DNA of 64,000 nt from Henricia sp. BOLD:AAB3569 (lineage: Eukaryota; Echinodermata; Asteroidea; Spinulosida; Echinasteridae), in contig JBBELK010000832.1 in NCBI GenBank assembly GCA_037783545.1, positions 62,001 through 126,000 of the forward strand. Direction: 5' to 3'. The notes beneath the pieces are model-generated. The model saw only the letters and a list, made by a program, of their open reading frames with translations. It was not told the origin of the DNA and did not search any database. Below, piece after piece: positions 1-64,000 of the stretch (positions within the stretch are counted from its first letter, which is position 1; each line of letters opens with the position of its first letter). Both the position numbers and the translations under genes were made by a program.

Positions 1-360
1 GTCAACGCGTATACGGAACATGCACAGAAAATGCACGCGCCCGAAAGCAAATTGTCCACTTATATCCAGTCGTGTGCGTGCGCGCGTAGCTCGTGCGATC
101 GAACAGAAACAACATTACGCACAGCTAGCAGTTGTACGAACGCGGTACGGTGTTGATACTGTGGGTGAATGCAAAACATGGCACAACTACATACGAGCTA
201 ATTTTGGTGAGTTTTACCGATTTACACGAAAAGGTATTTATGAATGGGATTAAATAATTGACTATTTGAATATTCTAACCAGGTGTTCGATTGAATATCG
301 AATATTCGTTTAGCCCGATTTAGTCGTGATTTGGCAGGTGTAAATTTTCGAATTGGTCTA
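1..360. other. Unassigned intronic or intergenic DNA
   Basis: GC-richer at the start, with CGCG words (GTGCGTGCGCGCGTAGC). There is a 77-codon open frame (20-253) but no recognisable domain and no family member elsewhere in the window. I see no supported gene. Confidence 0.4.
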
Positions 361-760
361 TAGACCTGTCCGCATTGGACTTTTTTTGGGAAAACTTACC
401 GAGATGATGGGTACATTGTACTTTTCCCATTTTAAGTCCAGTGCAGACAGCCTAGGACGTTTTCCTCTCAGTAACTTTTCCCGAGTCTAGTGGTTACTTT
501 TCCTAGCCAACTGCTGCCCAGGAAAATTGACCAAGGAACTTTTCCCGAGACGATAAGTCCAATGTGGACACATCGAGTCAATAAAAGAGCTCTGGAAGCG
601 TACATCCGAGCTGTGAAGGTCAAACTGCGATGGGACACTGCGCATGCTCTCCCACGGTCTCGGTAAAATTTTCCCGTGTCAAAAAGTCCAAATGCGGCCA
701 GCAATAAAATTTAGCCATTTTTCATTTTACCATCGTCTTGGTAAAACAAGTCCAAACACA
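361..760. mobile_element. GTCCGCATTGGAC-type MITE, copy 1
   Basis: Starts CCTGTCCGCATTGGACTTTT and runs through AACTTTTCCCGAG, GATAAGTCCAATGTGGACA, and a right end with AAAACAAGTCC. It aligns end to end with 13303-13703. The open frames on its minus strand also recur in the second copy but have no recognised domain. Confidence 0.75.
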
Positions 761-984
761 TACAGTAAATTTTAATGCAGTACGATCAATCTAGAAATGC
801 AAAAATTAAGTCCACTGTATACATTTGGAGCACGTACCACTCTTGAAAATTAAGACATGTTAAAAGTTAAGACATTATAACTTTCTTTATTGCAATCCCT
901 GCACCCCTGGTGCTTAAATTGGAGGAAAAAATGACAAAACCCACTGGAACCTCGATTTATCCATTCACAGACTTGATCCAGCGG

Positions 985-1170
985 TCCAGTAGGGTATTTC
1001 GAGAAACTTTCGCAGTTGCGTAAGCCCACTTGCGCAACGTTTTATTGCGTAAGTCGAGCAACAATTTAGCGATGATAACACGCAAGCTATGGGGCTTGCG
1101 CCATTTTGCAAAAGTTGCGCAGGCTGCGCACTCCTTCGTGAAATCGGCTGCCGATCATTTTTAGGCACCT
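985..1170. mobile_element. Dispersed MITE related to the palindrome centre
   Basis: Shares GCGTAAGCCCACTTGCGCAA, GATAACACGCAAGCTATG and TTCGTGAAATCGGCTG with 49780-49940. The left terminus is eroded. A 5' fragment of the same family is at 37793-37845. Confidence 0.7.
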
Positions 1171-2049
1171 GGCAAAATTGGCTTTCTTTGAAAAGGCAAA
1201 GTCAAGTTCACATGCATTTATTGGGATGAAAAAAGCAGCAGTACAGGTAGGGTAGCACACAGCTGCAAGGCAAATTGTGCCAGGAAGACACAGCCTAGGG
1301 ACTCGATCCACATCACTCCACACTTGGTTCAAGAGAGGCCAAAACCTACACTTGTTGTTTTGCCATGTCAGGAATAAGACGAGCCATCTTGTTTCAACAT
1401 TGACTGCCATTAGAATAATGGCTTTTCAACTGGGCAAATGGCATTATTTGACAAAGCCCTAAGTGTTTTGGAGAAACTGTGCAGAACAAGAAAGGTTTGG
1501 CAAGAAAAGTCTGGAAGCAGAGAGCGAAATAAGATCTAAGAGTATAAACAATGTACATGTATGAAAGGAGTGTAGAGTGATTCCATGAATACTGCCTATT
1601 TTTAGTAGAATTTAGAAACAACTTCCTTTTTTTCATTCTTTAGACCAAAACTACACAATATCAAGTGTTCGCTTTCATCAAGTTTCGAGTTGAGATCACA
1701 ATTTTTAATATCGGTTTTGAAACCTAAAAAGAGTGTAGCCTACAATGTACATACTCTCTATGGTATATAGGGCCTGCAATATTTTTTCCAGTTAACGGCT
1801 GTTTCAAAATATCTTGAAATTTAAAATTCATGCCTTGTAAGAGGCTGCTCAGCAATAACTATCAGTTATTTCACAAGTTTTGTGAAATGTCTTGAGTGTT
1901 AGGCATTACATGTATATGACCAACACACAAATTCCATTCTAGAATGATTGTTTTAGAAATAGCCTACATGTACTGTGTCCCACATGTAACGCTTTTCACG
2001 TCAACCAAAGAATATCTCAAACTTAACAAAATTTTTGCTGATTATCTAC

Positions 2050-2364
2050 TAAAGGTAGTATACTTGTTTGGTAAACTGTTCAAAACGGCATGATTTCCAC
2101 TGGTAATTGAAAGCCTAGGTCGAAAAAACTACCTTGTACAGATGCAGTAATACTTCAGAAAACCTGAAAAATCCAAGTATGGGTTTTATGCACGATTCAA
2201 ATAACTTTCGTAATTTTTCTCATGAATGGGGGCAATTCAGATAAAATAATTTCACAGAATGATTACTACCATTACCATCTGGATAACAAGTAAGCTTTTA
2301 AAAAAGATAATAATTCAGAAATGTTTTTGGAGGGTAGTTACCAAACAAGTAGACTACCTTTAAC
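2050..2364. mobile_element. TTAA-type MITE, AAAGGTAGTATACTTG termini
   Basis: AAAGGTAGTATACTTGTTTG at the left and CAAGTAGACTACCTTTAA at the right form inverted termini. The interior resembles 9954-10312 (TTTCCACTGGTAATTGAAAG). Confidence 0.65.
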
Positions 2365-2944
2365 TGAAACAATTGATAACCCTGCTGAGAAGTACTTTAA
2401 CATGATGTAGCCCTACAGGCCTACCAGTTTAAAGTCAGTAGATATACACATCCATGGTTATTTTTGTCAATTGAAATTTTGAAATTATGGTTGACAGATA
2501 CATGTATTTCATGTACTGTTATTTTGTAACACCCTATGTGCTCGTAGTTTCCGCAGCCAGCAGCCGCAACATTTCAATGTCTCAACTTCTCAATTCTGAC
2601 ACAGCGAGGGTCCAACTCAAAGCAATTTGTCTCAATCTTCTTTCATTTCAGAGTACCTTTTTTTTTCGCAGGTGGTGGGGGCCCAACCATAGAGAAGGCC
2701 ATTTAAAGCACCTATCGCTTTCTAGGAAACTGTTTCACATACCCTATACGCCCAGCCAAAACAAAGTTAGCTGCCTGTTCTTTAAAACTCTGGTATTTCT
2801 GAGGTCATCAAGATTCACCCCAGGAATTTGTAATGACCTAAATGCCCCCAAAATGTTTACTGTTTAACATCCTCTGTGGTCCTTCTGCTGCACTTGAACT
2901 TGTCTGCCAAATAAGGTCAACAGCTTTCTTTTATCTTTAAAATG

Positions 2945-3075
2945 TAGAATTTATCTGCCCTTACACGACATGAAGTGCACTCTATGTGATTTATCCGAGC
3001 CACACACTAAAAACCTTATAGGGACTCGAACTCGCAACCTTGTAAATGCTTGGCAGTGGAAGCACTCAACAATTG
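2945..3075 (-). mobile_element. Diverged SINE related to 28470-28600
   Basis: The minus strand shows GCGAGTTCGAGTCCC (B box) preceded by a degraded head. The 3' side has CTCGGATAAATCACATAGAG and CATGTCGTGTAAGGGCA, parallel to the SINE at 28.5 kb. Confidence 0.5.
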
Positions 3076-3093
3076 ATCAATTAGCATATTACA

Positions 3094-3195
3094 CTAAAGA
3101 CCTTTTCACACTTGAAAATTCTTAGGGTTGATGCGGGCTTAATGCGGGGTTGAGTTCACCCCGGGTTGAAAGGCTGAAGTGTGAAAAGGCCTTAA
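3094..3195. mobile_element. 102-bp MITE, CTTTTCACACTT termini
   Basis: CTAAAGACCTTTTCACACTT and AAGTGTGAAAAGGCCTTAAG are inverted. GGGTTGA repeats lie between them. Confidence 0.65.
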
Positions 3196-4327
3196 GATTG
3201 TGCGAATTCTCTCTGGGATCAATTATAATTGAATCCAAGATGGGAATCGGAATTATGATTCCATCTTCCAATTATCTTGCTGATTCCAATAAGTACATGT
3301 ACCCGGTGATTCTTAATGTTTAAACGAATGCGGAATTACAAAATAAAAATAAAAAATTGCAGTTTTTGTATCAGATTTGAAAGATATTTTTCTGATTATA
3401 GGTATCAGCTTTTTAAAAAAAATGGAATGGAATCTGAATAGAATCTAAAGTGGAATTAGAATCCATTCTAAAAATGTTGGAATTGCCTCATCTACATAAA
3501 ACGGTGCTCACTTCATGTACTTGGCACAATACCTCCCTCAAAAAGTACAATACAAAACCATCGAAATTGGAATGAATCCTCATACCAACATGAAAATCAG
3601 GCATGTATACATGTATAGTATGCATTCTTGTATTAAACGTTACTCCCAAATATACACTGAAAATATTTGTCAATTAAAAAACAAAATTACAACAATTCCA
3701 AGTGCCCCGCCCCAATCCTGCATGCCACGGAATTCAACCGTTGAATCATCACAGCTAATATCTGTCCTTGCACTCTACCTTTTATCAAAACAACTTCCTG
3801 CTTTTTATTGGAAAAAAAAACCTCACAGTTTCGCTTTGCGATTCCCAAAGCACAATGAGCCTGTTGCTAAGTTATTTGGTTGCTAGGCAACGGTGGCTCA
3901 CCCAGTGACAGCTGGACACATTGCTATGGCAACCGTGCAAGGCTAGCTGCGGGACCGCATGCAGGCTCAATGGCGGATACTTCCTGGACTGAGCTATCTT
4001 AAACTGTTCCTTCCTCTCTGCATAACACAATTTCCTGGGTAAAAAAATGTTTCCCTGTATGTATACACATGCAATGGAGATGTGTATATTTTTGCCTAGA
4101 GTTTAAAAAGTTGGAAGACTTTTTGAACTTTGTTTCTCCTCAGGAAGAGAAGCAAAGTTGAAATGTCCTGTGGGGCCTTATTATTATCAAACACTCCACA
4201 GTAGTTATCATGACCCTTAGTTACATGTTTTGTAAAAGAGTGAAAACCACTCTTTTTAGAGCCATATTTTGAACAACTCATTTTGGATTGGAAATTGTCC
4301 TCTTTTAGAGTTTTGTTTTTATTCTGC
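3196..4327. other. No gene seen; two X-box-like sites
   Basis: AT-rich sequence with a GC-richer patch at about 3840-3990 that holds GTTGCTAGGCAAC (3879-3891) and ATTGCTATGGCAACC (3920-3934), both fitting the RFX X-box palindrome. Confidence 0.4.
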
Positions 4328-4475
4328 TTAAAGGCAGAGGCTCGTCAGCAATGCGCACGCGCCAAATTTGTGCTGCGATATACTGTACGCAGCTCCCTGC
4401 CTTTGCTATGGAGCTGCGTATTTCGTGGCACGAATTTGGCGCGGGCGCACATTGCTGACGAGCCTTTGCCTTCAA
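4328..4475. mobile_element. piggyBac-like palindromic MITE, copy 1
   Basis: TTAAAGGCAGAGGCTCGTC at the left and GACGAGCCTTTGCCTTCAA at the right, with an almost complete hairpin between (GCAGCTCC...GGAGCTGC centre). The right TTAA has mutated to TCAA. Same family as 17782-17920. Confidence 0.8.
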
Positions 4476-5761
4476 GGGTAATACTAATAGTCTAAAGGAG
4501 TAAAAAAAATTCACTTTAAAAAGTTCACTCTAAATTGATTTGTCTCTTAAATGTATGGCTTTTCACTATTTTATGTCATTCTTTCTCAGATTTTACATAC
4601 TCAACTGTCAAGACAAACACTTTTACAGATCTCCCTTATAGTGACTAGTGGCATTCTAGTGTGTTTTGTTCTCAAGGGTAATGTGTAATTTCCAAAGCTT
4701 GAACATAATTAAATGCCTGCAAAGCGTCCCAGTACCAAATGACACATTTTCTTCCGCTGTGTTTCTACGTGTCGATTTTAAGAAGGTGTTTAAAAAAAAG
4801 TTGGGCCAGGCACTTTGGTTTTCAACCAACATTTTTTATTTATTTCAATTATGAATATGTATTGTTTTTGACACGTACACGAGTACTGGATATGCAACAG
4901 GCATTTTCAAGTGAGATTTGAATCACCAACCATTTGCTTTCTACTGTTCAGTCAACTTCTCCACTCAGCCACTGAACTAGTATAAAACATTTGGGCTGAG
5001 TTTGTTGCCGCTGAATGGTTCTTTGGTTAATTGAGCCGAGTCCCTGCTGTTAAGTTAAAAAGAAAACTGCCAAAATTTCATGTACAGACAGCAACTGACA
5101 GACAGTAATGGATTTGCATGACTTTGAGCAATCACCCCGACAAACAAAATAAAAGCATCTGCTGTGACGTTGCCAATTCACAAGCAATATACCACAATCG
5201 GACCTTTGAAGTTCATGGTCCAATGAAAATATCTAGTTGCACAACAATCTGTCCATGGTTTTTGTACAGGGTCATACACCTGCATCTATTACACTAGTAT
5301 ATATTGTAGGCCTACAAGTACAACTCCTGTATCATACATGTAGCTCTAGTGGACTCATACATACGTGTACTTTTCCTGTTAAACATTACTACCGGTAATG
5401 TGCACATTTCCCCTAACTCTGGGAAAACGATAAAGCCAGTTTGTGTTCAATGAAAACAAACATGGTACTTATATCCATGTTCTGAGCATGGTTTCTTTTT
5501 TCTTTTTGCCAATGAAAACACCACAAAGACCGTGTGCTTTGTTTTGTAACCAAGCATGTAGTGTAGAGTTTCCTTTAGATATTTTGTCAAATATTGGTTA
5601 CAGCCAGTACATGTGCTGATACTGAACTCTGCGGTAAATGCATATTGTCATGCGTTTACATCAGGCATCATAAGGCAACATTAAAATAAGGCCAACACTG
5701 CATTTCAGCCCTTGCTGTGGATTAATTAATTTGTTTAATGCTGCTGGGGACATACAGGTTG

Positions 5762-6005
5762 AGTTTTGTTTTTATACCATTTGCAGTGATCCAAAATTTT
5801 TACTGAGTTGACAAGAAAAACTTTAAAGTGTTAATAACATTGGTGGCGCGAAACCACCAGTTTTGTTTCTGTCCAAAATGGTACACGTACAGTATACCTT
5901 TCTGTAGTCTGGAGGTGGTTCTAAAAAAGTGGGTGTGCACATTTATTTTTTTATCATTTACCTAACACCAAAATCATGCATGGACTTTAAAGTTTTTCTG
6001 AAACC
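5762..6005. mobile_element. Diverged CATTTGCAGT-family MITE
   Basis: ACCATTTGCAGTGATCC, TGAGTTGACAAGAAAAACTT, GTCCAAAATGGTAC and AAATCATGCATGGACTTT follow the order of 45514-45830, with many changes. Confidence 0.5.
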
Positions 6006-6463
6006 CAGTCAGGCAAAGTCCACTATGGAATATGACTTTAAAAAAACAACCATTTTCTAATTTCTCTACAATAATTACAACACACACAAGATTTGTGTTA
6101 TCGCGTACAACCTTGGTGAAAAAAACCTGCAACAGTATTTACCGTAACTGCACTGTATTCAGAGTGACGTCACACCACGTTTTAGTAAGCGCACAAAGAA
6201 CTTGCATCAGAAATCCATGATTGTTGTTGGTTGTATAGTAGAAGCCAAAAAACTTCACAAACGGCCTTATGTAGCATGGTCATGACCTAGCTTCAGGCAA
6301 ACTTGTACTATTAATATTGTCCTTCAGAAAATATAACTGGGCAACAAAGCTTTACAGACGTTTTGTTGTATGATTTTACAGAAATACTGTATAAAAATAA
6401 AGATAGTGTTATCAAGGAAATCTATAGTATAGGATGCTTTCACATGGGGTCAAAAGGTCACGA

Positions 6464-6590
6464 CCATCCCGTATTTGTCCTCCAGATGGGGAGAGAACAA
6501 TAGAGCCACGTGGGGAAATGCACGTGGCTGATGGCAGAAAAGCACAAGCTCTATTGTTCTCTTCCGATCTGGAGGACAAACACGTGAGAT
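6464..6590. mobile_element. Small fold-back element
   Basis: CGTATTTGTCCTCCAGATGG and GAGAACAATAGAGC on the left pair with GCTCTATTGTTCTC and ATCTGGAGGACAAACACG on the right. The loop of about 45 bp carries CACGTGG twice. Confidence 0.75.
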
Positions 6591-6599
6591 GTTTAGTGA

Positions 6600-8469
6600 C
6601 CCATGACAGCTGTGAAATCGCTCTATTACGTTTAAGGTGTATTAAAAGATATTCATTTTTTAATGGGGTTTAGAGACTGCCAAAGTGAATGGGCCAATAT
6701 CATATTTTGATAGTTGCCTTGACGTACATCTATTAGCTCAACACCAAAATAAACTGTCCTTCTGTGGTTTTGCAATGTAAGCTTTATCTGATGGCTCAAT
6801 GTTTAGAACCAGTTACCAATGGCAACTTGTCACACATTGGTTCCCATTGCACTTGTGCACCCCCTTTCGCCCCTCACCCAAATCATATATGTACGGTACA
6901 TGTATACATTATAGTGGCTTCAACAAGCATTCTGAATACGTCTTTGTCCTCATGTGAGAGGAATTGTGCGTACATTTTTCAATGCTAAATTGATTTTACT
7001 TGAAAAGTTTAACAGTTTCTAACGGGAAAGACAACTTTCTTTATGAAAACTGCGAAACAAATCCAGCAGTTTTGTATTCTTATTCTAAAAAATTGTCTGC
7101 CAAATTTTAGATAAAATGGGGAATCTGGAGGCAATGGAAAAACAGCTTAATTGGCTCCAAAAATGTAGCCAACAGTTTTTGGTTCACCTTGAAAACGTCA
7201 AACTCCTTTTGTGCGAATACAAACTTATTTGCCACTCAATAAGCCAATTAGGGCTAATCATTAAACTTTCCGAGTTCCACAACAATGCCAATAATTTTCC
7301 GTTTTCCACTTAGGCCTATACTTTGGCTGAATTTGATCTGGGTTACATGAACAGATCTTTAGTTGGATTATTAAATACTAATGACCCCAACATTGGACAG
7401 GTGAGGCTGAACAGCATAGGCCTATATCCCTGCCACAAGTGCAGAACTTTAAAAGTACTGCACAAATAAAATTTTAGAATAAAATGCACTTTTTCAGCAG
7501 TTGCAGCACAAAGAAAGAGGGATATGCAGTGCGTACATGTAGGTCTAGAAATAAAATCCCCCAAAAAGCCCACAAGGAGACAAAGGTAATTAAATCCTGA
7601 CATCTAGGTTTGTTTTTCAGTAGCCATGGCAACGTCCCAAAGCAGATGTCCTGTCGAGGGAAGTCTTTGTTTTGGTACGCTGCAGCGAGCAGGTGCGATA
7701 GGGTTACAATAGGGAAGTGTGCTGTATGTATAGGCCTACAACTTGCACAATTCAGGGTGTTCGATAATTCTAGTAAAAAAAAAGCCAAGTGAACTTTGGC
7801 ACGTGGTGCCCCACTGGTTAAGTGGTGGGGGAGAGCATTGGCACCAAAAATACTTGGCTAATTAGAAACTTTCAAGAAGAACAGAATATAAGTTTGTGCA
7901 AGTTGTGGTAAGCAAAACTACCATTTGCTTGTTCAGATGACATTGTTTCAGATGCTTTCAAAACTAGCTCGAAATATTTTGGTTTCAGGACTGAATAAAC
8001 ATATTGTCAGTTGAAACTACATTAAAGGTACATGTACTTTGTCTGAACTTGGGGGCAATTTAAACTGAGTTGAATGTCAAGTGGATAGTTTTCTTGATTT
8101 ACCAAAACTGTCAGCCTTTAATTGAGTGAGATACATGTAGGCCTATAGGTAAACAAATAAAGGGAAAGTTATAGGGGAGGGGGAGGGGAAATGTGCATTA
8201 CAAGAAACTTTGGGGGACGTCAAAGTTATATATTGCACCATTTTGTTCCATCAAGATGTTTCAGCAAACCCCCCAAAAAACTACCAATTTTTCATTCATT
8301 CTTTCAAGGTGAAAAAACATCGAGCACAAATTCATTTAACTTTTATTTTATGTAAATACTCCTCATTCCAATGAAAAAGCCTATTGTTACAACAAACAGC
8401 CTAGAGAAAGACAGAAATTCAGCAAAGAAAACTAAATTCACAAAATGTTTAATAAAAGAAAAAGTTGAA
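6600..8469 (-). other. foxN2/3 intron, exon-proximal part
   Basis: Downstream of the donor on the minus strand. No sequence encoding the remaining forkhead segment is recognisable. GTAGCCATGGCAAC at 7620-7633 fits an X-box. The rest is AT-rich and unassigned. Confidence 0.5.
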
Positions 8470-8475
8470 ACTTAC
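8470..8475 (-). other. Splice donor of the foxN2/3 exon
   Basis: On the minus strand the exon ends ...AGCTTG followed by GTAAGT, a near-consensus U2 donor. Coding similarity to the FoxN forkhead domain stops within a few residues of it; translation beyond gives ISLVSF and then a stop. The intron is phase 0. Confidence 0.85.
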
Positions 8476-9051
8476 CAAGCTAATTTGTCCCTTGATTTTG
8501 TCGACTTTACGGAAGCATTTGTTGAGAGAAAGGTTGTGCCTTACAGAGTTCTTCCAGCCCGTGGGAGCATTGTGGAAGTATGGAAAGTGGTCCTGGATCC
8601 ACTGATAAATGTCCTTAACTGGAAGACGTTTGAGCGGCGAGTCCTCGATCGCCATGAAAATCAGACAGCTGAACGAGAAAGGAGGTTTGCTGTTGATGTG
8701 TCGTTTGGGGTCTAGAAAACCGTCCTCACCGACCGCCAGACCATTGAGTTTATTCAGCATGCCCTCGCTGCCGGCCATGCCAGCATGGTTCTCCTTGGAA
8801 TTCCCGTCTTCATTGTCCAAGTTCATGTCTTTGAGTAAGTCTGAGCTGTGCAGCCAGCTGAGCGGCCGCAATTCGTCGTCGTCCATTGTGCCCTTCTCCG
8901 TCTTGATCTCGGCGAAACAGCAGCTACTGCTAAGGTCCATTTTGGCCCGGCTGCCGAGGACCCGCGACAACGTGGCACTGGGGAAGCTTTTACTCAGGCC
9001 TAGTGTTACGTGTCTCTTCAGTAAGGGCTCTGGCTTACGATTGGGCGGCAT
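8476..9051 (-). CDS. foxN2/3: FoxN2/3 forkhead transcription factor, first recognised coding exon (partial gene)
   Basis: This exon encodes 192 residues of a nuclear DNA-binding protein of the FoxN2/FoxN3 (CHES1) group. Residues 1-8 read MPPNRKPE, close to the MPPSKKPE near the N-terminus of vertebrate FOXN3, so I start at the ATG at 9051-9049. A further in-frame ATG at 9078 falls upstream of a likely splice acceptor (TTTACCTGCCAG, exon beginning at 9052). Residues 56-74 ([19 protein letters not shown]) match the conserved acidic N-terminal motif of the group. The forkhead domain starts near residue 121 ([19 protein letters not shown]) and contains the recognition helix at about 165-180 ([16 protein letters not shown]). 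The exon ends in phase 0 at residue 192, at a GTAAGT donor (8475-8470). The expected continuation (GKGSLWC...) is not seen below it, so the gene runs off the left edge. In sea urchins foxN2/3 acts in the skeletogenic network; in vertebrates FOXN3 is a repressor. A tiny upstream coding exon cannot be excluded. Confidence 0.95.
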
Positions 9052-9052
9052 G

Positions 9053-9090
9053 CTGGCAGGTAAACCCCTATTGGACATACAGAAAAACTA
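9053..9090 (-). other. Splice acceptor region upstream of the foxN2/3 start codon
   Basis: Reading the minus strand there is a pyrimidine-containing stretch (AGTTTTTCTGTATGTCC) and then TTTACCTGCCAG at 9064-9053, one base before the ATG codon. Protein similarity to FOXN3 begins just downstream. This suggests that the 5' UTR is carried by one or more upstream exons at higher coordinates. An unspliced 5' UTR remains possible. Confidence 0.6.
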
Positions 9091-9953
9091 ATTATTAATC
9101 AATTCAAAAATAAATTATAAAATATACCGAGCAACAAAGGAATGAAAAAGAAAGGCACAAGACTAAAGCTTAAAAAATCCCTTAGTTCTCAACTACAAAC
9201 CTGCCATGTTGAACAGAACATCATTCCAACTTTCTATTCTCAAAAATTGTTACTGTAATTCCAACACAAACTTCTTTGTAACTGAGCCACCACCAACTTT
9301 TCCCCTATGTTTCCTTTATCAAGCTCAACCCACCTGCCGATTTACATCTGAATACCCGATAGGAATAACAATGGTCCTCATTTGAAATTAACGGTCACCG
9401 ATTTCACCAAGGGCTTACCTAGCTGCCAAACAACAGTTTATATTTTTAGCTGAGGGCCAAGGTATCAACAGGTAAAAAAAAAACAGACCAAGGTCGGTTT
9501 AAGAAAAATGGAAGAGATTTATACAAAAGCAGCCCACGCGTTACTACAGAACACGCCTTTCCTTGACGTACCTTTTTTATTCTCTTTGTGTGCATTTCCA
9601 ACAATCACAAATTCCGTGCAGGTTGTTTTGGGACAGACGTGGCACGCTTGTTGCGTTTAAGCACAAAGAAATTGGCTTCCACGGTATAATTCTGAGGTAT
9701 TTTTTCTTTAGCATCAAGGTATTTCATGGCTATTATCCAATTTCACATGGAGACGCGCTTGTGGGAGTTTTTAATAATGCACAAACCGTTAAATTCAAAG
9801 CAGTGAATATCATAAACCAAATACAGTCAAACATATTGGCCTACATTGTATACTACCAGTACCAATGCAAATAGTGTTATGAAACAGGCCTTACATGTAA
9901 ATGACATTGTAGCAACTTTGTTAGCAAATAATCTCCAGCATACAATTTAATTA

Positions 9954-10312
9954 AAGGTAGAACACATGATTGGTAAACTGTAAAAAAGGGCGCGTTATTT
10001 CCACTAGTGATTAGAAGCCCATCTTGATAAAACTGCCCTGTAGAAATTTCAGCCACATAGGTGCAGTAATACATATATACTTCTGAAAACTTAATAAAAT
10101 CTACCGGGATTTTGTGTTGAGTTGAATGGTAAAAAAGTCTTTTGCAAAAGACGTTCATAGAAAACCACCTTCAGTTGTTAAATTCTCACAGAAAATACCA
10201 TTTTGAACTGAAATAAAATAATGTGGTGTTTGGTACCATTGTTATTAACACTTTTAGTAAGGTTTTCTTGGCAACTCATGAAAAAAAAAATTGGGGCCAC
10301 TGCAAATGATGT
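9954..10312. mobile_element. TTAA-type MITE, CATTTGCAGT family
   Basis: TTAAAGGTAGAACACATGAT at the left. The right side GGGGCCACTGCAAATGAT matches the family start AAGCCCCAATACATCATTTGC. Relatives at 24.57-25.23 kb, 37.85-38.01 kb, 45.51-45.83 kb and 53.45-53.67 kb share TGGTAAACTG, AGAAATTTCAGCCACAT and CATGCATGGATTTTTCAG-like words. Confidence 0.65.
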
Positions 10313-10583
10313 ACTGTAAAAGCTGAAATATTCACGGTGGTTTTATTTTCGCGCATTTCGCGCACCAGACAGAGCCCGCGAAAATAACAACCCGCGAAAA
10401 TAATGTTTGCAACAATTGTGGCGATCCCTGAAACAAAACATAACTTCTATCCGCGAAAATAACAACTCGCGAAAATAACAACTCGCGAAAATAACAACTC
10501 GCGAAAATAACAACTCGCGAAAATGTCAGTGATGTTGAAATGCGCGAAAATATCTGTACGCGAAAATATTGGCTTTTACAGTA
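10312..10583. mobile_element. TA-flanked MITE with 16-bp GCGAAAAT minisatellite
   Basis: Ends TACTGTAAAAGC and GCTTTTACAGTA. The interior has five units of the 16-mer CGCGAAAATAACAACT starting at 10452, 10468, 10484, 10500 and 10516, exactly in register, plus looser GCGAAAAT words on both sides. Confidence 0.82.
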
Positions 10584-13302
10584 CTCTACCTTTCAGTCCG
10601 GTTCACACTTCAGGTTAAATCAAAATTTGCGAACTAGATTAACTTGTGAATTTGTGATGTGAAAACATCTTTGTGATTCATGTTTCAAATTCGCATTCAC
10701 ATAAGAAATTTGCTTTTAGTTCAATCACATCAGAAATAATGTAATAAAATGTTTAAAACCAGGGAAAATGTGCATGCTGTAGTCAAAGCGGAAATTAGAG
10801 TTTACTCTGGCATTTCTTCATAACCAACACACAACATTTACTTGTTTATCAAACACCAGATTTTTTTCTTTGCCAGACGTTTTTCATTGCCAAAGCCTTA
10901 CAATTATAGTTGATATGGACCTCAAAAGTACATGGTGATGGTTTTCAATAATAAATTAATCATGCTGAATTTTAATCTTGAGAAATAAGACCTTTTGTTA
11001 TTCCTGCTTAAAAAACAAATCACGCCAACACATGGTATAAGAAGTAAAGATTGCACCAAAGCTGGATAAACATAGGTCTTCCTGTGTACTTGTATGCAGT
11101 GAGCTGAACTGTATTGCCTGCATTGCACCACAGCTCAGTACAGTTGGCTGCACGCCCACTGAGGTAACTATAGCAACGGCTTTTATCAGAAATCAACACA
11201 TGAATGGTTGCTAGGGCTCAACTGTGGGTTGACAAAAGATTTGCCCACACCTAAAAAGGGGGGAGAAAAAAAAAAGTACAAATGCTTGCGAACAGGAGCT
11301 ACATGTAGCAGGCAGATTGCGAAACATAAACATGAAAGGGGTTCTAGATGGGCGAGGGTTTAATAATGCATCAATGAGTATCAAGAGTTGCCATGGTAAC
11401 AAGAGCGTGGGACAGAGCCTGCCATTGGCAGTGTAGTGTGAAGCAAGAATTGAATAGCGTCTGTTTAATCACAGAGCGTAGTGATTTTTATTAAAAACTT
11501 CCAAGTTTCAGCACGTAATAAATGGAATTGTGTGGGATCGCCTTTTTAATTTTCAAACCCTCGATCCCAAGGACAAGCATTGAATTTTTTTATGCAAAGA
11601 TTTCAATGATTTTTTCCCTAAACGTTTAGAGACCACGATCATATTTTCTTCAAAATGCTTTTATCTTGCCTCAAAATAGAAAAACAATTCAAACTATGGG
11701 AATATGCAACATAGTTCCACACTAACCCAAAGGAATGGAGTTTACACTTTACATGTAGGGGAATACTCATGTTGCTTGGAAAATTCCTGGGGGAAAATGT
11801 CATTAGCTATGTCCGCATTGGACTAATTTTTAAGATCTTTGTAAATTTTACCAAATTTAGTCCAATGCGGACGGCCAGAAAACATCCAAAAGTGTCGACT
11901 GTCGATTGTAAGTTTCATGCTCCAACGCTGTAATTTGTACGGGGCAAGCTGTGTCGTGGAAAAATTACATTGCCAGTTTTACATCACTGAAAAGTCCCGT
12001 GCCGACGGGCATTGTAATGTAAAACCAATAGAACACATGTTGTGGTCATGTAACTTGTGTGTGGACCTGAATGGTGAGGTGACACATTTTATCCAGCTTC
12101 ATAAAACCCATTTCAATAAATACATTCGCATGGACTGCGTGGTATATGCAAATGCAATAATAATTCACATTAATATTTACTGGTAAATTGTAAATAAATT
12201 GTGAGCTGAAAAATATACTAAAAAGACACATGCATGACTTCAAGAATTAGATGAGTTCTCAATTTCTGATTCACATCGCAAAAATTATGTTTTACCGGTA
12301 ATTGTGGTTTTGCTTTAGTAACCCCACCAGTACAGGGCACCGACAGCCCCTAGTGTACCCTATTTTCAGACTAGTTCTCACCCAGGGTTGCCTCAAGAAA
12401 TTGGCCCCTACGGTACCTGTATAAAATAAAACCTACACAGACCGTATTGAATAGCCGTCATCTTTTTTTAGTTCGGTGAGGACATGCATGATTGCATATT
12501 TTGTGCTTAAGTACATTGTTGACCAATTTAAATAACAAAAGTTGCTCTACAAGACGGCAGCTATTTGATACTGTCTTCTATTACATGGAGAAGCTCATAG
12601 AAGTCCAGAAATATAGATTTGCAGTATCACTTGGTGCAAATTTGCATGCAACGTATACTATGTAGTTGCCTCCGAGTCCTTCATGTATTTCCTGTTTAAG
12701 CAAGTGTGTTTAAGTGTGTGATTACAGCAAGCCTAGTTTAACAAGCCGTTTTCAAATGCAAGGGTTGTCAACACAAGATCCAATTTAGGTTGGCTTCATG
12801 TTTGCACACAGAAAATTAATCACTGGCCTAGATCCAATAATCTGTGTATATTTGCATTAAGGATGGGTTGCATGAGGCAGAACAGGGGACACCATACACG
12901 TTCCCCAGCTACATTTGTCTGCGGTGTACTCAGCGCTAATGAAAGTGATTCGACCGCGATTTAAGGCAATATAAACGCATACAGACAATCCTTTTTCATT
13001 TTGCAAATTGTCCCCAATCCCCTCTGGCCTATCCTAGCCTATTAAATCCTGTTTTGGGAACCACGGTTTACAGGAAACAGACGTAGCTTGCAGTGATCAT
13101 TATATAAACCGGGTTGTCTGGAGAAAGCATCTGTTGGCATAGCAACATTAAGCTTTGGTTCACGACTGTGCTGTCTTCCTGATATGATGCCTATCAAACT
13201 CCTACATGTACTACATAATATACAGCACTTCACCTTGTTGAACAAAGGACACTGTACAAGTGTACCGTACATGTACCTGTACATGTACGCAGTCAAATCT
13301 AA
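10584..13302 (-). other. Putative 5' intron segment without a recognised gene
   Basis: Apart from the short MITE at 11809-11876 I see no repeats and no coding signal. GTTGCCATGGTAAC at 11387-11400 is a full X-box-like palindrome. The segment 10600-10740 has tandem-like GTGAATTTGTGATGTGAA words. Confidence 0.35.
11809..11876. mobile_element. GTCCGCATTGGAC-type MITE, short deletion copy
   Basis: Both termini (GTCCGCATTGGAC and GTCCAATGCGGAC) are present with only about 40 bases between them. Confidence 0.7.
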
Positions 13303-13703
13303 AGGCCTGTCTGCATTGGACTTTTCCTGGGAAAATTTACGGAGACGATGGGAGCTTTTCCCATTTTTAATCCAGTGCGGACGGCCTAGTAAGTTTTCCT
13401 CTCAGTAACTTTTCCCTAGTCCAGCAGTTACTTTTCCTGGTCAACTGCTGCCCAGGAAAATTGACCTGGTAACTTTTCCAGAGACGATAAGTCCAATGCG
13501 GACACATCGAGTTGGTAAAAGTGCTCTGGAAGCGTACGTCCGGGCCGTGAAGGTCATTCTGCGAAGGGACACTGCGCTTGCTCTCTCCCACGGTTTCAGT
13601 AAAATTGTATCGTGTCTAAAAAGTCCAAATGCGGACAGCAGTAAAATTAGCAATTTTTCATTTTACCATCGTCCCCGAAAAACAAGTCCAATGCGGACAC
13701 AGC
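13303..13703. mobile_element. GTCCGCATTGGAC-type MITE, copy 2 (best preserved)
   Basis: About 400 bp, from CCTGTCTGCATTGGACTTTT to AAGTCCAATGCGGACA. The same 13-bp word in both orientations also occurs internally (TCCAGTGCGGAC, TCCAATGCGGAC), so the element is built from several inverted sub-blocks. Confidence 0.8.
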
Positions 13704-14584
13704 TTATAAGAGGTTCTTGGGACATTTCAGATTACCTTGTTATAACAGGAACGGAACCTTGTATTATCAAGAATATGAACAATGAATAAAAAAGGATTGA
13801 GATCTTAGTGTTTTCTTGTTATAAGCAGAATGTTGTATTAACAGTGCTCTTATTATCAAGGTTCCACTGTATACACAAAATGTACAAAAATGTTTGTGAA
13901 TTTCTATGACAAATCTTTATTCCCGAGTTTCCTGGTGTTGTGTGGCTTGTTAGCAAATTTTTAATTTTTAATTCACAACAAATATTATTGATGACATCCA
14001 CAGAGAAAAATCAAGTTGTGATATTAATCTCCGTTGCATATTTTGTAAGTCCTGTAGACTTTTTACATGCACGGCATGAAACTTTGAACAACTGAACATG
14101 TCTCTAATGATTATCCTCAACACTCCTCAGTCCTCCAAAATCAATACGATTTTACATACACCCAAGGGAACTAACGTTAAAACTGATTTATATCAGAAAA
14201 AAATGTACTTAAAAAATAGCTAAGACATCCAGACATAAGTGATGCCCCCCTCCCCAATGATATGTTTAATATTGAAAGATTGCTAATGCTGTTTAGAATG
14301 TGTCGGTATTCTTAACCGTCAGACCAAATGACAACTATTAACATTCCACCAGATATCATGTTGCTCCTGGAAGAATTTACATTGCAGGTATCATGGTTGC
14401 TTGCTAGTACGTGGTTACTTTTTCAGCTGAACCTCTGCACAAGAAAACTGACAAAATCTAGTGTGAACAGCTCATCTCGGTAAAACTTCCCAAGAATGCG
14501 GTGTGCATCATCGGCCGTGAACACTGAGGGTTAAACCACACTGTATGAGTCAATTACTTCAACTCCATTAAACAAGCAATCAAT

Positions 14585-15085
14585 ATGGGCCTCATTGGAT
14601 TTGAACCCAAAACCCTTGACTCTCTGGGCAGATGCTCTGCCAACTGAGCTATGTACATAGTATGTTATAAGGCACAGTGGTATACTCCCTCAGGCTCTCC
14701 ACAAGACCTCCGACACTCCAGGCAGATGCTCTACCAGTTGAGGTACCGGTATGAGGCACAGTGGTACATGTATACTCTCAGGTTTTCCCAAGACCTCCGA
14801 CTCTCTGGGCAGATGCTATACCGGTTGAGCTATGAGGCACAGTGGTGTACTCTCTCAGGTTTTCCCCAAGACCTCCGACTCTCTGGGCAGATGCTCTACC
14901 AGTTGAGCTATGAGGCACAGTGGTATACTCGCTTAGGTTTTCCCCAAGACCTACGACTCTCTGGGCAGATGCTCTACCAGTTGAGCTATGAGGCACAGTG
15001 GTGTACTCCCTCAGGTTTTCCCCAAGACCTCCGAATCTCTGGGCAGATGCTCTACCGGTTGAGCTATGAGGCACAGTGGTACAGT
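14585..15085 (-). repeat. Tandem array of tRNA-like half-units (78-84 bp)
   Basis: The motif GGCACAGTGG recurs at 14671, 14755, 14836, 14914, 14992 and 15070, giving periods of 84, 81, 78, 78 and 78 bases. On the minus strand each unit contains TAGCTCAACTGGTAGAGC, a good pol III A box from a tRNA-like SINE head, followed by ATCTGCCCAGAGAGTC. Only the last unit (14585-14655) continues into a B box (GGGTTCAAATCC). The open frames through the array reflect a period divisible by three. Confidence 0.85.
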
Positions 15086-16273
15086 ATACTCCACAAATTT
15101 ATTAAAGCAATTGCATCAAATCAATGTGCAGACAGCAAAAAAATATCATCCACAGGAATTATAACCATCATCTCACTCGAATCCATCAGAAAAACAGACA
15201 ATGTCCGATGTTGCACTGAAAAACATTTACACTAAGTGAGCACCTACTGTACATGTATAAAAAGGCCTTCAATTAATTGGACCTTTACCGGAACTCTACT
15301 TGACAATCTGAAATCAATGAAGTAACAGCTCTTAAAACCTAGCAACACTGCCCGAAATTACTGTAACGTTTTAAAATAAAAGGTTATTGGAAATCAATAT
15401 TAGAGAGCTGCCAATGACCAGATGTCAGGTAAAAAAAACAACATAATGCTGCCACTTTGAAACAACCTAATGTGTGAAAACTTAGGAACTATTGACCAAG
15501 GTAATTCAATATTTTTGTGATATTTGGCCTTCACCAAAATATTTTCCAATTCTGCAACAATTTCAGATCATATTATGAATCCTTCTGTGAATCTTTTTTG
15601 TACTGTGCAAAATATTTTCCTACTCGTCTTCAAATTGATTAACGATTTTCCATTTTTTTCCCCCTTAAATTGTACATTATAAACACAATTCTAGCTGGAA
15701 GATATTAAATTACTGCAAAATATTATAGCCAAACCAAAATTCAATTTGTTTGCAGATACATATTCCTGAACGCGCGAGGGCACCGTCAAGTGGCCAGCGC
15801 CCATCACGCGTTATGTTCGAACACAAAACGAGCTATGTATGAACGCCCTCCAAACATTTACTTTTAATGGAAATCTGTGCCCGCACTCCGCATACGCAAC
15901 TTTTTCCCACGTACGGACATATTCCCCCATTTTTCACTGTCAGCTATGGCCATTTTCCCACAAATATCCTCGTTCGAGCGCCCTCACGCGTTTAGTAATA
16001 CGGGCTATTGCTGTGTTCTAGTCCAGAGAAATTATCCGAAATTACCAGTGGTCCACGATCAGTCGAAAATCAGGAGAATACTGAACATACGGTATTATAA
16101 ATCTATCTTGTTATGAAGAAGACTATTTTTAAGAAGACTTCCTAAAAAGCCTACACAAAGGTAACTGCACCAAATAAATCCATTATCAACCATTAGTAGT
16201 GACACACATGAATATTTTTATAGTTTGAAAACTTCCACATTCAGATTATGAAGTCATTTTCTGTCAAATGTCT

Positions 16274-16540
16274 TAAGCCGTGTCCGCAATAGACTTGTTT
16301 TTTGGGAGGTTTTACCGAAATGCCAGAGTGCCAGAGTGCTTTTACTGACCCACTGTGTCCGCATTGGACGTTTCGTCTCGGGAAAAGTTACCTGGAAACT
16401 TTTCCTGGCCAGAAAAAGTAACCGCTGGACTCGGGAAAAGTTCCTGAGAGGAAAACGTCCTGGGCTGTCCGCATTAGACTTAATGTGGGAAAAGTACCCA
16501 TCGTCTTTCCAAAAAAAGTACAATGCGGACAGGCCTTTAG
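16274..16540. mobile_element. GTCCGCATTGGAC-type MITE, internally rearranged copy
   Basis: Begins GTGTCCGCAATAGACTTG and ends ACAATGCGGACAGGCC. The internal blocks are in inverted order relative to 13303-13703. Confidence 0.7.
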
Positions 16541-16682
16541 AAAAAATGAGACATCCCCTCCCCCCAAAAATGGTCATGAGTATTACTTAAAACAGTGGTA
16601 CAGCCTTGGAAACAAAATTATTGAACCACCTACAACCCAACTTAACAAAAATAAGTACATAACAATTTGTTAAGGAATGCCT

Positions 16683-16936
16683 TATATGGGTCTTTCTATA
16701 AATTAGGGGGTCCAATGTTGGTGTCCCCCTTTACATTTTACATCTTGTTTTTGTAAATTTAGGACACATTCTTTAAATACTTTCCATCTCAAAGAGTAAG
16801 TACATAAAGTACAATTTATACAAAATGGTTTAAAAGCCATTTTAATGATTTTTGTACGAAAAATAACACATCAGGTGTAACGGGGGACACCAAATGTCAC
16901 ACTTTTGGACCCCTAATTTATAGAAAGACCCTTATA
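16683..16936. mobile_element. GGGTCTTTCTATAAATTAGG MITE, copy 1
   Basis: About 30-bp inverted termini (ATATGGGTCTTTCTATAAAT and the complement near 16930). 254 bp, with strong similarity to 34429-34683 along its length. Confidence 0.82.
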
Positions 16937-16999
16937 GCAATATTTGATGCCAGGTAAGCCTCCTGAGCTAATGACTTTTGTCTAAGACCAAACATCATT

Positions 17000-17340
17000 T
17001 AACATAAGCCCGGTTGCTGCCGAAGAGGAGGTCTCCACACCTCTAGTACAGAAAGCCAAATTGCAGTATATGCCTAATCAGCTTCCAGCATTTCCCAAAG
17101 GACCATGGGAGGTGATGCAGCATGGATGCCATTATTTTCTCACACTTAGAGAAATGAGATCCATAATCGTATTTTAACCAAAGTCTCTACAGGGAACTGG
17201 ATAATCCATAAATCAGAGCGTAGCTTTCCCAGGTCATTTCAGCATGAGTAATTACCACAATAGAGGTGCTCCTAGCTCGCTCTATAAAATACGGTACTTA
17301 TTTTGCATGCTTCTGCAGTTTCAGAATTACCTTGCATGCT
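17000..17340. promoter_or_regulatory. Repeat-free block, possible conserved noncoding element
   Basis: Balanced base composition, no inverted repeats, no relatives in the window, and several homeodomain-like words (GAGTAATTACC, CCATAAATCAG). Open frames are short. A regulatory role is inference from composition only. Confidence 0.22.
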
Positions 17341-17639
17341 CTCTCTCTCTCCACCAAACATACAAGCCCTGTGTGTAATCCCACAGTAAAGAAATTCTGC
17401 TAAAAATAAACTGCATATGGAGAAATTAATTCATTTCTATAATTATAATTTTTGGCTAAAATGAAGTTAGACTATTTTGAGTCCAATGTCTGAACACACC
17501 AATAAACTCTAAAAAATTGCAGCAAAAAAGGGCACAAAAATCAAACATTTGGCAACTACATGCAAGACCACAGTCTTTGTGGCCTTTTGAAATTTCCATT
17601 TCTGGTACAACTGAAACGAAAAATATTCAAATAATACAT

Positions 17640-17995
17640 TGTATACTGAGCAACACAAACAATTGTTTACACTTTTTGATTGAAAAATACAGTCAATCTG
17701 AGAATGAGAATTTTCAGCACACAGATGTTTTATGCAGTCGTGCATAATGAAGCCGTTACGAATATATGTTTCGATGTCAACTTAAAGGCACAGGCTCGTC
17801 AGCAATGCGCGCGACAAATTCGTGCCACGAAATATGTAGCTCCATAGCAAAGGCACGGAGCTGCGTATTTCGTGGCACGAATTTAACGCGCGCGCATTGC
17901 TGACGAGCCTGTGCCTTTAATTACAAAAGAAATTTTCAAATTTTTATTTAAACTGAAAATTTGCATTTCTTTTGTTGCTCGGTATACATATACAG
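17640..17995 (+). repeat. Dispersed repeat, copy with MITE insertion
   Basis: Outside the MITE this sequence matches 33215-33425 in direct orientation: TTGATTGAAAAA, GAGAATGAGAATTTTCAG, TGCATAATGAAGCCGTTA, then ATTACAAAAGAAATTTT and TTTGTTGCTCGGTAT. Family unknown. Confidence 0.7.
17782..17920. mobile_element. piggyBac-like palindromic MITE, copy 2
   Basis: Bounded by intact TTAA on both sides, with termini AGGCACAGGCTCGTCAGC and the exact complement. Flanking DNA is related to 33215-33425, which lacks the insertion and has a single TTAA at the equivalent point (33356-33359), supporting TTAA-targeted insertion. Confidence 0.85.
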
Positions 17996-18444
17996 AAGCT
18001 GTACATGTATGTTACTTACCCATGCATGCTTTGTCAAAAAAATATTAGTACAAGACATACTATGTATGTGTACAGTACAAAGTAAATGGTCTTTGTTTGA
18101 AGGAGCATGTCCAAATATGGCCCATGGAATTCCAACATGCTGGTAGACACGTGGGTAGAAGCTCAACTGTTTTGACTATACCCGGTAATCCTAAAGAAAT
18201 GCTGTGCAATAGAGCCTGCAACAGAGTACATGGGTTTATACCAGCAAAAATACGTTTCCATAGTTACAGACCTTTATAACTTATACAGGTTCTATTTGCC
18301 TACATGTATGTATGGTACATACACCTGTATGGTTTATATGTGTTGATTGGTGGCCTTGGTAAACAATAATTAAATAAAGTTCACCTGGATCATTGTATCT
18401 TCATTTCGAAGCAGCCAGATGTTATCACATTTAAACAGTAACAG

Positions 18445-18688
18445 TACAGTTGTAGTCAGAAGTTTACATATAACTGTGTTAAAACTGGTGTGCTTAAACT
18501 TGCGTTGTCACCATTTTTGTAACAGTCTTTTGTAAAGTCGTAATTTTGTGGAATTCATCACATGCTTGCAGTACTTAAAACATAGCTTGCACACCTTGCA
18601 ATGGTTCGGGTAGTCCTGTTTACCATTTTGGGTGAGGATGATACTTGATAGTGGTGTACATGTATGTAAACTTCCGACTTCAACTGTA
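18445..18688. mobile_element. Tc1/mariner MITE with Sleeping Beauty-like termini
   Basis: The left end TACAGTTGTAGTCAGAAGTT and right end AACTTCCGACTTCAACTGTA are inverted repeats closely resembling the termini of the salmonid Tc1-like Sleeping Beauty family (CAGTTGAAGTCGGAAGTTTA). TA flanks both sides. It is 244 bp and carries no transposase. Confidence 0.8.
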
Positions 18689-19796
18689 CATATACAGGCA
18701 ATGTACTGCTTTGCATAATGTGTACTGTTTTCCCAAAACTTACATGTATATCCAACTGCTATAACAAAAATATTGTTCATATACATAACTTATACTCCTA
18801 TTTCCTGCATCAACTTTCCTGTTAACTGTATGTATCAGGTTGGTTTCCTAAAACTGAAATCTATCGCGCCTTGTCTAAACATCAAAAAAATGTTTAGACA
18901 GTTTCTTTCGTATTTAGAATATTTCTGTTAAAAGTATAATCTGGAGCTTGTTTCAGTTATCAAACAAGACTCGGTGAAAAGCGTCTTTGCGATAGTTACA
19001 TGTACTTCATATATTTATACAGGGTTAGCTCAAACAGCAGAAGCTGATTTCCATTGAGGCCCTGTTTTGGTTATAAAACTATATATATAAGGCATTAAAA
19101 ATTATAGGAAAAAATAGAAGAGAGCTTATACTTGTTAGTGTACAGTATGCTTAAATATCCACAGGAACCCCCTGAAAAGGTCTTAAAGGCCCTGTAGATG
19201 ATCTGTTTTTGAGCGATTCTGCGAATAAAACCATTATAAATCAAAAGAAAGACATCAACAAACTCATCCGAAGAAATTTCAGCTTTGTCAAATGTACCAC
19301 GTTTAAAAAAACCATGAACATCCATATGCATTTTCCTGGTCTTGGCGGAGTGTTTCAAATATTCGTTCTCAGTTGATCGAGTATTATGTGGCTTGCGTCA
19401 TGCACTCTGTGGCGCACATACTGCGTGTGCGCGCGATCCATAAAAATACATCGCGTTGGAACACGCACACGCAGTACACAGCGCCCATGCATTTTTAACC
19501 TCGTAGATGCGAACCAAAAATAAGTAAATCGTTTGCAAACGATCTAAATAATTTAATCTTTACGGATTATTTTCTGGTAAAATTATATCATTTTGAGCGA
19601 AAACCTTTCATTGGATAGTTGCTATTAATTCAATCTTTACTTTCAGAACTGTTCCCCTGTAAACTCGTCGATTACTTTTTGGGGTCATTGCAAATGATTC
19701 CACTGGGCCTTTAAGATTATTGTGAAACCCCTGGAAATGATCTAACCTAACTTGAGTTGAACAATAAATCATACCGGTACATACATGTAGGTCTTC

Positions 19797-19895
19797 ATCA
19801 GGATTTAAACACGAGACTCTAACACATTGGGCAATCGATGCTCTACCAGCTGAGCTATGAGTATGAAGCAATGGCATACTCCCTCAGGTTTTCCC
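19797..19895 (-). mobile_element. tRNA-like SINE head, single copy
   Basis: The minus strand has CATAGCTCAGCTGGTAGAGC and GTGTTTAAATCCTGATG. Same family as the array at 14585-15085, including CTCCCTCAGGTTTTCCC next to it. Confidence 0.65.
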
Positions 19896-19987
19896 AAATT
19901 TGCACGGTTGCGCAACTGACCAATGTAATAATGAACAAAATATTTGGTATTGTGCCTAATCACCATGGAAATGAAAACCAAACGTGG

Positions 19988-20413
19988 TATTGATTGCTTT
20001 CGATGACGTAGAACATCCGGGAATGTGTGGTGGTCAACAATCACGCGCGTACACGCGCACGCCAATAGATGCACATGAACACGCGTAAAAAGTACTCACC
20101 AGCGTATTTTCATTCGAAGATGCCGCACGTGGGATTTGTGATACGTTCAAATTATTGAGCATGCACTCGGCTTGTAAAAACAAAAGTGCTTTTACTTGAT
20201 CGCGATGTTTAGCTTGAACAAATGCGTTTTTATCTTTCTCGATACAACAGCCATGGTGCAACAACATAAAGCTAGTTCAAGAAACAGAGGTAAGTGCAAC
20301 CAATGCGCTTTTCTTGCTCTTTTTGCAGATCATTACTCGAGCCACGCGGGTCATGAAAAATGCCCACCAAAATGGTGGAAGGAAGAGGTGACGTCACCGG
20401 AAAGCAATCAATA
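19988..20413. mobile_element. TTGATTGCTTTC-terminal MITE, copy 1
   Basis: TATTGATTGCTTTCGATGAC at the left and GTCACCGGAAAGCAATCAAT at the right, with TA on both sides. It aligns in reverse with 24739-25175. A 72-residue open frame (20196-20414) recurs in the other copy, with an extra Thr-Cys pair there. This copy also contains GTAAGT and a pyrimidine-rich TTTTTGCAG 39 bases apart, an intron-like arrangement that is probably too short to splice. Confidence 0.78.
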
Positions 20414-20424
20414 AGGGAAAAATC

Positions 20425-20545
20425 ATGGTCCTCATCCGGATTCAAACCCGAGGCCTCTAGCACACTGGGAAGATGCTCTACGAGCCGAGCTGTGAGGCAC
20501 AGTGGTACACGTACATATATTCCCTCAGGTCCCCCTAAGAACCTA
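20425..20545 (-). mobile_element. tRNA-like SINE head, single copy
   Basis: The minus strand shows GGCTCGTAGAGCATCTTCCC and GGGTTTGAATCCGGATGAGG. The plus-strand neighbour GAGGCACAGTGG links it to the array family. Confidence 0.65.
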
Positions 20546-20994
20546 ACTTTTTCTCTCGGTGTTGCGTGTGTAAATGATCAAAGTAACAAATGAGTTGGAA
20601 ATGATTTAGTGGGGCTCCAAACGGATGGTGCTTAGTTTATTATAACAGACATAATGTCACACCTCTGGTGCAGCTATGCTTGCAGCTCTAGACAATCAGG
20701 CGGCGCAGAAATCATATCAGGCGGTGCAACATCATTTATTACGTTGAAGGAAATGAGCAATGATGCAGCAATTCAATGAGACACGAATATAGGGGGTTCA
20801 GCTTCAAAGACTTAAAAACAATGAAAAAGATTTTGAGCAAAGATTTGATTTAAGGAAAGTCTTGTACAGCCAAGTGTATTTTTCCAGTCAAATCCCAATG
20901 AGGCCCATGCATGTGATTTTTCTTTCATCTTACATTTTGGCATTTCATTTCAATGGTGATTTAACAGGCACCATACCGAATATTGTGTTTGTTA

Positions 20995-21070
20995 CTTTGC
21001 TGGTAGAGCATCTGCCCAGAGAGTCAGAGGTCTCGGGTACAAATCCCGATGAGGCCCGTATGATTTCTCT
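20995..21070 (+). mobile_element. tRNA-like SINE head fragment
   Basis: TTGCTGGTAGAGCATCTGCC, AGAGAGTCAGAGGTCTCGGG and TACAAATCCCGATGAGGCCC on the plus strand. The A box is truncated. Confidence 0.6.
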
Positions 21071-21951
21071 CATTTTTGGAAAGCTGAAATACTTTTTAGG
21101 TTTTTTTTTCTGAAAATATTTTTATCCATGTTTTAGACAGTCGTCATTAGGTTTTTGAATTTTATGGTGATTTTCTTTTCCTCCGTTTGTTTCAGGAAAT
21201 TTGTGAAAGGAAGTCATGTATTGTGGTTCTTTGTACGTATGTAGCCGTCTCCATAGAGATGACACTTGACCGCAATAATGGCTGATAACAGAAATGGCAC
21301 CGCAAGCTTCCTGTAGGATACAGTAGATATATGTACATGTACTACATACAAAATTATTATTAGCTAATGTTGGCCAAAAGTACAATTTTGGCTATAATTC
21401 TCAGCAACTTGTTACAGAAAATTATTTGTATATTATGCAAATAACTAAGAACATGATTTGTTTCGATTTTTCCTGGAATGTTCTTTGTCATACAATGTAA
21501 ACAATTGAGACAATAAAGCAAAGTTTTGGGAAAACCCCCCAAAAAAAAATCAAATTTCTGAGTTAATACAAAAAAATGCATTTTGGCTAATATTGAAATT
21601 TGTCACCTGAAACCCCAAGTACAAACTCTTATTCTAGGCTTTCTAGCACTGTAGATTCAACTAATGCGAGCCTTACGTATATCCTCTGAACACAACAGCC
21701 AATGCATCCACAATGAAAAAACTTGCATAGAAAAAGCTTTATTTCAGAACGAGCTTTACATACACTACTCACAGATATTGTAGGGTGTACGTAGATATTT
21801 TATTGAGGGTGTGAATTCCTCTTGAATAATTTTGTATATGATTAGACAATTGTATCTGCATGACAGACACACCTTCTCACAGGAATAGGTGAAAACAGTC
21901 ATTTGAAAAAAAGAAATCCTAAAATTTACAACATACCAATATCCCTAACTT

Positions 21952-22210
21952 ATGCACCTATAAATTGTTCCCCCCCCCCCCCCTCCCGGGCTACCCCACC
22001 TAAGAGGTGGGGATTGTCACTTTTTGCGTGACAAAATCCCCACCCCTGGGGCAACATTTAGGTGACAAAAATCCCCACCCTCGGGTGCAAAACATGCGAA
22101 AAAATGCACAGAAAATAGGCCAAATGCCCCATGAAAAATGTGACCAAACCCCCACCTAGGGGGTGGGGTAGCGCGGGGGGCGGGGGGGGAAACAATTGAT
22201 AGGTGCATTA
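21952..22210. mobile_element. C/G-tract MITE, copy 1
   Basis: The ends are TATGCACCTATAAATTGTT and AACAATTGATAGGTGCATTA, an inverted pair. A run of 14 C follows the left end and a G-rich run precedes the right end. The interior has repeated CCCCACC words in both orientations. No coding potential. Confidence 0.75.
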
Positions 22211-23877
22211 TTGTGAGTAGTGTATATCAGGGGTATTATAGCAAGAGTTAGTTCATTATAATAGTAATAATGGTTAGCACAAAGTATACATAAAGTGTAG
22301 GCAATTTAATTTTAACTGTTAAATTGCATAACGTGTTTAACTTAAACCTTTCCTATAAAAAAAATAGAATAAGTTTTACCATGTTTAACTCAAAGACTCT
22401 GCTTACAACTCAAAATTTTAGCTATTTTCTTGAGGTCTGAATTAACAAGATTTCACTAATTAATTTCAACGACAGAACTTTTCACAATTCTTTGCCTAAA
22501 ATTATAATTGTATACTCACAGGAGTGTGTGGAACAAGCCATAATTTGCGAAGGAGTCTCAGTTCGTCGACAAAATATTCCATAAAAACCGTTTCCTCAGT
22601 TGCAGAAAACACACTCATAATATATCAGTCTCCCATATAGTATCCATAATTCACAGTTTACATTGTTGCCTAACCCGTGCTTGTTGTTTTAATTCACGTA
22701 AGAATCCGACCGGTCGTACGACGACAACAATTATCTGTGTTCGGGAGATTCTTAATACTGCCTGGTGCCCATCGAGTGTGTCCCGGCTGGAGACTTGACT
22801 CATCCAAGTATGACAGTGTATAACCCATCCTGCTGTGCCTATCAAAACGGCCAGCTGATTGGCCGGTTTGTTGTCATGGAGATATCACAATTACCCACGC
22901 CTTATGGAAGTGCAGTAACTCGCATTGCAACTACATGTAGCTTTATATGGTGTGTGTGTGTATGGAGATGCATAGGGTTACACAGTGGATGTGCTGTATG
23001 TAAATTCACATCCACGTGTGCAGTATCACTGTATGTACCACAACCTTAGCAGAAGGAAGTTGGTTTTTAAAAAGCAGGATCTGGCCAATTCATTTATGCA
23101 AATTGCACTTGTGTTTAGTACAGTGATTATATATTCCAATTCAACAACTCTAAGCCTGACCTGGTGAATAGGTAATGTACATTGGATATCTATGCAGATA
23201 CCAATTGTATATGAAGGTACCTGCACCTTTTCTGTGTTTCATCGTTGCTATGGTACATGAAGTAACTACTGTCCACGTACACGTACATAATTTGCAAAGA
23301 TTATCAGGCAAAATTGAGACATACGATACTTCCATTTTAGATGTAAATTGTTCCAAAGGGCAACTGTCGAGTGTTTTCAAAATATCTGAAAAAATTAAAG
23401 TTTTATGCTTAACCTTACACCTTTTCTCACAGCCAACGAGTTGCAAAAACTAGGCCCCTCGGATTTTGTAGCAGCAATTTCTTTACGAGAGTCATAACTA
23501 CTTTTCAGGAGGCCGTCCCATCCAAATTCAGTCAACTTTGTGACTGATAAATCCAATCAGAAATTTATGCTACACACTTGTGTAAACAGGAATAATTTAA
23601 TTACTATCTGCTATACAAATAAATGTGTCTATCCTACATAAGATGTTAAATTTGTACAAGGATTTTTAAAAGAAAGAAACAAGTATGTTGTCGGATTATC
23701 CGTTACCCTAAGTTATGGCGCGTTATCTTCTGAGAACAAGTAAAAGTTATTTCTTCTTTTTTGAGAGAGAGAAGATAATTAAGCATCTGTGGCTTTAGAC
23801 TTGGGGAAGATCAAAAAATTAAACATTTGCAAATATGCCTTTAAAAAACAGACACTTTACACGTATTTCTAATAATT
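22211..23877. other. No gene seen
   Basis: AT-rich to 22500, then a GC-moderate part at 22640-22960 (CCGACCGGTCGTACGACGAC) with no domain in any frame. A palindromic ACGTACACGTAC stretch lies near 23275. Confidence 0.4.
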
Positions 23878-24010
23878 TATGGACTGAAAGCTACCGAGTT
23901 TAAAGGCCAAAACATGTATGTTTATATAATTTGCAAACTTTTTGGAATAAGGACATAACATTTTTAAAGAAGAATGCTGGTAAACTAGTCTGCAGAAATT
24001 TCAACTACAT
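23878..24010 (+). repeat. 130-bp direct repeat, left copy
   Basis: AAGCTACCGAGTTTAAAGG through AGAAGAATGCTGGTAAACTA and GTCTGCAGAAATTTCAACTA match 24440-24574 closely. Confidence 0.8.
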
Positions 24011-24019
24011 CTGAGTTTT

Positions 24020-24435
24020 TCTACGGTAAATGGGCACAGACCATATTCTCCAGAAAATACCTTTGTCTGGTCTCAAAATAAAAGAAATAAGTTTCAGTTG
24101 TTCTGAAGAGATAACTTACATGTAGGCCCAAAAGGGTTACAAATAGTGTGACAACATGCCCTCCTAAAAACCCTGTGTACAAATTTCCAATATACATGTA
24201 CGCTTGTAACCAGGACGGCCTAAAATGTAACACAAGTGTCCGTCCCGGTTACGAGCATATTGGACATTTGTACACAGGGTTTTTTAGAAAGGCATGTTGT
24301 CACACTTTTTGTAACCCTTTTTGGGCTTAAGTTATCTCTTCAGAACTTATTTTTTATTTTTAGACCAGGTATTTTCTGGAAAATATGGTCTTTGTTGCAA
24401 AAATTCCCCCTTTACCATGGAAAGACTCATTTCTA
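24020..24435. mobile_element. Fold-back MITE, CCGGGACG family, copy 1
   Basis: Nearly the whole length is one hairpin: ACAGACCATATTCTCCAGAA, GAAGAGATAACTTA and GTTACAAATAGTGTGACAAC recur as complements on the right. The centre contains GTAACCAGGACGGCC. Flanked by 130-bp direct repeats at 23878-24010 and 24440-24574. Confidence 0.8.
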
Positions 24436-24439
24436 AAAA

Positions 24440-24574
24440 TGTATGGACTCAAAGCTACCAAGTTTAAAGGTCCAATACATGTACATCATTTGCAAACTTC
24501 TTGGAATAAGGACATAACATTTCTAAAGAAGAATGCTGGTAAACTAGTCTGCAGAAATTTCAACTACACCTACA
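24440..24574 (+). repeat. 130-bp direct repeat, right copy
   Basis: Matches 23878-24010. Its right end runs into MITE sequence resembling 9954-10312. Confidence 0.8.
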
Positions 24575-24738
24575 GATGCATAAATGCTGCACAGAAAACC
24601 TTCAAAATATATGCATGGTTTTTGTGTTGTGTTTATATGCACACACTTCTTTTAAAACCACCTTCAGTTAATCTCTTACAAAAATGTACCATCTTGGACA
24701 GAAACCCTTTCATGTGGTGTTTGTTACCATTGTTATCA

Positions 24739-25175
24739 ATTGATTGCTTTCCGGTGACGTCACCCCTTCCATCCACCATTTTGGTGGGAATTTTTCATGA
24801 CCCACGTGGCTCGAGTAATAACCGGCAAAAAGAGCAAGAAAAGCGCATTGGTTGCACTTACATGTACCTCTGTTGCTTGAACTAGCTTTATGTTGTTGCG
24901 CCATGGCTGTTGTATCGAGAAAGATAAAAACGCATTTCTTCAGGCTAAACATCGCGATCAAGTACATGTAAAAGCACTTTCGTTTTTACAAGCCGAGTGC
25001 ATGCTCAATAATTTGAACGCATCACAACGCCTGCGTGCGGCATCTTCGAATGAAAATACGCTAATGAGTATTTTTCACGCGTGTTCATGTGCGTCTGTTG
25101 GCGCGCGTGTGTACGCGCGTGACTGTTGACCACCAAACATTCCCGGATGTTCTACGTCATCGAAAGCAATCAATA
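24739..25175. mobile_element. TTGATTGCTTTC-terminal MITE, copy 2, nested
   Basis: Inverted relative of 19988-20413. It splits another MITE: to the left GTTACCATTGTTATCA and to the right ACTTTGAGTAAGG continue the sequence seen uninterrupted at about 10235-10265. This shows its insertion is younger than that element. Confidence 0.78.
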
Positions 25176-25840
25176 CTTTGAGTAAGGTCCTTCTTGTCAA
25201 CTCATCATTACAAATGATATAATGGGTCTTTAATTTGAACACAACTTCTACACATGCAAACAGAGGGAAAAAAAACCTAAGTGAGACATGCAGTAGGGAA
25301 TAGATGAAGTAGTCCCACGATGATGTGTTTACTTATTCAATTTTGCCCATTGCTTAGAGCACTGTAAAACATGCATCCAGGAGTAGCAGAGTAAACAGTA
25401 TGTTGGTTTAGACAGTGAGGAGCAATTGGAGCTACAGTATCGCGTAACACAGGCAAAAATTGACATCGTTCAACCTCGTTTGCTTTGCTTGGCCTGTATT
25501 TTAAAGACGGTCTTTTTTGTGACATTCACATTGTCAATTTCAACAACATCCACACAGTGAAAGACAATGATAAAATCACAAACAAAGGTCTGGTCACACA
25601 TGCGTCAAACGTCAAGTATGATGTGCAAAGTTTGAATTTAAAAATATCTATATTTTTGGACGAGCCAAATTAACATTTAATCCTGAAATAGACATTTAAC
25701 ATTTCTAATAGAGATACCGGTATATCTCTGTTTGAAATAAGTCTCTCATTCAGGATAAAATTTTAACTTGGTACATCCTGAAATACATATATTTCTAAAT
25801 GCTATATTTGCATGCCATACGTTAAATAACTATTTTTCCC

Positions 25841-26111
25841 GTATTAGGACGACCGTTTTGGGTAGAGTGCTTACAGAGACCACTAAAACCACAAAATTGT
25901 CGGAAAGAAACTCATGAATTGACACCCATTTTCTCGACCTAATTCTCTGAAAAAAAGTTTTGCGACCTAGACGAAAATGGTTTGTGACCTAATAAAAATG
26001 GTTAAGAACCTAATAAAAATGGTTTTTGACCTAATAAAGATGGTTTTTGAAGCACTTGGCGTTAGGACGACCGGCTATCGGTCGCCCTAATGCGGTCGGT
26101 CGTCCTAATAC
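25841..26111. mobile_element. MITE with GTATTAGGACGACCG termini and short tandem units
   Basis: GTATTAGGACGACCG at 25841 is complementary to CGGTCGTCCTAATAC at 26097-26111. At 25966-26050 four units of about 21 bp (GACCTAATAAAAATGGTTT) are in tandem. GGACGACCG also occurs inside in both orientations. Confidence 0.7.
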
Positions 26112-27829
26112 GCCGTTTTTACCCATAACCGGTCGACCTAAACGCGAAAGAGTAAGTTGTTTGACACGTACATGTATTTGTGACCAGGCCTTAAACCACG
26201 AGCCTAACTTGACACGAATGATATCATCCATATACTTGTGGAATATAGTAAAATTTTTAGCGAAACGCTCCCCAATTTGTTAATTTACGATAGGTGTCGG
26301 TTCGTGAAAACAAAAAATGTTGGGTGTCAGTTCGTGAAAATACAATTTACGTGCTGACGCCATTTTGTACCCGAGACGAGCACTGAAGTGCCACTGCGTG
26401 TCAGTTCATGGTGTCACCAACGAATGATTGCCTTTCAAAGTGTGCATGTGATGAATTTTCTCCCAAATTTGATACACTGCGAAACGCATTTCAATTTAAT
26501 TTTTTTCAAAAGCAAAACAATCTTTACCGCGACATTATATCTTTGGAAGGTAATATCTCATCAGTTTGAGATGAATTGTTTTTTTTTTTCATGAAATGTT
26601 AAGGGTATTTTTTATGTAGGTTCATAAATATACTTGAAAAATTGTCAAGGTTTTCACAGACATGGTCACAACTGTTACAGTTCATGGCTTAACAAACAAT
26701 TGGAGTTTTAAGGACTGGCAGGGCTTTGTGACAGTTCCCCTTGTTGAAACTCCGACTACAGATATTGGTAATTAACTGTTTTCCCCAGACACATAAAAGC
26801 AAGAAATAACTTTCATGCACAAGAAAAAAAATGGATGCAACAACCACACATTTAACAGAATCAAGCTTGCAGAAATTGACAGTATGATACTTTGTCATCC
26901 TTGAAAGAAAACCCATCTTGACTCAGATGGTGATAGATGAATTGGATATCAGATTACGATATGCTGCAGTCAAATCCTTTCCATAAACTGCAAGTGATAT
27001 AACATGGGAATAAATGGGCCACCAGAGAAATATAGGGGCAGTTGAAAAATTGCTCTAAAAAAATGACATCTTTCCTACATGTACCGTACAGTATTGGAGA
27101 AGAGCAAATTTTGTAACAATTTATAACTTTTAGGTTGCAGATGCTTTGAAAAATGCTCATCCAAGTCAAACTGTCCTTTTTATCCTGTATGACAAGTGTG
27201 GACTGCAGGTTCCACGCAGAAAATTTTTCTGCAATTTCCCTCAACTGTACAAATGTACCTTGTTTTCTTGGATTTTCTCCACTTTCCTGTGAGAAAAAAA
27301 AGCAAATCTCGACACGCTATTACATGTGTATTCAAAAATAGTACAGTGTACAAAACTACAAATGTAGTGGATGAACTCGCTATCATATCACCTGGGAATT
27401 TGATTTTCTGCTCTCTCTCTCCTTGTACTTGTAGAAACAAAAATCAATCCTTGCACTTTGAGCACCTTTAAAGACATTTAATTGTCTGACATGGGAGTTA
27501 CAATGTACATGTAATTTCAACTTGCAAAATAGTAAATTTCTTGACTACCGGTAAGTTGTTTTTAGAGTGTACTGTACATGTAGCTGTAAGAATAAACTTT
27601 CTTTTTTACAACAAATCCATCAATGGTAAATTAAAGTGTAATTAATAAAATGTTGGCAAACATTGAAGGTTCAAAATAGCGCCTTTTTGATCCATAACTA
27701 TCCATCACTTAATTTACATGTAACAGAAGAAAAAAAAATCAATTTTGATTCAAATTCAATGTTTGAAGTAAAATCGTCCCTTGGATCACAGATATAAGAT
27801 ATCTTTAATGATTCTTTCCATGCACTGTG

Positions 27830-28090
27830 GACAGTGGCTGGAATTATTCACCGCATCTCTGTCCATTTTTTCCCCCCAGCTGATGCGACAGACAGCAAGC
27901 CTGTGCTAAAGACTGTCCCCGGAATTACTCCTATCTCCAGGATCAATAATTATACGCCATTCTCTGGCATCTGACAGCGCAGTACACACCAAATGCCGGA
28001 CGTTTAATCAGGCGGCGGTTGTTGTCTCGCGCTAGAAATTCCAGGTTCTACAACAGTCAAACAGAACTGACGGACACGATCTTGATGACT
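27830..28090. promoter_or_regulatory. GC-moderate, repeat-free block, possible conserved noncoding element
   Basis: Contrasts sharply with the AT-rich flanks. Contains CAGCTGATGCGACAGACAGC, GGAATTACTCC, ATCAATAATTATAC and TTTAATCAGGCGGCGG. No reading frame of note. Candidate enhancer by composition only. Confidence 0.25.
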
Positions 28091-28428
28091 AATGTTACAA
28101 TTGGGCTGCGAAATTTGGGCCGCTCCTTACCGTAAATCTTGATGTGCGCAGAAACTCAAAGTATCAACCAATCAGATCGTTACTAACAGAAATCTATGCA
28201 AAGGACTTGGATTACCTGCTGAACTAAAATAAAGTGAAACCTTTGCATGAACTCACAATTTGAGATACATGTAAAGCAGTGTTTTAATTATTTAAATGAA
28301 AATGGGCTGTGCATCATTGTTTAAAATTCACTAATGCATCTGCAATTTGATTTTTGGTCCAAGTTAATATGATTTTGAGGTCATCCAAGTTTCATTTAAC
28401 TAAAAACCTATATTATAGTTTCTGAATG

Positions 28429-28468
28429 TAAATTAGGGTTTGTTTTGCCCTTACCCGACGTATATTAG
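28429..28468 (+). repeat. 40-bp direct repeat left of a tRNA-like SINE
   Basis: TTAGGGTTTGTTTTGCCC and CTTACCCGACGTATATTA recur at 28670-28710 with two mismatches. Too long for an ordinary target duplication; it may be SINE tail present twice or part of a local duplication. Confidence 0.7.
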
Positions 28469-28469
28469 C

Positions 28470-28600
28470 ACTGTATACTCAGTGCTTTCCCGAGACACTA
28501 TGAAAAATTTCATAGCGTGCTCGGGTGGGATTCGAACCGACGACCTCCTGCAAACTAGGCAGACGTCTTAACCACCGAGCTAGCCGGTGTTGAATGGCCG
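28470..28600 (-). mobile_element. SINE with tRNA-like head
   Basis: On the minus strand GGCTAGCTCGGTGGTTAAGA matches a tRNA D-arm/A box and GTCGGTTCGAATCCCACC a T-arm/B box. The T-stem and acceptor stem do not pair fully, so this is a SINE head and not a working tRNA gene. The 3' part shows TTTCATAGTGTCTCGGGAAA. A 40-bp direct repeat flanks it at 28429-28468 and 28670-28710. Confidence 0.65.
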
Positions 28601-28669
28601 GTTCAAATCAGTTAGCAACGGGGATCGCAATTAATCAGTAATTGATTAAGCTTGCGTCAGGGAGAATGA

Positions 28670-28710
28670 ATGTTAATTAGGGTTTGTTTTGCCCTTACCC
28701 GATGTATATT
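28670..28710 (+). repeat. 40-bp direct repeat right of a tRNA-like SINE
   Basis: Second copy of 28429-28468. Confidence 0.7.
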
Positions 28711-29316
28711 ATAGTTTCCGAGTTGAAAAAAAATAAAAGTGAAAACTTTATTTTAAATTTAGCAAAGGTTCACAAAAAATTGGAACAAAGTTTGCATTTG
28801 TTTTCTCAAAGCTCAAAAAGTAATTCTCGTTCACCAGGAACCAAGATCATTCAAAAATGTGTAGACGATGTGTACATTTTAGAACATACGGTAACCAAAA
28901 TATAGGATGAGAGAAAAATCATATGATCCAAATCTGGATTGAAACCTACCAGGTAAGACCACAAAAATGAAAGAATATCACAGTGCATTCACTGTCTGAG
29001 AAGACAGGTATAGTAATTTTTAAAACAAAATATTTACTTTGGAAGAATTTTTCTTGTTGCAACATACAAAACACATTTGTTTTGGTACATGAATCAACTG
29101 CATAATAGTCAATATTCATATCCTGAAATCATCATTATCAATCCAATCAATTACAGTAGAATCTTGTGAAACCTCAAGATAAAAGAAACAGTTAATTGTT
29201 TAAGATAAGCAGAGGTTTTACTTTTTTATTTAAACTTGGTAAATTCTATCATACTTTTGAAGGTTATTAATTTTAGGTTCAAGTTAAAGAGGTTTTGACA
29301 GCCCTAATAAAGCCTT

Positions 29317-29484
29317 TTAACTCTTTAAGTGCCGGCGTTTTATATTGCATATTACGATAGATCAATGCGCCTTCCAGCGATATTTTTAGGTCGTACATGT
29401 ACATGTACGGCAGTAGGCATTTTTGAAGAAAAAATCGTTAAAAACGAGATCGTACATGTACGGCCTTGGCACTGAAAGAGTTAA
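29317..29484. mobile_element. TTAA-bounded MITE, AACTCTTTAAGTGCC termini
   Basis: TTAACTCTTTAAGTGCCGGC at the left and GGCACTGAAAGAGTTAA at the right. 168 bp. Fits piggyBac-type TTAA targeting. Contains two ACATGTACGG blocks. Confidence 0.78.
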
Positions 29485-29639
29485 TAAACAGGTTTTTACA
29501 GACCTGGTAAAAATATTATGCAACAACCGGGGTAACTTAATATAATCATCAAGAGAAATTAAGAATTCTTGAGAACCGTACATGTATACCGTACTGTATT
29601 AAAATAAATACAGACAGTTTATGAACATACATGTATGCG

Positions 29640-29790
29640 CATGTTTGCACAGCGGTACGCCTACTTGCACAAATCTTGGCCTCCGTGAAAGAAATCTCGG
29701 CTAATGACGCATGGAATTGAGGCAATCGCCGGCAATGACGCTGCCACGGAGGTCTTATCCCCATCACTGCATGAATGGATTAGTTCAAAA
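29640..29790. promoter_or_regulatory. GC-moderate, repeat-free block, possible conserved noncoding element
   Basis: CTCGGCTAATGACGCATGGA, GGCAATGACGCTGCCACGGA and TGCATGAATGGATTAG in about 150 bp between AT-rich repeats. TAATGACGCA and CAATGACGC are AP-1/CRE-like. Confidence 0.22.
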
Positions 29791-30443
29791 TAGGTCGGCA
29801 AAAATAGCAACAACTTATTCACAAATGGCCGGGGCGGGTTAGGGTTTCATTGCTATACAATCCTTGCACTAAACGCTACACTGACTTATACAATCTATGA
29901 TGCTCAATTGTTATCAATAATGCATAAACTGCAATACAGTTTTCAATAACTGTAACTTAACTCGGTCACATGTAATTTAACTGCCGCTTTTTAGGTAAAA
30001 GTTTAGTTTTAGAAAGTCCGTAATAGACGGGTTTTGTTTCTCTTCAAAAGTGTGGATTTATTCCTATGGAAAAATTAATTTATTTTAACTAATAAAATAT
30101 TTTTAAAATGTGTTTCCTTGATAACGCAGATGTGCATCTACTAGAAGCAGTCCAGGTCGTGAATTGGGGTCCAACTGAAGCACACAATGAGTTTTTAACA
30201 TGTTCCCGGAAAGCATACTTAGTTTTAGTGCATTTTGTTGTGTACAACAAAATGTTGTGGACCAAAGCAATAATTCATTAATTTCATTAGAAGCAATTTT
30301 TTTGGTTCTCATAATGTGTACATGTATGAAGTATCTTCTGAATAGACAAAAATGCCTCAAACATCCACAAATTTAATACTGACTTACTCTTCTGAAAACT
30401 TTGCACACCTTGAAAAGCTATTTTTACACCAAAAGAGACTAAA

Positions 30444-30888
30444 AGCCTGTTTACACTTGATTCGCCTTTGCTGAATCGTACTCCGCAATTTCCAAAAAGG
30501 CGAGTTGAAGCCGGGTAGGCGCCAAGTGTAAACGCAAAAGGTGAATTGAAAAAGGCGGATCAGACCCGGGTCCGATTCGCCTTTTTCAAGTTATCTTTTG
30601 GGTAGGGTTACCCCGCAACTGTCAAGGTCACTTGTAGTGTAAATGCTACACGAATACAGATTCAGCAATTTGAACGTCCTTGGGGCGGTGTGGTAGGTTT
30701 TATCGACGAATCTACGCATGAGCTGCGGTCACAATCAGCAGCGACTTTTGCAGTTTGTAAACAGTGGAGAAGGCGAATTGAAGCCAAATCGAGATGTAGT
30801 GTAAATGCGGCAAATGTTTAGTTTTGAGGTCGCAATAAAAATGCCGGGTCTGTATCCACCTTTGCTGTTTCGAGTGTAAACACGGTGT
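30444..30888. mobile_element. GTTTACACT-terminal MITE, copy 1
   Basis: Ends CCTGTTTACACTTGATTCGC and CGAGTGTAAACACGG. Aligns in reverse orientation with 44107-44574, with repeated TGTAAACG and AAAGGCGAAT words. Confidence 0.8.
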
Positions 30889-31153
30889 AAAAGTACCTTA
30901 CATTGTATCACAGGTTATTACATGATGTCCAGTTGTACAAATTGCAGTGTGTGGTTGGCCATTGTAAGCCTGTAATTGCGATATGCTGGAGTGATTGTAT
31001 TACCACATGTGCGTGATGCATTAATTATTGGTTGAAGTCCTGTATGCTTATTTCAACACGGATTGATATGACTTCTTCATTTGGAGACTCACCATTAATT
31101 GGGAAGTGCAGGCTTGTGTTTCCAGTTACACAGAATACCGGTAGAGTTAAATA

Positions 31154-31668
31154 TTTAAAGATAGTATACATGATTGGTAAACTGTTACAAATAGTTTTAT
31201 CCCCCTGTGTGATTGAAGATATGCATGATTAAAACCAACCTGAGCAAAAACCAGCTCCGTACTTCGTATAACTTTTTAGAAAACAGTCAAAAAAGGGTTT
31301 GCAGTCATTTCACCCCAAAACCACTTCGCCCTGAACCACGGCCTTTGCACGAAGTGGTTTTGGGGCGAAGTAGCATTTGGACGATGTAGTGTTTCGACGA
31401 AGTGATTTTTGACGAAGTGATTTGGGGTGAAATGGCACTCGGGCGAAGTGGTTTGGGAGCAAAATGGCACTTGGGCGAAATGGTTTTGGGCGGAATGGTT
31501 TTGGGGGGAATTGTTTTACTAATTTCTCATAGACTACGGTATAGCGCTTCAGACAAAACCATTTCAGGGGAAGTTTTCTATGATCATCATGTTTATATTG
31601 TGTAAGTTAGGCGTAAATCTGTGAACATTTCTGATTTTCGAGATACCAATCATGTATACTGCCTTCAA
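31154..31668. mobile_element. TTAA-type MITE with CTTCGCCC minisatellite, copy 1
   Basis: Left terminus TTAAAGATAGTATACATGAT and right terminus ATCATGTATACTGCCTTCAA. The centre (31305-31515) consists of degenerate 16-25-bp units built on the words GGGCGAARTGG and TTTTGGGGCGAA in both orientations. Confidence 0.8.
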
Positions 31669-32389
31669 GTTAAACAAGAATAATTCAAAACTGTTTAACT
31701 CGTACCAACAAAAAATAAATATCATTTCTCTTTTAAAGTGCAACAAATGTTTTGGAAATCTCTAATTCATGTTCTTTGCGTGGAAATGAACATGAATGCA
31801 AATTTGACGTCACAGTGACGTTTTTGAAGCGAATTTTCTTCACGTTTAACGTAAGTTTTGCTATGAAATTTTTGACATTAGATTTACGTCAGATTTACAC
31901 TCGCATTTGCTTTCACGTACGGTAAAGTATTGAAATGATGGGCTTAACTCAAACTTTTAAATTGCATGCACTTGTATTCCGCCAAGGATTGAGTTCACAA
32001 GATTCCACTCATTAAATTTTTTAATTCAAAAATCCGGTTATTTTGAACTCAAAGAAAGAATCTATTCCTACCGTATATAAAAAGAAAAGTATGGTAAATC
32101 ATGCACAGCTGTACTAATTCTCAAAATGAAACATCCGGCAAACACGTATGAGCCAATTTTTTTTAAATTTTTGACTCATTGAGAGATCCCTCTACATTAT
32201 ACATGTACACTGTATATTTTGGTTGTACCTTTGAGTAGAAGTGTAGTCGCCTCCATGTCTATTTTGACATACGCAGAATATTGATGATGTTGAGTAATCC
32301 TTTCAAACATTTGCATATAAATATGTATGTTTCCAAGATTCACTCCATACCAGCAGAAGCATCTTAATTAATCTTATCTCACCGAAACA

Positions 32390-32990
32390 CAGTGCTCAAT
32401 TTCAATCTGCATGTTTTTTCTCCAAGCAGACTTGAGATGAGAAAATAACTGCAGCTGGCTCTCGCTAACAAGATCAATGGAATCCAATCACTACGACTGT
32501 TATGCATGCACCCCGAAGAATACTGGCCAGGAAAAAGAGGGCGAAATAAAGTCTGGATGGATGTACATGTACGAACCGGTCCCTGTCCCAAAAATTAAAG
32601 GTCGTTGCATCACAGATCAGATCAATTATTTAGGTTCACTCATCGGGTCTAAGCCCCCCGTCGGTCGACACACGCATGCAGAATGTGGATCCCGAACCAC
32701 GCACGCAGAACCATGACAACACGCTGTGGCTTCATCAGATGACGACGACGACGCCAATTTCTGTACGTTCTCGATGAGATGGAGAAAGCATTTGCTCCCG
32801 CCACAGAACCCCTTGGGGGTATTCTTTGCTGGCGGGAGTGAGGCTCGAAGAAAAGAGCAAGAATATGCTGATTATGTGTTTCCATGGCAACCAGCAAACA
32901 CGTCCTAAGCAACCATTCTGGAGGCACGACGAAAGCCACGGCTTGCAAGACTGCACAGAGTGACTGCAGTGATCTTAGAATGTAGACGGC
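32390..32990. promoter_or_regulatory. GC-moderate block with X-box-like site
   Basis: Repeat-free stretch with GTTTCCATGGCAAC (32878-32891), GTTATGCATGCACC and CTTCATCAGATGACG. Open frames overlap on both strands without a domain. Regulatory role inferred. Confidence 0.25.
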
Positions 32991-33214
32991 AATAAATACA
33001 ATGCACCGAGACAGCCTGGCTCCTTGTTTCTCACTGAGGACATTTCATGAGTAATTGTAGGCAGCATTTATAATGTTCAAAATTTGCTGGGGGTCACTAC
33101 ATGTAAGTAATTAGAAATCTTTAAACCAAATGTGTGTTTACTGATCCCTTGTACACGTAGGAAAACAAATTAATGCTGATGTATTTCATGTTTACCGAGC
33201 CAAAAAATTAACAA

Positions 33215-33425
33215 AATGTTTTCCACTTCTTGATTGAAAAAAAACAAAAACAAAAACAAAAAGCGGTCAATCATGAGTGGGAATTTTCAGGACGAAGAAG
33301 CCTTATGCAGCCATGTACATAATGAAGCTGTTATATGAATATTTCAATGTCAACTTAATTACAAAAGAAATTTTAAAATTTTGATTAAACTGAAAATTTG
33401 CAATTTTTTATTTTTGTTGCTCGGT
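33215..33425 (+). repeat. Dispersed repeat, empty-site copy
   Basis: Direct relative of 17640-17995 without the TTAA MITE. Its left part holds an A-rich (AAAAAC)n run. Confidence 0.7.
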
Positions 33426-33812
33426 ATAGAAGGTGATCCATACAAATTTTGAGTAGTACAACATATTTTCAGTAAAATAGACCTGAAAGTCTGCAATACT
33501 TTGATGCATGGTACCGGTACTTTTAAATTTAGATTTATAATGTACATAAGGATGTTCACATTAATTACTACATGTACATCACATTACTACATTTATACCG
33601 GTACACAATTATTACCCCAAAATAAAGCGACTAAAAAATGTACACCAAAAATGTACACCAATAATAGTAACAGGTGTCAAAATAAACTAATAATATGGTC
33701 ATTTTTTTGTTAGTACAGTTATGAGTGGGATGTACCTAGTAATCAGTTATTAAAAAACAAAAATGTGAAAACTGGTTGGGCTGAGAGTGCTAAAATGCTG
33801 ATTGTACAACAT

Positions 33813-34110
33813 ACCAGTAGGTGTCCGCATTTGGTTACAACCTTCTTGGTTATAAAAATGAAACAGATTGGAGATTGATGTTAATTTAACCAAATTATGT
33901 CCAATCTGTATGGAAGATGGCTGCAATGGTGAACACCGGAATTTTTTTAGTGTCAACTGTCGATTGCCGGTATTACACTATGCCAGTGCAAGTTTTACAA
34001 GGAGAGAGAGTAGTTTGCAGAAAAATTACGATGTCTACATTTTTTGGTCAAACTATACCAAGACGATAGGTACTTTTCCCATTTTTTAATCCAGTGCGGA
34101 CAGCCTTGGA
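33813..34110. mobile_element. GTCCGCATTGGAC-type MITE fragments
   Basis: A diverged start (GTCCGCATTTGG) at 33823 and an end block (AGACGATAGGTACTTTTCCC to CCAGTGCGGACAGCC) at 34059-34105, separated by unrelated sequence. Confidence 0.5.
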
Positions 34111-34428
34111 AGTTTTTCTCTTATTAACTCCCCTGCATACATGCAAATCATGGTCTAAATTTGCTACAATTTGCACAAAGTTCAACTGTTGATTATCGGC
34201 TCTAAAATACCAAAGTCCAACAGGTACCATATGCCATGCACATGCGTACAATGTACATACATGTACATGTATGTGTTAAATGTTTTACGCATATGTGGCA
34301 ATTAACAAATTGACACACCCAGTATTTAAAAGATTCTTCCTCACACGAGATACAGATACATGTACTCACATTATTTTGTACTACATGTATGTTTAAACTA
34401 ATGCACTAGAAATCCCATACAAACAACA

Positions 34429-34683
34429 TATATGGGTCTTTCTATAAATTAGGGGTCCAATTTTGGTGTCCCCTGTTACATTTTACATCTCGTTTTTGTA
34501 AATTCAAGACACATTCTTTAAATACTTTCCATCTCAAAGAGCGAGTACATAAAGTACAATTTATAAAAATAAAATAAAAAAGCCATTTTAATGATTTTTG
34601 TACGAAAAATAACACATATCGGGTGTAACGGGGGGACACTAAATGTCACTTTTGGACCCCTAGTTTATAGATAGACCCATATA
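34429..34683. mobile_element. GGGTCTTTCTATAAATTAGG MITE, copy 2
   Basis: Same orientation and length as 16683-16936. Shares ACACATTCTTTAAATACTTT and TGATTTTTGTACGAAAAATA. The likely target duplication is TA or TATA. Confidence 0.82.
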
Positions 34684-34689
34684 GCCTAG

Positions 34690-37190
34690 TACAGAAGGCA
34701 TGACACTTACATGTATTGTAAATTCATACATTTATGCAGACAAAACAATGTATTACAACATGTACATTACCACAAATCCATGTCAGTCACATCTCCATGT
34801 ACCACACTTATACAGTACTGTACCGGTATGCCACACAGGTTAACTCATTGTTGCCATGGTAATACAGAGCTTCATTGTCATGGAAACTCTAAACACCTCA
34901 CTTCTAATTGATACTCGCGAACACACTCAGCGTCAGGGACATTTCACGCTGAAAAATATGAGGCACTGATTTCAATGGGATGAATAGAGAGCGATTGGAC
35001 TATATGATGTAATGCAGAGGACAATGGCTCTTCAATTGCACGATAATAGCCCATTTCAAACTGATAATAGGCACACTATAGCTATCGGTGATGGCCGTAG
35101 TGCGGTGGAGTGCAAATACAGTAAATGTGACTCAAACCATTTGGCGTCAGTAAGTATGTACCCAGTCTGTGAAATGCGTACATGGGTGCCACACAAATCA
35201 CCCCCTAAGTCAATTTTGGTTTTTTTTGTGATTAATTGTAAATCATGATAAATTTGCAGATTACATGTTAAGTGATGTTCCCATTGGACTATTTTTGGTT
35301 AAACTACTGTGGTCGTGTGGTAGAATTACAAAATCAAATGTGTGGTAGAATTACAAAGTCCAATTGGGACACACGGAGAACTAGCGTCCTTGTCAATTTA
35401 CAGTGGCTACGATATGTAAAACTTAAACTTAAAGGCCCAGAGGGGGCCACGTAAACTTGCCGCTCAGCTGATGTAATTTTACAGAGCTGTATTTTAGTCC
35501 AGTTTGAACAGTTTCGCCCTGTATTACAACATGACCCTGCAGTAAATAATGGGCTTGGACGGGGAAACAAAAATGAAACATGTATGCAGCAGAGTAATAT
35601 TTTCCTCTTTTTATTTACACAATCGCAGTTTGTATAATACCACTGTTTGATTTTGAATGTTTACACCAAAACTGTAACCGAGTAAGTCTAAACGAATATT
35701 TAATGTTCAATCAAACATTTTGTTAAAATATTTGTACAGAAGTTATTCCAGCAATAACTCCAGCAAACTAAGGACATTTTTCATTTTCAATACAATTTGT
35801 ATTTTTCATTTTTAAGGTATCATCTCCAGCACAGAAAATACACATTTATTATGTACATGTATGTAACACATGACATTGCTTAGCTGGTTATCAATTATCC
35901 GTTTGCATGTTTCGCATCAAAAGCATCCGGTGTACTGACATACATGTACTTCGTTTCACTTGACCAGACAATACCACACCATGTTCACAGTGGGAGAGAA
36001 TGGCACAAAGCAACCAGACTGTTTGCTGCCATGCATTGGCGTGTAGGCTACATGTACTAGGACAGTGTAGAATGCGATATTCTAAGCTGCACGTCCATTT
36101 AAAAGTGACAAATTCAGGGCACCAGCCATTATGCAAAAGTTCAATGCAAAGGGCTACTTATGTTCTTCAAATAAGCAGCAAGAATTTTTTTAAATTAAGC
36201 AAAATTTTCTGCTGGACTGCCCTTTTAGGAAATTGGGCCCATGTCAAGCAAATTCCTACAGGCTGTAACTTCAGGTCCCTCAGCCACAATCATCCCCCAG
36301 CACCTGCCCCCATGAATCAAGCCAGCAGGAGCAGCTGCTCGTGGGTCAGTGTGGAGGCTGGGCAAAGACCCATCGTCAACATAGGCCAAAAGAGAACAAG
36401 TATAGAGGCCTCTCCAAGAAAGCTAAATGATGTGTTAAATTAACCACGCTGAAATGAGTGCTGACATTTCCTGTGCATACATGTACAGTGTGCTGCCATA
36501 CATTTTCTGGTCCCTGCAGTGTGAGCTTGGGGGCCCACAGGTATAAAGTTAATTTATCAATGTGTCGGCTTAAATTGTTTCAGTATTTGTCAGGAAATGT
36601 GTTCCTTTGAATTCCGAGAAGGGGAAGGAAACGGGAAAGAGAATAAATTAATTAAGTCTGGATCAAGTCTGGTCAGATTTAAACGAAAGGATGCGGTGAG
36701 CATTTTCTACATCACAAAGTCTAGTACATGTATATCATTCTGTGTTTTTAGTGGTTATTTGTTACAAATTACGCTGATTTACAAAAACAAAACCTTTGTA
36801 TCCAGATACAGTAGTAGACAATATTTGCAGGGTTTGACTGTTGGAAATTAAGTTTTAATGTTTGAATTTTACATACAACATGACACAAATTCTTGTAATT
36901 TGTCTGTGGCCAGAACAAAGCGCTATCCCACTTTTTATAGCATTTTTAAAGTTTCAATGTAACTTTTGAAAATCTCAAAATAGAAAATAAGCTCCTTATG
37001 TATGCTGAAAAATTGCATGCCTGACTGCTTAAAATAAAGGGCAACTGCTAAATTATTCATGGTATCTGTCCATATATCACCATAACAGCAGCGTGCAATT
37101 CACGCCTTCCAGCTCAACCAATCACACATTTCAGACTTAATCCTGCTTCAAGCACATGGGATGGTCTTTATGTGCTTATTCATACATGCC
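34690..37190. other. No gene seen; one X-box-like site
   Basis: Contains GTTGCCATGGTAAT (34850-34863), a GC-moderate patch at 34900-35060, and a longer open frame at 36000-36443 (147 codons) without recognisable domains or splice context. The patch 36220-36400 is the least AT-rich part. Confidence 0.35.
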
Positions 37191-37196
37191 TAGATG

Positions 37197-37410
37197 CAGG
37201 TTGTCCGCGGGTTTCAGCAAGTCAAATTTAAGACTTTTTAAGACCAATTAAAGCCCCAAAACAGGAAAGAATTCCATACTCGGCCACCACAGGCCCAAAA
37301 TCTAGCTAACAATTTAATACTTTTCAATACTTTCTAATGCTCTTAAATGTTTTTTAATGCCTTAAATTTAGAAAATGACTTTTCAAGACCCGCAGTCTTT
37401 GGACACCCTG
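37197..37410. mobile_element. MITE with CAGGNTGTCC termini
   Basis: CAGGTTGTCCGCGGGTTTC at the left and TTTGGACACCCTG at the right. TTAAGAC, TTTTAA and TTAAAT words fill the interior. The flanks CCTAGATG and CTATAGATG are similar and may be a decayed duplication of about 8 bp, which would suit a hAT element. Confidence 0.6.
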
Positions 37411-37792
37411 CTATAGATGTCTCAAAATAAGACATCCTTACAAAGAGCACTTGAATTTGCATATTCATGAGGAAAGTCATCTGTCCTATCTATGATTAGA
37501 TTAATTAACTGAGTAGTTCTGTATGATTGTAATATTTATTATAAGTCCTATCTGTCTGTCTTCTTTGTGTGTAATGTCACTGTCAGTTATACAGGTATAT
37601 GTCACCTTTGTTCAAATTTTATTGACCATAGGCCTATAGTTAGGCCCTACTCTTGTATTTATTTTACCATATATACGTTTATTGTAAGCCAAATATGTTT
37701 AGTCTTCAGATGTTTTCTTTGGTATCTATTTTTAATAATAAAAACCGAAAATTAGGCACCCAGGAATTTTTCATTGGTTTCTGCATGCACAG

Positions 37793-37845
37793 CAGCCGAT
37801 TTCACGAATCCTTACGCACTGCGTAAGCCCGATTGCGCAACTTTT
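37793..37845. mobile_element. Fragment of the CAGCCGATTTCACGAA MITE family
   Basis: Begins CAGCCGATTTCACGAATCC and continues GCACTGCGTAAGCCCGATTG, then stops. About one third of the element is present. Confidence 0.6.
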
Positions 37846-38015
37846 TATTGTGGGAGAAATTGCCAACTAAATGTGGGTTCATAAAAAGGTTGTTTGCAGA
37901 CATTTTTTTACCATTCATTCACACACAAAAAACATGCATGGATTTTTCAGTATTACTGCATCTATGTGGCTGAAATTTCTACAAGGCAGTTTTTAACAGT
38001 TTACCAATAATGCTT
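37846..38015. mobile_element. CATTTGCAGT-family MITE fragment
   Basis: GGGAGAAATTGCCAACTAAA, ACAAAAAACATGCATGGATT and AGGCAGTTTTTAACAGTTTA match the right two thirds of 45514-45830. It abuts the MITE fragment ending at 37845. Confidence 0.65.
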
Positions 38016-38343
38016 CTTACAAAATGGCCAATCTGCCCTCACCAGAAACTCGCATTCTTAATGCTACACAAAAAATCGCCACTACACGTAAGTAGGTTGA
38101 GCTAGTGAAGATGATTGATGCAGTTCATTAAAAACGGACACACTGCTCTGAGCCTGCTCCCAAAAACCACTCACTGTGAAATAAAGTCTTAGTCACTGGT
38201 GGAAAATGTAAGAACATTCAAATTTCTTACTACATGAAAATGTACCTTTCTTCCTTTGTACCTACATGTATACCCCTTGGTAGAGAGAGAGGCTATATCT
38301 TGTCTGAGTAAGAACATAAGGCCTACATGATATCAGTGACAGA

Positions 38344-38672
38344 CCTTATAGAGTACCATATGGCCGAACGATTTGGTGCATTGAATTCAAGACCGTACTT
38401 AAAATCTGCGGTTGTGGGTTCGAATCCCGGCCCCGACCAAGGTGCGTGTGTCCTTGGGCAAGGCACTTTGCCATAAGTTGCCTTTCTTTACCCAGGAGTA
38501 AATGGGTACCTGCAAGGGTCGCAGCCGTTGAGCGCTTGTGTGGCAGGCTGCGGGGCTGCGTACTCCCCAGGGAGTTGTGCCCAATGACCAGGGTGATAAT
38601 GTGTAAAGCGCCATGAGTATCCTGCAGGATAGATACCGGTATGTGCGCTATATAAGATGCCATTATCATCTT
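38344..38672 (+). mobile_element. tRNA-derived SINE, full-length-like
   Basis: The head has an A-box-like TGGCCGAACGATTTGG and B box GGGTTCGAATCCCGG. The middle contains TGTCCTTGGGCAAGGCACTT, the same core as the SINE at 53812-54012. The tail TAAAGCGCCATGAGTATC...GCGCTATATAAG ends in CATTATCATC. This layout is typical of SINEs whose 3' end is borrowed from an L2/Deu-like LINE tail. Confidence 0.82.
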
Positions 38673-38742
38673 AAAGGAGCGTGTTCAGATTCATGGGAAA
38701 AATAAAATGGGGGCCAAAAAGTGATCTTGACATGCTCCTTTA
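38671..38742. mobile_element. TTAA-bounded MITE, AGGAGCGTGTCCAGAT family, 72-bp deletion copy
   Basis: TTAAAGGAGCGTGTTCAGAT to GATCTTGACATGCTCCTTTAA with a short interior (AAAATGGGGGCC). It abuts the 3' end of the SINE at 38344-38672. Confidence 0.75.
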
Positions 38743-39506
38743 AAACCATGGACTTCTCACCAAAGGACCCATGTGGTATACACCACCACGCCCCAACACT
38801 TAATTGACAAATTCACATGCACATCCCATGTACATGTACTGGTAGGCCTATACTGCAAAATAATCTTATGGGCAGATGAAATGAAAACACTGGATTCTCC
38901 AATAATTAAAGTTCTGCATCGGTTACTTTTAGTCTGAATTAAGATCTGGCAGGGGCGACGCCGAGCTATGCATATTTGGGAAGTGCCACTATGAATTACA
39001 TCAGATAATGAGAAACAAGGACCTGACAGGTGGTATTGTAATTGGATATTGGAATCCTGTATATCATTGGTTTTATTAGTGGAATTAACATAGTCACAAC
39101 TGAAACAATTTTTGTACGTGGATACAGATGTACAGTACATGTACATGTACGTGTAACAAAAAAAATGCACTGGAGTATGAAAGTCGCAATTTTTGTACTG
39201 TATTCGTTTGGAATAGCACATATTGAATGACTAAATCTCATTTTGATTTGAAAATATATCTGTTCATACTTGGGAACCATTATCTTCACAAAGTTAGTTT
39301 GGAGCCAATTTGGAACAACTTAGGACTTAAATTTACTTTTAGAAAAAGCACAGGTAGGCCTACTAATTTTCCAGCTTTTGCAGATAATAACTCTCAGAAA
39401 ACACATCTTGTTGGGTTTAAATCCGATTAAACCTGCGTGGGATGAGCTGACCTCTGGAGAACGCATCTCCCCAAAAAGACCTAGAAGTATGGGAGCTTAG
39501 GGAGCC

Positions 39507-40148
39507 AATAGACCTATGACGTCACACAATGTTTACCGCGGTGCATTATGAGTGAAAAGTGGGACGAAATCTCTGCATCTCTAGTTTGCGTGCGTTGTAT
39601 GCATAGCGCCTAGCGTATTATACTGTAGTCTAGTCAATTTACGATTTGACCTAGAACTACCGGTTATTGCAATAGAATCATTCTAACATGAGTCTAGGCC
39701 GCAACATTCAAATAAACAACATATTAAAAATCCAATTGTTTCTTTTGAGTGGAAAGGTGTTTTTGAAGCATGTAGGTTGGAGTACGTTACCAGACTAGTT
39801 TCTGAGACATCGTCGTCTGCTCACAAGTGGTCGTATCACTACGCATCCACCATTACGAAACATACAGAAAACACCTTTCAAAAACAACTTTCCACTCAAA
39901 AGAAATTAGATTTTTAATATGTTGTTTATTTGAATGTTGCGGCCTACCGTATAACTAGATTCATGTTAGAATGATTTCTATTGCAATTAGTTCTAGGTCA
40001 AATCGTAAATTGACTAGACTAGACTATAATACGCTAGGCGCTATGCATACAATGCACGCAAACTACAGATGCAGAGATTTCGTCCCACTTTTCACCCATA
40101 ATGCACCGCGGTAAACATTGCGTGACGTCATTACGTTTCAGGTCTATT
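39507..40148. mobile_element. 642-bp fold-back element with TGACGTCA-rich ends
   Basis: The left arm (from AATAGACCTATGACGTCACA) and right arm (ending AGGTCTATT) are complementary for about 270 bases, including GGTGCATTATGAGTGAAAAG and GCATAGCGCCTAGCGTATTA. The loop of about 130 bp contains GAGACATCGTCGTCTGCTCA. Confidence 0.82.
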
Positions 40149-41051
40149 CAGACAGGGTGGTGCACCCTGCCTCAGCGGCTCTTGCGGAGACTAGTGCAGT
40201 CAGCCTTGTCAGAAGTTGTCCATACATGTTACTGAGCAATAAAATGTGATACATCTCCTGGCCTCCTTGATTTCGTTTTCTCCTTGATTTTTTTTCCTCC
40301 TTGATTTTTTAACCATGTAAGAAAAACAGGGGGAGTCTGGATATGGAAATCTTTCCCTATATTGTAAATTTATTGAGGAAAAAGGTGAGAAATACATGTA
40401 CATGTAAGCTTGATTCTCAGACTAAATGTAACCTTACAATCATATTTATTCTCATTTCAACTGGCCCTTGGGAACTCAGTGTTAAACACCAGGTGGCTAT
40501 CTTATCAGCGTTGGTCCATTCCCATGACAACGGCTCATTTATAAAGTGTTTTTGCACATTATTGCCAAAAGACACGTTCTGTCGAGCTGGCTTAATCAGC
40601 TATAATTTCCGATAGACTGCATATGTATGTACAGTACGTACTGTGAAACAATTGACAATGTGTGTTTTGGCGACCCAAAAAAATTACCATTTGAGAGACA
40701 AAATGGAAACTATAGACCAAGATACCCGTATGATACCAAAAATAAAACCATTACCATGTTTGTATGTCTGACAAAGTTTTTTAGGGAACGCAAGTCTATA
40801 TCGTGACTTAAATCTTTTACTAGAATAAAGTAAAACATTCTTACCAGACCACAGCTGAGAAAAAAAAATATACATTTGTTTTTTAAATTGTAAAAAGACA
40901 AAAAGACAAAATTCTGGACCATTCTCTCTAACATTGTAAGGGACAGTTCATTTTGGAGCGGATGTTTCACTCTTTTAGAATGCTAAAACCCACATAAAAA
41001 GCATCATAAAAAGATCTGCAATTACTTAGAAACTATTCAAGTAATGTAAAG

Positions 41052-41512
41052 TCCGAGTCTTTCCACGGAAAAGGGGGCATTTTGGCAACACAGACCATAT
41101 TTTCCAGAAAATACATATGTACATGTACCTTTGTCTGGTCTCAAAATAAAAGAAATAAGTTTCAGTTGTTCTGAAGAGATAACTTAGGCCCAAAAAGGGT
41201 TACAAATAATGTGACAACATGCCTTTCTAAAAACCCCGTGTACAAATTTCCAATATGTACGCTCGTAACCGGGACGGCCTAAAATGTAACAAGTGTACAT
41301 CCCGGTTACGAGCAACGAGCGTATAGACATTTGTACACAGGGTTTTTATAAAGGAATGTTGTCACACTATTTGTAACCCCTTTTGGGCCTAAGTTATCTC
41401 TTCAGTACAACTTAAACTTATTTCTTTTATTTTGAGACCAGACAAAGGTATTTCCTCGAAAATATGGTCTGTGTTGCCAAAAAGACCTCTTTACTGTGGA
41501 AAGACCCATCTA
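41052..41512. mobile_element. Fold-back MITE, CCGGGACG family, copy 2
   Basis: Same order of blocks as 24020-24435: outer ends GAGTCTTTCCACGGAAAAGG and GTGGAAAGACCC, centre GTAACCGGGACGGCC. Better preserved at the ends. Confidence 0.82.
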
Positions 41513-41918
41513 CATGCAATGCAAGCCTTGTATGATCCAGAGGGCGCAATAACCAATGCATGTCCACAATAGAACAACGACCAGGACTTAACTTTAGTTG
41601 AGAAAAGCATTCTAAACAGTATCAAATAGCTGCCATCTTGTACGGCAATCTGTCAACAATGTAAGCACAAAAAGTGCTACCAATTTGCATTTCCTCAAGG
41701 AACAAAGAAACTGCCCTAAAATGTACAAGACGGCAGCTAAACGTTCCGTACATTTTTGTTACATGACAGGAGTTTGTGTATTTCAAGTTTTCTTGCTGGA
41801 ACCATTTTTACAATAAGCTTTAATAGAGTTACGGATCCTACACCGGGCCTGTCAAAATAAAATAATAAATATAATTTATAATCACTACACTTGTACACAA
41901 TCGTTGCCACTTTCATAG

Positions 41919-42265
41919 TTAAAAGAGCGTGTCCAGATCACATTTATGAGCCCCCATTTTTCCCATGGGTGTTGAGATTTTGATACTATATCATGTCATA
42001 TTTTTCTCATCATTCTGAAATTTCGCTCTCTCAATCCATATACCGTATTTTCAAGGATATCGTCAAAAAAACACCAATATTTTGTAAACTAATTTATCTG
42101 GTTCCATAAAGCAGTGCAGTAATTACACCAACCTTTCTGCTTCCACATCCAAATTGGAGATTGCAAATTTCCTTTTTATGGGTAGCATTTTCAGGAGGTA
42201 TTTTATATGATTGTTAGGTTATAACGAAATCCATTTTCTGGGAAAATCTGAACAAGCTCCTTTAA
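41919..42265. mobile_element. TTAA-bounded MITE, AGGAGCGTGTCCAGAT family, longer copy
   Basis: Ends TTAAAAGAGCGTGTCCAGAT and ATCTGAACAAGCTCCTTTAA. 347 bp with no coding potential. Confidence 0.75.
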
Positions 42266-42269
42266 CACT

Positions 42270-44106
42270 CGTCTCACGCGAAAAAAAAAATATCGATGAT
42301 ACAGGTCAAGCTTCGAAACTTTGCTCAGTTGATAAAATGCTATGTACCTGTACAGGAAAACAACTATCGAGCCAAAACTAGTTAAAGCCAGGTTTTTCAG
42401 TGTTTGGACTTTGACATTACAAGGGCCGACAATGGCACGATTCAAGTACGTTTGATTCACCATGCCAACCGTACACATGTCGCCTGGGTAACCAGGGTAA
42501 CAGGGCACTGGCCGGGCGCAGCCTCGGCAGATGGCCATGTGCGGCTCATATGGGGAATGCACGGGCGGAGGAGAGGCAGTTTAGTACACATACACTCCTG
42601 TACTAGACAAAGGTTAATGTGGGGTTCCTAGGAGCGGTTCGATTGAGGAAATTGGGACAAAGATGATTTGGAGTGTCGCACCGTTGACAAGTCGACTTTT
42701 CAACATCTATCCTACGCAACACAAGTACGGTTGTGTGGATACAAAAAATGCCTTTTCTTTTCTTAATTTATAACAATGGTTAGCGGCCTAAAGAACTAAA
42801 TGCACCTGTGTAATCTAATCCAGTTTATACAATAAAAAAGGAACACTGAAGATGTGGGTTTATGGAGTTGTTTACACCCCAAAACTAGATGAAACTCCTT
42901 GGGAAAACAAACTTATAATTTTAAATAGTTTGCCTTCAAATGTTTAAACTGACGTGTACACATGTTAACGTTTTTTTATGTGATGACTTTGACAACACAA
43001 AACGTTGAGTGCTGAATGGAACATGGCAACAAAGTTACTGTGAAGTTAAAGAACTGAGCAGGGATTAGGTGTACAGCAAAATACATCAATTCCTAAACAA
43101 AAGCTTCAAAGAGAATCTAGTAAACAAGAGAATGTTTCACTTACTTGCTGGTGATGTTCGACAAATTTCTTGATTAACAGCATCAGAGCATTACAAATTT
43201 GAATGTCAGTAAATTGCTCTGAACAAAAAATAATAATAAAAATAATAAATAAACAAGTAAATAAAATAACACAATTTTTTTATTAAGACAAAAAGTTAGA
43301 ATTGTTTCATCATTGCGAAACATGAATTTGAAGCTGAAAACATAAATGATTAATTATATCACATTCCCAGCATGCTACACTCATGCACTCTGTTTTTAAC
43401 CAACATTGCAGATTAAACTCAATGTTATCATGACGGCAGTCTTAAATTTGTAAAATGTTGCAGCACACACATTTTTAAATCCACCTTCAATATTATTTTC
43501 TTCTGAAAATACACTTTCTGAGGCCGAATAATTCCAGTGTATTTGGTACCATTTCAATAACTGACATAAAGTTCCCCCCACCCCCAACAAATCATTAAAC
43601 AAGGTCTCTAGTAATTGCAAATGACAGAGTGGCCCTTTAATCTTTACATTTGATTGTCAATTGATAGATCTTTTACTTGCTTCCTTTGAATTGCATGTAA
43701 AAAGCGCAATGATCAAAGCCTCCGCACAACTTAACCTTTGTTCCCAGGCCGTCTGCTTACCTGGGGCTTTTCATTTTCACCTTACACACGATTTATTGGC
43801 CCGACCAGTTTCATGTTGTGAAGCCAATGTGACAGTGCAACACCCCTCATTTTGTACTTTACTATTTGTGGCAATTTATCAGAACTCTTAAAGGAAAACC
43901 AATTTTGTTTTATCAGGATAGCAGGGCTGAAGGTTAGCTCGTTTAAAGTTCTTGTTTAAATAACACTAAATCACTGTGGGTTACTGGTACATGTATGGTA
44001 CATGTATAATGTACGAGGCACGTGTGTACCGGGTATGTACCAGTACCATCTAGGTACATTTGTACGTACATGTAGGTACCGTATCGGTATTGACCAAATG
44101 ACTTTA
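42270..44106. other. No gene seen; two less AT-rich patches
   Basis: The patch 42400-42640 has CTGGGTAACCAGGGTAACAG (RFX-half-site-like) and CCGGGCGCAGCC. The patch 43720-43870 has AACCTTTGTTCCC (Sox-like) and CACACGATTTATTGG. Otherwise AT-rich with a CATTTGCAGT-family fragment. Confidence 0.35.
43460..43645. mobile_element. Diverged CATTTGCAGT-family MITE (reverse)
   Basis: AAATCCACCTTCAATATTA, GTATTTGGTACCATTTC and AATTGCAAATGACAGAGTGG match the reverse orientation of the family. It ends CCCTTTAA. Confidence 0.5.
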
Positions 44107-44574
44107 CACCGTGTGTTTACACTCGAACCGGCAAAGGTAGATACAGATCCAGCATCTTTATTGCGACCACAAAACTGAACATTTGCCGCATTTACACTAC
44201 ACCCCAAATCGCTTCAACTCACCTTCAGAAACCGCAAAAGTCACCACTAAATGTAACTGCAGCGCATGCGTGAGCTGTTCGGTGTTGCTGCACTAGTGCC
44301 AGATTGGTCAATTAAATCTACTACACAGCGGGCACCGCCCCAAGGACACTCAAATTGCCGAATCTGTATTCGGGTAGCAATTACACTACAGGCGACCTTG
44401 ACGATTGCAGGGTTCAACCCCGCAATTGCGGGTTTCAACCCTACCCCAAAAGGTGACTTGAAAAAGGCGAATCACCTTTTGCGTTTACACTTAGCGCCTA
44501 CCCGGCTTCAGATCCCCATTTTGGAAATTGCGGAGTTCGATTCGGCAAAGGCGAATCGAGTGTAAACGGGCTGT
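44107..44574. mobile_element. GTTTACACT-terminal MITE, copy 2 (inverted)
   Basis: GTGTGTTTACACTCGAACCG at the left, GCGAATCGAGTGTAAACGGG at the right. Internally TTGCGACCACAAAACTGAAC and GCATTTACACTACA match copy 1 in reverse. Confidence 0.8.
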
Positions 44575-44579
44575 TTGGC

Positions 44580-45510
44580 CAATTGGCCTTTGTTGTTCCT
44601 TCTCAAATCTTTTTAAAGGCCACTAGCAGTACAATCAGTGGTGGAAAATAACGTCAAACACTTGTTCACAAACTTTTGTGTGTGGACAACCAGTGCGCGC
44701 AGTCCTGTTGGCCCCTTTGATTTTTTTAATACTATTAGGTTTAATGAATTTCAATTCACAGCCTGTACTAGGCTGAATTACATGAAGCTTACAAATGTGT
44801 TCCACCTAAACATCATGATGTTACATAGGTGGGTGGTGCTATTGGCAGCCAATGGCCAGAGACTTCATGAAAGTATGCTCTTGGAACTTATATTATAAAC
44901 TGTGCATCAACACACTGGATCCCTTCATTTCTGTGATATGAGATTTGATTCTGAACTTTGTGAAGCTACATGTACTACAGTTAAAAACGACATTCAAAAG
45001 AATTAGTATGAGCTGTACCAGTTGCAGACTAGTCTTGGGCCAAGACTAGTTGCAGACTTGTGAACAGGTTCTCAAAATGCTAAAAAAAATTGTTCTACAT
45101 GTAGGTAAAGGAATAAAGTATCTGGATGGGCACAAACTTCAATCTACCCCTTTATCTCTAAGTGCGTTGCCATGGCAATTGGCTCTAAACATCATGGCCG
45201 TTGGAAAAAGTACCATTGCAAAAGCACAGGGACACCGTACGGTTCAGTGATTTTTAGTGTAGAGCCAATTACCTAGGCAACAAAAGATGACGTACATGTA
45301 TTCACTTCGGCAGTCTATGACTTTTGTAAAGTCACTAAAGTAAAAAAAAAACAGCGTGCAAAAGAAACAGCTTGCAAAATTGAGCTGCAACGTGTGAAAC
45401 AGATTTTGAAATTGCTTTAGGGAAATTGCTCTGGGTGTTGGAATGAACCAAGAATTTATCTGGATGGCTCATCAGTTCTTCCTGCCTTCGTTTAACCCCT
45501 GTTAAAGCCC
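44580..45510. other. No gene seen; X-box-like site and hairpin
   Basis: GTTGCCATGGCAAT at 45166-45179 is a near-perfect X-box palindrome, 110 bases from the hairpin at 45030. No coding signal. Confidence 0.35.
45030..45053. repeat. Perfect short hairpin
   Basis: ACTAGTCTTGG and CCAAGACTAGT are separated by two or fewer bases (ACTAGTCTTGGGCCAAGACT). There is no T tract next to it, so no pol III terminator role is suggested. Confidence 0.7.
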
Positions 45511-45513
45511 CAT

Positions 45514-45830
45514 TAAAGCCCCAATACATCATTTGCAGTTACCCAAAATTTTACTTCACGAGTTGACAAGAAAAACCGACTAAAAGTCAATATCAATGGC
45601 AACGAGCACCACATAATTTGTTCTCATGTACCGGTAAAATGGTACCTTTGTGGGTGAAATTGCCAACTGAATGTGCTTTTAACAAAATGTTTGCAAACAA
45701 TTTTTTTACCATTCTTTCAACACAAAACCATGCATAGATTTTTCAGGTTTTCAGAAATATTACTGCATTACATGTATGTGGTTGAAATTTCCACAAGGCA
45801 GTTTATCAACATGATTCTTTATGTATAATG
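45514..45830. mobile_element. TTAA-type MITE, CATTTGCAGT family, copy
   Basis: TTAAAGCCCCAATACATCAT at the left, then GAGTTGACAAGAAAAACCG, AAATTGCCAACTGAATGTGC, CACAAAACCATGCATAG, and GGCAGTTTATCAACATG at the right. Confidence 0.7.
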
Positions 45831-45925
45831 CCGTTTTCCTGTTTTGAAAAATGTTTTCCAATCATGTAATCTGTCTTTAAGATCTAAGAAGCCATAAGGT
45901 TCCTGGCTTCCCACTGCTTTCACCT

Positions 45926-45950
45926 CCCCCCCCCCCCCCCCCCCCCCCCC
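45926..45950 (+). repeat. Homopolymer run of 25 C
   Basis: An uninterrupted C25 tract followed by TACCCCCC, able to form a G-quadruplex on the minus strand. Its length is likely to be unreliable in assemblies. Confidence 0.95.
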
Positions 45951-46953
45951 TACCCCCCACAATCTCCAGAGAGGACAGTAACTGATTGGATGGCAGCGTG
46001 AAGGTTAGGCGATTGAATGATCTACTGAGCTTTAAGATCTGGAGAAGAGATCAGGCGTGGCCCTGGCACTCTGACCCCAGATTTGAAGAGTTCCAATTCC
46101 CAAACCTTTTAGGCCATGTTTTGATGGGTTGCCTTGGAAACGAGTAAACAAATAAGCCTGAAGGTCCCCTTTTTAAACAGCATCCCTTTGTGCATTTAAG
46201 ACGTTTCTGAAGCATGTTTCAGAATCAGTGTTAATCTTCCTAGTTCTGGACCAAATTTTCCCTATTTATTTCTAAAAAGGATCACATAGACTTAGAGTAT
46301 GCAGCTTCTAACTGAATTAATGATCCACTCAGATCTGCCATCTGCTGCAAATATACACATATTCCCACTTCACAGGCCCAGATGTGAAATCATGATGCCA
46401 GCTTGCAACATGACAATGAAATTTGAACTTTGACATAAAAATTGTAAAGTGTTGCTAAAGAAAAGGACAACTTCAACACTGATACATGAAGCTATCGCCA
46501 GGGTGAACCAGCCAGTTAAAATACTATTTGCAAATTTCTGCAGGTTCTTGTGTTTGTTTATATTAGTCAACAATGTTCAACTGTTCACTGGTTCAATGGC
46601 TAATCCGCCTTCAGTTATAGTCAGATTGCATTGTGTGCAAGAGAACCATTGGACCACAGAATGCTACACTGTCTGGGGACAGTACATGTATCTCTAATTA
46701 CCAATTTCACAATTATCCCTCAACAATAATATGGTTAACCATCTCCTCCTACCAGTAAATCCCTTAATGCCAGTGGCAGCTGCCCACAAATTCATTCTGA
46801 AACCATTCTTTGCATGTTAAAAGCATTTTCACCAAATCACAAAAGTTCTTGTTGTACTATCAGCCGCCACTCAACACTGTCAACTGGCAATGGAACAAAA
46901 CCACACAAGTTGCAAAACCACAGAAATGCCACTCAATGGTTACGGATAGCTAA

Positions 46954-47558
46954 ACGTATGCGTACACGTACTTTTAGAAGGCTAAAAGTAATTTTCTGAG
47001 GTTTACATTGGGACGTTATCATTTTGTAGGTTACACTTTTAGCCCTTTACCAATTTAATCCCATTCGGCCGTGGTGCAATCATGCTACACGACCTTACTT
47101 GTCCAAAAACTGTCAAATTTCTGATTTGCATTCCAAATCAGACATTTAAAAACACACCATGGAGGTCCTTGTAATCTCAAGACTTTTGTACCCTTGTCGT
47201 TCTTTTCCCATGATGCCCTAAACATCAGAAACCGATAAACTGGAGTAAAATTCTGGAAGAATTCGAAAATTATCAAACAGATTGGTGACTGTACTTCTTT
47301 CTATAGCGTCTAAAAGAAATTAGTCCCACCAACGCGGATAAATTTTGTTTACACTATGTTAAGCCTAAACTGGTCCCCTGTCCATATATTAACTTCCCCT
47401 TCGTCGTATATGAGCAAGAGCAGCGTAGCGCACATGGACAGGGGACCAGTCTAGGCTTAACATAGTGTAAGGCTAAAAGTATAACCTACAAAATGAAAAC
47501 GTCCCAATGTAAACGTCAGAAAATCACTTTTAGCCTTCTAAATGTATCGTACGCGTAT
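46954..47558. mobile_element. 605-bp inverted-repeat element with a second palindrome inside
   Basis: The outer arms share TTTACATTGGGACGTT and TTTTAGAAGGCTAAAAGT (46954-47042 and 47468-47558 inverted). Inside, 47350-47470 is another palindrome (TTAAGCCTAAACTGGTCCCC and complement). The remaining centre is unassigned. Confidence 0.75.
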
Positions 47559-47564
47559 CAGTCG

Positions 47565-48950
47565 GCTTGCAAAACCTCCATAATATTGGAAAACAACCAA
47601 TGTTTAAGTCTAACTTCTAATATAAATAGATTCAACCCAACAGAAAGAATTAAATTAAATAACCACTCAAAAAGTTTACATTAATATTTAGGATCGAAAA
47701 ACATTCAACAAGTTCCTTGAATTAACACACGGCATCTCATGCAGTGGCGACCAGTGAACGGAACTGAATTGCAGTAAAAAACCTCTGGCACAAAGACAAC
47801 AAAAACCCATGAAACAAATTTGGAAGACACTGCTTCTGTCATTGCCATAAATAATCACACACACATTGTAGTGAAACATGAAAAACTTCTTGCTTCGTGC
47901 TGCATAATGTACACGTATGGTACCGGTATACCATTGTGTCTAACATTGTGTCTAAAATTGGAAACCTGGCTGGAGGGGCACATAGTTGAACAGACTGGTA
48001 GCTAGTCTACCCTTTGTTATCAAGTATGGCCAGCTGGTCCGGTTGCTATGCCAACAGGATAATCTGTCCACCACATGGCCCACTGTAGGCTGATTGAAAC
48101 CATCACACAATTTACACAATAAACAATGCTGCTGTTAACAGACCAATTTTGGAATTGTACAAAACAATGTGCAAGTGCAGTGGTCTGTTTATGAAAATCA
48201 CTTATGTGGCCTTGGACTGAAACCAATTTAAAAGAAGTGGGGATTAAATAAAAATCAATTATTTAACAAGTGATCAACTGTTTATTTCCCATTTATTTGT
48301 TGGTTCACTTCAGTGATGTGGTATTGTTCACTGGGCAAGGATGCATAGTTAACTGCAAATTGGTGGATATAGGTCTACATTGTATTTCTTCTTCCATGGT
48401 GTTTTTCGTTTGTGTGTGGTAGATCTTTTTAAAACACAGACATTGATTTCAAAGAACCCGTTTACATGCAAATTGTGAAGAAGAAAAATCAAGTTTGAGA
48501 ATAGCGTTTTGCAAATAGTAAAAACTGACAAATAAAACAAAATACTTTTAAAAAGAAACTACATCATGCTCAATATATTTTGTATTATGTAAACTTCTTG
48601 TGATTTTAAATGTTAATTGTATGCCCCCTCGCAATGTACATTGTACTTTCATTCATTGTTTTGTTTGTGATAATATGTGCAATGCCAATGGCTTTTTCCT
48701 TGGGAAAAACAAGACAATACCAGCCACTGCCTGGGACCGCCATTCACACAAGATAGACACAATTTGCAAAAATTCCAAATTTATTTTCTAAATTATTAAA
48801 ATTGTGGCTTTTTTAAATTGTGTTTTTACCATTAAATTAGCATTTATAAAATGGTTTATAGGTCATAACAAGGCAAATCCGCAGTGTCCGTGTATGGTAA
48901 TCTTGCCACAAAACGATGCAGATCCCCTTGATAATCATGCCATTCAGCTC
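47565..48950. other. No gene seen
   Basis: AT-rich. Short open frames only, and no family relatives recognised. Confidence 0.4.
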
Positions 48951-48959
48951 AAAGTACGT
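48951..48959 (+). repeat. Left copy of 9-bp target site duplication AAAGTACGT
   Basis: Matches 50770-50778 exactly in direct orientation and abuts the palindromic element. Confidence 0.75.
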
Positions 48960-50769
48960 TACTTCCAAATACTGAAAGCCGTCCAGATCAAACTGTACGG
49001 CTTTCAAGAACAGCATTTTTCCCCCCATCAAAACCGTTGGCAAAATGGAATCTTTAGTTTACTCATTTTACAGGAAATTGCTATTTTTGGTAAAATATGA
49101 ATCTCCACACGTTCTACATACCTCCCTGGCTGAAATTGTCTGAAAAGTGGCGTACATTCGTCCGTAAAACCCGAATCTTTCAGGAGCAATCATACGGCAT
49201 GTCTTGTAGAATTTTTCCCCTTTTCAAGATGGCGGATGTAGACTCGGCGCAGTCGTTCTTTCGGCCACCAGCACGTACTAGCACGGTACAGACAAGGGGG
49301 GCGCTGTTCACATTTATTCGCTCTTGCCTGTGGGCATGTACCGTTCCGCCGGCCGGCGCTCCGCTGGCGAATCCACAGTCACTGACGCGAGTACACGTTA
49401 AAAATGTGATATATTTCCTCATGGCTTGCATCTCTGAATTGTTTATATATTTTTGTAAATTGATAGTTAGTTAGAAAACCTACAAGCTGTTTAATTATCG
49501 ACCAATTACTCTCAAAATGATTGTCCATGTATGACAATTGCGTTGTTTACACGTTGCCAATGTCTCAACTACGAATGAAGTATGATTTTTTCTTCAGCAA
49601 TTCCGTTAGATGACGAAAAATATTGCCACCCAACTCCCCTTCCCTCCCTCCCAATTAAACAAATTGTAAAACAAAAATCAGAAAGGACTCGATAAGAACC
49701 ACAGAACCTCTCGAAACTATACAATTCCAGGCGCCTATAGCTTTTGAGTAAGGATGCCGCCAACTTTTTTAAGCACCTGCAGCCGATTTCACGAAGCATT
49801 GCGCACTGCGTAAACCCACTTGCGCAACATTTTATTGCGTAAGTTGCGCAACATTCTTCCGAAGATAACACGCAGGCTATGAAGCTTGCGCCATTTGTCA
49901 AAAGTTGCGCAAGCTGCGCAATGCTTCGTGAAATCGGCTGCAGGTGCTTAAAAAAGTTGGCGGCATCCTTACTCAAAAGCTATAGGCGCCTGGAATTGTA
50001 TAGTTTCGAGAGGTTCTGTGGTTCTTATCGAGTCCTTTCTGATTTTTGTTTTACAATTTGTTTAATTGGGAGGGAGGGAAGGGGAGTTGGGTGGCAATAT
50101 TTTTCGTCATCTAACGGAATTGCTGAAGAAAAAATCATACTTCATTCGTAGTTGAGACATTGGCAACGTGTAAACAACGCAATTGTCATACATGGACAAT
50201 CATTTTGAGAGTAATTGGTCGATAATTAAACAGCTTGTAGGTTTTCTAACTAACTATCAATTTACAAAAATATATAAACAATTCAGAGATGCAAGCCATG
50301 AGGAAATATATCACATTTTTAACGTGTACTCGCGTCAGTGACTGTGGATTCGCCAGCGGAGCGCCGGCCGGCGGAACGGTACATGCCCACAGGCAAGAGC
50401 GAATAAATGTGAACAGCGCCCCCCTTGTCTGTACCGTGCTAGTACGTGCTGGTGGCCGAAAGAACGACTGCGCCGAGTCTACATCCGCCATCTTGAAAAG
50501 GGGAAAAATTCTACAAGACATGCCGTATGATTGCTCCTGAAAGATTCGGGTTTTACGGACGAATGTACGCCACTTTTCAGACAATTTCAGCCAGGGAGGT
50601 ATGTCATGTATGTAGAACGTGTGGAGATTCATATTTTACCAAAAATAGCAATTTCCTGTAAAATGAGTAAACTAAAGATTCCATTTTGCCAACGGTTTTG
50701 ATGGGGGGAAAAATGCTGTTCTTGAAAGCCGTACAGTTTGATCTGGACGGCTTTCAGTATTTGGAAGTA
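48960..50769. mobile_element. 1.81-kb near-perfect palindromic element with 9-bp target duplication
   Basis: The left arm (48960-49805) and right arm (49915-50769) are reverse complements over their whole length as far as I can read. The one clear difference is 9 extra bases (ATGACATAC) in the right arm near 50600. The arms begin TACTTCCAAATACTGAAAGC and are separated by a 109-bp loop. AAAGTACGT flanks the unit on both sides (48951-48959 and 50770-50778), as expected for a 9-bp target site duplication, the size typical of Mutator-like (MULE) elements. A small hairpin (GAAAGCCGT/ACGGCTTTC) lies just inside each end. No transposase is recognisable. The arms contain an ATG-initiated reading frame (49097-49474 and its mirror 50632-50246) of unknown meaning. 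Confidence 0.88.
49780..49940. mobile_element. MITE with CAGCCGATTTCACGAA termini at the palindrome centre
   Basis: The sequence opens CAGCCGATTTCACGAAGC and closes with its reverse complement. Relatives occur at 985-1170 and 37793-37845, so this 161-bp unit is a dispersed family and not just the loop of the large palindrome. It is rich in repeated TTGCGCAA words. Confidence 0.7.
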
Positions 50770-50778
50770 AAAGTACGT
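50770..50778 (+). repeat. Right copy of 9-bp target site duplication AAAGTACGT
   Basis: Matches 48951-48959 exactly in direct orientation and abuts the palindromic element. Confidence 0.75.
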
Positions 50779-51216
50779 ATGCCATTGCCGACGTGGCAGT
50801 CCGAGTACACCCACTAAACATGCTAAACATGGAGGTAGGAAAACATGTTTCAATCTTTACTTTGTAGGGAAGGGCCCAAGGAAGTGGGAAAAATAGACAA
50901 TAAAGCCACAAAACTAAACATCTCACTCATTTTGAACATTGAACATCACGATCCCATACACCAAAAAGTTAGCAAATAATAAAGAAACATTTCAAAGGTC
51001 ACACGCAACATACATCAGCGCAAGACGAAATAACTGGTTACCACGTGCACAGAGCCGGGCGGAAGTGACCCACACACAACAGTTGTGGTTTCGATATAAA
51101 ACGACCTGTGCATAAAACACTGTTAAATCTGAACACAACTAGCAAGCGAAGTTTACGAAAGGTGAACACCATCAAATGAACTAGAGAGGAAGGTTTTAAG
51201 TGAAAAATTTACTTAC

Positions 51217-51560
51217 GTTTTCTGTTTTGAGAAGCGTATTTCGTTGATATGTGTGTAATTTCATCAGCTAAGCAGGAGAAGTGCACAAAGGTTCCGCGCA
51301 CGAGGCGTGATTCATTGCATGCTCTGTGCATATCGCAGTCGAGTACGGCTCGTGACGTATGACGCTACTGGTCGCCTAGACAATCACCATGACCGCATAA
51401 TTGCAGACAATTTGCTAAATAAATCAAGTAATATCCCTCGTACGTCGTTTAACACCGCATGTAAATTGTGACATACAACTCTTAAAATGTAACGAAAACA
51501 CTTGTATTGGATTTTTTGGGCTTTTTGAGGGGCTAAAAACTGAATATTGCGGAATCTACA
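51217..51560 (-). promoter_or_regulatory. Candidate 5'-UTR exon and promoter for a minus-strand gene (possibly foxN2/3)
   Basis: On the minus strand the sequence ends AAACAGAAAAC followed by GTAAGTAAATTT, a strong donor at 51216-51211. The 350 bp above are free of recognised repeats, rich in CpG for this window, and contain an ACGTCA core near 51360. Further up at 51596-51632 lie two CCAAT-type motifs (AGCCAATAG and AACCAATCAG in plus-strand orientation). No long ORF is present, as expected for a 5' UTR. Assignment to foxN2/3 is inference: it is the only gene recognised and it needs an upstream exon. This would imply a first intron of about 42 kb. Confidence 0.3.
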
Positions 51561-51911
51561 GAGGGGAGCAGCGGATGAACAGTTGAATGAACAGCCAATA
51601 GTAGCGTGATAGCAACCAATCAGAAATCTTAGATACACTTGCTGGGTAATCCCCACGTGCCGAAAACCTTCGGCGCGCGAGGTTTGGATGGATGAATTTA
51701 TGTATTGTATGTTCAGAGTAGGTGATGTTTTTATTATCCTTTGTCGTCCGACTCATGATGGAAATAGATGTCCGTGGTTAAACCATGGAGGACAGAGTGT
51801 GTTGTTTACCAGTAATTCTTCGTAAACATTTTTTTTTTCGTAAACTCAATTTCCATCCATTTTCACTACTTCTGATGAAATATAGTTGTTGCTATTAGCC
51901 TATAGATAGTA

Positions 51912-52375
51912 TTCGAACACGTGCGAATACGCCATTTTGTAAGTCAAATAATTGTGGAAGTGATGTGCGTGCGCGTTGCGTGTGTCTCTGGTGGGCGTAG
52001 CGCGGTTTAGTTCACCAATGGGAGCCTTCGTACAGAGCGTTACGCGTGCTATGGACACACGCGGCGCGCGCGCGCATTGCTTCCGCAGTGGCGCGGCGTT
52101 GTTTGACACACGACATGACGTCATGAGAAAGCTATCAATTGAGCTCGTGCCAATGACGTCATTTTGGGAGTAAAACAATGCTGCGTCGTTGTGGAAGCAA
52201 TGTGCGTGCGCGTTGTGTGTCTCCATAGCGCGCGTAACGCGCTATGCTGAGGCTCCCATTGGTGAACTAAACCGCGTTACGCCAACCAGAGACACACACA
52301 ACGCGCACGCACATTGCTTTCACAATGACTCAGTATTATTTGACTCCCAAAATGGCATATTCGCACGTGTTCGAA
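51912..52375. mobile_element. 464-bp GC-rich fold-back element
   Basis: The ends TTCGAACACGTGCGAATACG and CATATTCGCACGTGTTCGAA pair. Several inner blocks occur two to four times in both orientations (TGCGTGCGCGTT, CCAATGGGAGCC, TAACGCG). It lies between the two candidate promoter islands. Confidence 0.78.
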
Positions 52376-52579
52376 AGGGGTCAATATACAAAAAGCTCAT
52401 GCACTGATGCATAATTTTATCTCGACAGTTTAAAGGTAACACCTGCCTACTGTTTACATGATTTAGTGATGTAGCAGCATTGACAATACTTTTTTGATGG
52501 TCGTTGTGAAAAAAGATCATCAAAATATCCCGTAATTTATATTACTAAAGAAGTGCACAATTAACAAAAACGGTCAAAA

Positions 52580-52925
52580 GACGGGTTATACTCTTTACCA
52601 GCCGTTGTAACTACGCGCGAGCCTCACGACTTTGTCACAAACGATTCGCTCTTCTCCTGCTCAGGATATCTCCAATTTTCTGCTCACTATTTCACTGGAC
52701 AGCCCGGACGACCGAATAGGAATTTCCGTTTTCTTTTGAGGAGTTGGCATCATGTTTTTTCTTCACGAACGTACACCGGAGCAACACGCCCGCACCGTGT
52801 GTGTGTGCACTCAGGCTATTTGCCGTGCTGCGCGGGGCAAATATCCCACACTCCACGGTAGCCTGCCGTAGCACGCACGTACACCCGTTCTCCGGACTCT
52901 CGAAACAAACAATTATCTTCGAATT
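52580..52925. promoter_or_regulatory. Second CpG-rich, repeat-free island, candidate promoter
   Basis: This stretch is CpG-dense compared with its surroundings (for example GCACGCACGTACACCCG and GCGCGGGGCAAATATCCC) and shows no inverted repeats or family members elsewhere in the window. Read on the minus strand it contains AACGGCTG|GTAAAGAG near 52600, which could act as a donor. It lies 1 kb above the other candidate promoter, with a fold-back element between. It may be an alternative first exon or simply unique DNA. Confidence 0.22.
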
Positions 52926-53082
52926 TTCACACTTATGTTTAACTTTGTTTCATACCTGTATAAATATAGTCTCTCTTTTGTCAATTACTTATAAATATTG
53001 GGGGGGAAATCAGAGTTGAATTTGGTGCAGTTCTGCAGTAACAAACTTTTATACGGCTGGAAATACAACTAACTCACAAGAC

Positions 53083-53130
53083 CACGTGACTTTTCGGAAC
53101 CAGAATTTGGTTCCAAAAAGTCACGTGACC
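53083..53130. repeat. Hairpin around GTCACGTGAC
   Basis: ACGTGACTTTTCGGAACCAG pairs with GGTTCCAAAAAGTCACGTGA. Each arm carries an E-box CACGTG. Confidence 0.7.
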
Positions 53131-53449
53131 TTGAATTTTTTTAAAAGTGCTCAAAAACGGCCAAATTTGACGGCGTCTTTTCAGGATATATCTAATTTAC
53201 TCTCGAAGGCGCTTCAAAATAATGTATGGGTCTATTTCGAGCCCAAAATAGCCCAACAAAGCCGGTGTGTTCCTTTAATAGTTTTTAAAGAGCTACCTTG
53301 TATTTAATTTAGACTAACACGTTTGTTAGGCGTCATTTCAAATAAATATTGTTTCGGGGTCGGGTTTGGGGACTTGCGTTACAAATAGTTACATCATCCA
53401 ATCAGAACGATTTGTATCTTTCGGTTGACGGATTTCATCGTGTTACATC

Positions 53450-53669
53450 TAAAGCCCCAGTACACCATTTGCAGTTACCCTAAATTTTACTTCACCAGTT
53501 GACAAGAAAAACCCGACTAAAAGTGTTGATGTAAATGGTATAAACAAATACCATGTAATTTTCCCCGTGAAAATGGTACCTTTTTGAGAAACTGCCAGCT
53601 GAAGGTGCTTAACAATCATCTGCAGGTGATTTTTTTCACCATTTATTCAATACAAAACCATGCATTAAT
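53450..53669. mobile_element. TTAA-type MITE, CATTTGCAGT family, truncated copy
   Basis: TAAAGCCCCAGTACACCATT and CAGTTGACAAGAAAAACCC. It stops where the next TTAA-type element (53670) begins, so the two are fused or one inserted into the other. Confidence 0.65.
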
Positions 53670-54320
53670 TTTAAAGGCAGTATATGGTATCTCGAAAATC
53701 AGAAATGTTTACGCCTAACTTACACAATATAAACATGATGACCGTAGAAAACCTCCCCTGAAATGGTTTTGTCTGAAGTGCTATAGTCTTTGAGAAATGA
53801 GTAAAACAATTAGTTTTATTTATTTATTTATTTATTCAACACATCCAACAGCGGAGGGACCGCCAATTACAGGAGTGGGAGCAAGTGTGGTTGAGTGCCT
53901 TGCTCAAGGGCACAGGTGCCACAACCCGTCGCGGCCCGGAATCGAACCTACATTCTAGTACTAGCACAGGAACTTAAGTTCGACACACTAGACCGCTCGG
54001 CCATAACACCCCACAATTGAATTTTCGTCAATTAAATTGAATTTTCGTCTCATGAGACGAAAATTCAATTCGCCCCAAAACCATTTCGCCCAAGTGCCAT
54101 TTCGCCCCAAAACCACTTCGCCCGAGTGCCATTTCGCCCCAAAACCACTTCGAAGTGGTTTTGGGGCGAAATGACTGCAAACCCCTTTTTGACTGTTTTC
54201 TCAAAAGTTATAGACGAAGTAAGGAGCTGGTTTTTGCTCAGGTTAGTTTTAATCATGCATATCTTCAATCACACAGGGGGATAATATTTGTAACAGTTTA
54301 CCAATCATGTTTTCTAAGGT
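53670..54320. mobile_element. TTAA-type MITE with CTTCGCCC minisatellite, copy 2, SINE-interrupted
   Basis: Reverse-orientation relative of 31154-31668 and 62913-63385, from TTAAAGGCAGTATATGGTAT to CAGTTTACCAATCATGTTTT. A SINE is inserted at 53812-54012. A 14-bp-arm perfect palindrome (GAATTTTCGTCTCATGAGAC centre) lies at 54040-54068. Confidence 0.8.
53812..54012 (-). mobile_element. tRNA-derived SINE inserted in a MITE
   Basis: On the minus strand it starts GGTGTTATGGCCGAGCGGTC (pol III A box TGGCCGAGCGG) and has the B box GGTTCGATTCC. Then comes CCCTTGAGCAAGGCACTC, similar to the segment that follows the tRNA head in MIR/Deu-type vertebrate SINEs, and it ends in an (AATA)n tail. The short direct repeat ACAATT flanks it (53806-53811 and 54013-54018). 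Confidence 0.85.
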
Positions 54321-54814
54321 AGGCCTATATATGGAGTGCCGAAGTGTGACGTGTCACACCATTGCAAAAGCACGGGAAAACGGTTCAGTGATTTTAGTGT
54401 AGAGCCATTGCCCAGTCAACTAACAATAGTGTGACGTATTCACCTCGGTATAGTCTAGTGGCTGAAATTTATATAACTTATAAGGCAGTCTATCAACATT
54501 ATTCTTTAGTTCTGTATGTAATGTTGTTGTTCCTGTTTTTAAAAGTTTTTCAATCATGTATTCTGTCTTCAATCGAAACCGATGCCTTCTGCACAAGCAC
54601 AAGTATACCACATGTTTTATTTTAATGCGAAAAAGCGATACTGTAAACCATAAATAAAATTATGTACCTTAACTTTTCAAAAGCCACCTAAAGCATCGCC
54701 TTTGTTACTTTCCTTTTCCCCACTGATTATCGGTTCGTTTTATTTTTGATTAGCCCTGGCAGGTTTTGTTTTAGCAAGGGCCCATGATATGCTATTTTTA
54801 TCAATGGAGCTCCA

Positions 54815-56640
54815 TGCTTCGCAGCCATGCAGGAATATGGACACTATACTATTATACCGACTTGTTCATCAATATGGGGCGATGTCACGGACCTACCTGG
54901 GGACTATTTAGAGCATGAACTATGTTTGTAAGCTTGGTATATATATATTGCTTTTCCATAGGCCTATACCTTGCTGAGTCTTGCCATTGCAGCAGTGGCT
55001 GTTGCGATCCTGATTCTTACTTCTTCAGAGCAGCTGCCATATGCATCATTAGACAGGTCGCTCCCAAGTAGGTTGAAAGTGTCTACCTCCTCGAGTTTCT
55101 GTCCAGTCATGTATAATCCGTATTGGTGATGTTTGTACTGTTGACCATGACTTTGCTCTTTTCTGTGCTAACTTCGAAGCCATAGGCCCCCGCTCTGTGA
55201 GCTTGTTTGCGAGGTTCTGCAATTATTCTGAATTACTGCCACCCATCAGGTCTTTATCGCTGGCGGTACCTGTAGTACCTATGGAGGTGGAGGTGTGGTG
55301 GTAATAGAGAGTCTCCAGCATGATTCGCTCAAAGATGTTGAATGGGTTGGGTGAGAGTATATAGGCACCCCTGCCGCACTCCAACTGTCGTCTGGATCGG
55401 CTCGCCGATCTGGCTGTTGAGGAGTACTGCACTGCTGGGATTCTTGCGCAGAGATTATATTGTTTTATTCAGGCCCTCCCTAATGCCGAAGCCCCTCATC
55501 GCATGCCATAGACCATCACGCCAGACTCAGTCGAATGCCCTTTTAAAATCAATGAAGTTGTGGAACAGAACGCGTTGGTGCTAAAGGTGCTTCTCGATTA
55601 TGACTCTGCAATTAAAGATCTGCTCTAGGCCTACAGTGTTCCTGCCCAGAAACCAGCCTGCTTCTCCGATAGTATAGTTGCTCTGTAATACTCTTCAAGC
55701 GGTTGATGATGATTCTTAGCATGATCTTGCTGGGATGGCTGATGATACTGATTGTCCTGTAGTTTTGGAAAAGTCTGAGACTTCCTTTTCTTGGGGAGCG
55801 GTCCGACAAGAGATTGCGTCCAAGCTTTTGGCCACACGCTTTTGGCCACTCTATTTTGTCTTCCAGATTTTGTCTCCCAGATCCTTGCTATAGCTTTTTT
55901 CCTCCATGCTTCAGAAGCTCCGACGGGATGTTGTCTATTCCCGGGGACTTGCCTGCTTTCAGACTGCGCACAGCATGACGAGAAGGTCTGCAACCTCACT
56001 TCTGCCTGTCTGGTTGTTATAGGATGGTGGTGTCAGGATGGAGGGGGCAGTCTTACAATACTTACTGTCCAGTAGACAGCGGTGCTTTCCGTCAGAAGGT
56101 TGCCACTGCTGTCTTCAATGACCGATGACTTGTGCTGCTGGGTTCTGGTGAGTGCCTTAAGTTTATAGGGTGTTGTACTAAGCTTTCTTGCTGTTACCTG
56201 TGGAAAGGCCTTCCTCTATGTCAGCACACCGCCCTTCGATCCAGTCTTCTTTTGCCTTTCTCAAATTCCTTATGTGCCTGTTGATCAGTTTGTACTGCAG
56301 GGTGGTGGTTTCCGGGTATTTTGTACCTTGCTTTCTTCGGGGATCTTCTTTTGTCGTACTTGTCTAGGATGTCATTGGTGACCCAAGGCTGCTTCTTTTT
56401 CCCCGTTTCCCGAGTATTGTTTTTGCATGCTGTTTTTAACAGTACCCCTTTTATATCGTCAGCAATGGCGTTGATGTCCTCGTGTAGTAAATTTAGTGCT
56501 GCAAACTTCCCAATCATGTGGCCTGGAACTCCTTTGCAATTCTGGAGCCTTTGAGTCTCTCCAGGTCAAAGCGGATGCGAGGGCTGCTCTTGGACTTTGT
56601 CGTCTTAAACTTAAGCTTGAGGCTGCTGTGATTAGGGACG
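54815..56640 (-). pseudogene. Decayed RTE-like non-LTR retrotransposon (endonuclease C-terminus, linker and reverse transcriptase)
   Basis: On the minus strand, fragments in all three frames line up as one ancestral open reading frame. From the 5' side they give RIRFDLERLK (about 56550-56580); the EN-RT linker KKQPWVTNDILDKYDKRR (about 56350-56410); the RT motif NYRTISIISHPSKIMLR (about 55700-55750); a QAGF motif near 55650; and FIDFKRAFD with the first catalytic aspartate, followed by a stop (about 55530-55560). Then come LFNIFERIMLETL (about 55300-55350), DKDLMGGSNSE where an FADD box is expected (about 55225-55260), and FLHGCEAW (about 54820-54845). Several frameshifts and stops interrupt it, and the FADD motif is destroyed. 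The N-terminal endonuclease is missing above 56640. The order and motifs fit an RTE/BovB-related element. It is inactive. Confidence 0.85.
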
Positions 56641-57015
56641 TGTATGATAAAAACCCAACTGGAGTGCATTTAAGTCAGCTCAGAGCCTTAAGACAAAACA
56701 ATGAAAAAGTGTGTTCATGCTTTTAAGAAATTGTCCGAAGGTACCGTCCTACTTAGGTTGGTACGTCGCGGTAATCAAGAGCTTAGATTCATTCACATAG
56801 GAGCGTCCTTGAAAGAAATGTGTGTGCACACGCATTTATACAAATTAATCTTTAATTATTGTTCATTATACATGTAAAAAAAAGAAGATATTTTGGAAGG
56901 AACCACTTTTATCTTCCATTTCAGTAAGATTTTATCGGTCAAACTGTTGATTAAATTTCGGGTCATGCGGGTTTTAATCTCTTAATTGAGCGTGTCCAAA
57001 AACGATTTCGTCATT

Positions 57016-57229
57016 TACACTGCAAAAATTGAGGTGTTAAATTAACACCAGTGAGTTTGTCTTATACAGATACCAAGTTTGGTGTTAAAATGGCCATGGG
57101 TGTTAGTTTTTTTTTATACTCAATTTGAATAAATGCATTATTTTTATACTTGTGGTGTTAAAACTTAACAACAGGCTATATAATACAACACCACTTGTGT
57201 TATTTTAACACCACAGTTTTTGCAGTGTA
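57016..57229. mobile_element. TA-flanked MITE, ACACTGCAAAAA termini
   Basis: TACACTGCAAAAATTGAGGTG at the left (first 20 bases) and CAGTTTTTGCAGTGTA at the right. GGTGTTAAAA and its complement recur inside. 214 bp. Confidence 0.78.
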
Positions 57230-57399
57230 TCTTTCTTTTTATTGGTCGACCATTTAAACAAAATTATTTATACATTTCATATATTTTACACTTGATTACA
57301 TTCGGTTAAATTGCAAGTCACTTCTATACATGTCAACCACACACATGTAAATACATCAAGCAAATTAACATATATGTCTTCTTCGGGTTATTGTGTACG

Positions 57400-58140
57400 T
57401 GAGCACGTTGCGTATTTACGAGCAGAATCCCTTTTAATTCGATGGAGTACAGAACGGTGAAACTGAGCCGCAATAAAGCCTGAGGCAATCAAGACATTAT
57501 AAAACTAATCAATCCTTGCTGGAGACGCACGGATAGGAACGCATAAATCTGCATCTTGGAGAGCGTACGTTGCCATGGTGATATGATAATTTAGTCAGGG
57601 GGATAACACTAGTGGTCCACCCAAAAACAATCCGCTTTGTTTGTTGTCCACGGCGAGCCGTCTAGTGCGGACAGACGCCGTACCTCGCCGCGAAATCTGG
57701 GTCACGTCTTGCGGCCGCTTCACGCTACCTCGGCGGTGATTGCGATGCGCTTTCCCCGGTAATATAAAGTGGTTCTCACCAGCAGCAGATCAATTATTGG
57801 GTTTCATTCAATTATGTGTGGGGGAAAGTGTCGGGCGCCAGGCCTGAGCGAAAAATCAATGCGGTGGTGTTTGCATTTTATGTATTTCATATCGGGAGAT
57901 ATTATCAGGAACACACTAGGCTAACGTACTGCGATATTATGAGGGCTGTTAGCCAGTCAAGCGCGTGGAACAAACGGCCGAGTTTGTACACGAAGCGTGC
58001 TTATTAATTGCGCATGAATGGCGTTTGGATCAGCACAGATCTAGTTAAGTCCGCCGGAGAAGCCAGTGATGCGCACACGCCAACCTGAAATATAATTAAA
58101 ATAGCCCATCCACGCCAACCATTCGGTGAAATACAGCTGT
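57400..58140. promoter_or_regulatory. Long repeat-free block with homeodomain-like sites, candidate regulatory island
   Basis: About 740 bp of GC-richer DNA between transposons. It includes an X-box-like GTTGCCATGGTGAT (57569-57582), CATAAATCTG, CAGATCAATTATTGG, CATTCAATTATG and CTTATTAATTGCGCATGAAT, plus CpG-rich GACGCCGTACCTCGCCGCG. No convincing frame. This is the largest such island in the window. Confidence 0.3.
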
Positions 58141-58151
58141 CCCTCCATCAA

Positions 58152-58215
58152 AACTACAGAGTACTAAAATGTCACCTTTTGTGTTGCCAAGGTTACTGGG
58201 TCTGTACTAAAACCA
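58152..58215. mobile_element. Left half of the MITE interrupted by the 3-kb element
   Basis: AGTACTAAAATGTCACC through GGGTCTGTACTAAAACCA aligns with one arm and part of the centre of the intact copy at 60834-60982. It ends exactly where the CACTCTGAGAACG terminus starts. Confidence 0.7.
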
Positions 58216-58805
58216 CACTCTGAGAACGCTGGTTAAAATATCACTGGTTAAAAATCAGTTGGTTAAAAATCTCCCAATGTTGGTTAAATTCTATGAGTTG
58301 GGTAAATTTTCTTTAACCAGGGGTTGGTTAAGAAATATTCTGCTTTCTAGTTGGGTAAACTGCGGGTTGTGTAAAATATAAGATCAGAGGGCTGTATTAA
58401 TTTTTACCCCCTGCAAAGCGATGTTGGTTAAAAAAATTCGCCCAACCGTGTCACGTGGTGTCCAGTGAAAGCTATCATTGGTTAGTGACTCGCTTGTCTG
58501 CAGAATAGAAGCAGCGACAAAATGCCCACGCGCGGTCGCTGTGTGTCTGTGTGCATTGTATATGTAAAACTATACACAAACGTACGGCAACTGTGTCAAA
58601 ATGGCGAATGTGTTGACGGCATTTGCAAAATGTATAGTGGTGTTTCCGAGTTCTGCCTCGTTTATTTGTCTGGTCCGATCGGTGGATGGTGGGGAGGCAT
58701 TTTAGTGGTTGCTAGCGGTCGGTTTTGGAAACCTTTCTCGAAGATTTAAGCCGAAAGTTTTATTTTTTACCCGTACGTGTTGTCGTATAACGTTACTTAC
58801 ACGTC

Positions 58806-58873
58806 GTAGGCCGTGTGTAGCGAGTAGGCTACAAACTACAGGTGTACACCATACTCGCTACGCACGGCCTACG
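58806..58873. repeat. Hairpin with 22-bp arms
   Basis: CGTAGGCCGTGTGTAGCGAG is matched by CTCGCTACGCACGGCCTACG across a loop of about 25 bases, with one mismatch in the stem. Confidence 0.8.
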
Positions 58874-58878
58874 TCTAA

Positions 58879-59126
58879 CTTTTCCCCACCCCTCCCGCCG
58901 GGCTGCCCCAACTAAGAGGTAGGGATTGTCACTTTTCGAATTACAAATTCTCCACCCCTGGGGCAAAATTTGGGTTACAAACTCACCACCCATGGGGCAA
59001 AGATGCACTTTTTGCTCCATGTGAGCTGAAAATTTGATTTTCCACGCGAAATCCCCACCTAAGTGGTGGGGCATCGCGAGGTGGGTAGCGCGGAGGAGGG
59101 GTGGGGCAACATTTGATAGGTGCATT
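58879..59126. mobile_element. C/G-tract MITE, copy 2
   Basis: Related to 21952-22210. Shares AAGAGGTRGGGATTGTCACTT, the CACCCCTGGGGCAA motif, a GGTGGGG...AGCGCGG stretch, and the right end ATTTGATAGGTGCATTA. Confidence 0.7.
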
Positions 59127-60833
59127 AGTTTAAACAGCTAGAATCCCCCCATCCACATTTTTTTTTAGTTTTCCTGTTTATCATGGAGGTTTATGTTTCT
59201 ACAACGCGATTACAACGTGTTTTCCGCCAAAAACCGACAGTATTTGTTTAAAACGCAATTCAGTTCCGACCCTCTTCACCCGAAATTCTGAAACGCTCGA
59301 GGTCACTTGGTTTGTTTACAAACAGGGGCGATACGTCATCCTGAGAAACACACAAAACGGCCTGTGCAGTATTGAATGGAAAATATCCGAAGTGTATGTT
59401 CATCATGCCTGTTTTGTCCTTGTAATTCAAAATACAAACGTGAAAACACCTGATGTAAAACGACAATAATCTACTATTACCTTTTTTGTGAAAAAAACCG
59501 TAAAATTGTGGCTCACAATGAAGTCGAGTCTTTTGAAGGAAACACTGGTGCATTGCGACCGGTGTTTGTCACGGAACGAACAGCGGTCCGTGTACAGCAG
59601 TGGGAATGGTGCCTGCGGGCCGCGCCGTAGTTCCCACGTGTTTGAAATTGGCACACGGTATATGCACATCGGCCGGTACAAGTTAGAATGAGCGACTCAT
59701 TTTTCTCTCTCTTCGTAATAAAAAAGGATCTTAGCTTCTGCTCTTTTTTTCCATGATGTCTGGTAAAACATACAACCACGCAACTACTGGGCATATCTCT
59801 GGCTTTTTGGACCAAAACAATTCTTCAAAAAACACCATCTAACAGAGACGGTTTTCCAAGTTTTTTGCGTGTAAACGTATGGAGCTAACAACCGTGTTGA
59901 CTTTTCTTTCTCAGGATTGCGTCACGGGGTCACGCGCATATCATGAATACCTAATGAGCGTTTCAGATATCGCGAAAATCTCATTTTCGAAAAGCGCACT
60001 TTTGCTTGCAATTTATCCACTTAAAACCGACAATTAAAAAATAATAAAAATCCACGTCGGCAAGAGGGATGTTTGGACTATCGAAAAAAGCCTAAATGCT
60101 GGATTTTCGTCGAGGGGGATTCTTCCTCTTTAATAGTAGTATGAATGGATGGGTCACATATACCGCCTTTATATTTTACTGTTAATAGTCCTTGTTTCAT
60201 TTTGTTTCAGGATCGGATTTGGCATCTTGGCAGCAACTGTTACTCGACAACAACCGTGACAGCAGAAGCCAAGGCCGCAACCACTCATCATGCACATCAC
60301 AGTTGATCTGACTATAGGCTACTGCTAAGCAAGGCTTCGGCGTGAACCACGTCTTCTTGATCAAAGCTGCATTTTGGCCACTTTTTCGACACAGAACGAA
60401 CTTGCCATTGTAATGGCAACTCGGAAATGTTGCAAGTGTTATTTCCCAATCTGAATTTAACCTTTCTTTAGCTGTGTAAACCACAAAAACAAAAATACGC
60501 TCTTCTCCGACTTCATATAGTGCAGCTGAGCTAAACGTCACACAAGCATTCTCGAACTCATTGTTAACACAGTGTGATGTGAAACATTTAAAGATGAACA
60601 TGTTTAAAGGAAGCCAAACACTTTCATTTAGAAAATACCAGTATATATTTGGCCCACACCTGCTGCTAAAGTATATACATGTACATCAAATATCCAAAAA
60701 TAAAAAATTTAAAAAAATGTAAAACTGTCAAGTCCATCGTGTGGTGTTTGCCTTTATTTAGTGTCCTTTATACCCAAATATCTTTTTTAAAAACTTTTAA
60801 CATAATAAATTAACCAACTGTAAAATACTGCCC

Positions 60834-60982
60834 AATAGACTACTAAAGTAGTCATGGTTTTTGGGTCTACACTAAAACCAGTGAACCGTTTCCCTGCGCT
60901 ATACCAATGGACGTTTCAGATTACCAGCGAATGTTTAGACCCAAAAACCATGGCAACCGACGTCACACTTTAGTAGTCTATT
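60834..60982. mobile_element. Intact 149-bp MITE, AATAGACTACTAAAGT termini
   Basis: Terminal inverted repeats AATAGACTACTAAAGT with an extended arm (CATGGTTTTTGGGTCTA and its complement). It lies inside the 3-kb element that interrupts another member of the same family. Confidence 0.75.
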
Positions 60983-61253
60983 ACTGTGAACAGCATTTCA
61001 GTAAAATGCCCAACCATTCGGGTATAACCAACTGCATGGTTAAAATTTGCCCAACTCACCATTAACCAACAGATTGGTTAAAATAAAATTAACCAATAAT
61101 TGGTTAAAAAGTTTAACCAACCACGTATTAAAATTTAACCAACCTGGGTTGGTTAAGGTTTTAACCAACTGTTGGGATGTTCACCTGGTAATACATGGTT
61201 GGTTAAAATTTTAACCAAGTTGGTTAACATTTTTAACCAACGTTCTGAGAGTG

Positions 61254-61364
61254 CAGTGAATAAGTTTCCCTGCGCTTTATACCATTAAACGTTCTAGATT
61301 ACTAGCAAATGTTTAGACCCAGATATATACCTTGGTAGATGACGTCTTATGTTAGTAGTCTGTT
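61254..61364. mobile_element. Right half of the MITE interrupted by the 3-kb element
   Basis: CAGTGAATAAGTTTCCCTGC onward follows the intact copy at 60834-60982 to its end (TTAGTAGTCTGTT). Confidence 0.7.
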
Positions 61365-61856
61365 GTACATGGGCCACACCCGATTGACTCTTGGAAATTA
61401 AATACATGTACTCTAAGAATACTGTATTTCTTCTTTTTTTATTCATTTTAATGAAAATCCATTTTGTTTCAATTTTTTGTTTTCCTTTTAGAAAGACCTG
61501 AACTCTTCAGCTTAAACTCACGTCTTTAAAAACGTCACTCTAACATCAATTTTATCAGTGTACCAAACAGTAGTACAAATTTCTTATCGTGTTCTCGTCA
61601 GAAGATAATCTCAATACAGAAAATAAGCAAACCATGTCGTCTACCATCTTTTTAAACAGTTGACATTCGCAAAAGCTCGTGTGAAAAGCCAAGTTTTTCA
61701 AGAACCTAAATAATACCTTGTTATCTATATAAGCTTACAATTTTGCTAATAAGTAAAATTCGAGGCTTGAAAGTTCCGCGACTGATTTCCAACACTTATC
61801 ACAAAGAAAGTGTGTACTAATTTTTTAGCATGTTTAGTGTAACCGTGTGAAAACAA

Positions 61857-62267
61857 AGGGCGTGTTTGTTTCATGACAGATCCGAATCCAGATCCTGGGT
61901 TGTTTTACCGTGCAGAAACAAATGAAACCGCTCTCAACTCGGATCTCAAATCACGTGAATTGCAATTTATTTACCAAATTTGTCAAATTTCTGTTCCAAA
62001 TTTCTTTCACGACATTCGTCGTAATAAATAAACAAGCATTCTAAATTTGTTTCTATCGTGTGTTGCCTTTGAAACCTGAAACGACACGGTTTTACTCACA
62101 CAAAATCTCCACGATGTTTACGTCGCCATTTTGGATCTAGCGCTGAACCATCTCTCGAGAAGGATTTCACAGATCACAGATCTCGATCAGGATGTGCGCG
62201 AAGTGAACGAGTTCACCTTGCATCTGCGCGGATCTGAATCTGGATCTGTCCGAAACAAACACGCCCT
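61857..62267. mobile_element. 411-bp MITE, GGGCGTGTTTGTTTC termini
   Basis: AGGGCGTGTTTGTTTC and GAAACAAACACGCCCT pair, and the inverted repeat continues as CAGATCCGAATCCAGATCC and GGATCTGAATCTGGATCTG. No clear target duplication was seen. Confidence 0.75.
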
Positions 62268-62269
62268 AA

Positions 62270-62910
62270 ACTAAGTTGATATCACTTCTTAAAAGTAAAA
62301 CTGATTGGCTGTGGTATTTTGCAAAAGAACCAATCAGAGAAGCTCTTTTGTAGCGCTGTCTACTGGGCTGCATGCTGTACAAAAATGGTTTCCCTTATTT
62401 CATTTTATATTATTATAATACAAACTTTACTTACAAAACCAATTAGCTTTATCTCCTGATTTCCTGAGAAGTGAATTATATGCTATGTCCAAATACATCG
62501 GCATTCATAATCAATATTAAGGCATAACAGCTAGTAGACGAATATTTTTGCACGAATTAGTAATTAATACGATACTACCTAATTATCAATTTATACATGT
62601 AAAGGCATATGTAAACAAAATTACGTATACTGAATGAACTTACAATCTGCATAAGTCAAAACGAAAGCAACTTCACTTCAAAAACAATAGAGAAACCATA
62701 TTCAATCTTGCAAGTTGGTTTCTCGTAAGGAAATATGCAAGTTTTTCAAAAGCTTCCGCAACCCTCAAATTTGAGTTTCACAGTAGTGTTGTTCACATGG
62801 CACTTTCGATAGCCACTTGTAAGTATGACGCTTCTTGTTAGAAATCTTACAAGTAAAATCTTACAAGAAAACTTGAAAGTAGTCATGACTGCAACCATAC
62901 AATTAAGCAC
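62270..62910. other. No gene seen
   Basis: AT-rich sequence. TCTTACAAGTAAAATCTTAC at about 62842 is a short imperfect repeat. No coding signal. Confidence 0.4.
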
Positions 62911-62912
62911 TA

Positions 62913-63385
62913 CTTAAATATAGTATACATGATTGGTAAACTGTTACAAATAGTTTTATCCCCCTGTGTGATTGAAGATATGCATGATTAAAACCAACCC
63001 GAGCAAAAACCAGCTACGTACTTCGTCTAACTTTTGAGAAAACAGTCAAAAAAGGCTCTGAACCATTTCGCCCTGAACCACGGCCTGTGCACGAAGTGGT
63101 TTTGGGGCAAAGTGGCATTTGGGCGATGTAGTGTTTGGACTAAGTGATTTGGGGCGAAATGGCACTCAGGCAAAGTGGTTTGGGGCGAAATGGCACTTGG
63201 GCGAAACTGTTTTGGGGCGAATTGAATTTTTGTCTCATGAGACAAAAACTAATTTCTCAAAGACTATAGCACTTCAGACAAAACCATTTCAGGGGAAGTT
63301 TTCTACTGTCATCATGTTTATATTGTGTAAGTTAGGCGTAAATCTGTGAACATTTTCGAGATACCAATCATGTATACTGCCTTTA
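62913..63385. mobile_element. TTAA-type MITE with CTTCGCCC minisatellite, copy 3
   Basis: TTAAATATAGTATACATGAT at the left and ATCATGTATACTGCCTTTAA at the right. The interior follows copy 1 closely, including CGAAGTGGTTTTGGGGC units and a GTCTCATGAGAC centre. Confidence 0.8.
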
Positions 63386-63904
63386 AAAGTTTAATTTCGA
63401 AAGTAACTACTTGAGTTTACTTAAAAGTTACTGGCGATCGAAACAAAAGCACACGGAGTCATGGCAGTTGCAAATGCACAAAATAAACTGGAGTTTTCAA
63501 ACCAAACAAGGGTATGTAAAAACAAAATTACAGAAAATGTTACAAAATTACAAAAACAAAAAACTGTATTTAATTTTTGTATATAAAAATAATAGGCTAC
63601 CTGGATATGTGGATGTTTGAGACCCAATGGGAACAATGGAAAGGGGGCCTAAGTGTGCCACATATTGTGCACAAAATTATTAATTTTATGGCCCGTGCGG
63701 TATATTTTAAGTAATTCAATGATAGCCACTTTTAAATGTCATAACCAGCAGAGAACAATTACTGCACCAATGATATGATTGCACTTTAAATTGTAAGTAA
63801 AGAGATAACTCACCCTACTCTAACTGTATCCGTTGTATTCTATTATATATTGACTCATTAACCCTTTAATCAGCTGTAACTGTCATTTTTTTCTAAATGC
63901 ATAA

Positions 63905-64000
63905 GCCGTGTCCGCAGTAGACGACTTGTTTTTCGGGAGGTTTTACCGAGACGATGGTAAAATGAAAAATTGATAAATTTTACTGCTGTTCGCATTAGGA
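63905..64000. mobile_element. GTCCGCATTGGAC-type MITE, cut by window edge
   Basis: GCCGTGTCCGCAGTAGAC followed by TTTTACCGAGACGATGGTAA. Only the first 96 bases are inside the window. Confidence 0.65.

Follow-up and report, generated by a model that had tools for sequence, protein, structure and literature searches.

We describe a family of foldback DNA transposons with no coding capacity in the copies read, whose inverted arms evolve in concert. The family is represented by a 1,810-bp palindrome (positions 48960-50769) in the window, by which we mean the whole 64,000-nucleotide stretch of DNA analysed here (contig C832:62001-126000); the genome searched is the 740.7-Mb assembly of 2,104 contigs. 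In our view, it is very probable that this palindrome is a non-autonomous copy of an element that had its palindromic form before its subfamilies diverged, that its arms have been re-copied by repair from the opposite arm, and that the transposase responsible for its mobility is probably of the Mutator (MULE) type. Foldback elements as such are a known kind; it is the concerted evolution of the arms and a locus at which arm copying appears to have run past the transposon end that raise this family above the ordinary. The maintenance of foldback arms has rarely been documented at the level of single events, and this family allows one-armed and two-armed changes to be counted. In a literature search, mostly of non-subscription journals, we recognized no paper describing this family or such an overrun.

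Structure of the palindrome

The palindrome has the outer ends TACTTCC...GGAAGTA and measures 1,828 bp from target duplication to target duplication (Table 1). A preliminary description of this DNA had read its arms as reverse complements with one 9-bp length difference, and a base-by-base alignment, which took in one outer adjoining base per arm, agrees exactly: 847 of 847 positions are identical, with a single 9-bp gap. The longest exact inverted match in the palindrome spans 690 bp, whereas Markov-1 simulations (10 x 64 kb, self-palindromes counted) gave longest matches of 16-20 bp. The 9-bp target duplication that had been proposed to flank the palindrome is genuine, with AAAGTACGT on both sides. 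Close to each end lies an imperfect hairpin, of which the left one is possibly a candidate transposase-binding region. Within 48951-50778, Tandem Repeats Finder reported no array; Rfam gave 0 matches on the window, and Pfam gave no match at E <= 0.1 on the six window frames, including those of the arms, except for the forkhead control.

Table 1. Features of the palindrome, MITE relatives and the forkhead exon in the window
Feature	Position	Strand	Evidence
Diverged MITE relative, outside any such palindrome, 84.7% over 157 aligned positions	996-1151	+	
Forkhead-domain exon, Pfam PF00250, E 8.5e-30	8449-9087	-	profile match
Truncated MITE relative, 88% over 59 bp	37792-37850	+	
Target site duplication, left, 9 bp, AAAGTACGT	48951-48959	+	sequence
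Left arm, 846 bp, starts TACTTCCAAATACTGAAAG	48960-49805	+	alignment
Imperfect subterminal hairpin TGAAAGCCGTCCAG / CTGTACGGCTTTCA, left end	48973-49006	+	inverted-repeat scan
Central MITE, 163 bp, its outer 27 bp on each side within the arms	49779-49941	+	alignment
Unpaired spacer, 109 nt, the MITE interior	49806-49914	+	inverted-repeat scan
Right arm, 855 bp, reverse complement of the left arm	49915-50769	-	alignment
9 bp present in the right arm only, ACATACATG on the arm strand; placement ambiguous inside a short repeat	50605-50613	-	alignment
Subterminal hairpin, mirror copy, right end	50723-50756	-	inverted-repeat scan
Target site duplication, right, 9 bp, AAAGTACGT	50770-50778	+	sequence

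The same locus is carried by a second contig, C504, where identity with the window flanks reaches 98.3% in the left part and 99.9% in the right part. This counterpart, which is either an allelic or a duplicated copy of the window element, has the 9-bp insertion in the same arm. Its loop additionally contains a 3,367-bp LTR retrotransposon with a 4-bp duplication and two LTRs of 1,096 bp each, which are 99.9% identical (copy at L009:2044-7242). Once this insert and its duplication are discounted, the window element and its counterpart agree in every letter of the 1,828 bp. No empty site for the window insertion was found in the assembly, because the second contig is filled as well.

Perfect arms are the expected product of a fold-back artefact, and the preliminary description had named an assembly artefact with only one real arm as a refutation. 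In such an assembly or polishing error, one arm would have been read twice or both arms forced to one consensus. The direct 9-bp duplications and the two different outer flanks oppose it. A fold-back made during assembly is also hard to reconcile with the second contig, on which both arms recur and the indel is again confined to the same side. Moreover, the 37 one-arm events in the set of 25 copies discussed below show that the assembly does keep arms apart. We therefore regard an artefact as extremely improbable.

A transposon family that inserts as a unit

A genome search with the left arm returned at least 50 matches, the best 40 of 1,028 candidates being scored. Loci were read by place (26), around the MITE (30, of which 12 repeat earlier places) and as further end pairs (5). 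Among 45 end-to-end pairs, a set that takes in a 60-bp miniature as well as the window copy and its counterpart on C504, 41 are flanked by 9/9 target duplications if a shift of one base is allowed, and 34 without it. The remaining pairs comprise one with an 8/9 match, locus L011 with 7/9, locus L034 with 5/9, and locus L025, which has an inverted adjoining flank. The palindrome thus inserts as a unit, with many copies at unrelated sites and an own duplication for each, and the earlier proposal of a fold-back transposon that moves as a whole is borne out. The 22-bp element end matches the genome 386 + 405 times (<=2 mismatches; control 0), and its 19-bp core is found with different bases behind it 201 + 190 times (<=1 mismatch), so that several families have the same end.

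An autonomous relative joining a transposase to these ends, for which the preliminary description had suggested a search, was not found among the copies read. Three longer end-to-end copies (L065, L066 and L034) were considered for this role and rejected: no transposase was recognized among their open frames of at least 120 codons, and they are palindromes broken up by other inserts.

Relationship to known foldback elements

The element has the long inverted arms, the short middle and the direct target duplication that define foldback elements. It does not have the tandemly repeated arm domains of FB, Tetris and Tm1; however, such repeats are not a feature of every foldback-like element. With FB of Drosophila, a foldback element with long inverted arms, and with Tetris of D. 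virilis, it has in common the long inverted arms, a short non-coding middle and the lack of a coding copy among those found. The TU elements of the sea urchin, which Lieberman is said to have described in 1983, reportedly possess long inverted terminal repeats with modular inner parts, 8-bp duplications and outer tandem repeats. The TU elements and the window element thus have in common long inverted terminal repeats and modular inner parts in an invertebrate deuterostome, a likeness at the level of description.

Tetris is presented, in passages of one paper, with 8-10 bp duplications, from the length of which a probable Mutator membership was argued, and with arms of ~220-bp tandem repeats (PMC4079207), whereas the window element has arms of unique sequence and a MITE at its centre. 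Another family with similar target duplications is Tm1 of Meloidogyne (Mutator/Foldback). An account of Tm1, as far as we draw on it, reports 9-bp duplications in most copies (8-10 bp in 45 of 53), foldback-like TIRs, and both MITE-like and transposase-bearing members (PMC3169594). Unlike the window arms, the Tm1 TIRs consist of 13-15 bp tandem repeats, and they are identical in 5 of 61 elements, with a mean of 93.15%, according to the same sections (PMC3169594); the arms of the 25 intact copies of the main subfamily differ by a mean of 1.2 substitutions in ~820 bp.

MULEs are characterized, in part of another paper, by 8-11 bp duplications and TIRs that are often hundreds of bp long (PMC6446971). 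The 9-bp duplication falls within this range and, because of these duplications and the long termini, membership in the Mutator (MULE) superfamily appears probable, so that the MULE-like nature proposed in the preliminary description is plausible. The MULE domain PF10551 has 19 genome matches over the Pfam cut-off, none of which was seen near element ends among 100 of 791 and 100 of 391 end positions listed. Accordingly, no transposase is linked to these ends, and the element might be a foldback element of a different transposon superfamily, for instance Merlin or the Galileo group, which is related to P. We consider this unlikely, since 41 of the 45 pairs have 9-bp duplications, within the range given for MULEs (8-11 bp in the cited part of PMC6446971), and MULE transposase domains are present in the genome. 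As a separate observation, four MULE-domain matches lie within 37 kb (G000:C504:607053-644117) on the contig of the second element copy.

The central MITE

The centre of the palindrome is a MITE: a short, non-coding sequence with inverted ends (GCAGCCG...CGGCTGC) that is also present outside the palindrome in very many copies. Its terminus GCAGCCGATTTCACGAA occurs exactly 3,613 + 3,626 times in the whole genome (reversed control 0 + 0), compared with 111 + 114 occurrences of the terminus together with the adjoining palindrome arm (<=2 mismatches; control 0 + 0). The loop hence lies inside a separate dispersed MITE, as had been recognized from the window alone.

Solo MITEs were found at loci L035, L037 and L058, in each case at 1501-1663, and at 996-1151 of the window. 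Those at L035 and L037, two contigs with the same flanks, are identical to the loop of the window element; that at L058, the flanks of which are unrelated, is identical to the loop of five other copies. Such identity implies either that the MITE left palindromes or that the same young MITEs entered palindromes.

No consistent target duplication of the MITE was seen among ~7 solo copies. At L058, the MITE lies within a series of tandem units, the rest of which resemble near-empty sites; these neighbouring units suggest that it leaves no duplication, or one of at most 1 bp. Because of this, the direct abutment of the arms and the MITE does not require fold-back, and it fits fold-back replication or insertion followed by re-symmetrisation alike.

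Age of the palindrome

A second subfamily comprises six copies (L041, L045, L051, L053, L057 and L061). Against the window arm, their arms show 40-46 substitutions over 780-804 aligned bases, together with 12-14 indels; the own two arms of each copy are 0-6 substitutions apart. The two subfamilies thus differ by 5-6% in arm substitutions, and the palindrome and the central MITE are common to both. As the loci of the second subfamily were found via the MITE, the number of loop differences seen in them (2-3) is an underestimate by selection. Comparing the 25 intact copies of the main subfamily with these six, we count 45 fixed substitution sites, defined by a major base of at least 80% in each arm class and with gap columns excluded; locus L060 (2.4% diverged) was left out of both sets. 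All 45 differences are present in both arms, and none is one-armed.

Since the palindrome is common to diverged subfamilies, and their differences are all two-armed, it is older than the subfamilies, with arms that were copied anew afterwards. The data give no support to a young palindrome: arm identity gives no recent date and is misleading in this respect, the window arms being identical even though the palindrome predates the subfamilies. The preliminary description had taken the arm identity to imply either recent origin or continuing gene conversion; the former does not hold for a palindrome shared between subfamilies, while the latter is supported by the two-armed differences.

For the same reason, a recent birth of the window palindrome through fold-back replication over the MITE hairpin, followed by its movement as a unit, seems very improbable to us; the preliminary description had offered such a fold-back origin as its second option. 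On either side, the MITE is indeed adjoined immediately by an inverted arm and no direct duplication separates the two, as might be expected from such an origin, but the MITE at L058, with no clear duplication of its own, makes this abutment explicable in other ways. In addition, 225 palindrome-flanked MITE ends are listed in the genome, and the 25 intact copies of the main subfamily and the six of the second have the same centre, so that a fold-back event, if there was any, was ancestral.

More distant relatives (76-84% to an old element nested in locus L019) appear symmetric around a centre of ~165-205 bp in most of the pairs listed. The old element in L019 itself has a single-copy centre and no MITE, and several other diverged relatives are unequal in differing ways. 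We considered that the inner arm could have been born by conversion of a single-copy loop into a repeat, and rejected this in view of the symmetry of other diverged relatives; the L019 element, the only candidate for a relative without the MITE, rather has the look of a product of deletion, with a 3-bp match (GCG) at its joint.

Concerted evolution of the arms

The arms of the family evolve in concert. In the main subfamily, for which all counts refer to 25 intact copies (21 of 46 sources, which had no intact close pair, were left out), the two arms of a copy differ by a mean of 1.2 substitutions in ~820 bp, compared with 5.3 for shuffled partners; not one of 10,000 shuffles was as low as the observed value. 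The nearest arm is the own partner for 29 of 50 arms (23 with ties), and in a tree the arms of a copy are sisters in 10 of 32 copies. We attribute these low counts to the little resolution that near-identical copies provide.

Events shared by at least two copies number 14, of which 11 are two-armed in every carrier, two are mixed and one is one-armed; the latter is a 4-bp deletion in a short repeat, which affects opposite arms and is perhaps independent. By contrast, 37 of 58 private events are one-armed and 21 two-armed, 16 of the 21 being held by L042, a separate lineage. The two distributions differ (Fisher, 11:3 vs 21:37, p = 0.006), also when L042 is left out (11:3 vs 5:37, p = 8e-6). Some one-sided changes are nevertheless passed on. 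An AT adjoining the MITE is found on one side in four copies and on both sides in one, and the six copies of the second subfamily contain one one-armed variant that is present in two of them.

We infer that mutations in resident copies stay one-armed, whereas passage through a source copy has put a mutation into both arms. The predominance of two-armed changes among shared variants, and of one-armed changes among private ones, suggests that homogenisation takes place mostly in source copies around transposition; alternatively, slow steady conversion may account for the two-armed pattern.

A probable repair footprint beyond the transposon end

One of the 45 end pairs, at locus L025 (C46:2219800-2225700), has a run-on structure. 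Its direct GGGCGAAGC duplications lie at 1521-1529 and 3809-3817. The left one is followed by a stub, TACTTCCA (1530-1537), which corresponds to the first 8 bp of the element end, and then by 465 bp (1538-2002) that match the right flank (3809-4273) exactly in inverted orientation. Only thereafter comes a complete element (2003-3808), followed by the right GGGCGAAGC and the right flank. Over 1521-4290, the palindrome hence extends 465 bp into the host flank on both sides, and the left duplication is displaced outward. Of a high-copy dispersed repeat in this flank, the right copy is complete, whereas the left copy stops 17 bp before the end that the right one reaches; the flank copy on the left is hence derived. 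Since this structure formed, one substitution and one indel have arisen in the arms. No second haplotype of the locus was found in the assembly.

The flanking repeat (3863-4290) is a 427-bp minisatellite-like sequence (ACCGGAAAACACC...) with 4,393 first-look candidates in the genome; its best-scored copies among the matches listed are 99-100% identical.

The arrangement at L025 suggests that one arm was repaired on the template of the opposite arm and that the copying continued beyond the end of the transposon. The simplest history of the locus starts with an ordinary insertion with direct GGGCGAAGC duplication and a subsequent break ~8 bp inside the left end; the left arm would then have been copied from the right arm, the copying would have overrun the end into 465 bp of the right flank, and the product would have joined back to the left stub.

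Similar repair processes are known from other systems. In animal Pack-TIR formation, as outlined in part of one study, a break inside a TIR transposon is repaired by copying nearby sequence, often from a few kb away (PMC8277862). There, the filler lies inside the element and derives from another template, whereas at L025 the opposite arm is the apparent template and the overrun consists of the own flank. For ISWpi1, passages of a further paper describe recombination between the TIRs with conversion, which makes the inverted ends of one copy identical (PMC3004938). ISWpi1 is, however, a bacterial IS with 23-bp ends, again by those passages (PMC3004938), whereas here the arms are ~850 bp long, the genome is that of an animal, the effect is family-wide and one locus documents an overrun.

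The bias of shared variants toward two arms and of private ones toward one arm would also be seen if the arms were re-made with each jump, in that a single-stranded or hairpin intermediate of one arm and the loop templates the second arm; in line with this, the one clearly inherited one-sided change adjoins the loop. We consider such re-making improbable. The two-armed pattern fits slow conversion in a few source copies equally well, the ordinary 9-bp duplications fit double-stranded insertion, and the arm copying at L025 happened in place after insertion, because the copied stretch contains the own flank of that very insertion.

We therefore favour repair from the opposite arm. A transposase from elsewhere, presumably MULE-like, would recognise the TACTTCCAAATACTGAAAG ends and insert the whole palindrome with a 9-bp duplication. 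The perfect hairpin has the MITE as its pivot, and a break or gap in one arm would pair with the opposite inverted arm, from which copying by presumed repair enzymes would run outward. Now and then, it would overrun the transposon end into host DNA, as the footprint at L025, a single locus, indicates.

As a tentative generalization, which we hold to be somewhat less likely than not, the element could be regarded as a self-templating hairpin: the arms would serve as mutual templates, the source copy would be re-symmetrised around transposition with the MITE as the pivot, and overruns would make inverted DNA. If so, mutations would either be doubled or erased, and overruns would let foldback elements lengthen their arms and build larger palindromes from the host flank. 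L025 looks like such an arm-templated repair frozen together with its overrun, and events of this type are a possible source of host palindromes.

Related elements and neighbouring features

Locus L031 (2007-4433, contig C412) has the element inside an arm of a different palindrome. A 60-bp hairpin takes the corresponding mirrored position in the opposite arm; it consists solely of two element ends of 28 bp and is accompanied by the duplication in mirrored form, GGGTGAGTG. The arms of this host palindrome differ at 1 site in the outer 93 bp and at 2 in the next 65 bp.

A second family, family B, is represented by L066, L067, L068 and L069. Its members are palindromes of 0.7-0.95 kb, L066 being enlarged by inserts, and share the outer 198 bp with the family described here (~94-95% in most comparisons), whereas the inner arms and the 87-bp centre differ. 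The arms of L067 differ at 2 of 428 positions. As a candidate MITE in its turn, the 87-bp centre was sought in the genome, which yielded 276 candidates, the best 40 of which were scored.

Elsewhere in the window, 19987-20412 and 24739-25176 contain inverted repeats of 107-212 bp that are 92-94% alike and ~4.3-4.8 kb apart; by their arrangement, they are possibly the ends of another long foldback element. Lastly, the window includes the forkhead-domain exon listed in Table 1, by which the DNA is recognizable as animal and which we take to be FoxN-like.
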